DNA of 64,000 bases, from contig JAMXDE010000009.1 of NCBI GenBank assembly GCA_026770025.1, positions 1,649,001 through 1,713,000 of the forward strand, in the 5' to 3' direction. The position numbers and the translations under genes were made by a program. Source of the DNA: Craspedostauros australis (taxonomy: Eukaryota; Bacillariophyta; Bacillariophyceae; Mastogloiales; Achnanthaceae). The notes beneath the pieces are model-generated. The model saw nothing but the letters and a program-made list of their open reading frames with translations. It did not search any database and was not told the origin of the DNA. This document shows positions 1 through 64,000 of the stretch, one piece after another; position 1 is the first letter of the stretch; every line of letters begins with the position of its first letter.

Positions 1-2
1 CA

Positions 3-1010
3 GCATTGGACTGCTCCGGCAACAAAAAGCCATCGATCGCCAATGCCGACGCCACCGCGTTGTGTCCCGATGATATGTGGTGCCGACCCATGACGCTGCC
101 CGGAACAGCGAATGGCATCGCGGGTTTCACCAAGAACATCGTGCGACGACAGTGTACCGCGTACGCCAAGCAAGGTGGACGCTGTACGGGCGACGCATCG
201 CAAAGTACTGCCGAGGTTACATTTCTGTCCACGGACGATCTCTGCGATCCAACCGCATCCTTGCAATGCCAACCGCAGGATGATTCCAAGCCGGATGGGC
301 GTAAAGTATGCAAGAGCACAGATGGTGGAAAGTACTTCAAAAACGACACCGACAACAAGACTGACAACGACAACGGCGGCGATAAGGACGCAGGATCCGG
401 ATCCACAGGTGATGTCGCTGGCGATGAGACGCCAACGCAGCCCGATCAAGGTGAAGATGCAGATGGAGACGCCACCGAAGAGGAGGAAGAATCTACCATC
501 CAGGCTCGCAACGCAAGCGAGAAAATGAGCGAGAGCGCTCTGATTGGAATCTCCGTGTCCGCCGGTATCCTTGGAACGCTGTTGGTCGTGTTCCTCGTCA
601 GTGTTTGCACCGGTTGGCGTGGACGACAGCAGCGAAGACATCGCAAATCCAAGCAACTGGACGAAGAGGACCCAGCGACGCCAAGCAAGGAGACGGAAGG
701 ACGACGACGCCGGTCATCCTCCACGAGACGACGAAGCCGCATCATTCAAGCCAGCGAAGTGCTCCGACAGTCTTTGAATTTGAGTGTCGCCATGTCGCCC
801 ATTGATTCGGCATCCGACACAGATGGTGAGGATGCCGACAGCAGCGACAGCGACAGCGTGATGGATGAGGAGACCGCCATGGCTGCTGCCGTCGGTGCCG
901 TCACATCTCTTGAACAAACGCAACCAGAATCATCGAGGCAGAGCGCTAGCGTTGGTACGAATCTGCGACGCCGAGTCAGTCTGTTCGAGAACAATGACAG
1001 CAAGGTGTGA
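3..1010 (+). CDS. Cys-rich single-pass membrane protein, 3' part
   Basis: The reading frame is open from the first bases of the window, so the 5' end lies outside it. What is visible is the C-terminal 335 or so residues. They begin with a cysteine-containing ectodomain (about ten Cys in the first 105 residues), then an acidic Asp/Asn/Gly/Glu-rich linker, then one hydrophobic segment near residues 178-203 (LIGISVSAGILGTLLVVFLV). A strongly basic stretch rich in Arg/Lys follows the membrane segment, then an acidic, Ser-rich cytosolic tail ending at a TGA. This predicts a type I topology, with the Cys-rich part outside or in the lumen. No catalytic motif is recognisable and I cannot name the family. 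A surface or cell-wall-associated protein is the likeliest reading, but that is inference. Confidence 0.7.
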   Translation, partial: ALDCSGNKKPSIANADATALCPDDMWCRPMTLPGTANGIAGFTKNIVRRQCTAYAKQGGRCTGDASQSTAEVTFLSTDDLCDPTASLQCQPQDDSKPDGRKVCKSTDGGKYFKNDTDNKTDNDNGGDKDAGSGSTGDVAGDETPTQPDQGEDADGDATEEEEESTIQARNASEKMSESALIGISVSAGILGTLLVVFLVSVCTGWRGRQQRRHRKSKQLDEEDPATPSKETEGRRRRSSSTRRRSRIIQASEVLRQSLNLSVAMSPIDSASDTDGEDADSSDSDSVMDEETAMAAAVGAVTSLEQTQPESSRQSASVGTNLRRRVSLFENNDSKV

Positions 1011-1409
1011 GCATTGCAAACAAAAATGGATGAGAGAACTCGTATGTACTTGGAGCATTCCTATATTAGATCGTATTATATTAAAGAATAAAAGAGTAGA
1101 ACGCAACAAATTGAACCCATAGTAGTGCTTGAACCGTGGGTACTGCTATCTGGACTGCTATCTGTAGTGCTATCTGGGTTGACTTTGTGCCAAGCTGATT
1201 CCGTTCACGGATGAATCGCGCCCAAAGATACCCTCGTTGCGGAGTGGAACTGACAGCAACAAGAGACAAACAACCACCGCTCGACCAAACACAAACAAGA
1301 TACGAGGACAATTGCAACACCAATAGTCGTACGAGCCACATGTGTCATACACATACGTATTATACAACCCAATAAAGCAGCAAAGGCATCAAAGCATCCC
1401 ATCTTCATC
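1011..1409. other. Intergenic, no gene seen
   Basis: This stretch separates two genes on the same strand. It holds an AT-rich 3' flank with AATAAA-like words near 1087 and the presumed promoter and 5' leader of the ARV1-like gene. Short overlapping open frames here have no family resemblance. Confidence 0.5.
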
Positions 1410-2525
1410 ATGGCGACGAATAGGAATGGCACGAAGGCATCATATCCATTTCGATGCGTCCACTGTGGCACGCCGTGCCATGCCTTGTACAGACGCTTCG
1501 ACAAGCAACGGGTCCGTGATGAGAAGGGCATCAGCAACAGCAACATCAACGACAGCGGTGATGGCAATGATGCCAGAAACTCTGCACACAATCAACTACG
1601 ATCACAGTCTTCACCACCGCCAACAACAACAACAACAAGAGCAAGAGCAACACAACGCACGTCTGATAAGAATCCATCCGTGGCAGCAAACATCAAACTT
1701 TCGACATGCACCCAGTGCGGGAAGGCCGTCGATCCCTACATCGAACGAGAATGGATCTTAAAATGCATGGATTGTGTATTGCGACGCAAGGAGGCCTTTC
1801 GGCATGTTCTGTTCAACGAGGAATGGATCCAGTCCTTGACCAACATGGAGCTGTTCCAATTCGGCATGCTTTGGTCCATCTTGGATTGCTACGTGGCATA
1901 TCAGAGCGGAACGTTCCAGAATGATGGTGGGGGATGGAGCGAACAATGGTACGATCGTTCTGCGAGCGCAACTGCAAGCATCAGCATGGACACCCAGCAC
2001 GGCACCAGTGCATTTATGCCCGTGCTGATCGCGATGATGTCATGGTGGGCGTCATCATTCGGGAGCTTGCTTCTGCAAACCGCTGCCATTTCATGGCGCT
2101 GTAATGCACGCCATCAACATCATCATCGCCTTGCGTTTCTGGCGTTCCTGCTACCGTCAAGCTTCACAATCGTCACATCCATTCTGCTGATATGGGAAAA
2201 CAGTAACATGGTGCGTGGGCTGTCCTCGCTTCTCATGGCATACTGGCAAACAATCGCGATTGGGATAGTGGTGGAAGATCATCTGCGGTGCGAACTGGAT
2301 GGTGTTGATGACACGACGCAAACTCGGTTGCGACATGTCCGATGGGAGCGATTGGATTGGATGTGGCCGGGTACCATCAAGATCATTTGGAGGCTGATAG
2401 TGGCCAACGCAGTTGTGGCCATCTTCAACAAAAGCTTGCCGTGCAGCGGCTTCGCTACAAGTATGCCGTTGAAATACATAAATGGGCCAAGCCAGGACAA
2501 GTTGGTGGTTGATCTGTGCTTCTGA
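1410..2525 (+). CDS. ARV1: ARV1-like lipid homeostasis protein
   Basis: The 371-residue protein matches the ARV1 homology domain. It has a first zinc knuckle at Cys16/Cys19, a second at Cys100/Cys103, and the diagnostic run VDPYIEREWILKCMDCVLRR followed by AFRHVLFN. Hydrophobic segments follow (about residues 200-225, 235-260, 265-290 and 320-345). ARV1 proteins sit in the ER membrane and affect sterol trafficking and GPI-anchor synthesis. In most ARV1 proteins the two Cys pairs are close together. Here they are separated by about 80 residues of low-complexity Ser/Asn/Thr/Arg sequence encoded by CAA/ACA-type repeats. The ATG at 1410 gives a zinc domain right at the N terminus, as is usual. 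Family assignment is firm; the precise role in this organism is inferred. Confidence 0.85.
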   Translation: MATNRNGTKASYPFRCVHCGTPCHALYRRFDKQRVRDEKGISNSNINDSGDGNDARNSAHNQLRSQSSPPPTTTTTRARATQRTSDKNPSVAANIKLSTCTQCGKAVDPYIEREWILKCMDCVLRRKEAFRHVLFNEEWIQSLTNMELFQFGMLWSILDCYVAYQSGTFQNDGGGWSEQWYDRSASATASISMDTQHGTSAFMPVLIAMMSWWASSFGSLLLQTAAISWRCNARHQHHHRLAFLAFLLPSSFTIVTSILLIWENSNMVRGLSSLLMAYWQTIAIGIVVEDHLRCELDGVDDTTQTRLRHVRWERLDWMWPGTIKIIWRLIVANAVVAIFNKSLPCSGFATSMPLKYINGPSQDKLVVDLCF

Positions 2526-2724
2526 AGCCCTCTTGTTGAATACCGACAGAGCAGCGATCGACAAATACGCGGAACCCCAAGTACGCTGCCGTAGGTTGCA
2601 GTGGAATAGGAGCGCCCCGCTTATCACAGCATTGAAGTCGATGGGTTGTGTGAATCGGTTGCATTATCAACGTGCTTTTCCCCCTCTCTGTCTCTATCTC
2701 TCTATCTGGAGATAGAGGTATTAT
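2526..2724. other. Flank between ARV1 and the repeat block
   Basis: This is the 3' flank of the ARV1-like gene, with a TCTATC-rich tract near 2690-2716, running up to the repeat block that starts at the ATAA at 2725. No gene is seen. Confidence 0.5.
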
Positions 2725-2728
2725 ATAA

Positions 2729-2767
2729 GAGCCCATTCAGTCACAAACCAACGAGTCGCGGGGGGAG
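2729..2767 (+). repeat. Left 39-bp terminal inverted repeat
   Basis: It starts GAGCCCATTCAGTCACAAAC and ends CGGGGGGAG. The identical sequence recurs at 2868-2906, and the exact reverse complement lies at 10349-10387 and 17720-17758. Matching to the right-hand repeats stops after 39 bases. Confidence 0.85.
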
Positions 2768-3006
2768 CAGTCTACATGCGTTTTCAGGTTATTGCAGAAT
2801 ATTATGCAACGTGTTGTGAAGTATATATAAAAAAATGTCCGAGGTGGATCATCATTATATTAGATAAGAGCCCATTCAGTCACAAACCAACGAGTCGCGG
2901 GGGGAGCAGTCTACATGCGTTTTCAGGTTATTGCAGAATATTATGCAGCGTATTGTGAAGTATATATAAAAAAATGTCCGAGGTGGATCATCATTATATT
3001 AGATAA
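2729..3006 (+). repeat. Two tandem 139-bp repeats
   Basis: Two nearly identical units of period 139 bp each carry the 39-bp inverted-repeat sequence. This is followed by an AT-rich segment with TATATAAAAAAATGTCCGAG and an end in ATTAG plus ATAA. They differ at only a few bases (for example CAACGTGTTG against CAGCGTATTG near 2806 and 2945). No coding potential is seen. Confidence 0.85.
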
Positions 3007-3026
3007 GTTATGGGCTGCTGTGAGTT

Positions 3027-3362
3027 TCAGGTAGACTCCTTGTATGCACGCACGAAGTGAAGACGAACGGATGGTGTCAGAACACGATTTCGTTGATGGG
3101 GCTTCGAATCAACGAGAAATACAGCATCACAGTTGCCAGCTGGTGGTTTCTGGTGGATTCCAAAGAGAGACGCTAGCGCTAAGTAGCGAGAAGCCTTGAA
3201 ACCTTTTTGTTGGTCTTCGAAGATGTCAAACAAGACAAGATTGATCTTTTTGGGGCAATGAGATAATATCAACGTTAAACATGAATCATCCTTTGTATGT
3301 GCCTCTGTCGTGCGTTCTCTGTTTGACTCGTGCTGGAAAATATTCGAATTATTTTGATCCAA
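3027..3362 (-). other. Open frame shared by both module copies
   Basis: This 111-codon frame has no in-frame ATG at its 5' end: the frame runs back to a TAG and the first candidate is TTG. An equivalent frame of the same length occurs in copy 2 at 10412-10747, differing at a handful of residues. It ends in a basic, HFVRAYKEST-type tail. I recognise no domain. It could be part of an element-encoded protein or chance. Confidence 0.25.
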
Positions 3363-4083
3363 TCGTTGTGTTTCCTACTGATCGACAGTTTGGGGGTTAC
3401 GCGTACAGACGGATGCTCTGCCATGTACATAGCACCAGAATGAATTGACGATCTTGTGGTTCCGTTTCTGTTCCCGTTCCTGTCTCACCACAAGTCGCGC
3501 CGAATTGGTTGCATCTGGCAGGCGTGCTTCATGACCGTCGCAACGAAGCATTAGGAGAGCGAGCCGAAATGTTTGGACTGAGAATCAAATGATGTTTGAT
3601 AGTGTCAACGACGAAATCAAGTGAACACTCATCTCATTTTGAATGTGAACCTGCATCATACACGTATCACGCATGTAGACATTATGTAGACAAGTTCTTT
3701 TGAGGACGAATTCTATTGTAGGACGTGACGCAAGCCGATATGTAAAATGAACACCCTTGCTCCAAAGTGATGATGAGCGGGAGGGTTCCACCATTTCCCT
3801 CCCCTAGCTTCCTCACTACCACCCAGAAGACTACAGTCACTTCAATGCTTCATCAATGCTCTACTTCTGAGGTTCGAAATGATGGTGTCATATATATATA
3901 CCTCACTGATAATAACTGTTAAGTTATGTGCTGGGGGGGGCACTTTGATTCTGCCTCGTTTATTCTCCATGTCTGCATGTAATGGGAACAGATGTGTCAG
4001 TATTATGATCGTGTTGGGAGAGAGGGCTGTGTCCATTTGGCAGGTCTGTTTGCTGGCGATGTTGTGGCGGCAGGGGAATCGTC

Positions 4084-4881
4084 TCAGGGTGCGATCCGCC
4101 TATAGTTCCATTTCCAGTTCACAAGCACTGCTGTGGCTAGTGACGCATTGCCTCCAAGGCCTTGGTGCATGGCTTGGGCCAACGGAATGAGCTGGGCGGT
4201 CTGCTCAGTGTGCGGATGATGCTCCCAAAGTGGGTGCAGGACTGCAGGGATGGTGGTTGGCAGGCATGTTTGCAGCATCTGAAAATATTGGAGCAGCACA
4301 GGCGTCGTGTCATCAGAAGTCTGGGACGCCTTGACCTTGGTCTGGTCCTGCCATTGCATCAGTGTCGTGTGCCACATGAGGTTGGTGACACTGTCCTGCC
4401 AATTGTGAAGTAGTCAAGGGCGCGCCTGCGATTGTGAGGTACCATGGGAGGTGCTTGCGCACTCCACTGCATCGCCCATCCGCCCTAAATCATGGCCATC
4501 CAGTCTACTTTGCTTTGCTGCAGCTGTATGGATTTGATGGGGCAGTTGCGAACGCCGGAGAGACAATGGTGTTAACATGGCTTGGATCCAACACCTGATG
4601 TCGAACAGTGTGGACAGGACTATCCACAAATGTCCAACACAACCATCAACCATGTTGTTGATCACAGCATCACTCTCCATCATCATTTCAGTCTGAGGAT
4701 GCATTGAACTGGAACGCCTGCCATGTATGTCCATGACACAGTTACTTCTACAGAAGGTCAAAACCTCAGAATCCTGGATGGAACCCATCAATCTCCGATC
4801 TTCGCGACAGTGGAAAGCTGGAATGTAACTGTTGGCCGATGGAGTGCCAATGAAGTACACAAACAAAGCATCACTGCACAT
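4084..4881 (-). other. Decayed retroelement-like coding remnant, copy 1
   Basis: Two minus-strand frames (4881-4414 and 4377-4084) have homologues in copy 2 (12075-11728 and 11583-11290), so they were present before duplication. The composition (many Gln, His, Leu and Trp) resembles the rest of the degraded retroelement sequence. I cannot place either in gag, integrase or reverse transcriptase with certainty. Interrupting stops show they are not functional as they stand. Confidence 0.3.
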
Positions 4882-4910
4882 ACAAAAAATATATGTAAAA
4901 TGTGCATGGG

Positions 4911-5700
4911 TGTTGGCAAGTTCCGCTCACGGTAACCTACGATCGTGGAAGATGGTGTTGGTTGATAGTCGTTCGTTTGCTATTTCATTAGTTGGCTACT
5001 CCGATCCTCTCGGTGTACGCCGTTCTCTTGCCCGATGCTCTCAGTGCTTCAATCTGTTTCGTAGATTCGGTCTCCGATTATGAGTCGGTACGCGAGATGC
5101 TCTCTCGCTCCTCTCTGTATTCTCTCTCTTAACATCGTGTGCTCGTCGCGCACGATACTCCATGTTCGATACGTATTCCATATTCGACACTCCGTTCATT
5201 CAGTACTGGCTCCTACTCCATGAGTACTCGCCATTTGAAGTTCACCTTCTGTATCCATGATGCTGATGCCCTTTGGTCATCGGATCTTCGCCTCCTGCTC
5301 TGACTCGGAGACAGATGTCGACGTGGTGACACGATGACATCCTGTCAACGTCAGTAGGCGTCCTTCTGCTCTCCAGATGTCACGTTCCATTGGTGATGTA
5401 GTAGTCTGTCAGATGATATCGTCATCTGAGGTTTAGTTGGGAAGTACCTCGAGATTCTCTTGGTACCATTGATGGATGGACGGACGATCTTCCAATTCTC
5501 TCAGAAATCGTTATTTGCAAATTTCCTCCAGAAATCTTGCCCCTTTTCGTGTGTTCCGTTTCCCCTGTAATTCTGACGAATCACAGTATACTATCGACAC
5601 GAATGTAGTTATACCGTCCAAGTGCGTATGAGAGAATAGCGGGTGAACGATGCACATATACACGTACATCTTGACATATACTCACATGTACATCTCGACA
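4911..5700. mobile_element. Solo-LTR-like insertion in copy 1
   Basis: A 790-bp segment begins TGTTGGCAAG and ends CTCGACA, the TG...CA ends expected of an LTR. CATGGG lies immediately before it (4905-4910) and again immediately after (5701-5706). In module copy 2 the same locus (about 12098-12112) has a single CATGGG followed by TGCTCCTCC, which is a clean empty site. No internal coding domain is present, so this is best read as a solo LTR. The 6-bp duplication is 5 bp if the LTR is taken to end in CAC. Confidence 0.8.
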
Positions 5701-5948
5701 CATGGGTGCTCCTCCAACCAAAGCAAGCTCATGTGTGGTACAAAGTAGCTATTCTGCATCCATTGTGATGAGTGCATGGTGTGAGAGCCTGTACAAAGCA
5801 GAGAACACAAGAGTTATGATTTTGGTGTGAGGTGGAGTAAAAGCGTGAAGTCTCTGTCCACACAGATGGACAATATCCAGACTGTGACACCCGCTACAAT
5901 TGATGGACTGGGACGACCAATCGATCCGAAAGTATGTAACTACTCTAA

Positions 5949-7484
5949 TCAGTTGCAGCCGCCGCTCCCTTCATGTTGCTGGCCACACAGGGACATCACT
6001 CCGGAGACGTGGTCCCAGTGCCTCATGAAGAGGGGCGGAGAGGTCTGCTTGGTAGACATGTCGGCAGTGATCAAAGCAGACAAGTTTCTGCGAACGCAAT
6101 GTGGTTGTTTTCCACCCACTGTTGAACAGCAAAATGTAGAATGGCGCCGTGGCGTGTGCGACGCGAGGGCTGCCGTGCGTTGGCCATCATGAGCGCAATT
6201 CAGTTGTTCTCGTACAGCACCGTACCACACCGCTGAAGTACACCAAGCTTGTCAAGGATGCAACAAATGCATAATGCCATGTGGCCAGCATCAGAAGCAC
6301 AGAGAGGTTCAGCCTCTGTGCTGGACATGGCGACCGTGATCTGCACTCTCGGTTTCCATGCGACGGCAGCAGCAGCGAGATGGAAAACGATGGACGACAC
6401 CGACTGTTGTTGCTGAGTATCCATGGCCCAATCACTGTCAGCATACCTTTAGAGGACATTGGGTTGTTCTGCTGGATGGCCAAATACATCATCATGCACT
6501 GGCGTTTGCTTGGCTGGAACAGGCATGGGCAGTAGTGCAGGGACAGCATCGGTGCAATGCAGCGCGATGCCTTGAGCGGGAGTGTGGAAGAGATATCGAG
6601 AAACCTGCTTGGCGACAGCGAAATGGTCTATGGCCAGCTTCGCCAAGAATTGCAAGAGTTTCACGATGGGAAAAGCGATGGCTGGCCTACAGGTGATCAT
6701 AGGACAGATGAGTTCGCCAATAGCCTCACAATAGCATTCAATGTCTGCCTGTACCTGCTTGAGGCCGCATGCATCCAAGGCTTCAGAATCATCCAGCTTG
6801 CGTATGTGCGCATTGCCATCATCCATTGGAGTGAGCGCACCATTCATCTTCTTCTGTTCATTCCATTTGAAAACCTTATTGAGTTGTGTGCTATTGTGGA
6901 TGGAGACATGTGTGGAAGTTTGGATCAGATCCGCACCAATGAAGTGTTGGAGAACGCTGAATCATTTCATGGGAATGAACAGGAACAAATCCAAGCTCAT
7001 CGCAGATCGTGGAGGAAGCCGCTACATCGCTGCATGCAATGGCAAAGTCATCAACCTGACATAGAAAGAGCATGTTGTGTTCTTTGTAAGCGCCGCAGTA
7101 TAGGCATAGAGCATGCATGATGGGCCTGAAACCCATGCGCTTCAGCTATGCATCAATGTGCACCGCCCACTGCCATAGTGCTCAGGAATGACCCTGAAGA
7201 TTCTTACTGATGAGAGTCATGCAGCCACACGGAATGGGTGCGCGTCCCTACGACTGCCACCATTCAGCAAAGGGGCTGTCAACATGCATGTAGTACTTCT
7301 GTGCACCACAAGAAGCCTCAGCAAATGCATTGTAAATGTCAGTGCCATAGATGGTCTTGTTCTCCATGGTTGTGGCAGCAATGAACAGCCAGAAATCCGT
7401 AGCAGCCAGAGTAGCTGTGAATGTGTGCCCTGTGATTGCTGCTTTGCCTGTTGGAATGTACATATGTGTATGTGCATCGCTCAC
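5949..7484 (-). pseudogene. Copia-like RT/RNase H remnant, copy 1
   Basis: Read on the minus strand, this region gives, in order, Copia-type landmarks in shifted frames. First is a DIYNAF reverse transcriptase motif (about 7320-7340). Next is CQVDDFAIAC, standing in for the usual LYVDD catalytic box (about 7050). Then come TRPDIAF- and RYL-like sequence as TCRPAIAFPIV and AKQVSRYLFHT (about 6600-6700), and the RNase H motif VAMSSTEAE (about 6330). The pol C terminus reads ITADMSTKQT (about 6060), which matches the family's 'aDmlTK' ending. Multiple stops and frameshifts make it inactive. Ty1/copia polyproteins make reverse transcriptase and integrase for retrotransposition. Confidence 0.7.
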
Positions 7485-8669
7485 CCATTGTTCTCTTATG
7501 CTCTACGCACAAGCGGCGCAAACATTTGCGTCATGAGTGATCTGTGATTGATCTGTGGTTGATCAAAATCACATCACAAAATCGGGCACACACAAAAATC
7601 AGAATTTCGGAAGGGCATTTGTGAACAATCATTTCTGAGAGCATCAGGAATGCAGTCTGTCCATCAACTGACAGAAATGCATGACATCGAGCAAGGATCG
7701 ATGTATTTCATAACTAAACCTCAAATGATGATATCCTCACCATACCACTGCATCATCGATGGAATATGGAATCTGAAGGATCATGGAAGACAACAGCTGA
7801 CATCAACAGGATGTCATCATGTCACCACATCAACATCTGTCTCCACATCAGATCAAGAAGGCGAAGATTCAATGACCAAGTGACATCAAGATTGTGGATA
7901 TGCAAGGAGGAGTTCAGATGAGACATTGGCAAATACTCACAGAGTAGTGCACCAGTAGATGACGAAATGATGGAGTATGTATTGAATACAGAGTATGTAT
8001 CTAACACTGATTATCGCGCAGTACCAACACACGAGAGAGAGAGAAAGAGCGAGAGAATACAAGAAATAGCAAGAGAGCATCTCACATGCCAACTCATAGT
8101 CGGACGATAGTTGAGAGACACCAAGAGTATTGGGAGACTCCAAGAGGCACCAGAACAACACAATGAAATAGCAAACGAAATAGTAACAACCACCACCACC
8201 ACCGTCAACAGTCGCAAGAGTATCCGTGAGCAGAACTTGCCAATATGCCACATTGCCCAGGGTCCACACCTCATGTTCGCGTTATCCATGAGATATGAAT
8301 GCCGCAGTCTGGATCGCCACTACGGAATGCGACAAGCACGATGTCCAGGGGTGATGTCGAAAACGTGTAGCTGCTCTTGGTCATTCATGCTGTTCCAGGT
8401 GATGTCAGCATGTGGATTGTTGCCAGATGACAACATGTCAATGTCAAACGCCGTATTGTTGGGATGGCTTGATATTTTGAGCATCATGACATGCCATGTG
8501 GACACACTGATGGCAACCCACTGCAGCCAATGCCGCAGAGTGCATGCGGGCACTCTCGTGCAGCATCAGCGGAAGCAGAATGACATCACTCATGTGGACG
8601 ATTGGCTTCTTGAGGTCCAACGGTGGCTGTGGATCAGGAGTTATCACAGTATCTGCTGCAAGACTGCCT

Positions 8670-9592
8670 GCAGCAAATACATTGCAAATGCATTGGACAA
8701 GTTGGAACAACAACAGGGATCAATACACAACCATCATGGTCCCACGCAGAACAAGAATCATCTGGAAACGGATGACTCCAAACTACTAACACCTGACTAA
8801 CAACACCAGTTCCAGCAGCTCATCAGGATGATGAACTGAGTTGTTCAACTTGGACGTTTTGATTTTGCATTTGCAACTTCTTCACTTTCACGTTTCACTG
8901 CATCATCTTGCAAATGACGCCTTGAGAGAGCCATCAAAGTATGGGGATATCTGGAGCACAAGTCCACATTGCAAACACAGATTGACTCTCGCCCGATGAT
9001 ATTTAACAACTTCAATGCAACACCATCCAATCCAGAAATGGCCTTGCAGATGAAGGAGGAATACCCAGAAGCATCAGAGGAAATCAACAACAGATCGCCA
9101 AAGCTGATCTACCGACAACTGCCAATGTATGCATTCATCAATGGCGATCATGCACACAATTGAGTCACATGAAGATCCAATGCTGGCATCATTCTATGCC
9201 TTGGAAGAACACCAGTATACTTCTCAAGCAAGAGGCAATCATCAGCGGCAACTTCAACATATGGCGCCGAATTCAATGTCATGGGATCCGTGGCAGAAGA
9301 GATCATTGTGCTACAATGTGCACTCCAATTGCTGAGGGTGCAAGTCAAGTGGCCAGTAATCGCATCATGTGACAACAATGCTGCGATCTCGAACACGACG
9401 ATCACAGAGAGCCTGCTACAAAAGAAGCATGCAGCGATATCATTTCGCAAAGTCCGCGAATCTGTGTGAGCCGGTATGCAAGTGCCAGTATATGATCCAC
9501 CAGCACAAAACTTTGCGGATATGCTCACAAAAGCACTGGCGAGACAAGCACTTGCCACTTTCGTCACTGCTCTGTTCTGTCGAAATGTGTGA
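8670..9592 (+). pseudogene. Copia-like pol C-terminus, copy 1
   Basis: On the plus strand, opposite to the neighbouring fragment, this region reads as the end of a second Copia pol. It shows QQLI followed by VVQLGRFDFAFATSSLSRF (end of RT), RPMIFNNFNATPSNPEMA, the RNase H-type STYGAEFNVMGSVAEE, CDNNAAIS, HAAISFRKVRE, and FADMLTKALARQALAT before a TGA at 9590-9592. Stops at several places (for example the TGA in TGCAAATGACGCC near 8916) and one frame change inactivate it. Copy 2 lacks that particular stop. Confidence 0.75.
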
Positions 9593-10348
9593 CATCAGTA
9601 ATTCCCGATTGTACGGGACTGAACCAAAATAGAGTACAGAAACAACAAATACCCCCCTACCGTTAACGTGGCAAGCGCATGATCGATCACTCCTGAGCGT
9701 TACAGGAGCACGTTACTTTTGGGACTACGGGGAATTTCGACACTGTTCGACGGGAGTCATCCTCAAGATGAAGGGGCATGCCAGCTTTCACTGTAAACTA
9801 TACCACTTACAAATCGAATTGGTGTGCGCTTGGGCACTTTGTTTGGCTGGTTTTCTGCGTTGGCGACTTTGCTTGTTGTGCAAAACTCCTCTGTCGGCCA
9901 CCATGATCACCCGACCGGACTGAAAAAACACCCGAAGCAAAAACGACTCTTTCGCACCGACAACAGTAAAAAGCGCAAAATATATGTCTGTCCGTCAACA
10001 CGGCCACCAGCAATCGCGAAGGTTCAGGCAGCGACGGCTCGGATGTGTGATAACAACAACCAGTACTAAATCTACGGGCGATGGTGATGGTTCTCGCCAA
10101 AACGAGCATGCCCGCTTGCACAACACAACTCCGCGACGTGCCGAACGAGAACAACAAAAACATGGCCCAAATTGGGTGGAAATGTTGGGTGGACCCTCAC
10201 CACGAAGTCTTGCTGCAACCCGGTTTTGTTGAACCGGCATTGACGGAAGATTGACGGTTCTCGTCAAAAAGTCGGACCGACGGAGCATTGCTACAACACG
10301 GCGCACTGCGAGAGCCTCGGAAGGACGGACCAACTGGCCAAAAAATGT
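9593..10348. other. Non-coding 3' part of module copy 1
   Basis: Between the pol fragment and the right inverted repeat lie about 750 bases without recognisable coding sequence. They may be LTR or untranslated sequence of the plus-strand element. The segment is about 99.5% identical to its counterpart at 16964-17719. Confidence 0.5.
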
Positions 10349-10387
10349 CTCCCCCCGCGACTCGTTGGTTTGTGACTGAATGGGCTC
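10349..10387 (-). repeat. 39-bp inverted repeat closing copy 1
   Basis: This is the exact reverse complement of 2729-2767. It is followed by ATAA (10388-10391) and then directly by the start of copy 2, GTTACGGGCTGCTGTGGG. Confidence 0.85.
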
Positions 10388-10411
10388 ATAAGTTACGGGC
10401 TGCTGTGGGTT

Positions 10412-10747
10412 TCAGGTAGACTCCTTGTAGGCACGCACGAAGTGAAGACGAACGGATGGTGTCAGAACACGATTTCGTTGATGGGGCTTCGGATCGACGA
10501 GAAATACAGCATCACAGTTGCCAGCTGGTGGTTTCTGGTGGATTCCGAAGAGAGAGGCTAGCGCTAAGTAGCGAGAAGCCTTGAAACCTTTTTGTTGGTC
10601 TTCGAAGATGTCAAACAAGACAAGATTGATCTTTTTGGGGAAACAAGAGAATATCAACGTTAAACATGAATCATCCTTTGCATGTGCTTTTTTCGTGCGT
10701 TCTCTGTTTGACTCGTGCTGGAAAATATTCGAATTATTTTGATCCAA
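10412..10747 (-). other. Open frame shared by both module copies (copy 2)
   Basis: This is the counterpart of 3027-3362, same length and without an in-frame ATG start. The few residue changes include Thr to Lys and Ser to Pro. No domain is recognised. Confidence 0.25.
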
Positions 10748-11289
10748 TCGTTGTGTTTCCTACTGATCGACAGTTTGGGGGTTACGCGTACAGACGGATG
10801 CTCTGCCATGTACATAGCACCAGAATGAATTGACGATCTTGTGGTTCCGTTCCCGTTCCCGTTCCTGTCTCACCAAAAGACGCGCCGAATTGGTTGCATC
10901 TGGCAGGCGTGCTTCATGACCGTCGCAACGAAACGTCAGGAGAGCGAGACGAAATGATTGGACCGAGAATCAAATGATGATGTTTGATAGTGTCAACGAC
11001 GAAATCAAGTGAACAATCATCTCATTTTGAATGTGAACCTGCATCATACACATATCACGCATGTAGACATTATGTAGACAAGTTCTTTTGAGGACGAACT
11101 CTATTGTAGGATGTGACGCAAGCCAATATGTAAACTGAACACCCTTGCTTCAAAGTGATGATGAGCAGGAGGGTTCCACCATTTCCCTCCCCCAGCTTCC
11201 TCACTACCACCCAGAAGACTACAGTCACTTCAATGCTTCATCAATGCTCTACTTCTGAGGTTTGAAATGATGGTGTCAGGGGAATTGTC

Positions 11290-12075
11290 TCAGGGTGCAA
11301 TCCGCCTATAGTTCCATTTCCAGTTCACAAGCACTGCCGTGGCTGGTGATGCATTGCCTCCAAGGCCTTGGTGCATGGCTTGGACCCACAGAATGAACTG
11401 GGCGGTCTGCTCAGTGTACGGATGATGCTCCCAAAGTGAGTGCAGGACTGCAGGGATGGTGGTTGGCAGGCATGTTTGGAGCATCTGAAAATATTGGAGC
11501 AGCACGGACGTTGTGTCATCGGAAGTCTGGGACGCCTTGATCTTGGTCTGGTCCTGCCATTGCATCAGTGTCGTGTGCCACATGAGGTTGGTGACACTGT
11601 CCTGCCAATTGTGAAGTAGTCAAGGGCGCGCCTCCGATTGTGAGGTGCTTGCGCACTCCACTGCATTGCCCATCCGCCCTAAATCATGGCCACCCAGCCT
11701 ACTTTGCTTTGCTGCAGCTGTATGGATTTAGTGGGGGAGTCGCGAACGCCGGAGAGACGATGGTGTCAACATGGCTTGGATCCAACACCTGATGTTGAAC
11801 AGTGTGGACAGGACTATCCACAAATGTCCAACACAACCATCAACCATGTTGTTGATCACAGCATCACTCTCCATCATCATCTCAGTCTGACGATGCATTG
11901 AACTGGAACGCCTGCCATGTATGTCCATGACACAGTTACTTCTACAGAAGGTCAAAACCTCAGAATCCTGGATGGAACCCATCACTCTCCAATCTTCGCG
12001 ACAATGGAAAGCTGGAATGCAACTGCTGGCTGATGGAGTGCCAATGAAGTACACAAACAAAGCATCACTGCACAT
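11290..12075 (-). other. Decayed retroelement-like coding remnant, copy 2
   Basis: This is the counterpart of 4084-4881, with the same two frames and the same order. The gap between them is a few bases shorter because copy 2 lacks a GTACCATGGGAG-type segment. No domain is assigned with confidence. Confidence 0.3.
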
Positions 12076-13330
12076 ACAAAAAATATATGTAAAATGTGCA
12101 TGGGTGCTCCTCCAACCAAAGCAAGCTCATGTGTGGTACAAAGTAGCTATTCTGCATCCATTGTGATGAGTGCATGGTGTGAGAGCCTGTACAAAGCAGA
12201 GAACACAAGAATTTTGATTTTGGTGTGAGGTGGAGTAAAAGCGTGAAGTCTCTGTCCACACAGATGGACAATATCCAGACTGTGACACCCGCTACAATTG
12301 ATGGACTGGGACGACCAAACGATCCGAAAGTATGTAACTACTCTAATCAGTTGCAGCTGCCGCTTGCTTCATGTTGCTGGCCACACAGGGACATCACTCT
12401 GGAGACGTGGTCCCAGTGCCTCGTGAAGAGGGGCGGAGAGGTCTGCTTGGTAGACATGTCGGCAGCGATCAAAGCAGACAAGTTTCTGCGAACGCAATGT
12501 GGTCGTTTTCCACCCACTGTTGAACAGCAAAATGTAGAATGGCGCCGTGGCGTGTGCAACGCGAGGGCTGCCGTGCGTTGGCCATCATGAGCGCAATTCA
12601 GTTGTTCTCGTACAGCACTGCACCACACTGCTGAAGTACACCAAGCTTGCCAAGGACGCAACAATTGCATAATGCCATGCGACCAGCATCGGAAGCACAG
12701 AGAAGTTCATCCTCTGTGCTGGACATGGCGACCATGATCTGCACTCTTGGTTTCCATGCAACAGCAGCAGCAGCGAGATGGAAAACAATGGACAACACTG
12801 ACTGTTGTTGCTGAGTGTCCATGGCCCAATCACTGTCAGCATACCTTTAGAGGACATTGGGTTGTTCTGCTGGATGGCCAAATACATCATCATGTGCTGG
12901 CATTTGCTTGGCTGGAACAGGCATAGGCGGTAGTGCAGGGACAGCGTTGGTGCAATGCAGCACGATGCCTTGAGCAGGAGTGCGGAAGAGATATCGAGAA
13001 ACCTGCTTGGCGACAGCAAAATGATCTATGGCCAGCCTCGCCAAGAATTGCAAGAGTTTCACGATGGGAAAAGCGATGGCTGGCCTACAGGTGATCATGG
13101 GACAGATGAGTTTGCCAATAGCCTCACAATAACATTCAATGTCTGCCTGTGCCTGCTTGAGACCACATGTATCCAACGCTTCAGAATCGTCCAGCTTGCG
13201 TATGTGCGCATTGCCATCATCCATTGGAGTGAGCCCACCATTCATCTTCTTCTGCTCATTCCATTTGAAAACCTTGTTGAGATGTGTACTATTGTGGATG
13301 AAGACATTTGTGGTGGTTTGGATCAGATCT

Positions 13331-13535
13331 TGAAAGAGCACTATCGAAAAATCACGAGGGGAGAGCAAAAGCAAAGTACCATGCCGGAATTCGAACCCAG
13401 AACCTCAGTGAAAATTACTGGTGCTCTGCCGTTGAGCTACAGGCGTTGCGATTGCTGATCCGAACACAAGTGAAATTTATAGATAGTGGGGGCTACAGGA
13501 GTAACGTAATTTGCACTATACGTATTTGTGCTGAT
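13331..13535 (-). mobile_element. 205-bp insertion carrying tRNA-like pol III boxes
   Basis: This segment is absent from copy 1, where GGATCAGATCCGCACC is continuous at about 6924-6939. It is flanked by AGATCT on the left (13325-13330) and AGATCT on the right (13536-13541), a target duplication of 5-6 bp. It starts TGAAAGAG and ends GCTGAT. It contains the tRNA-like stretch described separately. It could be a tRNA-derived SINE or another small non-autonomous element. The short duplication is more like integrase-mediated insertion than target-primed insertion. Confidence 0.65.
13379..13450 (-). other. tRNA-like sequence (A box and B box)
   Basis: On the minus strand the segment reads TAGCTCAACGGCAGAGC (D arm with A box) and, about 30 bases later, CTGGGTTCGAATTCCGG (T arm with B box). 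A weak CAGT/ACTG anticodon stem lies between them. The seven bases expected on each side for the acceptor stem do not pair, and no clean anticodon loop forms. It is therefore a tRNA-derived promoter rather than a working tRNA gene. Confidence 0.6.
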
Positions 13536-13749
13536 AGATCTGCACCAATGAAGTGTTGGAGAACGCTGAATCATTTCATGGGAATGGACAGGAACGAATC
13601 CAAGCTCATCGCAGATCGTGGAGCAAGCCGCTACATTGCTGCATGCAATGGCAAAGTCACCAACCTGACATGGAAAGAGCATGTTGTGTTCTTTGTAAGC
13701 ACCGCGGTATAGGCATAGAGCATGTGTGGTGGGCCTGAAACCCATGCAC

Positions 13750-14453
13750 TGATAATCAGCAATTCAATACAGGACAGGGCACCAAACACTGCACTTACTA
13801 CGCCGCCAGGGTGATCAAGCCGTCAGGTGGAGTCGGTGTGTTTGGTGATTGTTGTTGTTGCTAATAGTTGTATTCAATTGATGATTGAGTTTGGATTATG
13901 AGATGATGATCTCCTATTTCTAATGATGGTGCCTATTACACGGTTGCTAACGTGCTGCTCGATTACCTCGTGGTTTCTCTCGCAGTCTTTCCTAAAACAT
14001 TGCCCAAGATGGCATGTTGATTTACACGATATCCCGTGTTATTCTCGCCCTTGGGTCTTTCTTCCTCTCTCCTGGTCTTGCCTAATCTTGATATCTGTTT
14101 GATCATATATGGATTGATCCGTCTACGTCGACGAGGTGCATGCATCACCTCTGACGATGTTGTTCTGGATCCTAAATGTTGTTGCCACGTGCTCGATGAT
14201 GCCCTTGGCTTTGCTAGACAGGTCAGCATACCATGACTAAGATATAATCTCGATTCCGAGGATCACAATGACCGATCCTCTGACGTCATACGATGATGTC
14301 AGTGCCTACGTCAGGTTCGATGACTGTAGTGACTGAATCTCAATCGTGTATCAAGACTCACTCGACTATACTCTCAAATCGAGTCGAATCAAAAATAGTG
14401 AATCACATTTCAGTCATGGGAGATGGGTACCTAATTTCGATCTAGATGTTGAT
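13750..14453. mobile_element. 704-bp insertion in copy 2
   Basis: Module copy 1 reads ATGCGCTTCAGC without interruption at about 7134-7145. Copy 2 has ATGCAC (13744-13749), then a 704-bp segment starting TGATAATCAG and ending GATGTTGAT, then ATGCGC (14454-14459) and the resumed homology. This is an insertion with a 5-6 bp target duplication, one copy of which has since mutated. It has no coding domain. The left end begins TG but the right end is not CA, so LTR identity is unproven. Confidence 0.7.
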
Positions 14454-14855
14454 ATGCGCTGCAGCTGTGCATTGATGTGCACTGCCCACTGCCATAGTGC
14501 TCAGGAATGACCTTGAGGATTCTTGCTGATGAGAGTCATGCAGCTGCACGGAATGGGTGCGCGTCCCCACGACTGCCACCAGTCAGCAAAGGGGCTGTCA
14601 ACATGCATGTAGTACTTCTGTGCACCACAAGAAGCCTCAGCAAATGCATTGTAAATGTCAGCGCCATAGATAGTCTTGTTCTCCATGGTTGTGACAGCAA
14701 AGAACAGCCAGAAATCCGTAGCAGCCAGAGTAGCTGTGAATGTGTGCCCTGTGATTGTTGCCTTGCCTGTTGGAATGTACATATGTGTATGTGCATCGCT
14801 CACCCATTGTTCTTGTATGATCTATGCACAAGCAGTGCAAACATTTGTGTCATGA

Positions 14856-14927
14856 GTGATCTGTGATTGATCTGTGAGCGATCTGTGAGTGATCTGTGAT
14901 TGATCTGTGAATGATCTGTGGTTGATC
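14856..14927 (+). repeat. 12-bp minisatellite, copy 2
   Basis: About six units of the pattern TGATCTGTGATT stand in tandem with small variations. The homologous place in copy 1 (about 7533-7563) has only two to three units, so the array expanded or contracted after the duplication. Confidence 0.75.
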
Positions 14928-16041
14928 GAAATCACATCACAAAATCGGCACACACAAAAAATCAGAATTTTGGAAGGATATTTGTAAACACTCATTTCTG
15001 AGAGCATCAGGAATGCAGTTTGTTCATCAACTGACAGAAATGCATGACATCGAGCAAGGATCGATGTATTTCACAACTTAACCTCAAATGACGATATCCT
15101 CGCCATACCACTGCATCATCAATGGAATATGGAATCTGAAGGATCATGGAAGACGACAGCTGACATCAACAGGATGTCATCATGTCACCACATTAACACC
15201 TGTCTCCACATCAGATCAAGAAGGCGAAGATTCAATGACCAAGTGACATCAAGATTGTGGATATGCAAGGAGGAGTTCAGATGAGACATTGGCGAATACT
15301 CACAGAGTAGTGCACCAGTAGACGATGAAATGATGGAGTATGTATCAAATACAGAGAATGTATCTATCACTGATTATCACACAGTACCAACACACAAGAG
15401 AGAAAGAGCGAGAGAATACAAGAAATAGCAAGAGAGCATCTCACATGCCAACTCATAGTTGGACGATAGTTGAGAGACACCAAGAGTATTGGGAGACTCC
15501 AAGAGGCATCGGAACAATGCAAAGAAATAGCAAGAAAAATAGTATCAACCACCACCACCACCACCACCACCACCGTCAACAGTCGCAAGAGTATCCGTGA
15601 GCAGAACTTGCCAATATGCCACATTGCCCAGGGTCCACACCTCATGTTCGCTGCTATCCATGAGATATGAATGCCACAGTCTGGATTGCCACTACAGAAT
15701 GCAACGAGCACAATGTCCAGGGGCGATGTCGAAAACATGTAGCTGCTCTTGGTTGTTCATGCTGTTCCAGGTGATGTCAGCAGGTGGATGGTTGCCAGAT
15801 GACAACATGTCGATGTCAAACGCCGTATTGTTGGGATGGTTTGATATTTTGAGCATCATGACATGCCATGTGGACACACTGACGGCGACCCACTGCAGCC
15901 AATGCCACAGGGTGCATGCTGGCACTCTCGTGCAGCGTCAGCGGAAGCAAAATGACATCATTCATGTGGCCGATTGGCTTCTTGAGGTCCAACAGTGGCT
16001 GTGGATCAGGCGTTATCACAGTATCTGCTGCAAGCCTGCCT

Positions 16042-16963
16042 GCAGCAAATACATTGCAAATGCATTGGACAAGTTGGAACGACAACAGGGATCAATACAC
16101 AACCAACATGGTCTCACGCAGAACAAGAATCATCTGGAAACGGATGACTCCAAACTACTAACACCTGACTAACAACACCAGTTCCAGCAGCTCATCGGGA
16201 TGATGAACCGAGTTGTTCAACTTGGACGTTTTGATTTTGCATTTGCAACTTCTTCACTTTCACGTTTCGCTGCATCATCTCGCAAAGGACGCCTTGAGAG
16301 AGCCATCAAAGTATGGGGATATCTGGAGCACAAGTCCACATTGCAAACACAGATTGGCTCTTGCCCGATGATATTTGACAACTTCAATGCAACACCATCC
16401 AATCCAGAAATGGCCTCGCAGATGAAGGAGGAATACCGGAAGCATCAGAGGAAATCAACAACAGATTGCCAAAGCTGATCTACCTACAACTGCTAATGTA
16501 TGCATTCGTCAATGGCGATCATGCACACAATTGAGTCACATGAAGATCCAATGCTGGCATCATTCTATGCCTTGGAAGAACACCAGTATACTTCTCAAGC
16601 AAGAGGCAATCATCAGCGGCAACTTCAACATATGGCGCCGAATTCAATGTCATGGGATCCGTGGCAGAAGAGATCATTGTGCTACAATGTGCACTCCAAT
16701 TGCTGAGGGTGCAAGTCAAGTGGCCAGTAATCGCATCATGTGACAACAATGCTGCGATCTCGAACACGACGATCACAGAGAGCCTGCTACAAAAGAAGCA
16801 TGCAGCGATATCATTTCGCAAAGTCCGCGAATCTGTGTGAGCCGGTATGCAAGTGCCAGTATATGATCCACCAGCACAAAACTTTGCGGATATGCTCACA
16901 AAAGCACTGGCGAGACAAGCACTTGCCACTTTCGTCACTGCTCTGTTCTGTCGAAATGTGTGA
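16042..16963 (+). pseudogene. Copia-like pol C-terminus, copy 2
   Basis: This is the plus-strand counterpart of 8670-9592, with the same end-of-RT and RNase H landmarks. It reads through SSLSRFAASSRKGRLERA, where copy 1 has a stop. It has its own frameshift near 16432, where the frame leaves the conserved EEYPEAS reading. The last 460 bases are essentially identical to copy 1. Confidence 0.75.
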
Positions 16964-17719
16964 CATCAGTAATTCCCGATTGTACGGGACTGAACCAAAA
17001 TAGAGTACAGAAACAACAAATACCCCCCTACCGTTAACGTGGCAAGCGCATGATCGATCACTCCTGAGCGTTACAGGAGCACGTTACTTTTGGGACTACG
17101 GGGAATTTCGACACTGTTCGACGGGAGTCATCCTCAAGATGAAGGGGCATGCCAGCTTTCACTGTAAACTATACCACTTACAAATCGAATTGGTGTGCGC
17201 TTGGGCACTTTGTTTGGCTGGTTTTCTGCGTTGGCGACTTTGCTTGTTGTGCAAAACTCCTCTGTCGGCCACCATGATCACCCGACCGGACTGAAAAAAC
17301 ACCCGAAGCAAAAACGACTCTTTCGCACCGACAACAGTAAAAAGCGCAAAATATATGTCTGTCCGTCAACACGGCCACCAGCAATCGCGAAGGTTCAGGC
17401 AGCGACGGCTCGGATGTGTGATAACAACAACCAGTACTAAATCTACGGGCGATGGTGATGGTTCTCGCCAAAACGAGCATGCCCGCTTGCACAACACAAC
17501 TCCGCGACGTGCCGGACGAGAACAACGAAAACATGGCCCAAATTGGGTGGAAATGTTGGGTGGACCCTCAACACGAAGTCTTGCTGCAACCCGTTTTTGT
17601 TGAACCGGCATTGACGGAAGATTGACGGTTCTCGTCAAAAAGTCGGACCGACGGAGCATTGCTACAACACGGCGCACTGCGAGAGCCTCGGAAGGACGGA
17701 CCAACTGGCTAAAAAATGT
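16964..17719. other. Non-coding 3' part of module copy 2
   Basis: This is the counterpart of 9593-10348, differing at about half a dozen positions near 17514-17590 and 17710. No coding sequence is seen. Confidence 0.5.
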
Positions 17720-17758
17720 CTCCCCCCGCGACTCGTTGGTTTGTGACTGAATGGGCTC
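17720..17758 (-). repeat. Right 39-bp terminal inverted repeat
   Basis: This is the exact reverse complement of 2729-2767. It is followed by ATAA (17759-17762) and then unique sequence TATGTTGTATGG. Confidence 0.85.
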
Positions 17759-17762
17759 ATAA

Positions 17763-18703
17763 TATGTTGTATGGATCGTAGTCTACGTATTTGCTTGGTT
17801 AGTCGAAATAGTCGATTATCGCTGTCCTTTCACGATGTCCGGTTGTGGATGTGCTTGTCCGGGAAAGTATCCCGTTTCTTTTCTCGTGCGGTCTTTGTTT
17901 TCGCTTTGCAAACGGGTCACAATTGTACCTGCGGTTATCAAGGTCAACCACAATTATCGTATTCGCACCGAACTGCGTCTGCCCAGGGGACACTAAATCG
18001 CACCCGACAGGTGTGGTGGACGCTGATTGGTGTGCAGTTGTTGTGGCAATCGTGTTTCCATGTTCTCTCAGGTAGTTTTCAGAGATACTTTTCTGTTTCG
18101 CGACAAGAAGGTCAAAACACTTCTCGGCTGCGTCGCGCCGCCACTTCTCCCGCCGTTTGAATTCCTCACACGACCGAATCTGTCGCGTCTATCACGCCTC
18201 CGGCTCTGTCTCGAGGCTTGTCCACAGCTCTCTCTCTCTCTCTGTGTTGGTGACTGTGACGCTTGTTGGAGTGGACCACCCAAACCGCAGTTCCGTGAAC
18301 CATTGAGCACATCGCACACTTGGAGGAGGGGTGCGCGAGCACCTCCGCCACTCACCACCTCATCGTGAGGATTTCGCGTAGTACACAACCCATCACCTCT
18401 GCACGCAACGAAAGCAGCACAAGAAACTGAAGGAGACACATCCACACACAAAGATCTTGACTGTTTGCGCCCTTTTCTCTTTCGTGTGGACTGTTGCTCC
18501 TCATTTCGAAACCTTGGCCCATAAAAACCAACACCCCCACAACTTCACAAGCGAACAAAAGGAATCAAAGTGGAACAAGCCAACTCACAAAGTCAACACC
18601 AAACCAGACGCACCAACCCATCAACGCATCCGTCAATTCACAAGTGCAGCTCCACTTCCCAAAACACAACACACAACCACGCGACGCATCCAACGCACCC
18701 AAA
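17763..18703. other. Promoter/leader region of the GH19 gene
   Basis: This is unique sequence with a CTCTCTCTCTCTC tract at about 18230-18243 and an A/C-rich leader (18530-18700) that contains no stop in the downstream frame from 18494. No separate gene is supported. Confidence 0.5.
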
Positions 18704-19660
18704 ATGAATCTCTCCTTCGCGACCATGGCGGCGACCATGCTCTGGTTCGCATCAGCCGCGTCCACAGCCACGGCAGCAAACCTCAACGATTCTGCAGTGG
18801 TGCTGACGGTCGCCGACGTGCAAACTGGGGTGGATGCATGGAACGACATGCAAATGGGCAACGTCCAAGTCACCTCGGATATCGTCAATATGATCAATCA
18901 GTACACCGCCAGCAAGTTCACGCTGTACGAACAGCTGGCGTTCGTGGCGCACGCCATTTGGGAATCGGGGGCGTTCCTGCAGACGGAGGAACAGGCCGCC
19001 GTGACGGGATCGCAGAGCGCCAGGGATAATTATCAGGATTGCGACTGGAACGTCGAAGGCATCCAGCCGCCGAACAACGGGAAGTTCTACTACGGCCGCG
19101 GATACCTGCAGCTGTCGTGGTGTGCCAACTACCGAGCCTACGGCAAGGACAGAGCCGCAGAGCAGGTGGTCGACGACGAGGACAAATTTTTCAACGAACC
19201 GGAGCTCGTCGCGACGACGTACGCCATGGACTCCGCCGAATGGTTCTTCAGCACCAACGTGAAGGAATCCAACGGGAAATTTGGATCGACGACGAACGAC
19301 GTCAACGGCAATGTGGAATGTAGCAACACGAGCCAGACCATTTCCAACGCCGACGACAGCACACCGTGCAAGCGATATGCCATCTTCGATGCCATGGCAG
19401 CGCGCAAGCAATTGACGGGGTACACCTCGGAAGGATGCGGCTCGATACGGTGTCTGGAACCCAACGGACAAGCCCCAACACCGGACACTGGCAGTGACAA
19501 TACGGAGGCGCCCAACGCATCGCCGACATCCGGGGACACCACGACTGGTGCACCGACGAGCGAAGACAGCGATGATGGATCCGATGCTGCTGGTCGATTT
19601 TTGATGACATCTTCCATGGCGGTCGCCACAGTCGCAATCTCCGTGTTTGTTGGACTGTAG
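18704..19660 (+). CDS. GH19 chitinase-like secreted protein, probable GPI anchor
   Basis: The 318-residue protein has an N-terminal signal peptide (about residues 1-24, cleavage after TATA). It matches the glycoside hydrolase family 19 fold: AHAIWESGAF with Glu87 at the position of the catalytic acid, the diagnostic YYGRGYLQLSW (129-139), then NYRAYGKDRA and ELVATTYAMDSAEWFF. Family 19 enzymes cleave beta-1,4-GlcNAc links of chitin by inversion. After a Cys-containing region comes a Ser/Thr/Pro/Asp-rich linker (252-292), then a small-residue site and a hydrophobic C terminus (300-318) that resembles a GPI-anchor signal. The start at 18704 is chosen because it directly precedes the signal peptide; the same frame runs upstream to 18494 as an A/C-rich leader. 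The substrate in an alga is uncertain and could be cell-wall chitin or other organisms. Confidence 0.88.
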   Translation: MNLSFATMAATMLWFASAASTATAANLNDSAVVLTVADVQTGVDAWNDMQMGNVQVTSDIVNMINQYTASKFTLYEQLAFVAHAIWESGAFLQTEEQAAVTGSQSARDNYQDCDWNVEGIQPPNNGKFYYGRGYLQLSWCANYRAYGKDRAAEQVVDDEDKFFNEPELVATTYAMDSAEWFFSTNVKESNGKFGSTTNDVNGNVECSNTSQTISNADDSTPCKRYAIFDAMAARKQLTGYTSEGCGSIRCLEPNGQAPTPDTGSDNTEAPNASPTSGDTTTGAPTSEDSDDGSDAAGRFLMTSSMAVATVAISVFVGL

Positions 19661-20213
19661 GTGGGCATGGGATGCCCAGCATTTGGATGGAGGATCTTGC
19701 GAGACAAGCTCTGCTCTGCTCTGTCCCATCCTCAAGACGTTGCAGACACATCTCACTCTCTCTCTCTCTCGAGTATTACAATTGGAATACTCCACTGATC
19801 ACTCAACGCGAGTTCAATTAAATCAATTCCATAGCATAGAGTACACAACGATTAACCCTCAATCTTCCCGTGGCTCGGAGGGTGACAACCCATCTCTGAT
19901 CCATCGCGATGATAGCTCGTACCCTCTCTCTTCTTTTTGCGTGCGATGAAAGGGAGACATCTCCTGTGACGTCACTATCGGCCACCGTCTTTTTGTGAAG
20001 AACACATGATCACCAGAACAAAAAAGACGAATGAAAGTGCCAATTCCAATTCCAATTCCGATGATCGCATTTGGCACAATAGAGAAAGAGAGAGATTGAG
20101 CACACTTTTTCCATTCCAACGACAACATCCAACCTCCATCAAAAGGGTCTGCCATTGTCAACACAACTCCCACGTCGAAAGACTACTCATTCTATTCTTC
20201 TAAAGTCGGCATC
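19661..20213. other. Intergenic between GH19 and TauE-like genes
   Basis: This contains a CTCTCTCTCTCTC tract near 19754-19768, a short CAATTC repeat (20040-20060), and the leader of the next gene. No gene is seen. Confidence 0.5.
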
Positions 20214-21113
20214 ATGATCCCGCTGAAAGCACAGCAGCATCTGTACTCCGCAACCATCGGGTTCTTCGGTGGCGCCTCGATCGGATTGGTGGGATGGGGA
20301 GGATCTCAAATCGTCACGCCGGGCATGACCTACTACCCCATGTCGCTGTCGCAGATCTCGGCCACGGGCATCTCCCTCTCCAGCCTCTCCGTCTCCACCA
20401 TCACATCGGCCATCAAGTTCCTCCAGGAGGATTCCGTCGCCATCTACACTTCCATCGCAATCGCCATACCCTCCGTCGTCTCTGCGCGTTACGGCACGCG
20501 CATGGCGCAACGACTATCGAGCGATGCCTTGAGCCTCGTCTTCAATGGATTGAGCATCGTAATGATCCCCACGCACTTTTTCATTCAGCAGCGCGCGCAA
20601 CATCGCAAGCAGCATGCGTTGCAACAACAGTTATCGCCACAACCATCCATACTCGCGCGCAACAACACCGTCCCCACGGCCACATCGCCGATCTTTTCGG
20701 GACAGTACGATCCCGTGCCGCCGCATCTCGTGATGCAGCATGCCGCGTACGGCGCCGTCACGGGACTCGTCAGCGCCTTGATGGGCATCGGCGGGTTGCC
20801 CTTCACGATGTCGTACCTCACGGAATGCACGACGCTGGGCCATCACTTGGTGCAAGGCACGGCCATCTGCGCCGTCGTGCCATCCGTGCTCATGTCGACC
20901 TTCACGCGACGTGCCGCGATTCCGTGGCATTCCGTCGGCGTCGTGACGGCCGGCGCCATGTTGGGCAGCTACGCCGGGGCGCAAATTGCGCTGTCGTCGT
21001 CGGAAGATCAGCTGCGAGAAATGTACATGGCCAGCCTCGTGCTGTTTGGATCGCGGTCGGTGTATGGGTCGGTACGCAATATTCGAAGTCTAATGGTCGC
21101 AAGGAAACGATAG
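20214..21113 (+). CDS. TauE/SafE-family membrane transporter
   Basis: The 299-residue multi-pass protein opens with the Gly-rich segment GFFGGASIGLVGWGGSQIVTP, typical of the first repeat of the TauE/SafE (sulfite exporter-like) family, followed by the ISATGISLSS helix. A second, related half begins at about residue 178 with AAYGAVTGLVSALMGIGGLP and continues with HHLVQGTAICAVVPS. This gives the usual two-fold internal repeat. A Gln/His-rich loop (about 118-160) joins the halves. Characterised relatives move sulfite, sulfonates or other organic anions across membranes. The substrate and membrane here are unknown. No targeting peptide is evident, and the ATG at 20214 immediately precedes the first membrane segment. 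Confidence 0.83.
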   Translation: MIPLKAQQHLYSATIGFFGGASIGLVGWGGSQIVTPGMTYYPMSLSQISATGISLSSLSVSTITSAIKFLQEDSVAIYTSIAIAIPSVVSARYGTRMAQRLSSDALSLVFNGLSIVMIPTHFFIQQRAQHRKQHALQQQLSPQPSILARNNTVPTATSPIFSGQYDPVPPHLVMQHAAYGAVTGLVSALMGIGGLPFTMSYLTECTTLGHHLVQGTAICAVVPSVLMSTFTRRAAIPWHSVGVVTAGAMLGSYAGAQIALSSSEDQLREMYMASLVLFGSRSVYGSVRNIRSLMVARKR

Positions 21114-21482
21114 TTGTGGTTGTGGTGGTGGTGCTATGTGTGGTAGCAGAGGTGCTATGCATTGGTAAAGTAGGGGGTGCTTCAAACAGAGGGATGTCGA
21201 GGATGGCAACAGCTGCCATAGGGTGCTATGAACTTCTAAAGACAACATTCAACGTCGAAGCAGAACAGCATCTCTCTGGAGAGACAGAGCATGTCTTCAT
21301 ACATTAGAGCTTGCCTTTCAGACTGACCTACGACAAAAGATAGATGGATCGGGACTGTATGGTTACGGTTGGTGGGTTGTCTATTGGTCTATTGGTTTGG
21401 TTTTGTTATGCTGTGCTATGACGACATGTCGCCCATACTACAAGTGCTTCAGTGCATTCCCCCTCTCCCCCTGTCTCTTTCT
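21114..21482. other. 3' flanks of convergent genes
   Basis: A GT-rich tract (21110-21145) and AT-rich sequence separate the convergent TauE-like and cyclin H genes. No gene is seen. Confidence 0.5.
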
Positions 21483-23439
21483 CTAGTAGTATGATGCGTT
21501 GGTTGGTGTCACACGGACTGCCGAGTCCATCCCATCCATTCGACTGTCGTACGCAGCAGTCTGGTTCGCGTAACCACCATGATGTTGATGCTGATGCTGC
21601 GAATAGTGATGCTGGTGATAGTGGAAGTGGTGGTGGTGATGACGTTGGTCGCGATCATACTCGTAGTGGTGACTATCTGTGTGGACAACGCCCCATTGAG
21701 CCTCACTGCGTCGACGACGTTTGTTGGAAATGTCATGAGCACGGTAGTACTCGTGTTGTCCACTGCTGTCGTACAGATCATCGCTCACGTACCCACATCC
21801 GCTGTCATAGTCGCCATTGCAATCGCAGGTGTTGTTGCAGCTGTTGTAGTAGTTGGCCAACATCTGACAGTGCTTCTCGTGACGGATGCTCGATGCTGCG
21901 GCGAAGGAACTTCGCAACTTCTCAGCTTGCTCACGTGACATGGCGTTGCATCTGTCGCTGGATGGATAGTACTTCTCGATATTCATCGAAGGACTGGTGT
22001 GCAATGCATCAATGATGCTGGCGATCTCCATCTCGAACTTCATCAGCTGCTCGTCGGTCTTGCTATGGAAGCGCTGCTTCAGGTAGTTGTGCATCATGGG
22101 GCCGACGCTGCTCTTCATACTGATGCTGGAAGTGTTGCTGGCATCGGTGTGGCCACCCTCGAGGGCGATGGCAACAGCAGCGACCGCGATCTTTCCTGGT
22201 GCGTGCAGAAAGTGGACATCGGAGTAGGCAAGAGCATTCTGCGCGATGGCGAGTGCGCGTTGGCTGATGCTGGAGGTTGATGTAGCAGCAGCAGTAGACG
22301 AAGTAGATTTCGATGTCGATGGTGTGGCTGAGAATGACGCCGTTGATACAGATGCCGACAGCAGTGGTGGTGTCATGTTTTGGTTCTGCGAGATGCATTG
22401 TCCATCAACGTAGTGGCACACTGATCGAGGCGAGTGAGCTCTTGCATTGGCTCCAACTCTGGTGGCCTCATCCATTTGCGCAGTGTTCATTGTGTTCATG
22501 GCGTTGGTCGTGGCAGCGAATGACTTCAGCTCCTGAGACAACACCCGGATGGCCCCGTACGGGTGATGACATCGCAGCTGGTAGTTCAAGCCAGATAGAA
22601 GGTTGCGTTCTGCTTCTTCGATTTCCCCAACGGAAACAGAACGCAGCTCATGTCGGACAAGCGGCAATCGCCGTGCCTTATGCTCGATGACAGCTGTGGC
22701 ATGGGACAGGATGTCGATCTGTACGATAGAATCATACAGAGAATCGTGAATAGAGTGGAACAATGGAGAATGGAGGCATCAGGAGATGGCAGAAGAGGTG
22801 GAGAGTGTGAGATGACATTCGATGACATACTCGTGGATGACCTTAGATAACAAGGTTGCATTCAAAATGGGTGTTGTTTGAACTCACATTCATCCGAGCG
22901 TCGCAGTCGACCTTGACGGCGAGCAATGCGCTGGCAGCAGCAACGTTGCGAGGGTGGAAGTCAATGACCGAGTTGGAAAGGAAGAAGCGTCGGAAGATCA
23001 TGATGGCTGTGGAGACGGTGGATGTGCTGCGTCGCAGTTCAGGAAGGATGGCCTTGGGTCCAACGAGCTGCTGGATCTGATGCGCATGGAACTGAACCAA
23101 GGATTCCTGATCGTTGGCTGAGAAACTGGAACTGGAATCCACATTGGCAGAGATTGATGGAGATGGAGATGATGGCAGTGATGATGACTTGGCGGAGAAG
23201 CCAGAAGCGAAGTGTTGTGCCTTTGGCTTGGTGGCCTGGCTCATTTGTGGCTGATGACGGCGTCTCTTGTTAGTCGCATTGCAAGATGCTGGAGACTGCG
23301 GCTGCGACTGTGGCTCTGGCTGTGCTTCTTGCTGATGCTGATGCTGAGAAACGGCCATCTGACGACATTCATCCAAAGATGATTGAGATTGAAAGATCCA
23401 GAACTTGGCCTGCGTCGACCGATCGAAGTTGACCACCAT
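21483..23439 (-). CDS. CCNH: Cyclin H-like (TFIIH/CAK), one intron
   Basis: Exon 1 is 23439-22888 and exon 2 is 22718-21483. The 169-bp intron starts GTGAGT and ends TACAG, and the join is in phase 0 (595 residues). The N terminus has STQAKFWIF, as in cyclin C/H proteins. The cyclin box follows: TAIMIFRRFFLSNSVIDFHP and ASALLAVKVD, then in exon 2 EEAERNLLSGLNYQLRCHHPY, and the second fold AYSDVHFLHAPGKIAVAAVA. These match cyclin H position by position. Cyclin H activates CDK7 in the CAK module of TFIIH, acting in transcription initiation and cell-cycle control. The protein is much longer than animal cyclin H (about 320 residues). It has Gln/Ser-rich insertions before the box and inside the second fold, and a His/Tyr/Gln-rich tail of about 130 residues. 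Confidence 0.8.
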
Positions 23440-25949
23440 CTTTCCTTCTGTTTATATCTATTCGAATGCTTGCTGTGTATTGGTATGCACCAGTGTGTGT
23501 GGATGCGGATGTGAATGCAAGTGTGGATGTATCTCCTTGCTCGTCGATGCACAATTGGTTGAGTTGCGATTTTGTGTTCTGAGATTTGTGGTGGTTGACA
23601 TTCACGTGAACGTTGTGGTTGGCGATGATGATGGTGTGGTTGCTTCTCCTTATTTTTGCTCTTCCGTTCTTTGGTCCGTGTGATTTCTCCTTTCTTGTTG
23701 TTGCCGGTTTGTGTCGTGTGTATTTGTTCGTTGGTCGGTTGTTTGTTTTGTTGGCGGTTCATGTTGGTGTGACTTGGAATTGGTTTGGCGTGTCTCAACC
23801 CCAATTTCAATCCCTTTCGTCCGTGTGTTGCCGCTCTCAATTCCGCCGACTCCCTCCCTCGCTTGGGGATGGAGCGAGTTCAAATCAGTGACGATTGGGG
23901 TTTTTGGTCCGATGGGATTCGCACTCGTGCAAGTGTGACATGATCGTGAGGTTGTGGACATTCTTCGTTCTTGTGACCAGACCACACAAATCAAACATCG
24001 AAACGTCCAAACGGTCGAACGTCCGATGATGGGAAGTTGTTCCATGTGTGTCGAAGTTGTTGCGGTGGTTATTGTGGTTGGAGCGACAGTGAAGCCAAGC
24101 GCCAAACACGACCAAGTGTATTATTTTGTGTATGGACTTGATTAAAACCGAATGATGTTGGTACACGACGGTTAAGTTGACGGTATTTTGACGTGGGAAA
24201 GTCATCGAATCACGGATAACCGTCCAGAACGGACACATTAACTCTTGTGCCTGAAATCGTTGAGCCCACAATTCGCACGAGTCGCACTCAAGTGAACAAT
24301 CACAACTTCGTGAGTCGTCACAACCAAGAACATCGACAAGAAACATCATCGACATCAACAGCCAGTTCGAGTCGTTTCTCCTTCATTAAATCTGACTCAC
24401 GTCAATGGCGAACATGTCATAACCGTTGCGTCCAACGTGGGAATTGCCTGTGTCTTGTGTGCAATGATGTGGTTCAAACGTAACGGATATATTTGTGGCG
24501 TGCATCGGATGATGACGCAAGAGAGGGAGCGACATCCCGGGATCCACACTCAGAGAAAAGGGAGGCAAACCGAAGAGTATCCATGTGTTGCCTGACGATG
24601 AATGATGATGTGATCCAACTCAGCCCGTGCCTGGGGTGTGGTGCGCAATGACGAAGCCGGTCAAGGCACGAACAGCACGAGCAACGTTCAATTCATGCCT
24701 GGAGATTGCACGATCACATGTCGCCGACCACGACCACGACAGATCCTGTGTTTCAGTGAATGAAGGGCGACATCCACAATGCCATGATCTGATCAAGTCG
24801 TGTTGTGAGTGAATGGTGATGTTGGAGCGTTGTGTCCCCCTTTACTGTACCACCTATCGCCCAACAGATGGGCAATAAACATCTCGAAATCAGTTGCCCG
24901 AACTTTCGATCCAACGCCTACGGGTGGGAACCACTTTTCTTTACATATTCTGAATCCTCTGGAGCCCTTCTTTCCAAACATGATATTACATTCATATGTC
25001 TTTTACTGTCGTCAGGTCGCTATCGTCGCCCAAAGTACTCGTGAATAATTGGTTTTTCGCGGTCCCGATACGGGGACGGTCGATGCGACCTGTTGTCATT
25101 TTTTTGCGGAAATTGTGTTCTACGAGAAACCACGTGAAAACTGATGCACCTGTTCGAACACCAAAACGACAAGGTTCATCAATGGAAGAGACCGAGTCTA
25201 ATGAGGCAGTCAGGATCTGCGTTTCTTGAATATTCGGAATCTGCAAAGATAACTTTAACAGTTGTGGCGGAGAGAGGTGAACTCGCCAGCAACGTGAATT
25301 GCGTGAAACGACACGATAACACCAGTTGTGCGAGGTACAAACTTAGTTTTTGCGAAGGCATTGGCAGGGGAACGCGTCCAAGAAACAACTAGTGTCGATT
25401 TGTCGCCCAAAATATTGGCGCTAAGCTCCGGTCGTAAAGGGATAGTAATGTACTTAGTTCCCGCTTGACGTTCATGTCCATCCATGTACACGATGCCCAT
25501 GGACACGATGTTCATGTTCATGTCGCGAGAAAATGTTGCGAGAATCTATCATCTTCATCTAGCTTAAAAATAAATAGACTTGTATCAAATAACTGTCCGT
25601 CGTGTTGTCCGTTAACGTGGCACCCAAAACGTGTTCTCTGACGGAAAAAGTCGTACTTGATGATGTGGCGCGATGTCCTCACTGGATCGGCACCAACTGC
25701 TCGCTCGTGCAAGTGTTGTCTTTCTTCCTTCCCACAAACAACGCACATCACGCCACATGGCACGTTGTGACGCCACACAAACAGCCCACGTTGCCGCACG
25801 TCACCTCATCGACAAAAAAGGCCACAAAGTTGCATCGCCAAAGCTTCTCGCATTCACACAAAACGCCGATCCGTGCTTTGAATTTCAATTCCGTTCGGTG
25901 CACGCTGTTTGCATCCACGACATTGAGAAAGCTGAGAGCGGTAGAGAGG
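23440..25949. other. Long intergenic region between divergent genes
   Basis: This holds the 5' flank of cyclin H (T/G-rich on the plus strand) and the leader of the DUF3754 gene. The frame of that gene is open back to an ATG at 25602, so its start could lie there. Several short open frames on both strands (for example 25799-25518 and 25521-25255, minus) show no family resemblance. No RNA gene is seen. Confidence 0.45.
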
Positions 25950-28900
25950 ATGAGTGTTGAAGTGGATGGAGAGGTGGTGTTGATGATGGGTCAAGGCAAC
26001 ATGCAGACAAGGATGATGGAAGAGAGAGACGATCCATCGTTGCCGATGTGCGAGCATCAAGAAGAAGACGAAGACCAAGAATCGCGACGACAACAGAATC
26101 AACGAGAAAGGAGAAGAGGAAAGCCGCGACACCGGCCATCTCCGCCAAAAAATTGGCAACAGCTGTTGCTGGTTGGATTGGTAGTAGGACTTCAACTTGT
26201 TTTGGATCATCCCGATCGCTGTCTTCTTGGTGTCGCAGCCTTCCAGAAAACCTCCGTCACACTATTCAGAACAACAAGTGCCCTCCACATCAACAACAGC
26301 ATCAACATCAACAACAGGAGGAACAACATCAGCAGGAACAACAACCCACAACATTCACAACAGCACGGTCTTTTCCATTCTCACAAGCAACAGCCGCATC
26401 GACGATGTTCCAGTCTTGTGGTGCTCGCGAGCAGCAATTGGAGAGGTCGGCAATCGACAGTCTCGTTGAAGGGCTTGTTCCGAGCCGACGCTGATGACAG
26501 CATCAAGCGTTGTGACGTCGATGGCCAAAGCAGTGGCCAAAGCAAAAGCAATGGAAGTGGCAGTGGTACCAACGTTGCCAACCAAGAGAACAATGTCACT
26601 GGCAATGACACTGGCAATGACATTGAGAATGACAATGACAATGACAATGACATCCGCAACAAGGATGAACAAGGAAACGAGAAGCAAGTGGATGCATCAC
26701 CCGCATTCCGCATCGTTGCACGAGCAGATTCCATGTTGCCCACGTCTCGGGCTGTCCTGCCCAACAGACTCACAGAGGTCGGCCCCAATGCGTCCCCGCC
26801 ATCCCCCATCTTGGACCGGTTAGATCTCTTCTATCAAGCCAAGGCGCACCAGCAAACGCACGATCTACCCTACATACGGGAGTACCCCATCACCGATCCA
26901 TCGCCGTCGTCCACATCCGGCGATGCCACAGACGTGCCGGAAGACGATGACACTGTCACGGCAGCCACCAAAAAGGGACAACAGCGTCGGCTGATATCGA
27001 CTACGCGCACGTCTTTGGAAGACGCCGGGTACCAGCTGCTGTCGCGGCGCGATCTGGATTTGTGCGAATCGCTCAATGCTGGCTATCTTCTGCGTCTCTC
27101 CATCGTACCGCAGCTCAACGAGTTGGATCCGGATCTGTTCCATGATTTCTATCCTGAAAAGAAATTATCCAACAACAGGAACGACGCTGATGACGATGAC
27201 GATGACATCCTCTTTGATGGCCGCGTCCTCGTCTACTGGAGAGGATACTCGCAGGAGATCACGCAGGATCGACTTCTCCTGCTGCCCAAGGTCGACTACC
27301 TGCAGGCCAGTCTCGTGCAACGATCGGCGGCGTGGCTCAAGTCCAAGGTGGACTTCGTCGAGGATTCCATCTACACAACCATCATGACGCAGGTGTCCAG
27401 AGCGCGACGCCAGTTCTACCGATCCTGGTACAACGTCCTCAATTCCATCGACATCCTGAAGCGGTTGGAAGGATACCGCGCGACCCTGCAACGCACGCTG
27501 GCAAAGGCCAACGGCGACATGCCCGAGAATGACAACGGCGATGCCCAATCGTCATCATCCGGGCGGTTCCTCAAACTGGGACGCTACGGTGGTTCCAAGG
27601 TCCAGTTCGTTGGTTCGCCCAATCCCAGCGATGCGTTGGATCCCTTCACATTGCAGCAGCAGGAGGAGGACAATGCGACGGCCGCGTTCTGCGAATATGA
27701 TCAGCGCATGATGACCACCACCATTCGCACCGACGCAGGAGCATCGGCTGATGGAGCCAGCGTTCGATTCTTGGAACGCGTCAGCATCAGCAATCTCGTC
27801 GATCTCTTCACGAAGGAAGGGCGCAAAAGGTTCGTCCGCAAGTTCTTCACCAAATCCAAGCTCGTCGAACCAACCTTCCAAGAAGTCGTCGTCATTTGGC
27901 GTTCCAAATCCAAACCACCACGCCCCGTCCGGCCGCCACCCAAGATGCTGCTCGAATTCGCGGACATGTTCGATCTCGACGATTCCAAGTTCATCCGGAA
28001 GCAATGCCGCAAGCAGGCGGAATACCTGGAGCAAAAGTCCTACAAACCCACCATCGGCCCCATGCAAATGCGCACCTTCGAAGACGTGCCCATGGCCAAT
28101 CTACCCGCCGTCTTTCCCAAGACGAAGTTGGTCTTCCGCCCCGCCGATGCCTTCCTCTTCGACATGGTCTCCCTCTTCACGTTCGCGTTGGTGACGTCCT
28201 CGATACGGCTGGACAACCCGAGGCTGGACCTTCTGGCGTTGGTATCCGTCACGCTGTGGATCGTGCGCACCATCCTCCGGTATTCCAACAAACTGGCACG
28301 CTACGATCTGCTCGTGAAAACATTCCTCACGTCCAAGATATCGTACCGCAATGCGGGCGCGTTGAAGCACATCCTGTCGGAGGCCGCAACGCAACGCGCG
28401 GTAAGTGCTGGACTGACGCACACCTGGATCCATGACGCCATTTGGAAGCCATGGAGAAAGTCCATCGGACGCAATGTGCGAAGCCGCGAACCGATTCCAT
28501 ATGACGAAGTCGTGCGTTCGTGTCCGTCCGGTGTCAACGATTTGTTGCGCACGGACGAACAGCAAGCCCGCATCGATCCGGAAAAGGCGTTGCAAGAATT
28601 GCAAGACCTGAAGTTGATCGCGGTCGATCCTGAAAGCAAGACCATCACAAATGTGGCATCCACGCAGGATCGCGATGCGATATTGCAATACGAGTGGAAT
28701 CAGCTGCTGTCCATGCCACCTCCGTCATCGTTGGTGGATGACGACGAGGTGGCGGATGATACGGAGAATGATGCAGCAACTGAAGACGACAAGAATGACG
28801 ATGACAACGACGACGATGAGGGTGATGACGATGAATCGCCTGGGGACAAGTTGAATTTGAAGAAGCGATTGCAAGCACTGGACAAACTCGCAACGACGAG

Positions 28901-29114
28901 CAGGGAACTGTTTGACAACACCATCAACAACCAGCAGAAGCAATACCTGCTGTCTTCGGCTCTGACTTCCACATCGTCGGAGGGATTGTTGTCCATGTCG
29001 CCTTCGTTCCACAGACAAGCAAAGAGTAGCAACAGCAACAACAAGGTCGGTGTCCGAGCGACCACACTCATGGCATCCATGGATGATCGAGCAAGGAAGA
29101 ATTGGTATTTCTAG
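25950..29114 (+). CDS. DUF3754 / TMEM143-like membrane protein
   Basis: From the ATG at 25950 the protein has 1054 residues; the frame also stays open from an ATG at 25602 (1170 residues). The N-terminal third is low complexity: Gln/Asn/His-rich, then a long Asp/Asn tract (about 26580-26660). An early hydrophobic stretch, LLLVGLVVGLQLVL, ends in GVAAFQ and could be a signal or plastid-targeting signal. The conserved part begins near 26990 (SLEDAGYQLLSRRDLDL). It contains RGYSQE, a YKPTIGPMQMRTFEDVPMAN core followed by a Leu-rich pair of membrane segments (about 28150-28270), then NKLARYDLLVKTFLTSKISY and a C-terminal acidic region. This order fits the DUF3754 family, whose animal members are TMEM143 (mitochondrial, function unknown). 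The molecular role is unknown. Confidence 0.72.
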   Translation: MSVEVDGEVVLMMGQGNMQTRMMEERDDPSLPMCEHQEEDEDQESRRQQNQRERRRGKPRHRPSPPKNWQQLLLVGLVVGLQLVLDHPDRCLLGVAAFQKTSVTLFRTTSALHINNSININNRRNNISRNNNPQHSQQHGLFHSHKQQPHRRCSSLVVLASSNWRGRQSTVSLKGLFRADADDSIKRCDVDGQSSGQSKSNGSGSGTNVANQENNVTGNDTGNDIENDNDNDNDIRNKDEQGNEKQVDASPAFRIVARADSMLPTSRAVLPNRLTEVGPNASPPSPILDRLDLFYQAKAHQQTHDLPYIREYPITDPSPSSTSGDATDVPEDDDTVTAATKKGQQRRLISTTRTSLEDAGYQLLSRRDLDLCESLNAGYLLRLSIVPQLNELDPDLFHDFYPEKKLSNNRNDADDDDDDILFDGRVLVYWRGYSQEITQDRLLLLPKVDYLQASLVQRSAAWLKSKVDFVEDSIYTTIMTQVSRARRQFYRSWYNVLNSIDILKRLEGYRATLQRTLAKANGDMPENDNGDAQSSSSGRFLKLGRYGGSKVQFVGSPNPSDALDPFTLQQQEEDNATAAFCEYDQRMMTTTIRTDAGASADGASVRFLERVSISNLVDLFTKEGRKRFVRKFFTKSKLVEPTFQEVVVIWRSKSKPPRPVRPPPKMLLEFADMFDLDDSKFIRKQCRKQAEYLEQKSYKPTIGPMQMRTFEDVPMANLPAVFPKTKLVFRPADAFLFDMVSLFTFALVTSSIRLDNPRLDLLALVSVTLWIVRTILRYSNKLARYDLLVKTFLTSKISYRNAGALKHILSEAATQRAVSAGLTHTWIHDAIWKPWRKSIGRNVRSREPIPYDEVVRSCPSGVNDLLRTDEQQARIDPEKALQELQDLKLIAVDPESKTITNVASTQDRDAILQYEWNQLLSMPPPSSLVDDDEVADDTENDAATEDDKNDDDNDDDEGDDDESPGDKLNLKKRLQALDKLATTSRELFDNTINNQQKQYLLSSALTSTSSEGLLSMSPSFHRQAKSSNSNNKVGVRATTLMASMDDRARKNWYF

Positions 29115-29375
29115 AGCGAGAGAGAGACACATACACACACACCCGCACACAGACACATACTCGCACTCGTACGAATACCATACCTGATACCCAATGCCCC
29201 GTGCATACTTACATGATGACGACAATACGATTAAATTATATAATACACAATACACTATCATTCGAAGCAAACACAACAGTGAACGGAAAGATCGATTGAA
29301 TTGAATTGAATTGAATTGAATTGAATTGGATTGAATTGATTCATCTATTGCCATTCTGCGAGTATGAATCTCCCA
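29115..29375. repeat. Intergenic with (TTGAA)n array
   Basis: Between convergent genes there is an ACAC/GAGA-rich segment (29118-29160) and, at 29296-29339, about nine tandem TTGAA pentanucleotides with one variant unit. No gene is seen. Confidence 0.8.
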
Positions 29376-32300
29376 TTATGCGTAATAATGAGGCGAGCTC
29401 ACGACGTCCTCCAATGCCTCGAGCTGCTCTTGCGTGAAGACCCTGCGGTGCAACTCCCAATTGTCCGACATGTGAGTTCGTTTGTACTCCGCGCAGCACT
29501 TCTTCACGGTCTCTCTCACGCTCAACGGCGCGTTGCGTTCGAAGGAGTGCTTGGAGATGGCGGCAAGGGCGGCTGGCACGTACTTCGGCGTGTCGTATGG
29601 TTGCGCCAACACGGCAGCGCACAAAAAGTACACCGACGTCTGCTGCGTCTTGGCTCGCTTCTTTTCACGTTCAGCAGCTGCGGCCGCGGCGGCGGCAGCA
29701 GCTTCATCACTGGCGTCGGTCCCATTCGTCGGCTGGGCAGCGGCAGCTGCTGCGGCGACTTGCTGGGCTTTCTTGCCTCGAGCTTTCTTCATTCTGGATT
29801 TGTTTGCCTGTGTGGCGTACTTCTTCACCAACCTTGTCACGTTCGAAAGTGGAAGCGCAGCGAGGATGCCCGTGATGGCGGCCATGGCGGCCGATGCAAC
29901 CTCCCTGCGTTCATCGGCAAGCATCGATGCGACCAGCGTCGTCACCTGCTCCGCCTGCTCGCTGGAGAAGAGGAATTTGTGACCGCCCTGGAAGCATCTC
30001 AGAAAGTGCGCGGCTGCATGTCGCACCTGCCACGACTTGTGCTGGATGATCTGAGCCACCGTGTCCAACACCCGCGAAATATCGCCAGGGCTTCCGTACG
30101 AAATAACGGGAGCGACGCCAATCTCCGCGATGGTGTAGCGGTATCCCTTGACGATGTCAGACTCCATGGATCGCTTCGCGATGTCCGCATTGCCATCGGC
30201 AGCGTCATTGGAATTCTCCGTCGACGTCTCCAAGGCATCGAAGGCCAAAGGAAGCAGGGAGATCAAGTAGTCGGAGTACTCGTGCTTGGCTTCACCAAGG
30301 TGGATGCAGTACGAGAAGAACCGCCGGACTGTGTTGAGGGAGTTGAAGCGGATCTTGTACGACTTCTCCTCGCTGCTGCGCAACGCCAGCAACTTGTCCA
30401 CGATGAAGATGCCAGGATCGCTGCTGGATGGCGAGGCGACCGCTGGTTGCAACGTCATGTTCGCAGCTCCTTGGGCCATCTCGTCCAGGTTGCCGCTGTT
30501 GGTGCGGCTTGGAGATCGGGATGCATTCTCGCGCGCCATCTTGCGGTGGCAGTGGCAAATTCGGAAGAGGCAGCCGGAGATGTGATCGCGACAGTTCTCG
30601 TACGGATGCCCAAGGGCCGCGGTCAATTTCGGGAGCAGCTTGTCTCGCACCAGCATCCAGGAACGCTTCAGAATGTCTTTGGTGTCCATTTCGACCTGGA
30701 TATCTTCTGGCTTCGACAGCGCCAGCCAGTACCACGGCGTCTTCATCATCACAGTGTCGGCCTCCATCTCGTCCAATTCCACAAGCAGAGCGCCGCACAG
30801 GTACAGCCATTTGGATTGCGCTGTGAAACCTTCCGTGCCCTGCTCGGATGCCCCGCTCTTGGTTGCTGTCGCCTCGTCCATTGGCACCACCGCACCAGTT
30901 TCATCGACATCGTTTTGGCTGGGCTGCCACAGTGTCTCGTCCACCTTGGTGAAAAGCCAGGCCGTCATGGGGTAGAAGCGATCCGGGGATGAGAATTGGA
31001 GGGAGAATCTGATGGCATCGAAGAATGCGCCAGACAGCGACGTTGGCATCTTCTGGTACACATCGTCGAGGAATGGAAGCAGATCGGTGGACCAAAACTC
31101 GTCGAGGTCGGTGTCCGTCTTGATTTGAAGCATGCCCTTGCAAACACCAGCGAAGATCTCTGCCACCGTGCACTGCTGGTTGCGTTGATCTTCGCTTGGC
31201 GGTGCCGATGCCAGCTGTCGAGAATGCTTCAACAAATGGCGTGACGCAGTCAAGGCATCCGCCGGTGATAGCAGCTTGAGGATTTGCTCCACCAGCTGCG
31301 CGTGCGATGCCTTGAAAGTCCCGGAGCTTTGGCTGGTCCTTTGAAATGGAAAGAGCGTCTTGGGTGCGATGTTGCGTGCAGAATCGCGGATGAAATCAGC
31401 GATGCCCGCCGACCACTGCGCATCGTGCCCGCCACCGATGCTGGTGTCTTCTCGATGATCGTACACGAGGGCGTTGCTGAGGCTCTTGCAGAATGATTCC
31501 GTCAACATCTGATCTCGAAGGATCTGAATGTCGAAGGATATCATCACGAGCCTTCCGAACAGTCCCAATGCCACGCGTTGGAGTGGCTGGCCGTACTCGT
31601 TCTCCAAGATTCGGAAGCACGTCGACCACAGCCGTTGCTTGAATTCATTCTCGTTCGAACGGATGTCGTCACCGTCCACCAGCACGGTCAAGAAGTACGA
31701 TGCCATCAGTTGCTTCCTCCAATGGACTTCCTTCACGTTCGTTTCATCGTCATCACTCTTCTTGTCGGATGACAATGTGCCCAGCAGATACTCCAGGGAA
31801 TCGGCATGGTTCCGATGCTCTGACTTGGTTGTCCTGGGGAGGCTGTAGAACTTCATCCGGAATGGGCTGAAGATGTTGTGGAAGTAATGCACCATCTTCT
31901 GCATCTCCTCCGGCGGCATGAGAGCCACCAGGCTGTCCGTGCCGCAAATCGTCTTCACGAAGTTGCACCTGATCTCCTCGTTGCAGAGCATCTGCTTGCC
32001 GGGTCGCGCCGTGGCAAGGATCGCGCACACGCCCTTCAATGCCTCGGACAGCCGCTTGCGCTTGCCCTTGCTATCAACCTGATCAACGAGCTTGGCGCAG
32101 GATGGGACGCCGAATTTGCCATGCCAGTCACCGTCGTCCAATCGGATGGCACTCATGAGCCTTGGCACGCGCGATCTGACGAGCCAGCCAAATCTTGTGA
32201 TGGCGTACTCCACCACGCCGATGCTGGATGCTCTGACCTGCGTGTTGGGATGACAGCACAGCGAGAACAGTCCATCGATCAGACCTTCGTAGAGATCCAT

Positions 32301-35300
32301 GGATCCGGGCATCGGCATGTCATCGAGGCGTTGCATCGAATCGCGGAGTTGGTCTGCGGAGGTGGACACTGAGAAGAGGATGTTGACAGAAGACTTGCGC
32401 AACTTGACCAAGCGTCTCAGCCGCCTGGGAACCTCAAAGCTCGCGGTGCGTTGCAACGAATCGTGGAACAGCTTGACTCGATTGACCACCAGACGTCGTG
32501 GCAAGACCTTTCCACCGTCCTCGCCGTCATTGTATTGGATGATGGAGCTGGGCCCGTACAGCTGCGATCGCTGCAACGATTCGATGGCATGATCCGCCAG
32601 CGCCAGCAAGGCATAGTCTGTCGAGACGAGCTTCTGCGCCTTCCAGATTGTCTTGCTTTCTTGGGAACGGAAGGATGCGCCGCGTCTGGTGAGCAACAGC
32701 AAAGCAATATCGATTGCCTCCTTGCAAACCTTCGTGTCTCTGCTGACTAGTGTGGCTAAGTCGTTCGCAGGGCTGCCTTCGGCAGCTGCTCCGTTTCCAT
32801 TTGCAGACTCACCCGAATCAGCAGCCTCCGCCGTCGCATCCGAGCTAGTCTGGCCATCAGAAGCCGTCGTGTCCGTGGCATCCGTCGATGTCGCCGCTTC
32901 AGATGGTGGCGATGGCGATGCTGCAGCTTGAGCCTTTAATTGGAACGTTTCGGACGCAATCAACGATACCAGGGTGGTGATCAGAAATGCAATGCGCCCT
33001 CGTACATCTGCAATCTTCTTGGACTGATCCTCTGACACCAGCTGCGTGAGGAGTTTCGTCATTGCTCTTTCGTATGGGAAAAGAGCAACGTCATGCATCT
33101 CGGCGGGTGACTGCTCGGCGTGATCAGTGGACTTCGCCAGGCCACCGATGATGTCATCGCCGTTATCCGAATCCAGCATGATCCCAACTGCGCCTCGCAA
33201 CGTGTACCGAACCACGCGCAACGTACGGCGCAATTCGTTCATGTCGGCGGCAATTGAATCGTTCTGCCCATCGGCGTCAACATGTAGCTTGCCTTGCAAC
33301 GTTTTCAGTTTGCCATACACATTCTGATCGATGAGAGCCCAGGCAAAGTCAACGGATTCTGTCCTTGGGATGTACCATGTGATTGGTCGCCCATTCAGCT
33401 GTGCCGAACGGCCATATGTCAAAGTGTCCGACATAGTTTGCGCTTGCATCTGGTCGCCGCTGGCGTCGCCGTTGTTGCGGTTGCGGCGAGGATCGAATTC
33501 AAGTTGGGGCAAGATGTCGTACGAGATCGGTCTCGACTCGCAGAGGGCTGCCAACGTGTGCCGAAGGAGCTTGCATCCGGTCTTGTGCAGATGCTTGTCC
33601 TTGCTCTGCAGTCCAAAGTTGATGGCGTTGGAGATCTGCTGCCTGTACGTCAAGATGTCGTGACCGCAAAATCGCACGGCCCCGGCAAGACACCGTATCC
33701 TGTAGATGCAAGTTTTGGTGGGACAGTGCTTCAAGTCATCGACGAGGATGGGCAGCAGCGCCTTCAGGCCAGGGCTGTGCAGCGATGATGATCCTGCACC
33801 GTCCTTACGTGGACGTGCGGATGCCACTGCCTCGCATAGATACGCGGCATCCTTGGCAGCTGATGGCAAGGTTTCCTCCGAGAAGAATCGCACGACCGAA
33901 TTGACAGCCGACTTGTGGATGGTGTCGTCCATGGCAACGAAGGTCTGCATCAAGGATTCTCGCAGCACGCGTGAGAAGTTGCGTGCCTGCTGCACATCCA
34001 CATTGGCATGGCGCGCCGCGGTGCGTGACGATGTCTTGCCAGCCTTCTCGCGTTCACCGCTAGCACGAAGCAAGGCGAAGATGCGATCCAAAAACTCCAG
34101 CACCCAATCGCACATGGCGGAGGAAGCCTCGTCGGCCAGCAACCCCAGATCCAACCCATCCATAACGGCGCCCTGTCGCAGAAGTGAACTCTCTGGGAGC
34201 TGTTCAACCGCTGCCACGTACTCAGGAGAATTCGATGATTGGTACAGACGGTCCACCAAGTTCTCACCGATGCTGCGCGTTCCCTTGCCATGGCTGTTGC
34301 CATTGCTTTTCTGGTCATTCTTATCTACGTCTGCGTTGACTCCGTTGGCTTGTTCGCTGGGTTTGCCGATGGGGAACCAGGATGTGAGATTGCGGTACAA
34401 GATGAGTGTCCGGATGGTCTTGTTTTGGTCATTGCTGTCGATACCGGCCAACGACAACCGCAAGATATCAGGCAACTTGGCCATGAACATCGCCGGGTTG
34501 CTGCGCAGTGCTGGCTGCAAGAGACGGGTCAACGCGGATAGCGCCGCCGGTGCTTGATGTGCGAGGTTGACGGCGCTGATATCGAGCGCACGGATGGCGA
34601 AATCGATGAACGACGGTGTGACGCGTGCCGGGTCGATCTGCGCAAAGTACAGCATGGAGGCTTCGCCTGCGCGTCCAACGTGCGGGTTCTTGCTGTACAA
34701 CGATTGCTGGCAAAGCGGGAGGAGCTTGTCCAACAGCAGCACGACTTCGGTGGGTGGGATCGCGCAGCCCTTCAGGCTTGGCTCCACTTCGCACAGCGCC
34801 CGCAGCAGCTCCGGATTGGACGTTGCGAAGGCTTCCATGCTCGCGGCAGCTCCGACGCGAGAACAGATTTCGTAGCTGAAGTAGTGTAGGAAGGCACCCA
34901 GGGTGAACGTCCAGGTGCCAATGTTGCTGGGATTGAAGTACGGTGTGACGAATGACAAGAACCGGAGCACGTCACTCGTTCCCTCGGAAACTCCATTTTC
35001 GCCCATGCTGCCGGTGCCAAGACCGATCACAAGTAGCTTGGTGACCTTGGCGACGAAGTCGATGCCCTCCTCATACGACGAGCTGGAGCCGGTGAATGCT
35101 TTGAGACGTGACGGGCACGATCTGGACCGCGGTGCGGATGCTCTGGGGAAGCTCTTGTCCAGGGCCGCACCGCCGATGGGAAGAAGCAGCCAGTACTGCG
35201 CATGCGTCAACAGACGGCGGCGTATCGGTCCCCAATCGTACGTGTGCGGCAGGTACTTCCTCGCTCTGCAGAACAGAGCAAGCCAAAGGAAGTCAATCTC

Positions 35301-36545
35301 GGGACACCGATCGATGTTGCTCCAGCTCTCCAGCCAATCCGGCAGCACGTCTTGGTAGTACGTCGATGAACATCGCGATGGTTGGAAGAGGTAGAACATG
35401 ACCAACGATCGGTACGATGCGTTCGTGTGCGAATGGAACATGATGTCAGCTCGGACCATCTCCCAAAGCTGCACCGCGCTGTTGTCGAGAGCGACAGTGG
35501 TTGCCGCCGAGCCGGGTGGGCGAATGCCCTGGTCGAAAAAGTGCCTCGCGTCACGGATCATGTGCACGGTGCGTTTCAAAATCGTGCTCTGCCTGGCGTT
35601 GGATGATAGCGGCACGGTGCCGGACTTGCGTTCATTCAGGTACGGCGTCGTTCGCAGCAACATCCTCAGCAGCGGCCTCCAGTGCAAAATGAGCAGGAAT
35701 CTCTGCTCCTGATCTTGGCCCTCCCCGGAATCGTTGTTGTGCGTCTGTTTTGTGGCTGGATAAATGGCTGCATTCGAAACCGATCGTAGTGGTCCTTTGT
35801 TGGACAGGATGCTGACCAAGATAGATAGCAGAGTCTCTCTGGCAGGTGACGGCAATGCGAATGGACGTTTGAGGATTCCTTCGAGGTGGCTGGAGTCTTC
35901 GGACACATTTGACTGGGCCTGCTTCATCTCCTCCTCCATCGTCGTGGAAGCCGTGTGGATGTAACCAACGAGGTCGTAGTGTATCGTGACTTTGGATATC
36001 GGCAGTCGTGTTTCCTGTTGCTGCTCCTCTGATTTGGCCTCGTCATAATACTCGTACGTGATCGTCGCGGTGAGCAATCGCAACAAGCGCAGCACCATCA
36101 AGCTGAGATCCCACCGAGACAGGCCAGAATGCTTCAAATTCTCCAACGCGCTGAGCTGCGCATGCAGGCGGCTGCACTTTTGGGCAAACTCGGACAACGT
36201 CTTGGGCATGATCGGACCGCTGTCATCATCGCCATCCGCCTGGGTGCCTCCTGCGTCAGTTGTGTCCATTGCATCATCATCATCGTCGTCGTCGGATTCG
36301 TCATTCTCCTGTGCATCCGGGTTCAGGAACATGAGTTCGTTGAGTTCCAACGTCTTGACGAGTCCCAGGATGTACCTCGACTTCTTGTGCGCGTACTTGG
36401 TGATGAAGGGAGTTCCATCCTCGTCGAGGTGATGCGGAGGGAGGTTGAGATGGAAGGCATGTGGCTGCTTCCAGCTCTCGACGCTGTCCTTCGTCGACAA
36501 CCCTGATGCCATGATGGACGCCATGATCTCATCTTCGAAAGGCAT
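29376..36545 (-). CDS. PSME4: Proteasome activator PA200/Blm10
   Basis: This single uninterrupted 2389-residue frame has a HEAT-repeat-like alpha-helical composition throughout. Blm10/PA200 landmarks include the block PYFNPSNIGTWTFTLGAFLH followed by YFSYEICSRVG, and the C-terminal region with LAALPLSNVTRLVKKY and RRVFTQEQLEALEDV. The C terminus is HYYA, which is the hydrophobic-Tyr-X tail that inserts into the alpha-ring pockets of the 20S proteasome and opens its gate. Members cap the core particle and promote ubiquitin-independent degradation. An acidic insertion (about residues 76-113, Asp runs) lies near the N terminus. An Ala/Lys-rich insertion (about 2285-2330) falls in the C-terminal third. 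The length is within the family range (about 1800-2150 in animals and yeast) plus these insertions. The ATG at 36545 gives the longest frame; the upstream sequence has no coding character. Confidence 0.94.
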   Translation of the reverse strand: MPFEDEIMASIMASGLSTKDSVESWKQPHAFHLNLPPHHLDEDGTPFITKYAHKKSRYILGLVKTLELNELMFLNPDAQENDESDDDDDDDAMDTTDAGGTQADGDDDSGPIMPKTLSEFAQKCSRLHAQLSALENLKHSGLSRWDLSLMVLRLLRLLTATITYEYYDEAKSEEQQQETRLPISKVTIHYDLVGYIHTASTTMEEEMKQAQSNVSEDSSHLEGILKRPFALPSPARETLLSILVSILSNKGPLRSVSNAAIYPATKQTHNNDSGEGQDQEQRFLLILHWRPLLRMLLRTTPYLNERKSGTVPLSSNARQSTILKRTVHMIRDARHFFDQGIRPPGSAATTVALDNSAVQLWEMVRADIMFHSHTNASYRSLVMFYLFQPSRCSSTYYQDVLPDWLESWSNIDRCPEIDFLWLALFCRARKYLPHTYDWGPIRRRLLTHAQYWLLLPIGGAALDKSFPRASAPRSRSCPSRLKAFTGSSSSYEEGIDFVAKVTKLLVIGLGTGSMGENGVSEGTSDVLRFLSFVTPYFNPSNIGTWTFTLGAFLHYFSYEICSRVGAAASMEAFATSNPELLRALCEVEPSLKGCAIPPTEVVLLLDKLLPLCQQSLYSKNPHVGRAGEASMLYFAQIDPARVTPSFIDFAIRALDISAVNLAHQAPAALSALTRLLQPALRSNPAMFMAKLPDILRLSLAGIDSNDQNKTIRTLILYRNLTSWFPIGKPSEQANGVNADVDKNDQKSNGNSHGKGTRSIGENLVDRLYQSSNSPEYVAAVEQLPESSLLRQGAVMDGLDLGLLADEASSAMCDWVLEFLDRIFALLRASGEREKAGKTSSRTAARHANVDVQQARNFSRVLRESLMQTFVAMDDTIHKSAVNSVVRFFSEETLPSAAKDAAYLCEAVASARPRKDGAGSSSLHSPGLKALLPILVDDLKHCPTKTCIYRIRCLAGAVRFCGHDILTYRQQISNAINFGLQSKDKHLHKTGCKLLRHTLAALCESRPISYDILPQLEFDPRRNRNNGDASGDQMQAQTMSDTLTYGRSAQLNGRPITWYIPRTESVDFAWALIDQNVYGKLKTLQGKLHVDADGQNDSIAADMNELRRTLRVVRYTLRGAVGIMLDSDNGDDIIGGLAKSTDHAEQSPAEMHDVALFPYERAMTKLLTQLVSEDQSKKIADVRGRIAFLITTLVSLIASETFQLKAQAAASPSPPSEAATSTDATDTTASDGQTSSDATAEAADSGESANGNGAAAEGSPANDLATLVSRDTKVCKEAIDIALLLLTRRGASFRSQESKTIWKAQKLVSTDYALLALADHAIESLQRSQLYGPSSIIQYNDGEDGGKVLPRRLVVNRVKLFHDSLQRTASFEVPRRLRRLVKLRKSSVNILFSVSTSADQLRDSMQRLDDMPMPGSMDLYEGLIDGLFSLCCHPNTQVRASSIGVVEYAITRFGWLVRSRVPRLMSAIRLDDGDWHGKFGVPSCAKLVDQVDSKGKRKRLSEALKGVCAILATARPGKQMLCNEEIRCNFVKTICGTDSLVALMPPEEMQKMVHYFHNIFSPFRMKFYSLPRTTKSEHRNHADSLEYLLGTLSSDKKSDDDETNVKEVHWRKQLMASYFLTVLVDGDDIRSNENEFKQRLWSTCFRILENEYGQPLQRVALGLFGRLVMISFDIQILRDQMLTESFCKSLSNALVYDHREDTSIGGGHDAQWSAGIADFIRDSARNIAPKTLFPFQRTSQSSGTFKASHAQLVEQILKLLSPADALTASRHLLKHSRQLASAPPSEDQRNQQCTVAEIFAGVCKGMLQIKTDTDLDEFWSTDLLPFLDDVYQKMPTSLSGAFFDAIRFSLQFSSPDRFYPMTAWLFTKVDETLWQPSQNDVDETGAVVPMDEATATKSGASEQGTEGFTAQSKWLYLCGALLVELDEMEADTVMMKTPWYWLALSKPEDIQVEMDTKDILKRSWMLVRDKLLPKLTAALGHPYENCRDHISGCLFRICHCHRKMARENASRSPSRTNSGNLDEMAQGAANMTLQPAVASPSSSDPGIFIVDKLLALRSSEEKSYKIRFNSLNTVRRFFSYCIHLGEAKHEYSDYLISLLPLAFDALETSTENSNDAADGNADIAKRSMESDIVKGYRYTIAEIGVAPVISYGSPGDISRVLDTVAQIIQHKSWQVRHAAAHFLRCFQGGHKFLFSSEQAEQVTTLVASMLADERREVASAAMAAITGILAALPLSNVTRLVKKYATQANKSRMKKARGKKAQQVAAAAAAAQPTNGTDASDEAAAAAAAAAAEREKKRAKTQQTSVYFLCAAVLAQPYDTPKYVPAALAAISKHSFERNAPLSVRETVKKCCAEYKRTHMSDNWELHRRVFTQEQLEALEDVVSSPHYYA

Positions 36546-37606
36546 GGTTATGGAACTGGTGTGGTACTGACAGTGATGACAACAGCGGCAATGGCACGTG
36601 CCGACTCCTGCTCAGCTCTGACCTGTGACCGATTCCGACTGTCCTTGGCCTTCTGGTTTCCTGCTTGTCGCACGTTGAGATGTGTGGTGCTGGTGCTGGT
36701 GTGTATGGTAGCTCGTCCTCTCGTATGGTTGGTATTATATGCAGGAATTCGCCGGAGCACTCCAGCGAAATTGTCGGCTTCTGTTACCACCCTTTCTCCT
36801 TGTCTGTTGGCGCAATGCTGACACCTCCACTGGATCCAAGGAATTCTCACGCAACCTCGTTCGGCACGAGTATAGACAAGCGCGTGCTGGTATGCTCGAT
36901 CAGAATTGGAATGGGTTGAGCGTACGCTCTCAGCACTGCCGTCTGAGGCGATGGGAAAAGAAAAGAAAGGAATAGAATGGAGTCGAACTGAACTCAGGTG
37001 TTGCGGCCACTCTTGGAGTCGTACCTCTCACACCTCAGAGAGTCGAGAGTCGGTCGCCTGAGATGTCTGCCCCTCTCCTTTGCCTTGTTTGTGGCCTCTT
37101 TGCACGATCTTGCGGGTTTTTTGTGAGTTGAGTTTTTGCAGATTTTATTTTTGGATCACCCTTCTCCACCTCCTGGATTCGGGAAGATGACCGAAGAAGT
37201 CAGTATCCGGTGTCTGTGCTTTTGTTCGGCCATCGAGGTACTTTGGTAGTGTCGTAGCCTATCGTTTCGCCATGAACCTTGGGCGTGGTCCGAGTCATGG
37301 ATACGGCGATCCACTCACAAAATGATTCTTGTACGACGAAAACCAGAGTCTTCCCACACGTGCAACGACAGAGAGTTGGAGTGCTCGAGTGTCCATGGTG
37401 TTACACGACATGCGAGACCATCAGAACACGTACTGTGGATGGAGGTTGAAAGAGGAAGAGATGAGGGAAAGAACACACCACACTCCGGACGATCCTGTCA
37501 TTACTTGCTGACCGTGTTCGAAATCAGCGTGGAATTCATCCTTGCACTCTACGAAGGTTACCGACTTGAGTGGCACGGCGAAGAGTGCGCGGGTTCTTGA
37601 GAGTGC
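36546..37606. other. Intergenic, no gene seen
   Basis: This is the 5' flank of the PA200 gene and about 1 kb of sequence with only short overlapping frames. A short open frame at 37322-37600 shows no homology signature. Confidence 0.45.
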
Positions 37607-39148
37607 TTGCACATGAAGGAATCAGGAACAAAGATCGATAGAACTCTCACAATCAACGATCGTCCACATACTATTGGTACACTCGGACGCATCAGAGCAC
37701 GTCATAGGCATCATGCAGAGACAGCATGCAGAGACAACCTCCAGCATCTTTTCAGGCAAACACGAACGGCACAGCCCAACCTACCAACGTTCATCGATGT
37801 GTCACGCGTCGCGAACGACCCGCCCTTTCCACTGGATCTCGTTCCAGATGTATTAGCCCGCCTTTGGAATGAACATGAGCTGGAGTTGGCGGCGAAATCT
37901 CAACAGAAGCTCATCAAACGTGATATTGCGACGATGGTCAAGTTCACCGGATGTCATGTTTCCCGGTTTACTCTCGGGTGCAAAAGGTTGATGAAACTAT
38001 GATCGATGGGAGACTTTCATGTTATGATAGGTTCGACGAGGCGTTCGCCAGCCGATGCAAGATGTTGACCTTGCTTTTTCAGAAGATTGGCGAAAGCTTA
38101 TTCTCCAGCCTCTCAGCACCATCCTCTGTAGTCATGGATTTAACGTTTGACGGATCGCACGTGGATCTGCCTCGGCTCAAGAGCGTGCGCAAGCTGACGC
38201 TGGTGTGTCAGGGTGAGGGAATTGAACACCACATGGAAGTCTTCCTCCAAGCCATGGCAAGTAGGGCATGCGATTCCATCCTATATTTTCGTCTCTTCTT
38301 TCATCGTATGCAAACCTTTGTGTGCGGAACAGTCCATGAAGTGGTTGACCTTGCTGGTTGGTAGCAACCATTTTCGTGTCGTGGGGTATAGCCTCCATCG
38401 CGATGTGGAGCAAGCGCCCACGTTCTTGAACGGTAACGAAGAACACAATGTGATGAAGGAGAGGTTCTATCGAGCTATCCCAGACAACCCAAGCATGTGC
38501 ATAGTCCACATGCAAAGTTGGTTCTCCTTTGCAGAGACGCGCGCAGCGGCAGCAGTACTGAGATAAAGATACTGCCGGTACTTTGCCCATAGAGTGTCAA
38601 AGATCGCGGAGAAGAAGTCGTCATCCGACGAATGGGCCCAGTGCTTTTGCTACCTGCTCAGTCTGCTCGTTCATGCGCACCGCGTGGACTTGATGGTTGG
38701 CACGATGTTTGACACTCTGGTCCTGGACGATGCCTTCTTGCTGGAGGCTTCGGCAACAACATCGGCCGGAAACCGGTTGGATGTGCGACCATCGGCTTTG
38801 ACGTCCCTCGAGATGTCGGGACGGAGTCGGTCGCCAGCGTTTGTGCTTGTCAGGATGGCACATTCCAGAATCCCCATGGTTGTTTGCGGAGCCCGAAGGC
38901 GCGGCATCCCCAGCCAAGCGACAGAACAGATACAAATCGAAACTGAGCAGTGTGGTATGAAAAATTGGTATCGTCTATCGTATGGTATTGCGGTTGTTGC
39001 TTGCTGTCGCTCTGCTTTTCAATTTGCTGCTGCTGCTGATGCGGTTGTGTCTCTATCGTTGTTTCGTTGTTTGCTGTTTGTGTGTGGTGTGACAATGACG
39101 TCGTGTAATGGTCGCATAATAATCTCGTGTGTCTGCCTTGGAGAGTAA
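37607..39148 (+). pseudogene. Broken or unresolved protein gene
   Basis: Three plus-strand frames follow one another: 37607-38002, 37951-38364 and 38213-39148. The last is interrupted by one in-frame TAA at 38564-38566. Each has gene-like content. The first ends near PLDLVPDVLARLWNEHE. The second has VVMDLTFDGSHVDLPRLKSV and KLTLVCQG, which look like leucine-rich-repeat-type strands. The third has VVGYSLHRDVEQAPTFLNGN. This is consistent with one gene damaged by two frameshifts and a nonsense change, or with a spliced gene whose introns I could not place (possible donors GTGAGG at 38212 and GTAGGG at 38261 did not restore frame). No family is named. Confidence 0.35.
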
Positions 39149-39505
39149 GACTTGCCGTTGTTCTCGTGGATGTTCACTTACGCGAGCTCACGCCCCATGG
39201 AGATTGTCGCGATTCTTTCTCCGCACTTCGCTGCACTCTCTTCTTTGAGGAGACTGTCTGGGTCGCTCGTTGATCCTTTTGCAAGCCGGAGGCATGTTGA
39301 TTCGTCCGCTTGGATGCACTCGGTGACGTTGAGGCATCAGCGACAGTTGTTGGTTCCACCTTCTTGCTTTTTCCCAAGCCCGGAAGTGGCAAGCCGTGTG
39401 GGCATGAGTCCCATCCGAGGAGTTCTGCAGTTTTCGAATTGGTGCGATAAATCCGAAGCAGAGTTTGATTTGACCATGAAGGGCGAAATGAGCGTGAGAT
39501 TGTGG
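39149..39505. other. Flank, no gene seen
   Basis: This lies between the broken gene and the small secreted peptide gene. An open frame of 133 codons on the plus strand (39152-39553) has no recognisable feature. Confidence 0.4.
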
Positions 39506-39873
39506 TTAATCTTGCAACAAAGAGGCTATTGCGTGATTTGGAACCGCCATTGACATGGTCATTGTAATCGTCATGTGCATGTTATCGCAGCCGTTGCCAT
39601 TGGCAATGCAACCAAAGACGCACACACATCCATTCACGATCGCTTGTGCATTGGTGGTCTGCCAAATCTCCTCGTTCTTGCTCGTGCTCGGGTCATCAAT
39701 CGGCATACATCCGAAGTCTCGGCACAGATTCAAATGCCTTGATTCTCTTGAGCATTGCACTCACCCATTTGCTTGTTGCAGTAAGGATCCAAGCCTGTTG
39801 ACCTTCTGGCCGACACGGCGAGCATCTGGATGGCGAAGATAGCGATGAGGAGGATTGATTTCATCATGTTCAT
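39506..39873 (-). CDS. Small Cys-rich secreted peptide, putative 47-bp intron
   Basis: Exon 1 (39873-39765) begins with an ATG and encodes a clear signal peptide (KSILLIAIFAIQMLAVSA) followed by RRSTGLDPYCNKQM. A GTGAGT donor follows directly. Joining to 39717 after GCCGAG removes 47 bp and keeps the frame, giving 106 residues with a second Cys cluster (CVCVFGCIANGNGC) and a Met/Thr-rich tail ending at the TAA at 39506. Without splicing the peptide stops after 47 residues. The function is unknown; small secreted Cys-rich peptides can be surface, signalling or defence peptides. It is divergently oriented to the RUS1-like gene. The intron is unusually short and unproven. Confidence 0.45.
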
Positions 39874-40575
39874 TGTCGGGATGTGGAGGTGTGGTGTGGT
39901 GTGGTGTGGTGTGGTGTGGGTGCGCGTGACGTGAGGTTGTTTGGTTCGTCTCTTGTGTTGTGGTGCTTCTTTGTTTTGTGGCTTTGAGTTGTGGGAACTG
40001 TTTCGATTGTGAGCTTTTTGAGTGCTCGTTCCTTGTGTTCCTCGCGCAGACATCGTGACGTCAAGAAACGGCATCCAGTTTTGCTCGTGGCGTCATCTTG
40101 CGTACAAATGCCACACGTTTGGTCGCGTGTTGTGTGCAGTTGTATCTCAAAACGTGAAACAAGGTGTTGAAGATTCGTGTTCTGGAACAGAACTTCTCTG
40201 AAGCTGAGACATTCTGCTGACGTCGGCATCTCCAAACACACGTTACACAGGACTGGTGTCAATGGTTCATTCACGAATTCAGATGGTATCTTGCGTGTCC
40301 CAATCCACATCCACCAATCCGATCACGAGAGCGGACAGGCGCGAGGCGCGAACCAGAGAGGAATGGTGATGCGGATCCATCACTGTTGGCACTGTTGGCG
40401 CTGTTGCCGATCCACCACCAACGCTCTTGCTACACATCACATCACCACTCCCCTCATCCATAATCTCTTTCTTGGTCCACATACCCTCACGGACAGCCGT
40501 CTGACATCAACGTCTATCTGTCATAACAATAAGCGAAGCAACTCCAACCTGCATCTCACGACGCACAACACCAAC
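39874..40575. other. Divergent intergenic region with GGTGT repeats
   Basis: This is the shared 5' flank of the small-peptide gene and the RUS1-like gene. It holds about six tandem GTGTG/GTGGT pentamers (39891-39918). The RUS1 frame is open upstream to 40177, but the sequence there reads as leader rather than conserved protein. Confidence 0.5.
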
Positions 40576-42234
40576 ATGACGAAGATGAGGATCGCGATGA
40601 TGCATTCCGTCGTCCTCTCGCTGCTGCTCATCACGTCGACGCCCAATGGTGGCTCCAGTCTCGCGCTGCCGACGAACGATGCTCACGACCGTGCTCATCA
40701 TCAGGATGCTATCAAGCTCCAACGGATCATCTCCAAGCAGCGCAACAGTGGCAATTCCAAGATCGTGGACTTTGCGATCTCGCCAACATCCAACACAGCG
40801 GCAGCAGGGGCAGGGGCAGCGACAGCGGCAGCGGCAGCGGCAGCAAGCAGCAGCACACCCAATCAACAGCCTATTGTAGGCCTGCGACGCGCGGTTTCGG
40901 CGCTGCGCACAACCTTCTTGCCCATTGGATTCCCGCAATCCACGCCAGATGGATACTTACGCTACTCTGTTTGGAGCTGGTTGCAAGACTTGTCGACGCA
41001 GTTGCGAGGCGTCCTTGCCACACAGCGCGTGCTGGAAGGAGTCGGGGTCGGCAAGGAAGGTGCGACAGCGCTATCGGCATTGATGAACTACCTCGTGCGC
41101 GACGCGTCGGGCATGGCGGCAACGTTGCTGTTCACGTACGCAGCGTCGTCCAACTTCCGATCGGACATCAAGCGCTGGAGGTTGTTTGCGGACATCATGG
41201 TGGATCTTGGCATCACGCTGGAGGTGGCAGCCACTCTGTTCCCGCCGCAATTCTTTTTGCCCATGATCTCCGTCGGCAACATATGCAAGGCCATGTGCGG
41301 CGTGGCGGCAGGTGCCTGCGGTGGAGTCATCAATCTGTACTGGTCGAGAGGATCCGATCTGTCCGACATCAACGCAAAATTCGGCGCGCAGCACACAGTG
41401 ACGGGGGCGATGGGGCTGCTGTTTGCCGCATTCTTCGCCCAGTCGGTGTCCAACGTGCGACCGTGGCGGCTGTGGATGCTGTACTCATTCCTCACCATCT
41501 TTCACATCTTCGCCAACACACGGTGCATGCGATTGATCGCATTCGATGAACTCAATACGGGTCGGATGCAGCAGCTACTGGGTGACGCAGAGTGGTCCGA
41601 AAATACCAAAAGCACCACATCAACAGCAGCAGCAGCTGCAGCAACGGCGACAGGGATACTACCAGCCACGACGCAGACGGCAGCACCCGCATCGGTTGAG
41701 ATTCCATCGCCAATCGAGGTCGCTCAGAAAGAACCGCTGTTCTTCCAACCATGGAAGCGTCTCGTGCCGAGACTCTTCCGACCAAGCTCCAAACCAGAGA
41801 TCAGGTTCGGCGATTCGCTCAACAGTCTCATGCAGAGCACCGATTCCACTACGGAGGATATCCTGTGGACACTACGCAGCAATCTCACGCAATCCCAAAA
41901 CGAGACAAAATACATCCTGCGATGCGGTGAAAGAAGAAGTGGCACTGCTGCTAAGCATACCATCTGCGTTGCCTTCTTTGGCACTTCCACAAACCAAGAT
42001 CGCGCACGAGCATACCTGCACGTTCACCTGCTTGCAGAGCGCCTTGCGCAACAGCAGAAGGCCGGTATGCTGCAGGATCAAGACGGCAATGTCTTCCTGC
42101 AACGGCTGTGCGAAGAAACACAACAAGAAGTGAGTCGTCTGTGGCCCATCTTCAATGAGAAATGCTTGCAAAGTGGATGGGATCTCACCAAGACAGTTCT
42201 TGATGACATGGGGTACGAGATGGAGATGCAATAA
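40576..42234 (+). CDS. RUS1/DUF647 (root UVB sensitive) family protein
   Basis: The 552-residue protein has a signal-peptide-like start (MHSVVLSLLLITSTP), an Ala-rich low-complexity segment, then the DUF647 core (about residues 115-325). The core shows FLPIGFPQSTPDGYLRY, WSWLQDLSTQLRGVLATQ, GKEGATALSALMNYLVRDA, RLFADIMVDLGITLE and GACGGVINLYWS, closing with AFDELNTGRM. These match plant RUS and animal C16orf58 proteins. Plant RUS1/RUS2 act in UV-B signalling, vitamin B6 homeostasis and auxin transport. The biochemical activity of the family is unsettled. The C-terminal 200 residues are less conserved and contain another Ala/Thr-rich stretch. The start at 40576 is chosen for the signal peptide; the frame is open upstream to 40177. 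Confidence 0.88.
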   Translation: MTKMRIAMMHSVVLSLLLITSTPNGGSSLALPTNDAHDRAHHQDAIKLQRIISKQRNSGNSKIVDFAISPTSNTAAAGAGAATAAAAAAASSSTPNQQPIVGLRRAVSALRTTFLPIGFPQSTPDGYLRYSVWSWLQDLSTQLRGVLATQRVLEGVGVGKEGATALSALMNYLVRDASGMAATLLFTYAASSNFRSDIKRWRLFADIMVDLGITLEVAATLFPPQFFLPMISVGNICKAMCGVAAGACGGVINLYWSRGSDLSDINAKFGAQHTVTGAMGLLFAAFFAQSVSNVRPWRLWMLYSFLTIFHIFANTRCMRLIAFDELNTGRMQQLLGDAEWSENTKSTTSTAAAAAATATGILPATTQTAAPASVEIPSPIEVAQKEPLFFQPWKRLVPRLFRPSSKPEIRFGDSLNSLMQSTDSTTEDILWTLRSNLTQSQNETKYILRCGERRSGTAAKHTICVAFFGTSTNQDRARAYLHVHLLAERLAQQQKAGMLQDQDGNVFLQRLCEETQQEVSRLWPIFNEKCLQSGWDLTKTVLDDMGYEMEMQ

Positions 42235-42570
42235 TTTTCGAAACCGGAAAAAGACGGCGGCGACAACGACGACAACGAACAAATAGAGGAGATAATGCTC
42301 TCGAGAGTATGTAAACTGCCTCACTAACCTTATGTGGCTGTCAGAGGGCGAACAACTCTAGAGAGTACGGCCTACTCGATTCCGAAATGCACTCGTATTA
42401 TTGTAAGAGGTTGTATTCAAGCAGTGTCGCTTCGGATGATCTGTGGTGATGCACTTCTTCTCTCTCAAGAGTATGCTTTAGTCAATGCAGCACCTGCCTT
42501 GGTCAGCCAGATTTCATCTCCGCCAACGACCAACCCAGCCTATTCCATTCCATGACATGAATGTGTATGA
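42235..42570. other. 3' flanks of convergent genes
   Basis: This short region separates the RUS1-like gene from the glycosyltransferase-like gene. No gene is seen. Confidence 0.5.
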
Positions 42571-44238
42571 TCAGGCCTGCGCCGACTCCAGCTCGAGCTT
42601 GGCGCGAATGGCTTGCTTTCGCACCGTGTTGAACTGTCCAAACAGATGATCCGCACGCAGCATGCGTTCCCGCTTCAACTGTCTCTGTTTGTTGTTGGCC
42701 ACATGGTAGAGCAGGTGCTTGGAGAAGTGATCTGGATGCACGCTGATGAGACGCTGCATGTTGCAACCGCCTCGCACACCCGTGAAGAATTGGTAACTGC
42801 CGGACCAGAATTCTACATTCATGGATTGCTGCCCATCTTCATAGTAAACGGGTTCATCGAAGGGAGGCAGGAAGCTGCCTTGGCAAAGACCGCTGTTCAA
42901 TCGCAGTATCTGTTCGCGCGTTGCCATCCATCCACCTTGCTGGGCGATAAGATCGGGCGGACCGCCGGTCGGTCGATCCATCTTGCCAAATGCACCTTCC
43001 CTGCCGCTCCAGTACCCTCCGATGAGCTTTTTCTGATCAAGACGTTTGCCGGGACCCAGCATGACGACGGCCCAGTCAAACTTGGACCGAGGCGTTGGGC
43101 TCGTGGGCAGTTCTCTCAGTGTGAATGCCTTGACGTTGGTCTCCCATATTATCACGTCCTCCGCCTTGGGCGTCTTGGGTGTCTCGATGTTAGGTTCCAT
43201 GTTGACGTGACAGCAGATGGAAGGGTCGATATGCACCTCTTGCTGATCGCCACTTCCTCCCAGCACATCATTGAAGTCGTAATCCAGCGGTATCGGATCC
43301 AGATGCTGCTGCGCACCGTGTTCCGTTTCATTGAGCAGCACCTCGACACGCACAAATCCCGGAACCAACCGATCCATTTGATCACGCGACATGTCACCAA
43401 AGAACTTCATGCTCTGCGGATCGTCCACGTGATCGTTGATGGTGATCTTCGGTGCCCGCAGCCGCATCTTCTCCAACTCTTGCGACATCTCCAAAAAGTG
43501 CTGCACGTGATGGCCGGTGATCCTCATGTCATCCTCAAACACAACGAAGGCGTCGTAGTAATCGATCTTGTCCTTGATGACGTATCGGTGCTGTCGTGAC
43601 AGCGCCCTCGTATTGAGCGAGACGAACTGATTGCCCTTGGACTTGTGCTTCTCGTAACCCAGCGGGCTGGCATCGTCCCATATCTGCAATCCAACTCCAG
43701 GTGGCAGACGACTGCGAATGTATTCCTCTCGCTGTTCTTTCAGCTCGTAGCCGCAAATCAAGAAAACGTCGACCTGCAAATTGAATCGCGGAGATATCAT
43801 GCTGTTGATGTTATCGAACATGATGGGTATCAGCACCTCGCCCAACCGATCCTGGTCTTTGACCGTCGCGCGCAAGCCGTTGTTGTACTCTGCCAGCGTC
43901 GTGATGATGTACAGCACCCTCGTTGGACCGCCCATCGTTTCTGGCAGAATGCCTCCATTCGTGGTCATGGCGCTGCCGCGGGTCCTCACGGTCTTTTGGA
44001 ACAAGAAGACCAGCGCGATCGTCAGCACGATCTTCCAGACGAACCACAGCAGCACGAACGCGTACCGCCATCGCGGTGGCACGCGCAGGGCGACCTCGGC
44101 CGCCTTCTTCAGGAACGGGATTCGGCGTTGCAGCTTCAGGAAGATGGCATGCGCACGCTTGGTGCATTTCCCGGTTTCCGCATCGCCGTCATTCAGGTTG
44201 CTGCTGCTGCGGGATCGTCCCGATGACAACGGCATCAT
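42571..44238 (-). CDS. Type II membrane glycosyltransferase-like protein
   Basis: From the ATG at 44238 the protein has 555 residues; the frame extends upstream to 44517 but with leader-like composition. It has a Ser-rich cytosolic tail, one membrane anchor near residues 57-80 (YAFVLLWFVWKIVLTIALVF), then a lumenal domain. The lumenal domain starts with TRVLYIITTLAEYNNG and contains YYDAFVVFEDDMRITGHH (EDD at about 235-237, a DxD-like metal/nucleotide-sugar site). Near the C terminus are GGWMATREQILRLN, CQGSFLPPFDEPVYY and NVEFWSGSYQFFTG. This layout fits a Golgi GT-A-type transferase. I cannot give the GT family or the sugar. It is transcribed divergently from the lipase gene. Confidence 0.55.
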   Translation of the reverse strand: MMPLSSGRSRSSSNLNDGDAETGKCTKRAHAIFLKLQRRIPFLKKAAEVALRVPPRWRYAFVLLWFVWKIVLTIALVFLFQKTVRTRGSAMTTNGGILPETMGGPTRVLYIITTLAEYNNGLRATVKDQDRLGEVLIPIMFDNINSMISPRFNLQVDVFLICGYELKEQREEYIRSRLPPGVGLQIWDDASPLGYEKHKSKGNQFVSLNTRALSRQHRYVIKDKIDYYDAFVVFEDDMRITGHHVQHFLEMSQELEKMRLRAPKITINDHVDDPQSMKFFGDMSRDQMDRLVPGFVRVEVLLNETEHGAQQHLDPIPLDYDFNDVLGGSGDQQEVHIDPSICCHVNMEPNIETPKTPKAEDVIIWETNVKAFTLRELPTSPTPRSKFDWAVVMLGPGKRLDQKKLIGGYWSGREGAFGKMDRPTGGPPDLIAQQGGWMATREQILRLNSGLCQGSFLPPFDEPVYYEDGQQSMNVEFWSGSYQFFTGVRGGCNMQRLISVHPDHFSKHLLYHVANNKQRQLKRERMLRADHLFGQFNTVRKQAIRAKLELESAQA

Positions 44239-44904
44239 TGTCGACCAGTCAACGAACGAGCAAGTGAGGGACCGTGTGCGTTGGATGTGGCGAGGTGCCA
44301 GGACGCAAGGGAGCAGAGTACGACTATTCCACTCTACTGTTATGAAGTGTGGTGCGTCTTTGGACGTGGCTGCGAGTGTGGGTTTCGGCGTCGTCTTTGG
44401 GCCAGGGGAGGTCTCTCGTGGATGACTTCTGAGACTGGGCACAGCGTCCAAGATGGGTGAAGAAGTCGTGTGGGAAAGAAACACGCGTTGAGCGCTCGAG
44501 GGGAGGAGTTTGGTCATTGTGACTGATCCGCAATGGCGTCTTTGGTCTAACTAAGTACCTTGTTGTTCGCCGAACACGAATTTCGCCCTTGTTCGCGAGT
44601 TCGCTGTCGTTCCTTCTTTGTCGTTCCACGGCCTCCGGACAGTTCCCAAAGGATTCGGCGTCAAGGTGACTGGGTTGGCTCCGCGATTTGTCGGAGGGGT
44701 GCAGAGGACGACCATGCAACTGCACCAGATCAGCCGCATGTGATTGCGCCACGCCGGTTATCGTGAACAAGAGCGATCGCTGCTCCGCCTCTCCTTCATA
44801 ATAGTCCAGGACAACCACGCGTCCTGTGCCAATGTCGAAAGGGACACACCGGTGACCACAACACGATCGCCGGCAACTGAAGCAGCGACATCTGTCCGAG
44901 CACC
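44239..44904. other. Divergent intergenic region
   Basis: This is the shared 5' flank between the glycosyltransferase-like gene (minus) and the lipase gene (plus). It is about 670 bp with no separate gene seen. Confidence 0.5.
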
Positions 44905-47408
44905 ATGTCGCTACAGACAGTCACCAAGCTGACCCGCACGCGACGCAGTGTCCATTCCGGCATGGTCTGCGGCCATGGACGGCCATTCATCTCGCTCGCC
45001 GACGTCAACTTGGCATCAGCGTTGCATGCCAACACCTCATTCGGAGCGCCCACCCACCAAGTCCAGCTCGGCTTTCCCGCAGTCTCTCAGAGAGGACTGC
45101 AGACAAAAGCGGCAACTTCGGGCAGCACGTCAAACGCATCAGCGTCGAACCGCAAGGAGCGCAGACTGATCAAGAAATCAAGTTCGATCTCGTTGGCTTC
45201 CTTCTCATCATCCTTTCGCTCTGTAATCAGCACAACAATCACCGTCGTAGGCTTCATCTGCAGCTCCGTCAAGGCTCTGTGGTATGACCGTCGCAAGTCG
45301 TGGACGCAGCAGCTCGATGCCATGGAGGCGTTCCTCAAGAAGACGGGCATCGATCAGGAGCTCTCCACTTCCTTGTGGGATCCAAACCTCTTCACCAATC
45401 TCGGGATCGTCTCGGTGTGTCAGAACTATGACGCCTCAACCTGTAGGAAGATCGGCAATGCTCTTGAAGATCGTGTCAATCAGGTCAACAAACGCACTGT
45501 TGGTACTGCAAAGGCTCATGTCCCGAAGGCGGTCGATACTCGCTTGCTGTGGCGATACATGAAGTACGCCACGGCAGCGTACGGTTCTGCCATGATCGAT
45601 TCCACCAACGTTGAGTCGCTCTCCGAGCTACCGGCACCATCGCCGCCACGACCACCGCCTCCATCACGTTCCCTCGCCGATCTTGAGCATGACCGATGGG
45701 TGGAGCAGCAGGAGATCGCGCATCATGTTGGCATTCCAGTCGATGATATCGTCATCTTGCACGATGAATCTTTGCTCGACCAGAATGCTGCCGCCAAGGC
45801 CGTGGCCATGGAGAATGCCATCTTGCGTCATTTTGTGGCGGTGGATCATTCGCAGCAATCCATCGTGTTGGCGATTCGCGGCACCTTCTCTTTGCAAGAT
45901 GTCATCGTGGATGTGGCAGCGTTTACAAGTGAGTTGAAAGAAGAGGCCTAGCGTTGTGCGATGATGTGTAGCAACGTGCAGCGACATGCTGCGATGTGTT
46001 GAAGTGGAATATGCATGGGATGGATATGGAATGTGAGCAGCCAAGTTGAGAATGGTGCACACCACTGCATATCACTGTACAATGGTGGTTTGGATCGAAG
46101 TATGCCTTTCTGTTCCACCACACTCGCAGGATGATACTATGCGAGACTGTGCGATACTGCCGTGTACGGCACGATGCTCTGCGCTCCGACACTCTGGTTC
46201 CGCAGCCATCTGGAATGGTAGCAGTGTCCTGATACATCAAATATATGTCCACGAGTCTCTTCCCTCACCATCAACGATCGTCCACTCATTCGTATTGTTG
46301 TTCACTCCATTCCATCACTCTTTCGTCTGTCCTCTGTCTGTCTTCACACGCTCGCACACACATACATGCGCCCTCAGCACCATTCTGTGGAGGCGAAGGA
46401 CATTCCGAAATGATCGCCATGGCCAAGGTGCTGTGGCGTGTTGTGGGTGCGTCTACCGTGGATGCGCTACGACAACACCCAACCTACAGCCTCGTCATCA
46501 CGGGTCATTCTCTTGGTGGCGGCACGGCTTCGCTGTTGCATCTGTGGATCCATGCCATTCTGGAGCAACGAGATTCCGTGTGTGCAACTCTTGACACACA
46601 GACGCCTCCTACAAGCACGCACAAGCACAGCACCATTCCACCGATGAATCCGCCCTTGCCTGATCATCTCCATCCATCCAATGTGCACTGCTTCTCTTTT
46701 GGTGGACCGCCGGTGTATTACACCTCGCATTATGACAACAGCGACAAAACGAGAGAGTCCAGCGTCGATGTTGATATTGATGCTGGCAAGCAACAGGATG
46801 CGAAACAACGGGACCCTACAGTCTCACCTGGACTGATACGAACCAAGCAGGAATCGTTATCAGACAGCATCAGCCAACCATTGCCCAGCCATGTTTTAGA
46901 AACGTCCACGCACGTGATCCACGCCAACGACTGCGTCCCGTTCCTTTCGGTGGATGCAGTGCGACGGACGTTGTCGCAGGCACGCGCAGTGGATTCGTAC
47001 TGGGAGGCAAAGATCGCAGCGACCAGCTACTTCCGTCGTCCCAAACTGTGGTACGCCCGTCAGCAGATCAATCATGATCGGGTGGATCTTGCACGTTCGT
47101 CTTTCGTTGAGATCATGGACGTGCTGGACGGTCTTCCATCCGTTACGCCGAAGGACGGTGCTCCAACTCTCTTTGTGCCAGCTGGTCAGACGGTTTGGAT
47201 GGTACCGGAACAAGTCGACGGAGGCAGCGTCAATGGCAATGAGAATGGGGATGGCACTGCTGATGGAGTATCTTACACTCTGCAGACGCTGAATCCCATC
47301 ACGATGGCGCAAACGCTGGATATCTTCTGGCATTCCAGGATGGCGGCCGATCACTTCCCACCCCAGTACGAAAAGGCACTCAAGAGTCTATCTGCAGACG
47401 TTGAATGA
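44905..47408 (+). CDS. Class 3 (diacylglycerol-type) lipase, one intron
   Basis: Exon 1 is 44905-45928 and exon 2 is 46378-47408. The 449-bp intron starts GTGAGT and ends CCTCAG, and the phase 1 join gives 684 residues. At the splice, DVIVDVAAFT continues into TPFCGGEGHSEM. This restores the family pattern in which an oxyanion-side RGTFSLQDV block precedes the nucleophile. The nucleophile elbow is GHSLGGG, with Ser386. Downstream, CFSFGGPPVYY and HVIHANDCVPFLS match the diacylglycerol lipase-like branch of the class 3 lipases (acid-His region). A possible membrane segment lies near residues 110-125 (STTITVVGFICSSV). The enzyme would hydrolyse ester bonds of acylglycerols; exact substrate and location are unknown. 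Confidence 0.88.
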
Positions 47409-47960
47409 ATGGGATGGTGTGCCTGTGTTCAAGTGCCAGCATTGTATGTACCATGCGCTGTGTCCCATACTGGAGCGCCTTCCTCATCACACGAGGGGAA
47501 AGGTTGTTATTAACAGAGCTGTCTGCCATACTATACAAGATAATAATGCCTATCAAAGCTCTCTGCGTGGTTGGAGTTTATGAGAACTATGTATAGGGGA
47601 GATAAAGTGCAGTTCCCCACATTGGCTCGTGACAATGTTTCAATGTTTGTAGTTGGTACCACACGACACATGGAGTTTTGAGTTTCGGGGGTTTGGTACG
47701 AAGCCATCAGATCTCACCGCACCTTCGCAAACAACGGCTCCAGCCGTCGAAGTAAACTCGTACACCCGTGGCACCAGATGGAGTGAGAGCAGTGCCGTAC
47801 CGTTTCATCATACAGCACTCGTGATAGTGCTTGTGCTCATTTCGTATCTTAGTATAAGTGGTTGTAATAGCTGTAGCAGCATGTCGACACAAGCGATATA
47901 CTTCATGTGGGAGATGAAATCCTACTTTCCTTATTATGATTGTGTTGTTTCCTGTCAGTC
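47409..47960. other. 3' flanks of convergent genes
   Basis: About 550 bp lie between the lipase gene and the large Cys-rich gene. Only short frames occur; no gene is seen. Confidence 0.5.
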
Positions 47961-50618
47961 TTAGCTACAGGAAGATTGGTCTGGACCAGGACAACCAACG
48001 CTTGGGGCGCTGATGGTGTATGTTTCTGTGGGCAAAGAACATGACTGGATTTGCTTCAAGCAGTCTTGGCACGTTTGAGTTCCAGGACAGGCTTCTTCTT
48101 CGATGACAAGGTCGTTGCCTCCAATCCCGTTATCATGAAGGCCAGTGCACGCGAGAACTCCGTTGCATGCATTCCTCTTGACGGTAATGCTTCCCGTTGT
48201 GATGGCAGTATTATTATACATCGTTTTGCAAGAATGGGGACGTTGGCACGCGCTGGTCTCGATACTAATATCGATTCGGATTGGTGATGCGATATTGCCT
48301 TGACTCTTACGTTGTCCCAGGCCCAGGCAAGCATTCCCCCCGCCAGTGCAAGCCCCATTTGCAACTCTCACATTACCATAGACGTCTTTGCCCATGCCCT
48401 GGCAATTAGCCGCGTCGCTGCAAGCATTGGGCCCAATCACTTTGTAGCCAAGCTGGGCAGCCGGGTTTGGGGCCGTGGTGAACATACCAAACTCGGAGCA
48501 CTGACCGATGCCTCCGGTGTTGGGGCCGCAGCTGTCGATGATAATGGCGTTTTCGACCATGGGATTGCAGGCTTTATCTGCAGAAATGCATGAACCTTCG
48601 GTAATCGTCATCACACCAGTGGAAGGGCTGACCACGCACGCTTCGACATGGCTAGGATCAGGAAGTGAAGTGCAGCAGTTGCCATTGCAAGCTGCTGTCA
48701 CCTGGGGTCCACCACCAGTGAGGAGGTTCTTGGTCGCCACTGTTGTCAACAACAGTTGGGTCACCTCTGCGTCATTCTTCATACTGTTGAAGCGTTTCTG
48801 GGCCACCTCCTGCGACACAGCCACCCCTGATGGTCCGCAGCCAAAGATACTTTTGATCATTTTGGCTTTGCCATCGTCGAGCCCGTTGATAGAATCGACA
48901 AAGTCGGCACATGTTCCGGCCGCGCCATCGCAGCTGACTACGTCGACAACGGGGTTGAATTTCGATGATCCATTTCCAGGAGTTTCGAGACAGCCAACTT
49001 GAATGGTGGCTGGGGAACGGGTTGGCGCCATCGTATCCGTGGAAGGTGATGGGGTTGGCATTTTCGGCGCCAAGATTGTTGGATTAGAGGTAGGTTTGCT
49101 TGTGATGGTCGGGAGAGGAGTTGGAAAGAATGTCGGGGTTTCCGTGGGCAAAGTGTCTTTCCCAACACAGTACTCCTCCACCTTCTTTCCAGTCGGATTG
49201 CCACCGGAGCTGCTGTCTCCCTTGGGGCAAGCTCCATCGGTGTTGCTGATGAGATACGCCCCACCGTTGTCGCAGTCTTCTGCGGTGATGCATCCCCTGC
49301 AGGTGCCGGCGACACTGCACTCACCAGGAGCGACGATGATATCCATTCCCAACCTGTCGTTGAAGCCAATCTTTTCGCAGGAGCGATCCTTTGTGCAACT
49401 GCCATCGCCAATGGTCAGGCTTCCTTCGCGCTTGCCGGCAGTGCCATAATTGACTGTAGAATGAGCATCCTTGCAGGCATCGATGCCAACGCATGCATTC
49501 GGTCCAATGTTGATGTGGCTTGGGAAACGGTTGGACGTCTTCTGCTGACTGCGGCGTCCGGCTGCGTTGCATGCATCTGGACCAACGCAAGAGGCGTCCA
49601 GGACGACGACATTGCCGTAAGAGCGGTGCCCCACTCCCTCGCATGACCCTGGATTGGTGCATGAGGCTTCACCCACGAAGGTGACTCCCACAACGGATGG
49701 ATTGAGATCATTTTCATTCATGGATTCGCATGCACTCACGCCAGTACAGGAGGAATCGAGGATGAGGGGATTCGGTCCGATGTTCTTGCATGCGCTGTCG
49801 CCGGTGCAACCAGTGATGGCGACGGTCATGAATGGTGGAGAGCTGGAAGCGGAGGCGACGGCAGAAGTGCACCCCGAGGATCCCTGGCAGCATGGGTCTG
49901 CGACGGCAGGCGATTGCATCGCAGCGATGGCCGCGCATGCTGCCTTCATGGCATCCGGACGTTCGGTGACGAGGATCGCGTTGGTGGCAACGATCATCGC
50001 GAGTTGCTCAGCGAGCACGGCGTCCGTTGCGTACTTGTTGAAGAGCTTGCGCGCGGCTCCTTCGCCGAGATCTCCAGCGCAACCGAAGAAGTTCTGCAGC
50101 TCTGCGGATTCCTTCACGGCGGTCACGGCCTCGCGGCACGATGGCTTGGTGGCATCGCAGATGATGGTTTTGGTGCTGACTTCGGCAAGAGTGAGGGCGG
50201 TGTCACCGTCTGGCTTACAAGCGACTTCGATGGTGGAATCGAAGGGCTCTGGGTCAGATGTTGGTTGAGTGGTAGGCGACATTGAGGGCATCTCAGCTGG
50301 AGGGCCCGTCGGCGAGGCAGTCGGAGGACTCGTGGGTCCAGCAGTCGGCGATCCAGTCGGCAACGCGGTTGGCACAGAGGTCTCGGGAGTACTCGGGTTG
50401 TCTGTGAGAGGCTCTCGTTCGGCCTTGTTTTGTTTCGCCGCCTTTGCGTTGTCATCAGCGCCGACCTTGAGGGCGCGGATCCTGTTCATCGCCGTGCGGA
50501 GTTCCTTGGTTGGATCCACGGGGGTCCGGTTGCCACGGAGCACGGCGTGAGTCAACGCCATGTTGGAGAGGAAGAGAACAGCCACGATGGCTGCCTTCAT
50601 GTTGATCATGCGGATCAT
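47961..50618 (-). CDS. Large secreted S/P/T- and Cys-rich protein with duplicated halves
   Basis: From the ATG at 50618 the protein has 885 residues and starts with a signal peptide (MKAAIVAVLFLSNMALTHA). A Pro/Ser/Thr stalk follows, built on repeats such as PTGSPTAGPTSPPTASPTGP. A Cys-rich domain of about 340 residues comes next, then a second P/T stalk (LPTITSKPTSNPTI) and a second, related Cys-rich domain. Both domains start with a similar pattern (IEVACKP and IQVGCLE) and share a segment with an FGC motif followed by a helix of the type KRFNSMKNDAEV. Each then has repeated G(S/A)C..DxxCxxxG units, such as IGPNACVGIDACKD and IGPNACSDAANCQG. The units would suit a beta-helix-like extracellular repeat. 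P/T-rich Cys-rich secreted proteins are frequent in diatoms and often wall-associated; no enzymatic motif is seen. Confidence 0.65.
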   Translation of the reverse strand: MIRMINMKAAIVAVLFLSNMALTHAVLRGNRTPVDPTKELRTAMNRIRALKVGADDNAKAAKQNKAEREPLTDNPSTPETSVPTALPTGSPTAGPTSPPTASPTGPPAEMPSMSPTTQPTSDPEPFDSTIEVACKPDGDTALTLAEVSTKTIICDATKPSCREAVTAVKESAELQNFFGCAGDLGEGAARKLFNKYATDAVLAEQLAMIVATNAILVTERPDAMKAACAAIAAMQSPAVADPCCQGSSGCTSAVASASSSPPFMTVAITGCTGDSACKNIGPNPLILDSSCTGVSACESMNENDLNPSVVGVTFVGEASCTNPGSCEGVGHRSYGNVVVLDASCVGPDACNAAGRRSQQKTSNRFPSHINIGPNACVGIDACKDAHSTVNYGTAGKREGSLTIGDGSCTKDRSCEKIGFNDRLGMDIIVAPGECSVAGTCRGCITAEDCDNGGAYLISNTDGACPKGDSSSGGNPTGKKVEEYCVGKDTLPTETPTFFPTPLPTITSKPTSNPTILAPKMPTPSPSTDTMAPTRSPATIQVGCLETPGNGSSKFNPVVDVVSCDGAAGTCADFVDSINGLDDGKAKMIKSIFGCGPSGVAVSQEVAQKRFNSMKNDAEVTQLLLTTVATKNLLTGGGPQVTAACNGNCCTSLPDPSHVEACVVSPSTGVMTITEGSCISADKACNPMVENAIIIDSCGPNTGGIGQCSEFGMFTTAPNPAAQLGYKVIGPNACSDAANCQGMGKDVYGNVRVANGACTGGGNACLGLGQRKSQGNIASPIRIDISIETSACQRPHSCKTMYNNTAITTGSITVKRNACNGVLACTGLHDNGIGGNDLVIEEEACPGTQTCQDCLKQIQSCSLPTETYTISAPSVGCPGPDQSSCS

Positions 50619-53600
50619 GGTTGATGCTTGCTTGCTGCTTGTCGGTTGCTTGGATTGTGTGCTGTGATTCATTGCCGTGTTAGACACGGATAGAGCAGCA
50701 CAGAACAGTGTGGAATGCGGGAGCATACGTACTCGTACCGGTGGGGTGGTACGAAAGGTGTGGGGTTGAGTTGAGTTGGGCAGAGCAGATTAGAGCGGAG
50801 TTGGAGGCGATGACACATTATGCCACCAACATACAAAGCAAGCATGTGATCGGAACGACAAGCGTAGGGGACGCGCGGCATCATTACGCATCACACCTCC
50901 CATGACGATGGCAGCTGATTCGGTAGGAGCGTCCTCCCTAGATGCTGCCGGTGATGCTGATTGTCCCAATGTGTGCATCTGCTTGAGGCAGCACGCTGTG
51001 TTGGGTAGGGCAAGCGCTGCGACCGCATCCTCCCGTCATTGGTTCCGCGCCCTGCACATATTCATTCATCTTGCCGACCTGCATTTGCAATTGATCGACG
51101 CCCGCAACATACCTTTGGCTTGTATCTGGCTTTGGCCGGAGAGAGGCTTGTGATCACCTGGCAATGCTTGTCGATTGCTGTGCGGTGATACTGTGCTTCG
51201 GAGTACAATCTGTTCGTCGATTGTTTTTTATGAGAGTTGTTGTGTGAATGTTGTCGAAGGCAAGGAAGTGATCGTCGCAGACGCAAATCCACATGCACGT
51301 GTAGCGAGAGACACTGAGACGCAGCGTGCGATGGACACTGTGGCATTGTTGTTGCATCAACGACAGATGAACACTCCTCCCTCCACTACTCTGCTCGTGC
51401 GTGCACACACACACACACACTTGTGGAGTCGAGTATTTGGAGGGGCATTGCTCATTCATTATTCATTCGTTCGTTTGTTTGCCTCGTTCATCCGCCTGTC
51501 GCTCATCGGATCCTTCACCTCTTCAACACAGTTCAACAGCGTGATCTGCACCAACGACGGCTGGTTCCAAAACAAAGAGACTCGTTTCAGTGCTGTCGGT
51601 GCGTGTGCATGTGTTCGTACGAATTGGATGAGTTTGACCCCGTTTCGTTCGCACTCGCGTTGATGGCGTGGTTGGTAGAAGTTGTACTATGGTGGAGCCC
51701 TGTTGGAGTTGGTTGGCCAGCCCCAGTGTCTATTTTCTCCGTGACCACATTCACCCATTTCTCAACGTTGTCTCGCTGAACCTCTGTGGTCACGACCACC
51801 TCCGAAAGAACTGAAAGCCGCACACATCGCGAATAGCATTTCTTGGCCGGCTCGATTTATCGGTTCGTGTCACGAAGAAAAGCTGGGAATGGCACCTGTA
51901 TTGAATTGATGCCGCGATGAGACACAGAAGTATGTGCGGTCTGCGAAAGTCAGGCATAGCAGCAAGAAAGGGTCTGTTGAGTTGTCATCACAGCGTGTAT
52001 AGTACTTGGAAAGTATTGTGCCATGTTTGAACGGGGGCGTGTTGGTGCTCTTGTTGCCACCAATAGTGACAAAGTATTTCTCCGACTCGCGCCCTTCTCC
52101 TGATTCGGACATTCGTTGGAGAGAACTCGTAAGATCGAACAAGGCCGCCACAGTGACAACGTGTGTCTTCACCTCTTGTGTGGTCACGTTGCCACCATCC
52201 GATGCATTGGTAGAAGACAGACACAAACAGGAACACAAGACGAGAGAGCCAGAGCGTTGGATGGAGTTGCCAAGAGCGATGCCGCACTTCAATGTGCTCC
52301 ATGTGGTATACTCGTAGATGCTCAGTCGAACAGTCCTCTCAATCATTCTAAACACATGTTCTGTCTCTGCCCGAGAAACTCTGCCATCCCCAAAAGCAGC
52401 GTAACAGCAGCGACATTCGGACCAGCATCATGATTAGCAACAAAAGTAGAGACATTGTTAACTGCATCACCAATGGCAGCGCATCGTGAGCGTGTGCACG
52501 ATGAGGAGCACAACCGAGAGCAAGAGCAAGACCAACCTCGAGCCCATCGCCATGAACGTCATTGGCTTTTTTGTAAAGTGTTCTCTCGACGAAGATTAAA
52601 CTTGCCTGGCTTGGAGAAACGCAAATGTGAAGACAAACTTGTGCCCCTGGCGTTCATATGTGACGTGACCAGACGACGGAAGCGGGAAGCGGTTGTGACA
52701 ACATCCCGGCCCTTCGAGGCGTAGCAATGCCGACAGTCGACAACTCGCAACGAACCATTAACACTCCAGACAGAGAAGTAGAAAAGACAGACAGAGAGAG
52801 GGAGAGAGAGAGAGCGATGGCAGACCAGCTCACATTGGTTGAGACAAGACGGCGCAGCCGAAGCGCTGGTCGATTCGCACGTGTTTAGTGCGAAGCAGGA
52901 TGCTTCGCTCCAGCGCTGAGTGCTCTCCCTCACTTCGCCCAAGATGACTTTTGGATACTTCACGAGGATTCACCTCATTCGACAATCGAATCGGTGGACA
53001 CGATGGCAACCACAAACACAGATCCCATTTCAGTGAGTATCGGTTTGATAAATTTGACGTAGTGGTTGAAGAGTACTGGACTCGCAGACAAAGTGTGTAC
53101 TCTATGCCTGTGGTACCAAGTGGAATGAGATCAGCCAAGTCCCGAACCTTGATGTCGTGGGGTTCGTGGAGTGCTGCAATTTATTCTCAATTTGAATGTA
53201 GTCGCATGATTCGAGGCACCTTCCTTGTGTGGATTATGCATAATTCCACTTAGTCACAACTGCCAAAACTAGTTGTAATCGAAGGAGTCCAAGATGAGAA
53301 TCAGCACGGTTGCCAAACAGTTCGTCCGACCTGTCGGAAATATTTTGACAAACATGATTGTGTTTTGGGAACAAGAGAGGATGCTCTTCTCTTTTTTGGT
53401 GAACGAACACACTTCGCTTCCTGTACGCGACGTTTCTTGATGTTGTTTGATGTCCGCATCGTATTGGTGCTTGTGGACTTTCACGCACAGCATACCTAGT
53501 CTCTTTGCAGATGCAAACAGACAGAGAGGAAAGGTAACATGCTCGACGCACGCATAGAGATGCTGCATGCATCAATACGTTTCAAAACCACGCATCGCGA

Positions 53601-54470
53601 TGAACTGCAGATATGCTTCGTTCGTTCGAGAGAGAGAGAAACATCATTCTACGGTATCATGCGAGAATGTATTCCAGTCGTTTGTCTTGTTGTGTGTGAT
53701 GCGAAATTGTGCTTGCAAGCACAAAGCTGGAAGCACTCACTGCAACGCATCGTCGTGTGTACTGTTCATGAGTGCACCCACAGGTCTACTTTGGAAACAT
53801 TAGCCCTGGTTATTTTGGTTGGTCGACTGTCCGGGGAACTGTTTGCGAACCCAATGTAACCGCCGCATCGTGTTAACCGTTTTGTTCATTTCAAAACATT
53901 ATGATTTGAATACATTCATGTATTGAATGGCGCGAGCCAGAACGCATGGACATAAAGCTCACGCCAGCACATCGTGTGCTTGGTTTCTCGCACTGTGTCG
54001 CGAGAAGGAGAACGCCAACAGAACAGCGCGCAGCAGCAACAACGACGAAGGCAGAACGAAACGAACGGAACAAAGCCAAAAGCACGAGCCAAGCACTACA
54101 CCACAGAGCCAACGCGACAGCACGAACAAACGAAAACAACAAAGCGACGAGTTAACTCACGCCAGTAGCAAGGCAACAACACGACAACGCGACAACACGA
54201 CGATAAGAAGAATAGCAAAGCCAAGGACAAGTCCTCGAATCGTTTGATTGTGTGACCACCATCTCGTCAAACCCCCCATCGAAGCCATCGAAGACAGCAT
54301 CGCCATCTTCCAGAGCATCCACCGCTGTTCGAAGCCACAGTGCGCGCCAAGCCAAGACCCACAACAACAAACAACAAACAGCAATCCCCCAACCGACGCC
54401 TGACCCGAGCCCAACAACAGTAACAGTATCAGCAGCAACAACTCCCACTGAATAATCAAATAATAGCACC
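50619..54470. other. Gene-poor intergenic region
   Basis: Almost 3.9 kb without a supportable gene. It holds the leader of the Cys-rich protein gene (the frame is open up to 50726), a (CA)n microsatellite at about 51405-51421, an AGAG-rich tract at 52790-52815, and an A/C-rich stretch (54020-54470) leading into the VOA1-like gene. Open frames up to 162 codons (for example 51175-51663) lack any family signature. Confidence 0.5.
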
Positions 54471-55445
54471 ATGAGAACACACGCCGTGATCCTTTCGTCC
54501 ATCCTGTCGGCCGTCGCCGCTGCGCCCGCCATCGTCTGGCAGAACAAGAAGTCGGATCCACACACGTGCGCCCACAGCTCGCGGGACATCACCTCCGCGC
54601 AGTTCCTCGGAGATGTGCTCATCGGCAAGGAATCGAACGGCGAGACCACCCCTGAATCTTTGAACGCGGTTGTGTTCGTGCTGGGCAAGGACGGCGAGGG
54701 GTCCGAGTCTCTGCGAAAGTACGCCGACGCTGGCGAGCTCCCAGCCCTCTCCCAGAAGTACCGCGAGGCCGAGGCCGTCTACCACCACGTCTCCGGCATC
54801 GACAGCATCGGCACCATCAGCCGCGACACCAAGGTCGCCACAAGGGACAGCCAGCTGAAGGTCTTCACCGTCAGCATGGAAGAGTTCAACGGCCGCATGG
54901 ACGGCACCATCCAGCGACCGGCCGCCAAGAAGGAGGGAGACAAGATGAACATCCCGTCCAAGACGCAGCAAAAGGCCGCCAAGAGAGCGACCAAGATCGT
55001 CGACGCCGATGTGCTCATCGTCAGTGTCGAGGTCGACGACGCGCACATCTCCGACATCGACACCACCATCGCCAAGGCCATCGACACCGACAGCATCGAC
55101 ACCGTCATCCTCTCCAGCATCCGTGGCACCGGAGAAATGAAGAACGAGCGCTACATCGCCTCGAAGGAACGCCACGACAAGATGGAGAAGCGCGGACAGA
55201 AGCTCCTTGCCGCCCAGCGCAGACGTCTCGAAGAAGAGAACGGCGACAACGCTGACAATGGCAACGACAACGACAACCAGAACTCGGGAGTGTACTTCGT
55301 CCACATGACGCCCAACATCCTTGCAGGTCTCCTCTTCTTCCTCCTCTTCACAGTCATCACGTATATCGGAATCACCTGCATGGGCGCCATCGCCAGCCAG
55401 GATGTCTACGTGACCAAGATGCCAACCGTCGGACGTGAGGCCTAA
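54471..55445 (+). CDS. V-ATPase accessory subunit Ac45/VOA1-like
   Basis: The 324-residue protein has a signal peptide (about residues 1-18, ending AVAAA). A lumenal domain follows, with little recognisable similarity apart from an Ala/Lys-rich middle and an acidic Asn/Asp stretch. A single membrane segment at about 283-304 ends the protein. The C-terminal block (GVYFVHMTPNILAGLLFFLL, then QDVYVTKMPTVGREA) resembles the Ac45/VOA1/BIG1 transmembrane domain. That domain anchors this subunit in the V-ATPase Vo sector, which acidifies endomembrane compartments. Codon use is strikingly GC3-rich (GCC, ATC, AAG and GAG dominate) compared with its neighbours, which suggests high expression. The alternative is an unrelated type I ER membrane protein. 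Confidence 0.6.
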   Translation: MRTHAVILSSILSAVAAAPAIVWQNKKSDPHTCAHSSRDITSAQFLGDVLIGKESNGETTPESLNAVVFVLGKDGEGSESLRKYADAGELPALSQKYREAEAVYHHVSGIDSIGTISRDTKVATRDSQLKVFTVSMEEFNGRMDGTIQRPAAKKEGDKMNIPSKTQQKAAKRATKIVDADVLIVSVEVDDAHISDIDTTIAKAIDTDSIDTVILSSIRGTGEMKNERYIASKERHDKMEKRGQKLLAAQRRRLEEENGDNADNGNDNDNQNSGVYFVHMTPNILAGLLFFLLFTVITYIGITCMGAIASQDVYVTKMPTVGREA

Positions 55446-56302
55446 GCCGCTGCATAACCAGACGTTTTCGCCCGCGCGCATACTCAATATAATGATGGCG
55501 TGCGCGCAATCGCAGGCGTGTACGATCGGACTCTCGAACGTACATTTGAAATACTGTGATGTAAACCCCTCATGTAACAATTCTCCAACCACAAGACAAT
55601 AGAGTTGAGTAGAGTCCAGTTAGAGGACTGCACGAGTCCAGCATGGAATGAAAGATGATGCATCCTGTGCCGAAGATCAACATCCAAAGGAGCGACAGAC
55701 TGGGGAGCTGACTCTGACTCTCCACTCGGACAGAAACTGTTTTCTACACACGTGAAACAACTCTTCAGCCGTCCTGCCTATCTCTTTCTCTCCTCGTACT
55801 CATATGCAAGGAGAAAAGCAATTGCTATCCTACTGTATGGAGGGACACCCATGTTCTTCTTCTCTTGGGATCTGACAAACTCTTGTTGCAAATCTACGAC
55901 AACAGATTGATGATCTCAAAAACCGGGACTGGAAAGGATGTGAGTCATTGTTCGACCCAACCGATCATCCTTGCCAAAGACCCATAACCCATTCTTCACG
56001 AATGACATACGGACGGACGTTGGATTGAAGCAGGTTGAAGGTTGCGGATCGCGAGATCACGCAGGCTTCAACGAGACAAACCGCGTATCTCATCGTGTTG
56101 TGTGTGTGTGCGCCTCTTGACACGATGGCGTTGATGTGTGCGTACCATGTGACGCGAGAGGAACTGCCGCTGTCGTCGTTGTCGTTGTTGTCGTTGTGTC
56201 AACGGAGTGAGTATCCAAGGGTGCCAACAGACATGCGGAGAAGAAGCACAAACACAAACTCCCATAACGTCACATCACGTCATACTCGAACTGTTTTCCA
56301 TC
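55446..56302. other. Intergenic between VOA1-like and psbQ
   Basis: About 850 bp of 3' flank and psbQ promoter, with a CGCGCGC-type motif (55469-55505) and GTTGTCGTTGTCGTTGTTGTC repeats (56170-56195). No gene is seen. Confidence 0.5.
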
Positions 56303-57468
56303 ATGAAGGTCGCTCTCCTCGCATCCCTTATCGCCTCTGCCGCTGCCTTTTCGCAGGTGAGGACAGCCACAGCGCATGGCAATTTGATGTTGGCTCGCAG
56401 CGTTTCAGCCGGGTGGTGTGGAATGGACTGTCATGGATGGTGGTGGCGAAATCCATGGCGCAGAGTGGCAATGGTGATGGCGGGCGCAGTTCGAACGAAC
56501 GACGCCCCTCATCCATCTCGCCTGCCCATCGCAACCATGGCCACTGAGGTCATTCCGTGCTCTCGGTGCGCGTCATCATGAAGCCGCCGACACCTTTGCT
56601 GATCGGTGCATTGGTTGATCGATTGATGGATGGGTGGATGGATTTCGTGATGTCAGATGCCGGCGCTGCATTTCAATGACGCCCAAAAGGCTCGCGGATA
56701 CATCTCCCATCAAAAACACGTGAAGGCCAGAACGCCAATGCTCTGCCCTTGCAATCTATTGGTTGCCCTCACACACATACGCACTCACCCATCATCTGCT
56801 GCTGCTGCCTGCTTCACACACACACGCAATTGTCCGTACACCTACAACGTGTGACATCAATGACCGGCGATCGCGAATCAATGTCAACGCTCGTCTGCGC
56901 CATCAATCACGCTTCAAACGACACGCAGGAATCTCGCCGTGAGGCCCTCTCTGGCATCGTTGCCGCCGGAGCCGCCTTCGTTCCAGTTGCCGCCAACGCC
57001 GCTGCCGGTGAATCCCCACGATTCTCCGTCTTCGGACTCATCGGAGACGGAACCTCCTACTCCGAGGGTGCCGCATACGGAAGTGACCAGTCCTCCAAGG
57101 TCTACTCCCCATACTCCGTCTACGGAGAGGCCGGCAAGGACTCCCTCTACCAGCCAGGCGCTGGCGCTGATGTCGACCGCAAGAAGGCCATCCTCGCCGA
57201 GTCTCGCGTCCGATTGGAGAAGCTCCCAGCCTACATCGAAAAGAAGAAGTGGTTCGAGGTCACTGACGAGCTCAGCCGTTACATGTACGAGACCCGATTC
57301 GCCGTCCGCGGACTTGCCAAGACCGTCCAGCAGAAGGAGGCCGCAGACGACTTCTTCCAGGCCATCGAGGCTGTTGGAGGTGCTGCCCGATACAAGAAGC
57401 AGGACGCCGCTTTCGCTGCCGCCGCCAAGTCCGTCCAGACACTGGATGCCTTCCTCGGCAAGCTCTAA
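56303..57468 (+). CDS. psbQ: Photosystem II extrinsic protein PsbQ-type
   Basis: Exon 1 is 56303-56356 and exon 2 is 56929-57468. The intron has GTGAGG at its start and ACGCAG at its end, and the phase 0 join gives 197 residues. Exon 1 alone encodes MKVALLASLIASAAAFSQ, an ER-type signal peptide with cleavage expected before the Phe, the plastid-entry motif of red-derived complex plastids. Exon 2 begins ESRREALSGIVAAGAAFVPV and AANA, a twin-arginine thylakoid signal (Arg21-Arg22) with an AxA site. The mature part has FSVFGLIGDG and the four-helix PsbQ pattern (RKKAILAESRVRLEKLPAYI, KKWFEVTDELSRYMYETRFA). PsbQ binds the lumenal side of photosystem II and stabilises the Mn4CaO5 cluster. An additional tiny exon in the 572-bp intron cannot be excluded. 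Codon use is GCC/CTC/AAG-rich, suggesting high expression. Confidence 0.9.
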
Positions 57469-58450
57469 GTACGATCTGCTCGTGTGATTGGATGAAAAAG
57501 AGTGTGGCGGCATACCAATAGGAAGTTCGACGAGTGCCCCAGGCAGACGCAACGCCTGGAGCGTCGACGGCGAGCGTCCCCGCACATTCAACAACAGACA
57601 TCCAAACAAGCAACAACAAACCAACCGACAACAACGATGACCACACGGCGAACTTCTGAATAATTCAGCCGTCGCAGATCGAAGGCAAGAATGCGCTTGT
57701 GATCTTTCGCAAGCTCCATCAGTAACCGCCTCCGATTCGTGGTTCTACCGTGGCATCGGGTGAACAGGAAGGACGTCCGAAGCAACAATCCAAACAGGGA
57801 TGCGGCTTTGCGTGCTTTCTGCCTTCTCTCTGCAAGTACATAACACCATTCAATAAAGTAGATCCAGACAGAATCCATGCCACTTTCCATTTCTAACCAC
57901 CGCGTGCTTCAATCCATCATAGGTAGCCTGTCTGCGCAGACAAATCCGGTTCTGTTCGAACATCAAATGAGTCCATCCTGTTATGTGGCACCTTACCCCT
58001 TCACATTGTATTGGCGCGCGCATTTGCCTGTCTAATTGTTCGTCTGCGCTGCGTACGAGTACAACAGACCCAACGAAGACAAACAACACATCAACAAGCA
58101 AGCCCACAGTTTTGCCACAACAGCGCACAACAAGACGGAAGTTGATACCATACGACTACTACTATACACAGACATCATCCATCGGACAGCATCATCCGTA
58201 CTCGCAGGGTACGAGTGGAGTAGTTGGCTCGACTGCAACTTCGACCGCAACTGCAAGTGGAGGATTAGCGCCGAGGAAGCGTATTCAAGGGCAGAGACTC
58301 CGCAGAACCAAAGCATCGAACAGCCATCGTCATCTTCGACCGCATCTCTCGTGCAGCAGGCCAAACTCATCCAAGCCCAGCCACGAAACCAGCAGCGCCA
58401 TCAACCGCCAAGGCACCCCCGGCAGCAATACATCATCATATTACACCATC
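57469..58450. other. Intergenic between psbQ and bL32m
   Basis: About 980 bp. The bL32m frame is open upstream to 57983, but that segment is A/C-rich leader with no conserved sequence. No other gene is seen. Confidence 0.5.
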
Positions 58451-58780
58451 ATGTTCCTCCAGAAAATGCACACGTTGACCAATCTGCTGCGACACCAATT
58501 CGAGGTTGTGGCATTCCGCTACACGTACCGTTCACCGCAGCTGGCTTTGGCGGCGCCGTCAGCGCAGCCATCGCTGTGGGATGATCTCTCCATCTGGTTC
58601 GCCGTCCCCAAACGCAAGCACACAAGATCACGCAAGCGCATGAAGACCACGAAGCAAAAGCGTCTCAAGTTGAAGAAGAACATCATCTTCGACCCGCGCA
58701 CAGGTGAAGTCACGTTGAAGCACAAGATGCCGTTCAACTGGAAGGATTATTTGCCCAACGTGGAGTCTACGTCGTCGTAG
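58451..58780 (+). CDS. MRPL32: Mitochondrial ribosomal protein bL32m
   Basis: The 109-residue protein has a basic N-terminal extension of about 50 residues (targeting-like, few acids), then AVPKRKHTRSRKRMKTTKQK, the bL32 signature that starts the mature protein, followed by LKLKKNIIFDPRTGEVTLKHK. bL32 is a large-subunit protein near the peptide exit region. In many bL32 proteins the last part is a zinc ribbon with CxxCG and a second Cys pair. Here those Cys are replaced (FDPRTG and HKMPF), so no zinc site remains. The ATG at 58451 is chosen because it begins the basic presequence. It is next to bL35m, another mitochondrial ribosomal gene. Confidence 0.8.
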   Translation: MFLQKMHTLTNLLRHQFEVVAFRYTYRSPQLALAAPSAQPSLWDDLSIWFAVPKRKHTRSRKRMKTTKQKRLKLKKNIIFDPRTGEVTLKHKMPFNWKDYLPNVESTSS

Positions 58781-59547
58781 TTGTCCATGAAGGTGGTGGT
58801 TGGACGGGATGGGATGATATGACATGAGTGGAGTGGAGTGGAGATGGTAGCGGTGGAAAGACCAATCTTGCTCCACCCTGGAGCGTGTGGTTCGAGACAG
58901 CCACATCGCAGCACGAATGCCACACTGTGATAATGCTGCATCGGAGGAAACAGAACGAAGGAGAAGCGAGCACAGAATGTATTCGAAAGGAACAGAACGA
59001 AGGAGGCGAGATAGATGCCGCCCATCTCACATTTCTCTCATGACTTACGTCATATAGTATTAATCTATTGTATGTGAGATAGACTTCCCCCATTGCGTTG
59101 ATTCCTCCACATTCAGTTTCAGTGTGTATCTGTCATGCTGCAATGACCACTAATTCGGTTGCAACAGGGTGGAGTAGAGTGCATGGTTCCAACAGTCTCC
59201 CTCTCCCTCTCTAGATAAAGTTAGTATTTGTATGCCCAAGACGGCTCTCGTCTGACCGGATGTCATGAAACATCGTCGCTCACAACAAAGAGCAACAAAC
59301 ACCAACAAGAAGACAAAAAACGAAACAAACGAAGATCGCTGACACATCATCGCACAAATGCGACCACAAGCCAAGGAGCCAAGAGACGCTCGTCGCTGAC
59401 GCCATCACTGTTTTGGTGACACCTCGCGTCCTTCTGTCAATCAATCATTCATTCGATCAACTGAGCTGCACTGCGTTGCGCGCTGGATGGAACACCCAGA
59501 AAGACGCCGATCCATCGCCAACAAGCAGGCAAGCATTCACAACGATC
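58781..59547. other. Intergenic between the two ribosomal protein genes
   Basis: About 770 bp with GGAGTGGAGT repeats (58828-58843) and no separate gene. Confidence 0.5.
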
Positions 59548-60133
59548 ATGTCTTTGTTCACGAGATGGATTCCGACAATGCTTCGGATGCCGACCGCACG
59601 TCCAACGACCCTGTGGAGCAATGAAATGAAGCCGCGGCTGTTGCCGATGCCGCAGACAACGAACATGCGATTCAAGCATGCATTCAAGACGAACAAAAGC
59701 GCCGCCAAGCGGTTTCGCCAACGCTCCAGTGGATCATTGAAACGGTGCGTACAATGCGACGATCAGTGCTCTAGCACTTACCAGTATACCGCCATTCTGC
59801 CTTGATCCTACCATAGGTAGCTCGTGGGTATCTGCTCCGCGAGTATTCATGATGAACCTACTCCCTGTGTCTACTCGTACTATCTCTCTCACGTATTTCT
59901 CACCCATACCTGTCACATCATCATCCGCTCCACTCTATCATATTCTCCTGCTATATCTTGGTTTCCTTTGCTCGCTCCAACTGCTAACACCCACTACGAG
60001 CAGGAACAAGGCAGGCAAATCGCACAATACTGGATACAAGACAAGACAACGCACCAATCGACTGGGTTCGACCACCGGCATCAAGGGCACGAAGATCGAG
60101 AAACGCATCCGCAAGATGTTGGGGGTCATGTAA
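59548..60133 (+). CDS. MRPL35: Mitochondrial ribosomal protein bL35m, one intron
   Basis: Exon 1 is 59548-59744 and exon 2 is 60004-60133. The 259-bp intron starts GTGCGT and ends GAGCAG, and the phase 2 join gives 108 residues. The spliced protein has a basic, Met/Arg-rich presequence-like N terminus, then MRFKHAFKTNKSAAKRFRQR, the bL35 start (KTxKSAAKRF). SSGSLKR is joined to NKAGKSHNTGYKTRQRTNRL, and the C terminus is IEKRIRKMLGVM, as in bL35 proteins. bL35 is a small basic 50S-type protein assembled on large-subunit rRNA. The presequence suggests mitochondria; a plastid copy would be expected to carry a signal peptide, which is absent. Confidence 0.83.
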
Positions 60134-60728
60134 AGTATTCTATAATCGATGGCATGATAGTCCTTTACGAGTGAGGAGAGTCCACTGCACATTACGATCT
60201 ATTATACTTTTTTCACTTTTGCGGCAATGAGCAAGACGGGTTGTCATGAGCATCATCATCCACCGTCAACGGAGAGGCAGCATACCTACTCTTGACATCA
60301 ATTATAGAATATTATATGATAAATTGATGCTACTCTGTGCCATATGGTACCAGCACAATCTGATAGAGTGATGCGCCAGGCATTCGAGGTCTGGCGTTGG
60401 CTCGTTGTCCGCAAGCATGTTTCATCATTGCACGAGTGCTCATCAATGTGAACAAACTCCGCTTCACTACGAGTATGCTGCATGTGTGTATGCCAACACA
60501 TGGTGCTGTAAGTGATGGTAGAGACTGGCCGTCAAGTTCCTGGAACCAGCAGTCCTTGTGCTCCACCAAATGTATGCCGCAGGATCCATGATAGGCCGCA
60601 GTATTGCTCACATGTTGCCTTCGACGCAGGCTGATTATGTGATGCAACTACTCTGTTCTATGAAATATCTCGATGAAGCACAGTTCACAGCACCCCACTC
60701 GCAAGCAACGGATCAAACTTGCTCTACT
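60134..60728. other. 3' flanks of convergent genes
   Basis: About 600 bp, AT-rich in part, between bL35m and ETFA. No gene is seen. Confidence 0.5.
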
Positions 60729-62052
60729 CTAAACCTTATCAGCCATCTCTGGCACCACATCAAACAAATCCGCCTTCAATCCGTAGTCCGCAACTTGGAA
60801 GATAGGAGCATCCGGATCCGTGTTGATCGCCACGATCGTTTTGGAATCCTTCATGCCGGACAGGTGCTGGATGGCACCGGAGATACCGCAGGCGATGTAC
60901 AGATCCGGCGCCACCACCTTGCCCGTCTGCCCCACCTGCCAATCGTTGGGGCAGAATCCGGCATCGACCGCGGCGCGCGAGGCGCCGATGGCAGCCCCCA
61001 GCTTGTCGGCCAGCTTTTCGAGAACGGCAAAGTTCTCGTTGCTCTTGACGCCGCGCCCACCGCTGACGACGATGGAGGCGCTGCCCAAGTCGGGGCGGTC
61101 GGATTGGCTCACGGATTCTCCCACCCATTTGGCTTTGTCGAATGGCGTGACCGCGTCCACGGTCTCAATGTCGGATGCGTCGACCAGCTCCGCCTTCTCG
61201 AAGCTCGTCGGGCGCACAGAAAGGACTTTCACGGCGGAGACGTTCTTTGATTTCACTTTGGCGAGCACGTTTCCAGCGTAGAGTGGCCGAGTGAACGTGT
61301 CTGTATATGGTGAAGCGGTGATGACGGTATCGATTACAGTGATGATGGCGATGACGCGAAGGAATGAAACGTAGCGCAAGGCGAGCCGGCACGAAGTGAT
61401 GCAAGACGGGGGAAGATGAGAAATGGGGTGCGTGAGCTTTCAGTTTGGTCGCATCATGCTATGTGGCATCACATCACATTCATTGCACCACCAGAAGAGA
61501 AGAGAAACATCAACGAATGCCAACCCATCGGTCCATGATCCATACACTCATTCAAATATCCAACCAACCAACCAACGCACCTGCATCATGGACCTCCAAA
61601 ATATCCGTGATGGGCGACGACTCCAACAACGCTGCAGCGCGTGGAATCACCGTCGAACCGAATTTAGAGGACGTTCCAACGACGGTTGTGGAATCCGCGA
61701 GCGGCACGACGGTCTGAACGGACGATGCCACCGTTTCCGCCAGCCGGTCACCGATGGGGACATGAAAGACCTTTGCGACACCGGCAGGGATCTTGGACGG
61801 TGGCTTGTCGCTGACCACCAGCAAATGGATGGAATCCTCCGCGCCCAACTGCTTGGCGGCTGTCACGGCCGCTTGCGTGCCCGGTGGTGTGATGTCACCA
61901 TCCGGCCCGGAGACCAATGGGTCGGAGATGACCAACGTCGACGCGAATCGGGAGGATGCAGTTGCAGAAGAGTTCTGCGCGTGAATGGCCTTCTGGCAAT
62001 GGCGTTGCACATGCTTCAGCAATGACGGCCTCAGTGTCGCTTTGGAGAACAT
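60729..62052 (-). CDS. ETFA: Electron transfer flavoprotein alpha subunit
   Basis: Exon 1 is 62052-61581 and exon 2 is 61300-60729. The 280-bp intron starts GTGCGT and ends ATACAG, and the phase 1 join gives 347 residues. The N terminus is a mitochondrial presequence-like stretch rich in Arg/His/Lys/Ser. The N-terminal domain runs to [14 protein letters not shown], and exon 2 continues [18 protein letters not shown]. The FAD-binding C-terminal domain has [30 protein letters not shown] and the family signature [17 protein letters not shown], followed by [19 protein letters not shown] takes electrons from mitochondrial acyl-CoA dehydrogenases and passes them to ETF:ubiquinone oxidoreductase. 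The length matches the family (about 330-350). It is divergent from a thiolase gene of the same pathway. Confidence 0.96.
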
Positions 62053-63045
62053 GTTGCTGTGTCTACTGTGGCAAGGGCTTTTGGGCGTGTGCAGAGTTGC
62101 GTGCGTCGATCTCGATGAGGAACCAGAAATACGAAGAATTGAATGGTCACTGGACGATGCTTTCCAGTATGGTAGTATGGTAGTATGTAGTATGATAGTA
62201 TGCTACCACCGGATCTCTCTTTCTATGGTATGGACGACGATGCGAAGGTGTGAAGATGCCAACGATGATGGAGAATGTGCAGGAACGATACCAAAGTTGT
62301 GTTGTGCTGTGGTTCGATGCGTCTTTGGTGGGTTGGATGAGAATGGTGACCATGATCCGAAGGCGAGGTGGGTGGTGTGGGTTGCTGCGTCGTCATGTGA
62401 TGCGTGTGTTCTCTGCTGCCGTGTGTCGGGAGAAAGCGAATTTCGGTGTCAAAGGATACCATTCGTTCCAAGAATCAAGTTGTTTCAGCAACAAGGCAAA
62501 TTATATATTCCAAATTCCAATTACTGTATTCCAACATCGATGAAACGAGTTCACAATAACGTATTCAGAAAATGATGATGCCAAGAAACTCACAAAATCA
62601 GGAAGCCGATGCGTCACGGACGGGTGGTGTCAACGACCAACCACAGAAACAAGAACAAACATCACCCACGCAGGAAGGCGAAGCACAAAGGAGAAAAGAC
62701 TCATCACATCCTCCCTTCCAATCTTGTCCGTCGATGGCATCACATCATCAGCATTTCGCGCATCCAACGAACAAGATAGAATCGCAGCCATTCAACGAAC
62801 GGAGAGGTCGCCGTCGATCGATTCGGAGCAAAATAACAATCATCAACATCCATCACCTTCAATCGTCGACACAGCACTTGCAACATAAAATTGATCAAGA
62901 GTCCATCGACATACTCGTACCCGTTCACTCATATTATACAATAGCACATCAATTCTTTGATAGGTCCATCCTTTGATTCACCCATCCATTCCCATCCATA
63001 CATCCATACATTCGTACCTTCGTACATTTACCGACACCACAAACA
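62053..63045. other. Divergent region between ETFA and thiolase genes
   Basis: About 1 kb of shared 5' flank. It has a run of short AGTATGGT-type repeats (62160-62203) and CATCCATTC/CATACAT repeats close to the thiolase start (62975-63020). A 134-codon frame (62572-62976, plus) has low-complexity Gln/His/Ser content and no domain; I do not accept it as a gene. Confidence 0.5.
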
Positions 63046-64000
63046 ATGAGCGGAATATTCCTTGTCGCAGCCAAGCGCACGCCATTCGGAAGCTTCGGCG
63101 GAAGCTTGAAGAACATGACGGCAACCGATCTGGGCGTTGCGGCGACGCAGGCCGCGCTGGCCCAAGGCAACATCGACCCATCCCTCATCGATTCGGTCTT
63201 CTTCGGCAACGTCATCCAATCCTCGCCTGACGCCGCCTACTTGGCAAGGCACGTGGCGTTGCGTTCGGGATGCCCCCAACCAACTCCTTCCCTCACCATC
63301 AACCGACTGTGCGGGTCCGGATTCGAGACCGTCATTTTGGGTGCCAACGCCATCCGCGTCGGAGATGCTCACATGACGATCTGCGGCGGCGCCGAAAACA
63401 TGAGCGACGCGCCGATGAATGTGCGCGGAAACGATGCCCGATGGGGCGTCAAGCTGGGCGCCGGCATGAACATGCGCGATGCGCTGTGGGATGGTCTCAC
63501 CGACAGCTACGCTGGCACGCCCATGGGAGTGACGGCGGAGAATTTGGCAAAGCAGTACGGCATCAGTCGGGAGGTACGTAGGTTGTTGGCTACGCGTGGA
63601 TGAGCATGCGTGGACGCCAAAACACATTGTATGAGTGCGCTTGTACTGCGATGATGGGACGCGGATACAGTCCCATCATCTTCGCATCGCCCATGTGATC
63701 CTCCCTCTTGTCTGCGATGAACATGGCTAGAGTCCCCCACAGGTATGGCCGTCTCACCTCTAGCTTCGATTTTCCATTCAACTTGCATTTTGGTACAATA
63801 CTCCATGACTGTGTATTGTATCCTACCTTGTGGTATTGCACGTTACCACCACTGCTTGTGCCATTCTTCTAACTCCCATTCTCACGCATATCACTCAACC
63901 ATTGAAATACGCCAACCCCGCATCATGGCTCATTCCAACAACAAATCGGGAAATTGTATGCGCAGGAATGCGACGCATTTGCTCTGCGCAGCCAACAGAC
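63046..64000 (+). CDS. ACAA2: 3-ketoacyl-CoA thiolase, 5' part
   Basis: Exon 1 is 63046-63573. The 392-bp intron starts GTACGT and ends GCGCAG (63965). Exon 2 begins at 63966 and runs off the window. The product starts MSGIFLVAAKRTPFGSFGGS and has LARHVALRSG, the nucleophile motif NRLCGSGFE (Cys89), and CGGAENMSDAP. The exon join gives ISRE-ECDAFALRSQQ, the conserved thiolase sequence. It most resembles the mitochondrial ACAA2-type thiolase, which cleaves 3-ketoacyl-CoA to acetyl-CoA and a shortened acyl-CoA in the last step of beta-oxidation. The second active-site Cys and the C terminus lie outside the window. As in animal ACAA2, no long presequence is present. Confidence 0.94.

Follow-up and report, generated by a model that had tools for sequence, protein, structure and literature searches.

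A self-nested 15-kb block of probably non-autonomous inverted-repeat elements with captured Copia fragments in Craspedostauros australis

The 15-kb block at positions 2725-17762 of the window, a 64,000-nucleotide stretch of the genome of the alga Craspedostauros australis, raises the question of how two related modules came to lie in the same orientation between a single pair of inverted outer ends and around broken Copia sequence. The 39-bp terminal sequence is found four times in the window, in each case as an exact match (2729-2767 and 2868-2906 on the plus strand, 10349-10387 and 17720-17758 on the minus strand). The initial annotation had correctly recognized the exact inverted outer ends, each beside an ATAA (2725-2728 and 17759-17762), as well as the ATAA at the internal module junctions (2864-2867 and 10388-10391). 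These repeats delimit two plus-strand elements, a complete inner element A (2868-10387), bordered by the inner ATAA pair as its target-site duplication, and an outer element B, bordered by the outer pair and split by A into its initial 139 bp (2729-2867) and the rest (10392-17758). The insertion site of A is an ATAA inside B, 136-139 bp from the left end of the latter. The block is a self-nested insertion and not a tandem array: copy A landed in copy B at the internal ATAA, which was duplicated in the process and now borders A, hence the ATAA where the two modules abut.

The initial annotation had instead proposed a tandem expansion through the short common sequence, and head-to-tail doubling of a single element at ATAA, whether by slippage or by unequal exchange, would indeed account for the common orientation of the modules, the ATAA at each junction and one tract free of differences between A and B. 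Several observations nevertheless make such duplication highly improbable. First, the left 139 bp are present in two copies at the left end of the block and in none between the modules, which is the prediction of a nested insertion. Next, over 6,327 core columns aligned from 11 copies A and B differ by 4.1%, compared with 2.9% between A and the copy L020 and 3.5% between B and the copy L009, so that, save for an identical tract of about 780 bp, each module is nearer to another genomic copy than to its neighbor in the block. Likewise, a 796-bp insert in A is without counterpart in B, and inserts of 211 and 710 bp in B are without counterpart in A. Finally, the site interrupted by A is intact in 20 of the 21 distinct left ends among the fetched loci, the lone exception being B itself, and these 20 paralogous left ends hold a single ATAA, as expected of the empty site of a cut-and-paste TIR element; an empty site lacking the single ATAA, which the initial annotation had named as a refuting outcome, is not seen at the nested site. 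For the outer site, the assembly yielded no empty counterpart. The pattern of A/B divergence, together with the survey of 4-bp duplications and of the nested site, led to the rejection of tandem expansion at ATAA; the two inner ATAA copies are the target-site duplication produced by a single nested insertion.

The tract free of A/B differences in the core columns extends over 9279-10059 in A and 16650-17430 in B, and within it lies a 171-bp insert (9572-9742 and 16943-17113, respectively) that is missing from the nine other aligned copies. The identity of the tract suggests gene conversion, which would have copied it between A and B after the nested insertion. The 796-bp insert (4905-5700, apparently on the minus strand), with CATGGGTG on either side, occupies its site in A only among the 11 aligned copies. 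Related sequence directly precedes Copia gag frames in the loci L023 and L027, and the insert is therefore probably a solo LTR of Copia. The regions of the 796-bp, 710-bp and 171-bp inserts contain no inverted repeats of at least 12 bp.

The nested pair belongs to a family that is dispersed through the genome. A search for the 39-bp pattern with up to three mismatches returned 49 matches (24 forward and 25 reverse, 43 of them exact), and the same pattern read backwards, used as a control, returned none, which places the result far beyond chance. All 19 end pairs consist of 39-bp sequences in facing orientation with matching 4-bp duplications on their flanks, 11 of the 49 ends remaining unpaired. 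The terminal inverted repeats begin with GAG and the target-site duplications are AT-rich, being ATAA in eight pairs, TTAA and ATAT in three each, TTAT and TTAG in two each and AGAA in one. The core of the family measures 6.45-6.62 kb in five single-unit copies. None of the 78 terminal-repeat columns is variable, as opposed to 10-20% of the columns in 28 of the 32 core blocks. For the locus L069 (C18), one comparison was without a match at E ≤ 1 and another reached E 0.78. The earlier notion of a TIR element that is non-autonomous and has taken up retroelement sequence is upheld, and the element is a multi-copy one.

The middle of the core holds two broken 3′ fragments of Copia pol on opposite strands, which were delineated with a profile built from resident Copia pol stretches and confirm the reported presence of Copia remnants on both strands. 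In A, a minus-strand remnant in broken frame at 6095-7409 matches the RT thumb and RNase H (winA 3228-3875, E 3.7e-18, and 4156-4542, E 0.0018) and includes a tblastn match at 6239-6859, and a second, plus-strand remnant with stops at 9116-9544 matches RNase H (winA 6249-6677, E 1.8e-12). The equivalents in B are an RNase H remnant at 12493-12852 on the minus strand (winB 2241-2600, E 4.5e-14) and an RT thumb/RNase H remnant at 16143-16915 on the plus strand (winB 5891-6103 and 6238-6663, the RT thumb match being weak at E 0.023). The RNase H remnants are found on both strands in all 11 aligned copies and therefore were captured before amplification; the plus-strand remnant carries the same three stops in every copy. 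Remnants on both strands and a probable solo LTR might also be read as a composite retroelement, that is, a stack of Copia insertions in which the 39-bp sequences belong to Copia LTRs, but this has a negligible probability. The 39-bp ends face inward in every pair and are accompanied by 4-bp duplications, and were in no pair the direct-orientation LTR ends that would have spoken against a TIR element, both RNase H remnants are universal among the aligned copies, and L014, an element that shares these ends, is without a Copia match below E 0.1 and has a frame without significant Pfam match. The block as a whole also departs from the Ty1/Copia arrangement of direct LTRs bounding gag-pol, as its outer repeats are inverted and its pol fragments broken and in opposite orientations. 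A Copia origin of the ends was accordingly rejected on their inverted pairing with 4-bp duplications and on the distribution of the remnants. Other searches of the window gave neither Rfam matches nor ARAGORN genes (bacterial code), and of ten open pieces compared with Pfam, nine of them within the window and the tenth being P0005 of L012, four had matches, all under the curated cut-offs.

As to what moves such TIR elements, the initial annotation had noted no transposase inside the block and had advised a hunt for an autonomous member. The sister element L014, with the same 39-bp ends and a TTAG duplication, contains an uninterrupted frame of 1,238 codons that is a candidate transposase, and this protein has no match within the window (tblastn, E ≤ 1e-3). 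The left 624 bp and the right 497 bp of L014 are 86% and 91% identical to the core, respectively; about 600 bp on the left and about 500 bp on the right are common to the core and the elements with the 1,238-codon frame, and the middle differs, which would fit a core whose middle has replaced a transposase gene. Close copies of the protein are present at C49, C4, C29 and C28, which makes five close loci counting C2, and more distant relatives of 25-40% identity at about 30 loci. A DDD-like motif chosen by eye in P0001 (D749, D833 and D878) is conserved in the 35% identical relative L071, in an alignment of these two sequences only. Of the codon changes between L014 and L027 over 631 N-terminal codons, 21 are non-synonymous and 10 are synonymous (about 0.6 per site), a weak sign of selection. 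Searches of Pfam, NCBIfam, PHROGs and PDB sequences gave no significant match for the protein, and two single-sequence structure predictions had mean pLDDT values of 39.6 and 34.9, too low for use. Relatives were likewise absent from collections of viral contigs, prokaryote genomes, plasmids and phages; these were not made for eukaryote genomes, and therefore the absence says little about other algae. Judged by the sequences, the elements of the block are probably moved by the candidate protein of a sister element located at another site of this genome; the DDD-type protein of the one at C2:3166406-3174727 or its kin would act in trans via the conserved ends. The many distant relatives would also allow for another transposase, for example one of these, with the ends of the C2 element common through recombination only; however, at C2, C4 and C49 the elements with close protein copies are bounded by paired 39-bp ends and matching 4-bp duplications, which makes this quite improbable. 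The block is very probably a nested pair of large non-autonomous TIR DNA transposons of the cut-and-paste type that acquired their Copia fragments before spreading and would be mobilized in trans.

Several known systems share features with this family. The piggyBac elements are TTAA-specific and generate a 4-bp duplication; the family likewise has 4-bp duplications, with TTAA in some pairs, but in only 3 of the 19, and the 1,238-aa protein has no piggyBac match in Pfam at E ≤ 1. Pack-MULEs are non-autonomous DNA transposons with captured sequence, and the family resembles them in ends that are common to a coding element and enclose foreign, broken coding sequence in many copies. It differs in its Copia cargo and in its 4-bp duplications, those of Mutator elements being 7-12 bp according to PMC10741241. 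The same paper attributes 4-bp duplications and DDD transposases to Sola, and PMC3627910 describes AT-rich 4-bp duplications for slime-mould Sola2 elements. The AT-rich 4-bp duplications here (ATAT included) and the long elements fit Sola2, and so would the DDD-like protein; this is a likeness by description, and membership is unproven. In what these accounts report, the 39-bp repeats fall inside the 11-1124 bp span of Sola but exceed the 12-21 bp of the slime-mould Sola2-type elements, and chimeric Sola2-type elements with differing interiors are described, as here; those chimeras carry Fanzor proteins. No description of the family was found in a literature search covering titles and abstract openings and few subscription papers. 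A tentative and rather unlikely proposal is that a new superfamily or deep branch of DDD transposases, represented by the 1,238-aa protein, has expanded in the alga, with non-autonomous members built around captured retrotransposon pol fragments.

The family of the candidate transposase has many members, yet none of the profile libraries consulted gave a significant match to it, and annotation based on those libraries would therefore miss it. The nested copy in turn provides a natural empty-site test along with an apparent gene-conversion tract between the nested copies. An odd 15-kb block thereby becomes a defined family: its ends are exact, its insertions show a target preference, and a non-autonomous form stands beside a candidate autonomous partner.

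The block occupies positions 2725–17762, the target-site duplications counted in, exactly as delimited in the initial annotation, and it represents a nested insertion of one family copy (A, 2868–10387) inside another (B, 2729–2867 and 10392–17758). The 39-bp sequence beginning GAGCCCATTC has four exact occurrences in the window, two on the plus strand (starting at 2729 and 2868) and two on the minus strand (ending at 10387 and 17758), each adjoining an ATAA (2725–2728, 2864–2867, 10388–10391 and 17759–17762). The order is the first 139 bp of B, the complete A, an ATAA and the remainder of B. Among the 21 distinct left ends with an exact inner repeat part in the fetched loci, 20 run uninterrupted across the ATTAGATAAGTTA site, with one mismatch permitted, and only that of B is broken there, by A. 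These 20 paralogous left ends correspond to the empty version of the nested site and have the single ATAA that was expected of it. The tandem expansion initially proposed did not hold up, as a simple tandem duplication is disfavoured by the divergence over 6,327 gap-free columns of an 11-copy alignment, where A and B differ by 4.1%, whereas the difference is 2.9% between A and the copy L020 and 3.5% between B and L009, and also by the unshared inserts, of 796 bp in A and of 211 and 710 bp in B.

In two consecutive alignment blocks (9279–10059 in A, 16650–17430 in B) the core columns of the two copies show no difference, compared with 1.0–7.7% in the other full blocks; the final 27 core columns, which lie within the inverted repeat, are likewise identical. 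The difference-free tract contains a 171-bp insert (9572–9742 in A, 16943–17113 in B) present only in A and B among the 11 aligned copies. The tract probably arose by gene conversion between A and B. A 169-bp match to the insert, at 97%, occurs in another locus, L023.

Across the 74.8-Mb genome the 39-bp pattern gives 49 matches at up to three mismatches, and the same pattern read backward gives none at that threshold. Of these ends, 38 form 19 pairs, including the inner and outer pairs of the window, and 11 were left unpaired. In each of the 19 pairs the two 4-bp flanks match exactly (ATAA in 8, TTAA and ATAT in 3 each, TTAT and TTAG in 2 each, AGAA in 1). Further loci with inverted ends and a 4-bp duplication, which the initial annotation proposed to look for, do exist. 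Five single-unit copies, L009–L013, are 6.45–6.62 kb long. The 39-bp ends are under constraint: none of the 78 terminal-repeat columns varies among the 11 copies, while the two adjoining 100-column stretches have five variable columns apiece and 28 of the 32 core blocks of up to 200 columns are 10–20% variable. Although the copies were chosen for exact ends, which favours such invariance, 43 of the 49 genome matches are exact with three mismatches permitted. The element family behaves as known cut-and-paste elements do, and its 4-bp AT-rich duplications fit the published descriptions of Sola2, with 4-bp AT-rich duplications (PMC3627910), and of Sola, with 4-bp duplications (PMC10741241), which makes Sola2 a possible superfamily assignment. 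Two-state columns of the alignment are strongly skewed towards transitions (669, compared with 186 transversions), and methylation may underlie this.

The Copia remnants reported on both strands were recovered with a profile built from four resident Copia pol stretches, which finds one RNase H remnant on the minus and one on the plus strand in all 11 copies, with weaker RT stretches (E below 0.1) beside at least one of the two in every copy. The plus-strand RNase H has three stops common to all copies, with one additional in L018; on the minus strand, none of the copies retains an intact frame. Variable columns at codon positions 1, 2 and 3 number 19, 15 and 22 (of 142 each) in the plus-strand RNase H, 10, 3 and 5 (of 75 each) in the plus-strand RT and 57, 68 and 79 (of 433 each) on the minus strand, so the third-position excess typical of a clearly selected gene is absent from all three remnants, the minus strand tending slightly that way. 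Because of the shared stops and broken frames and the lack of a clear third-position excess, the remnants had most likely become pseudogenes by the time the family amplified. More recent insertions of Copia are also present, namely a probable solo LTR at 4905–5700 in A and a long Copia frame within the element L022 on contig C4.

The search for an autonomous member yielded a sister element, L014 (C2:3166406–3174727; 8,322 bp, TTAG duplications), with identical 39-bp ends and an uninterrupted 1,238-codon frame (first Met at residue 60), which makes it a candidate autonomous partner, the frame itself being a candidate transposase. Its left 624 bp and right 497 bp are 86% and 91% identical to the core; besides these ends and one additional 74-bp match, no similarity to the core is found at E ≤ 1e-3, and the Copia profile gives no match in L014 below E 0.1. 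A 77-bp tandem array (minisatellite) of 25.5 units occupies L014:1248–3241. Close copies of its protein, P0001, are found on C49 (98–99%, two pieces), C4 (94–98%, two pieces, with stops), C29 (97%, partial, one stop) and C28 (79%, with stops); the elements on C2, C4 and C49 have paired 39-bp ends and that on C29 has one. Over 631 codons, L014 and L027 differ by 21 non-synonymous and 10 synonymous changes, which may point weakly to selection on the frame.

Searches of P0001 against Pfam, PHROGs, NCBIfam and PDB sequences gave nothing significant. Relatives at 25–40% identity number at least about 30 further loci (our own grouping of 68 matches, a lower bound with 37 of 399 candidates scored), each with an open frame listed at 1,014–1,687 aa; a stop nevertheless interrupts a few of the matches. 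The frame lengths recur, which suggests several recently active families. One distant relative, L071 on C57, is 35% identical across P0001 residues 661–1019 and keeps three motifs, D-x-KQKILP, SDNAxCFAS and YTEAQTGKxxIDTHF, which may resemble Sola-type motifs. Their aspartates in P0001 (749, 833 and 878, spaced by 83 and 44 residues) can be read as a putative DDD triad.

As to the genomic setting, window frames outside the block match Arv1, chitinase class I, PSME4, a root UVB sensitive-type protein, DUF3754 and lipase class 3. To the right of the elements L024 (C67) and L018 (C69), the flanking sequences are near-identical across the 25 bases displayed, which suggests that the segment is duplicated or present as an alternative haplotype; two ends on C3 (L065, L066) likewise have flanks in common. 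Genome matches to the silicon transporter family PF03842 number 88, of which 32 span 480 or more of the 513 profile positions and 28 of these 32 are free of stops; the family appears very large for a 75-Mb genome. Chlorophyll-binding proteins give 61 matches. Together the two families indicate a photosynthetic alga that forms silica, most likely a diatom.

The block belongs to a well-defined, real family of non-autonomous DNA transposons that have captured fragments of Copia, here nested once in itself. The finding is largely ordinary, and the partner protein is of moderate interest. The profile libraries may not yet cover the family to which this candidate transposase belongs.
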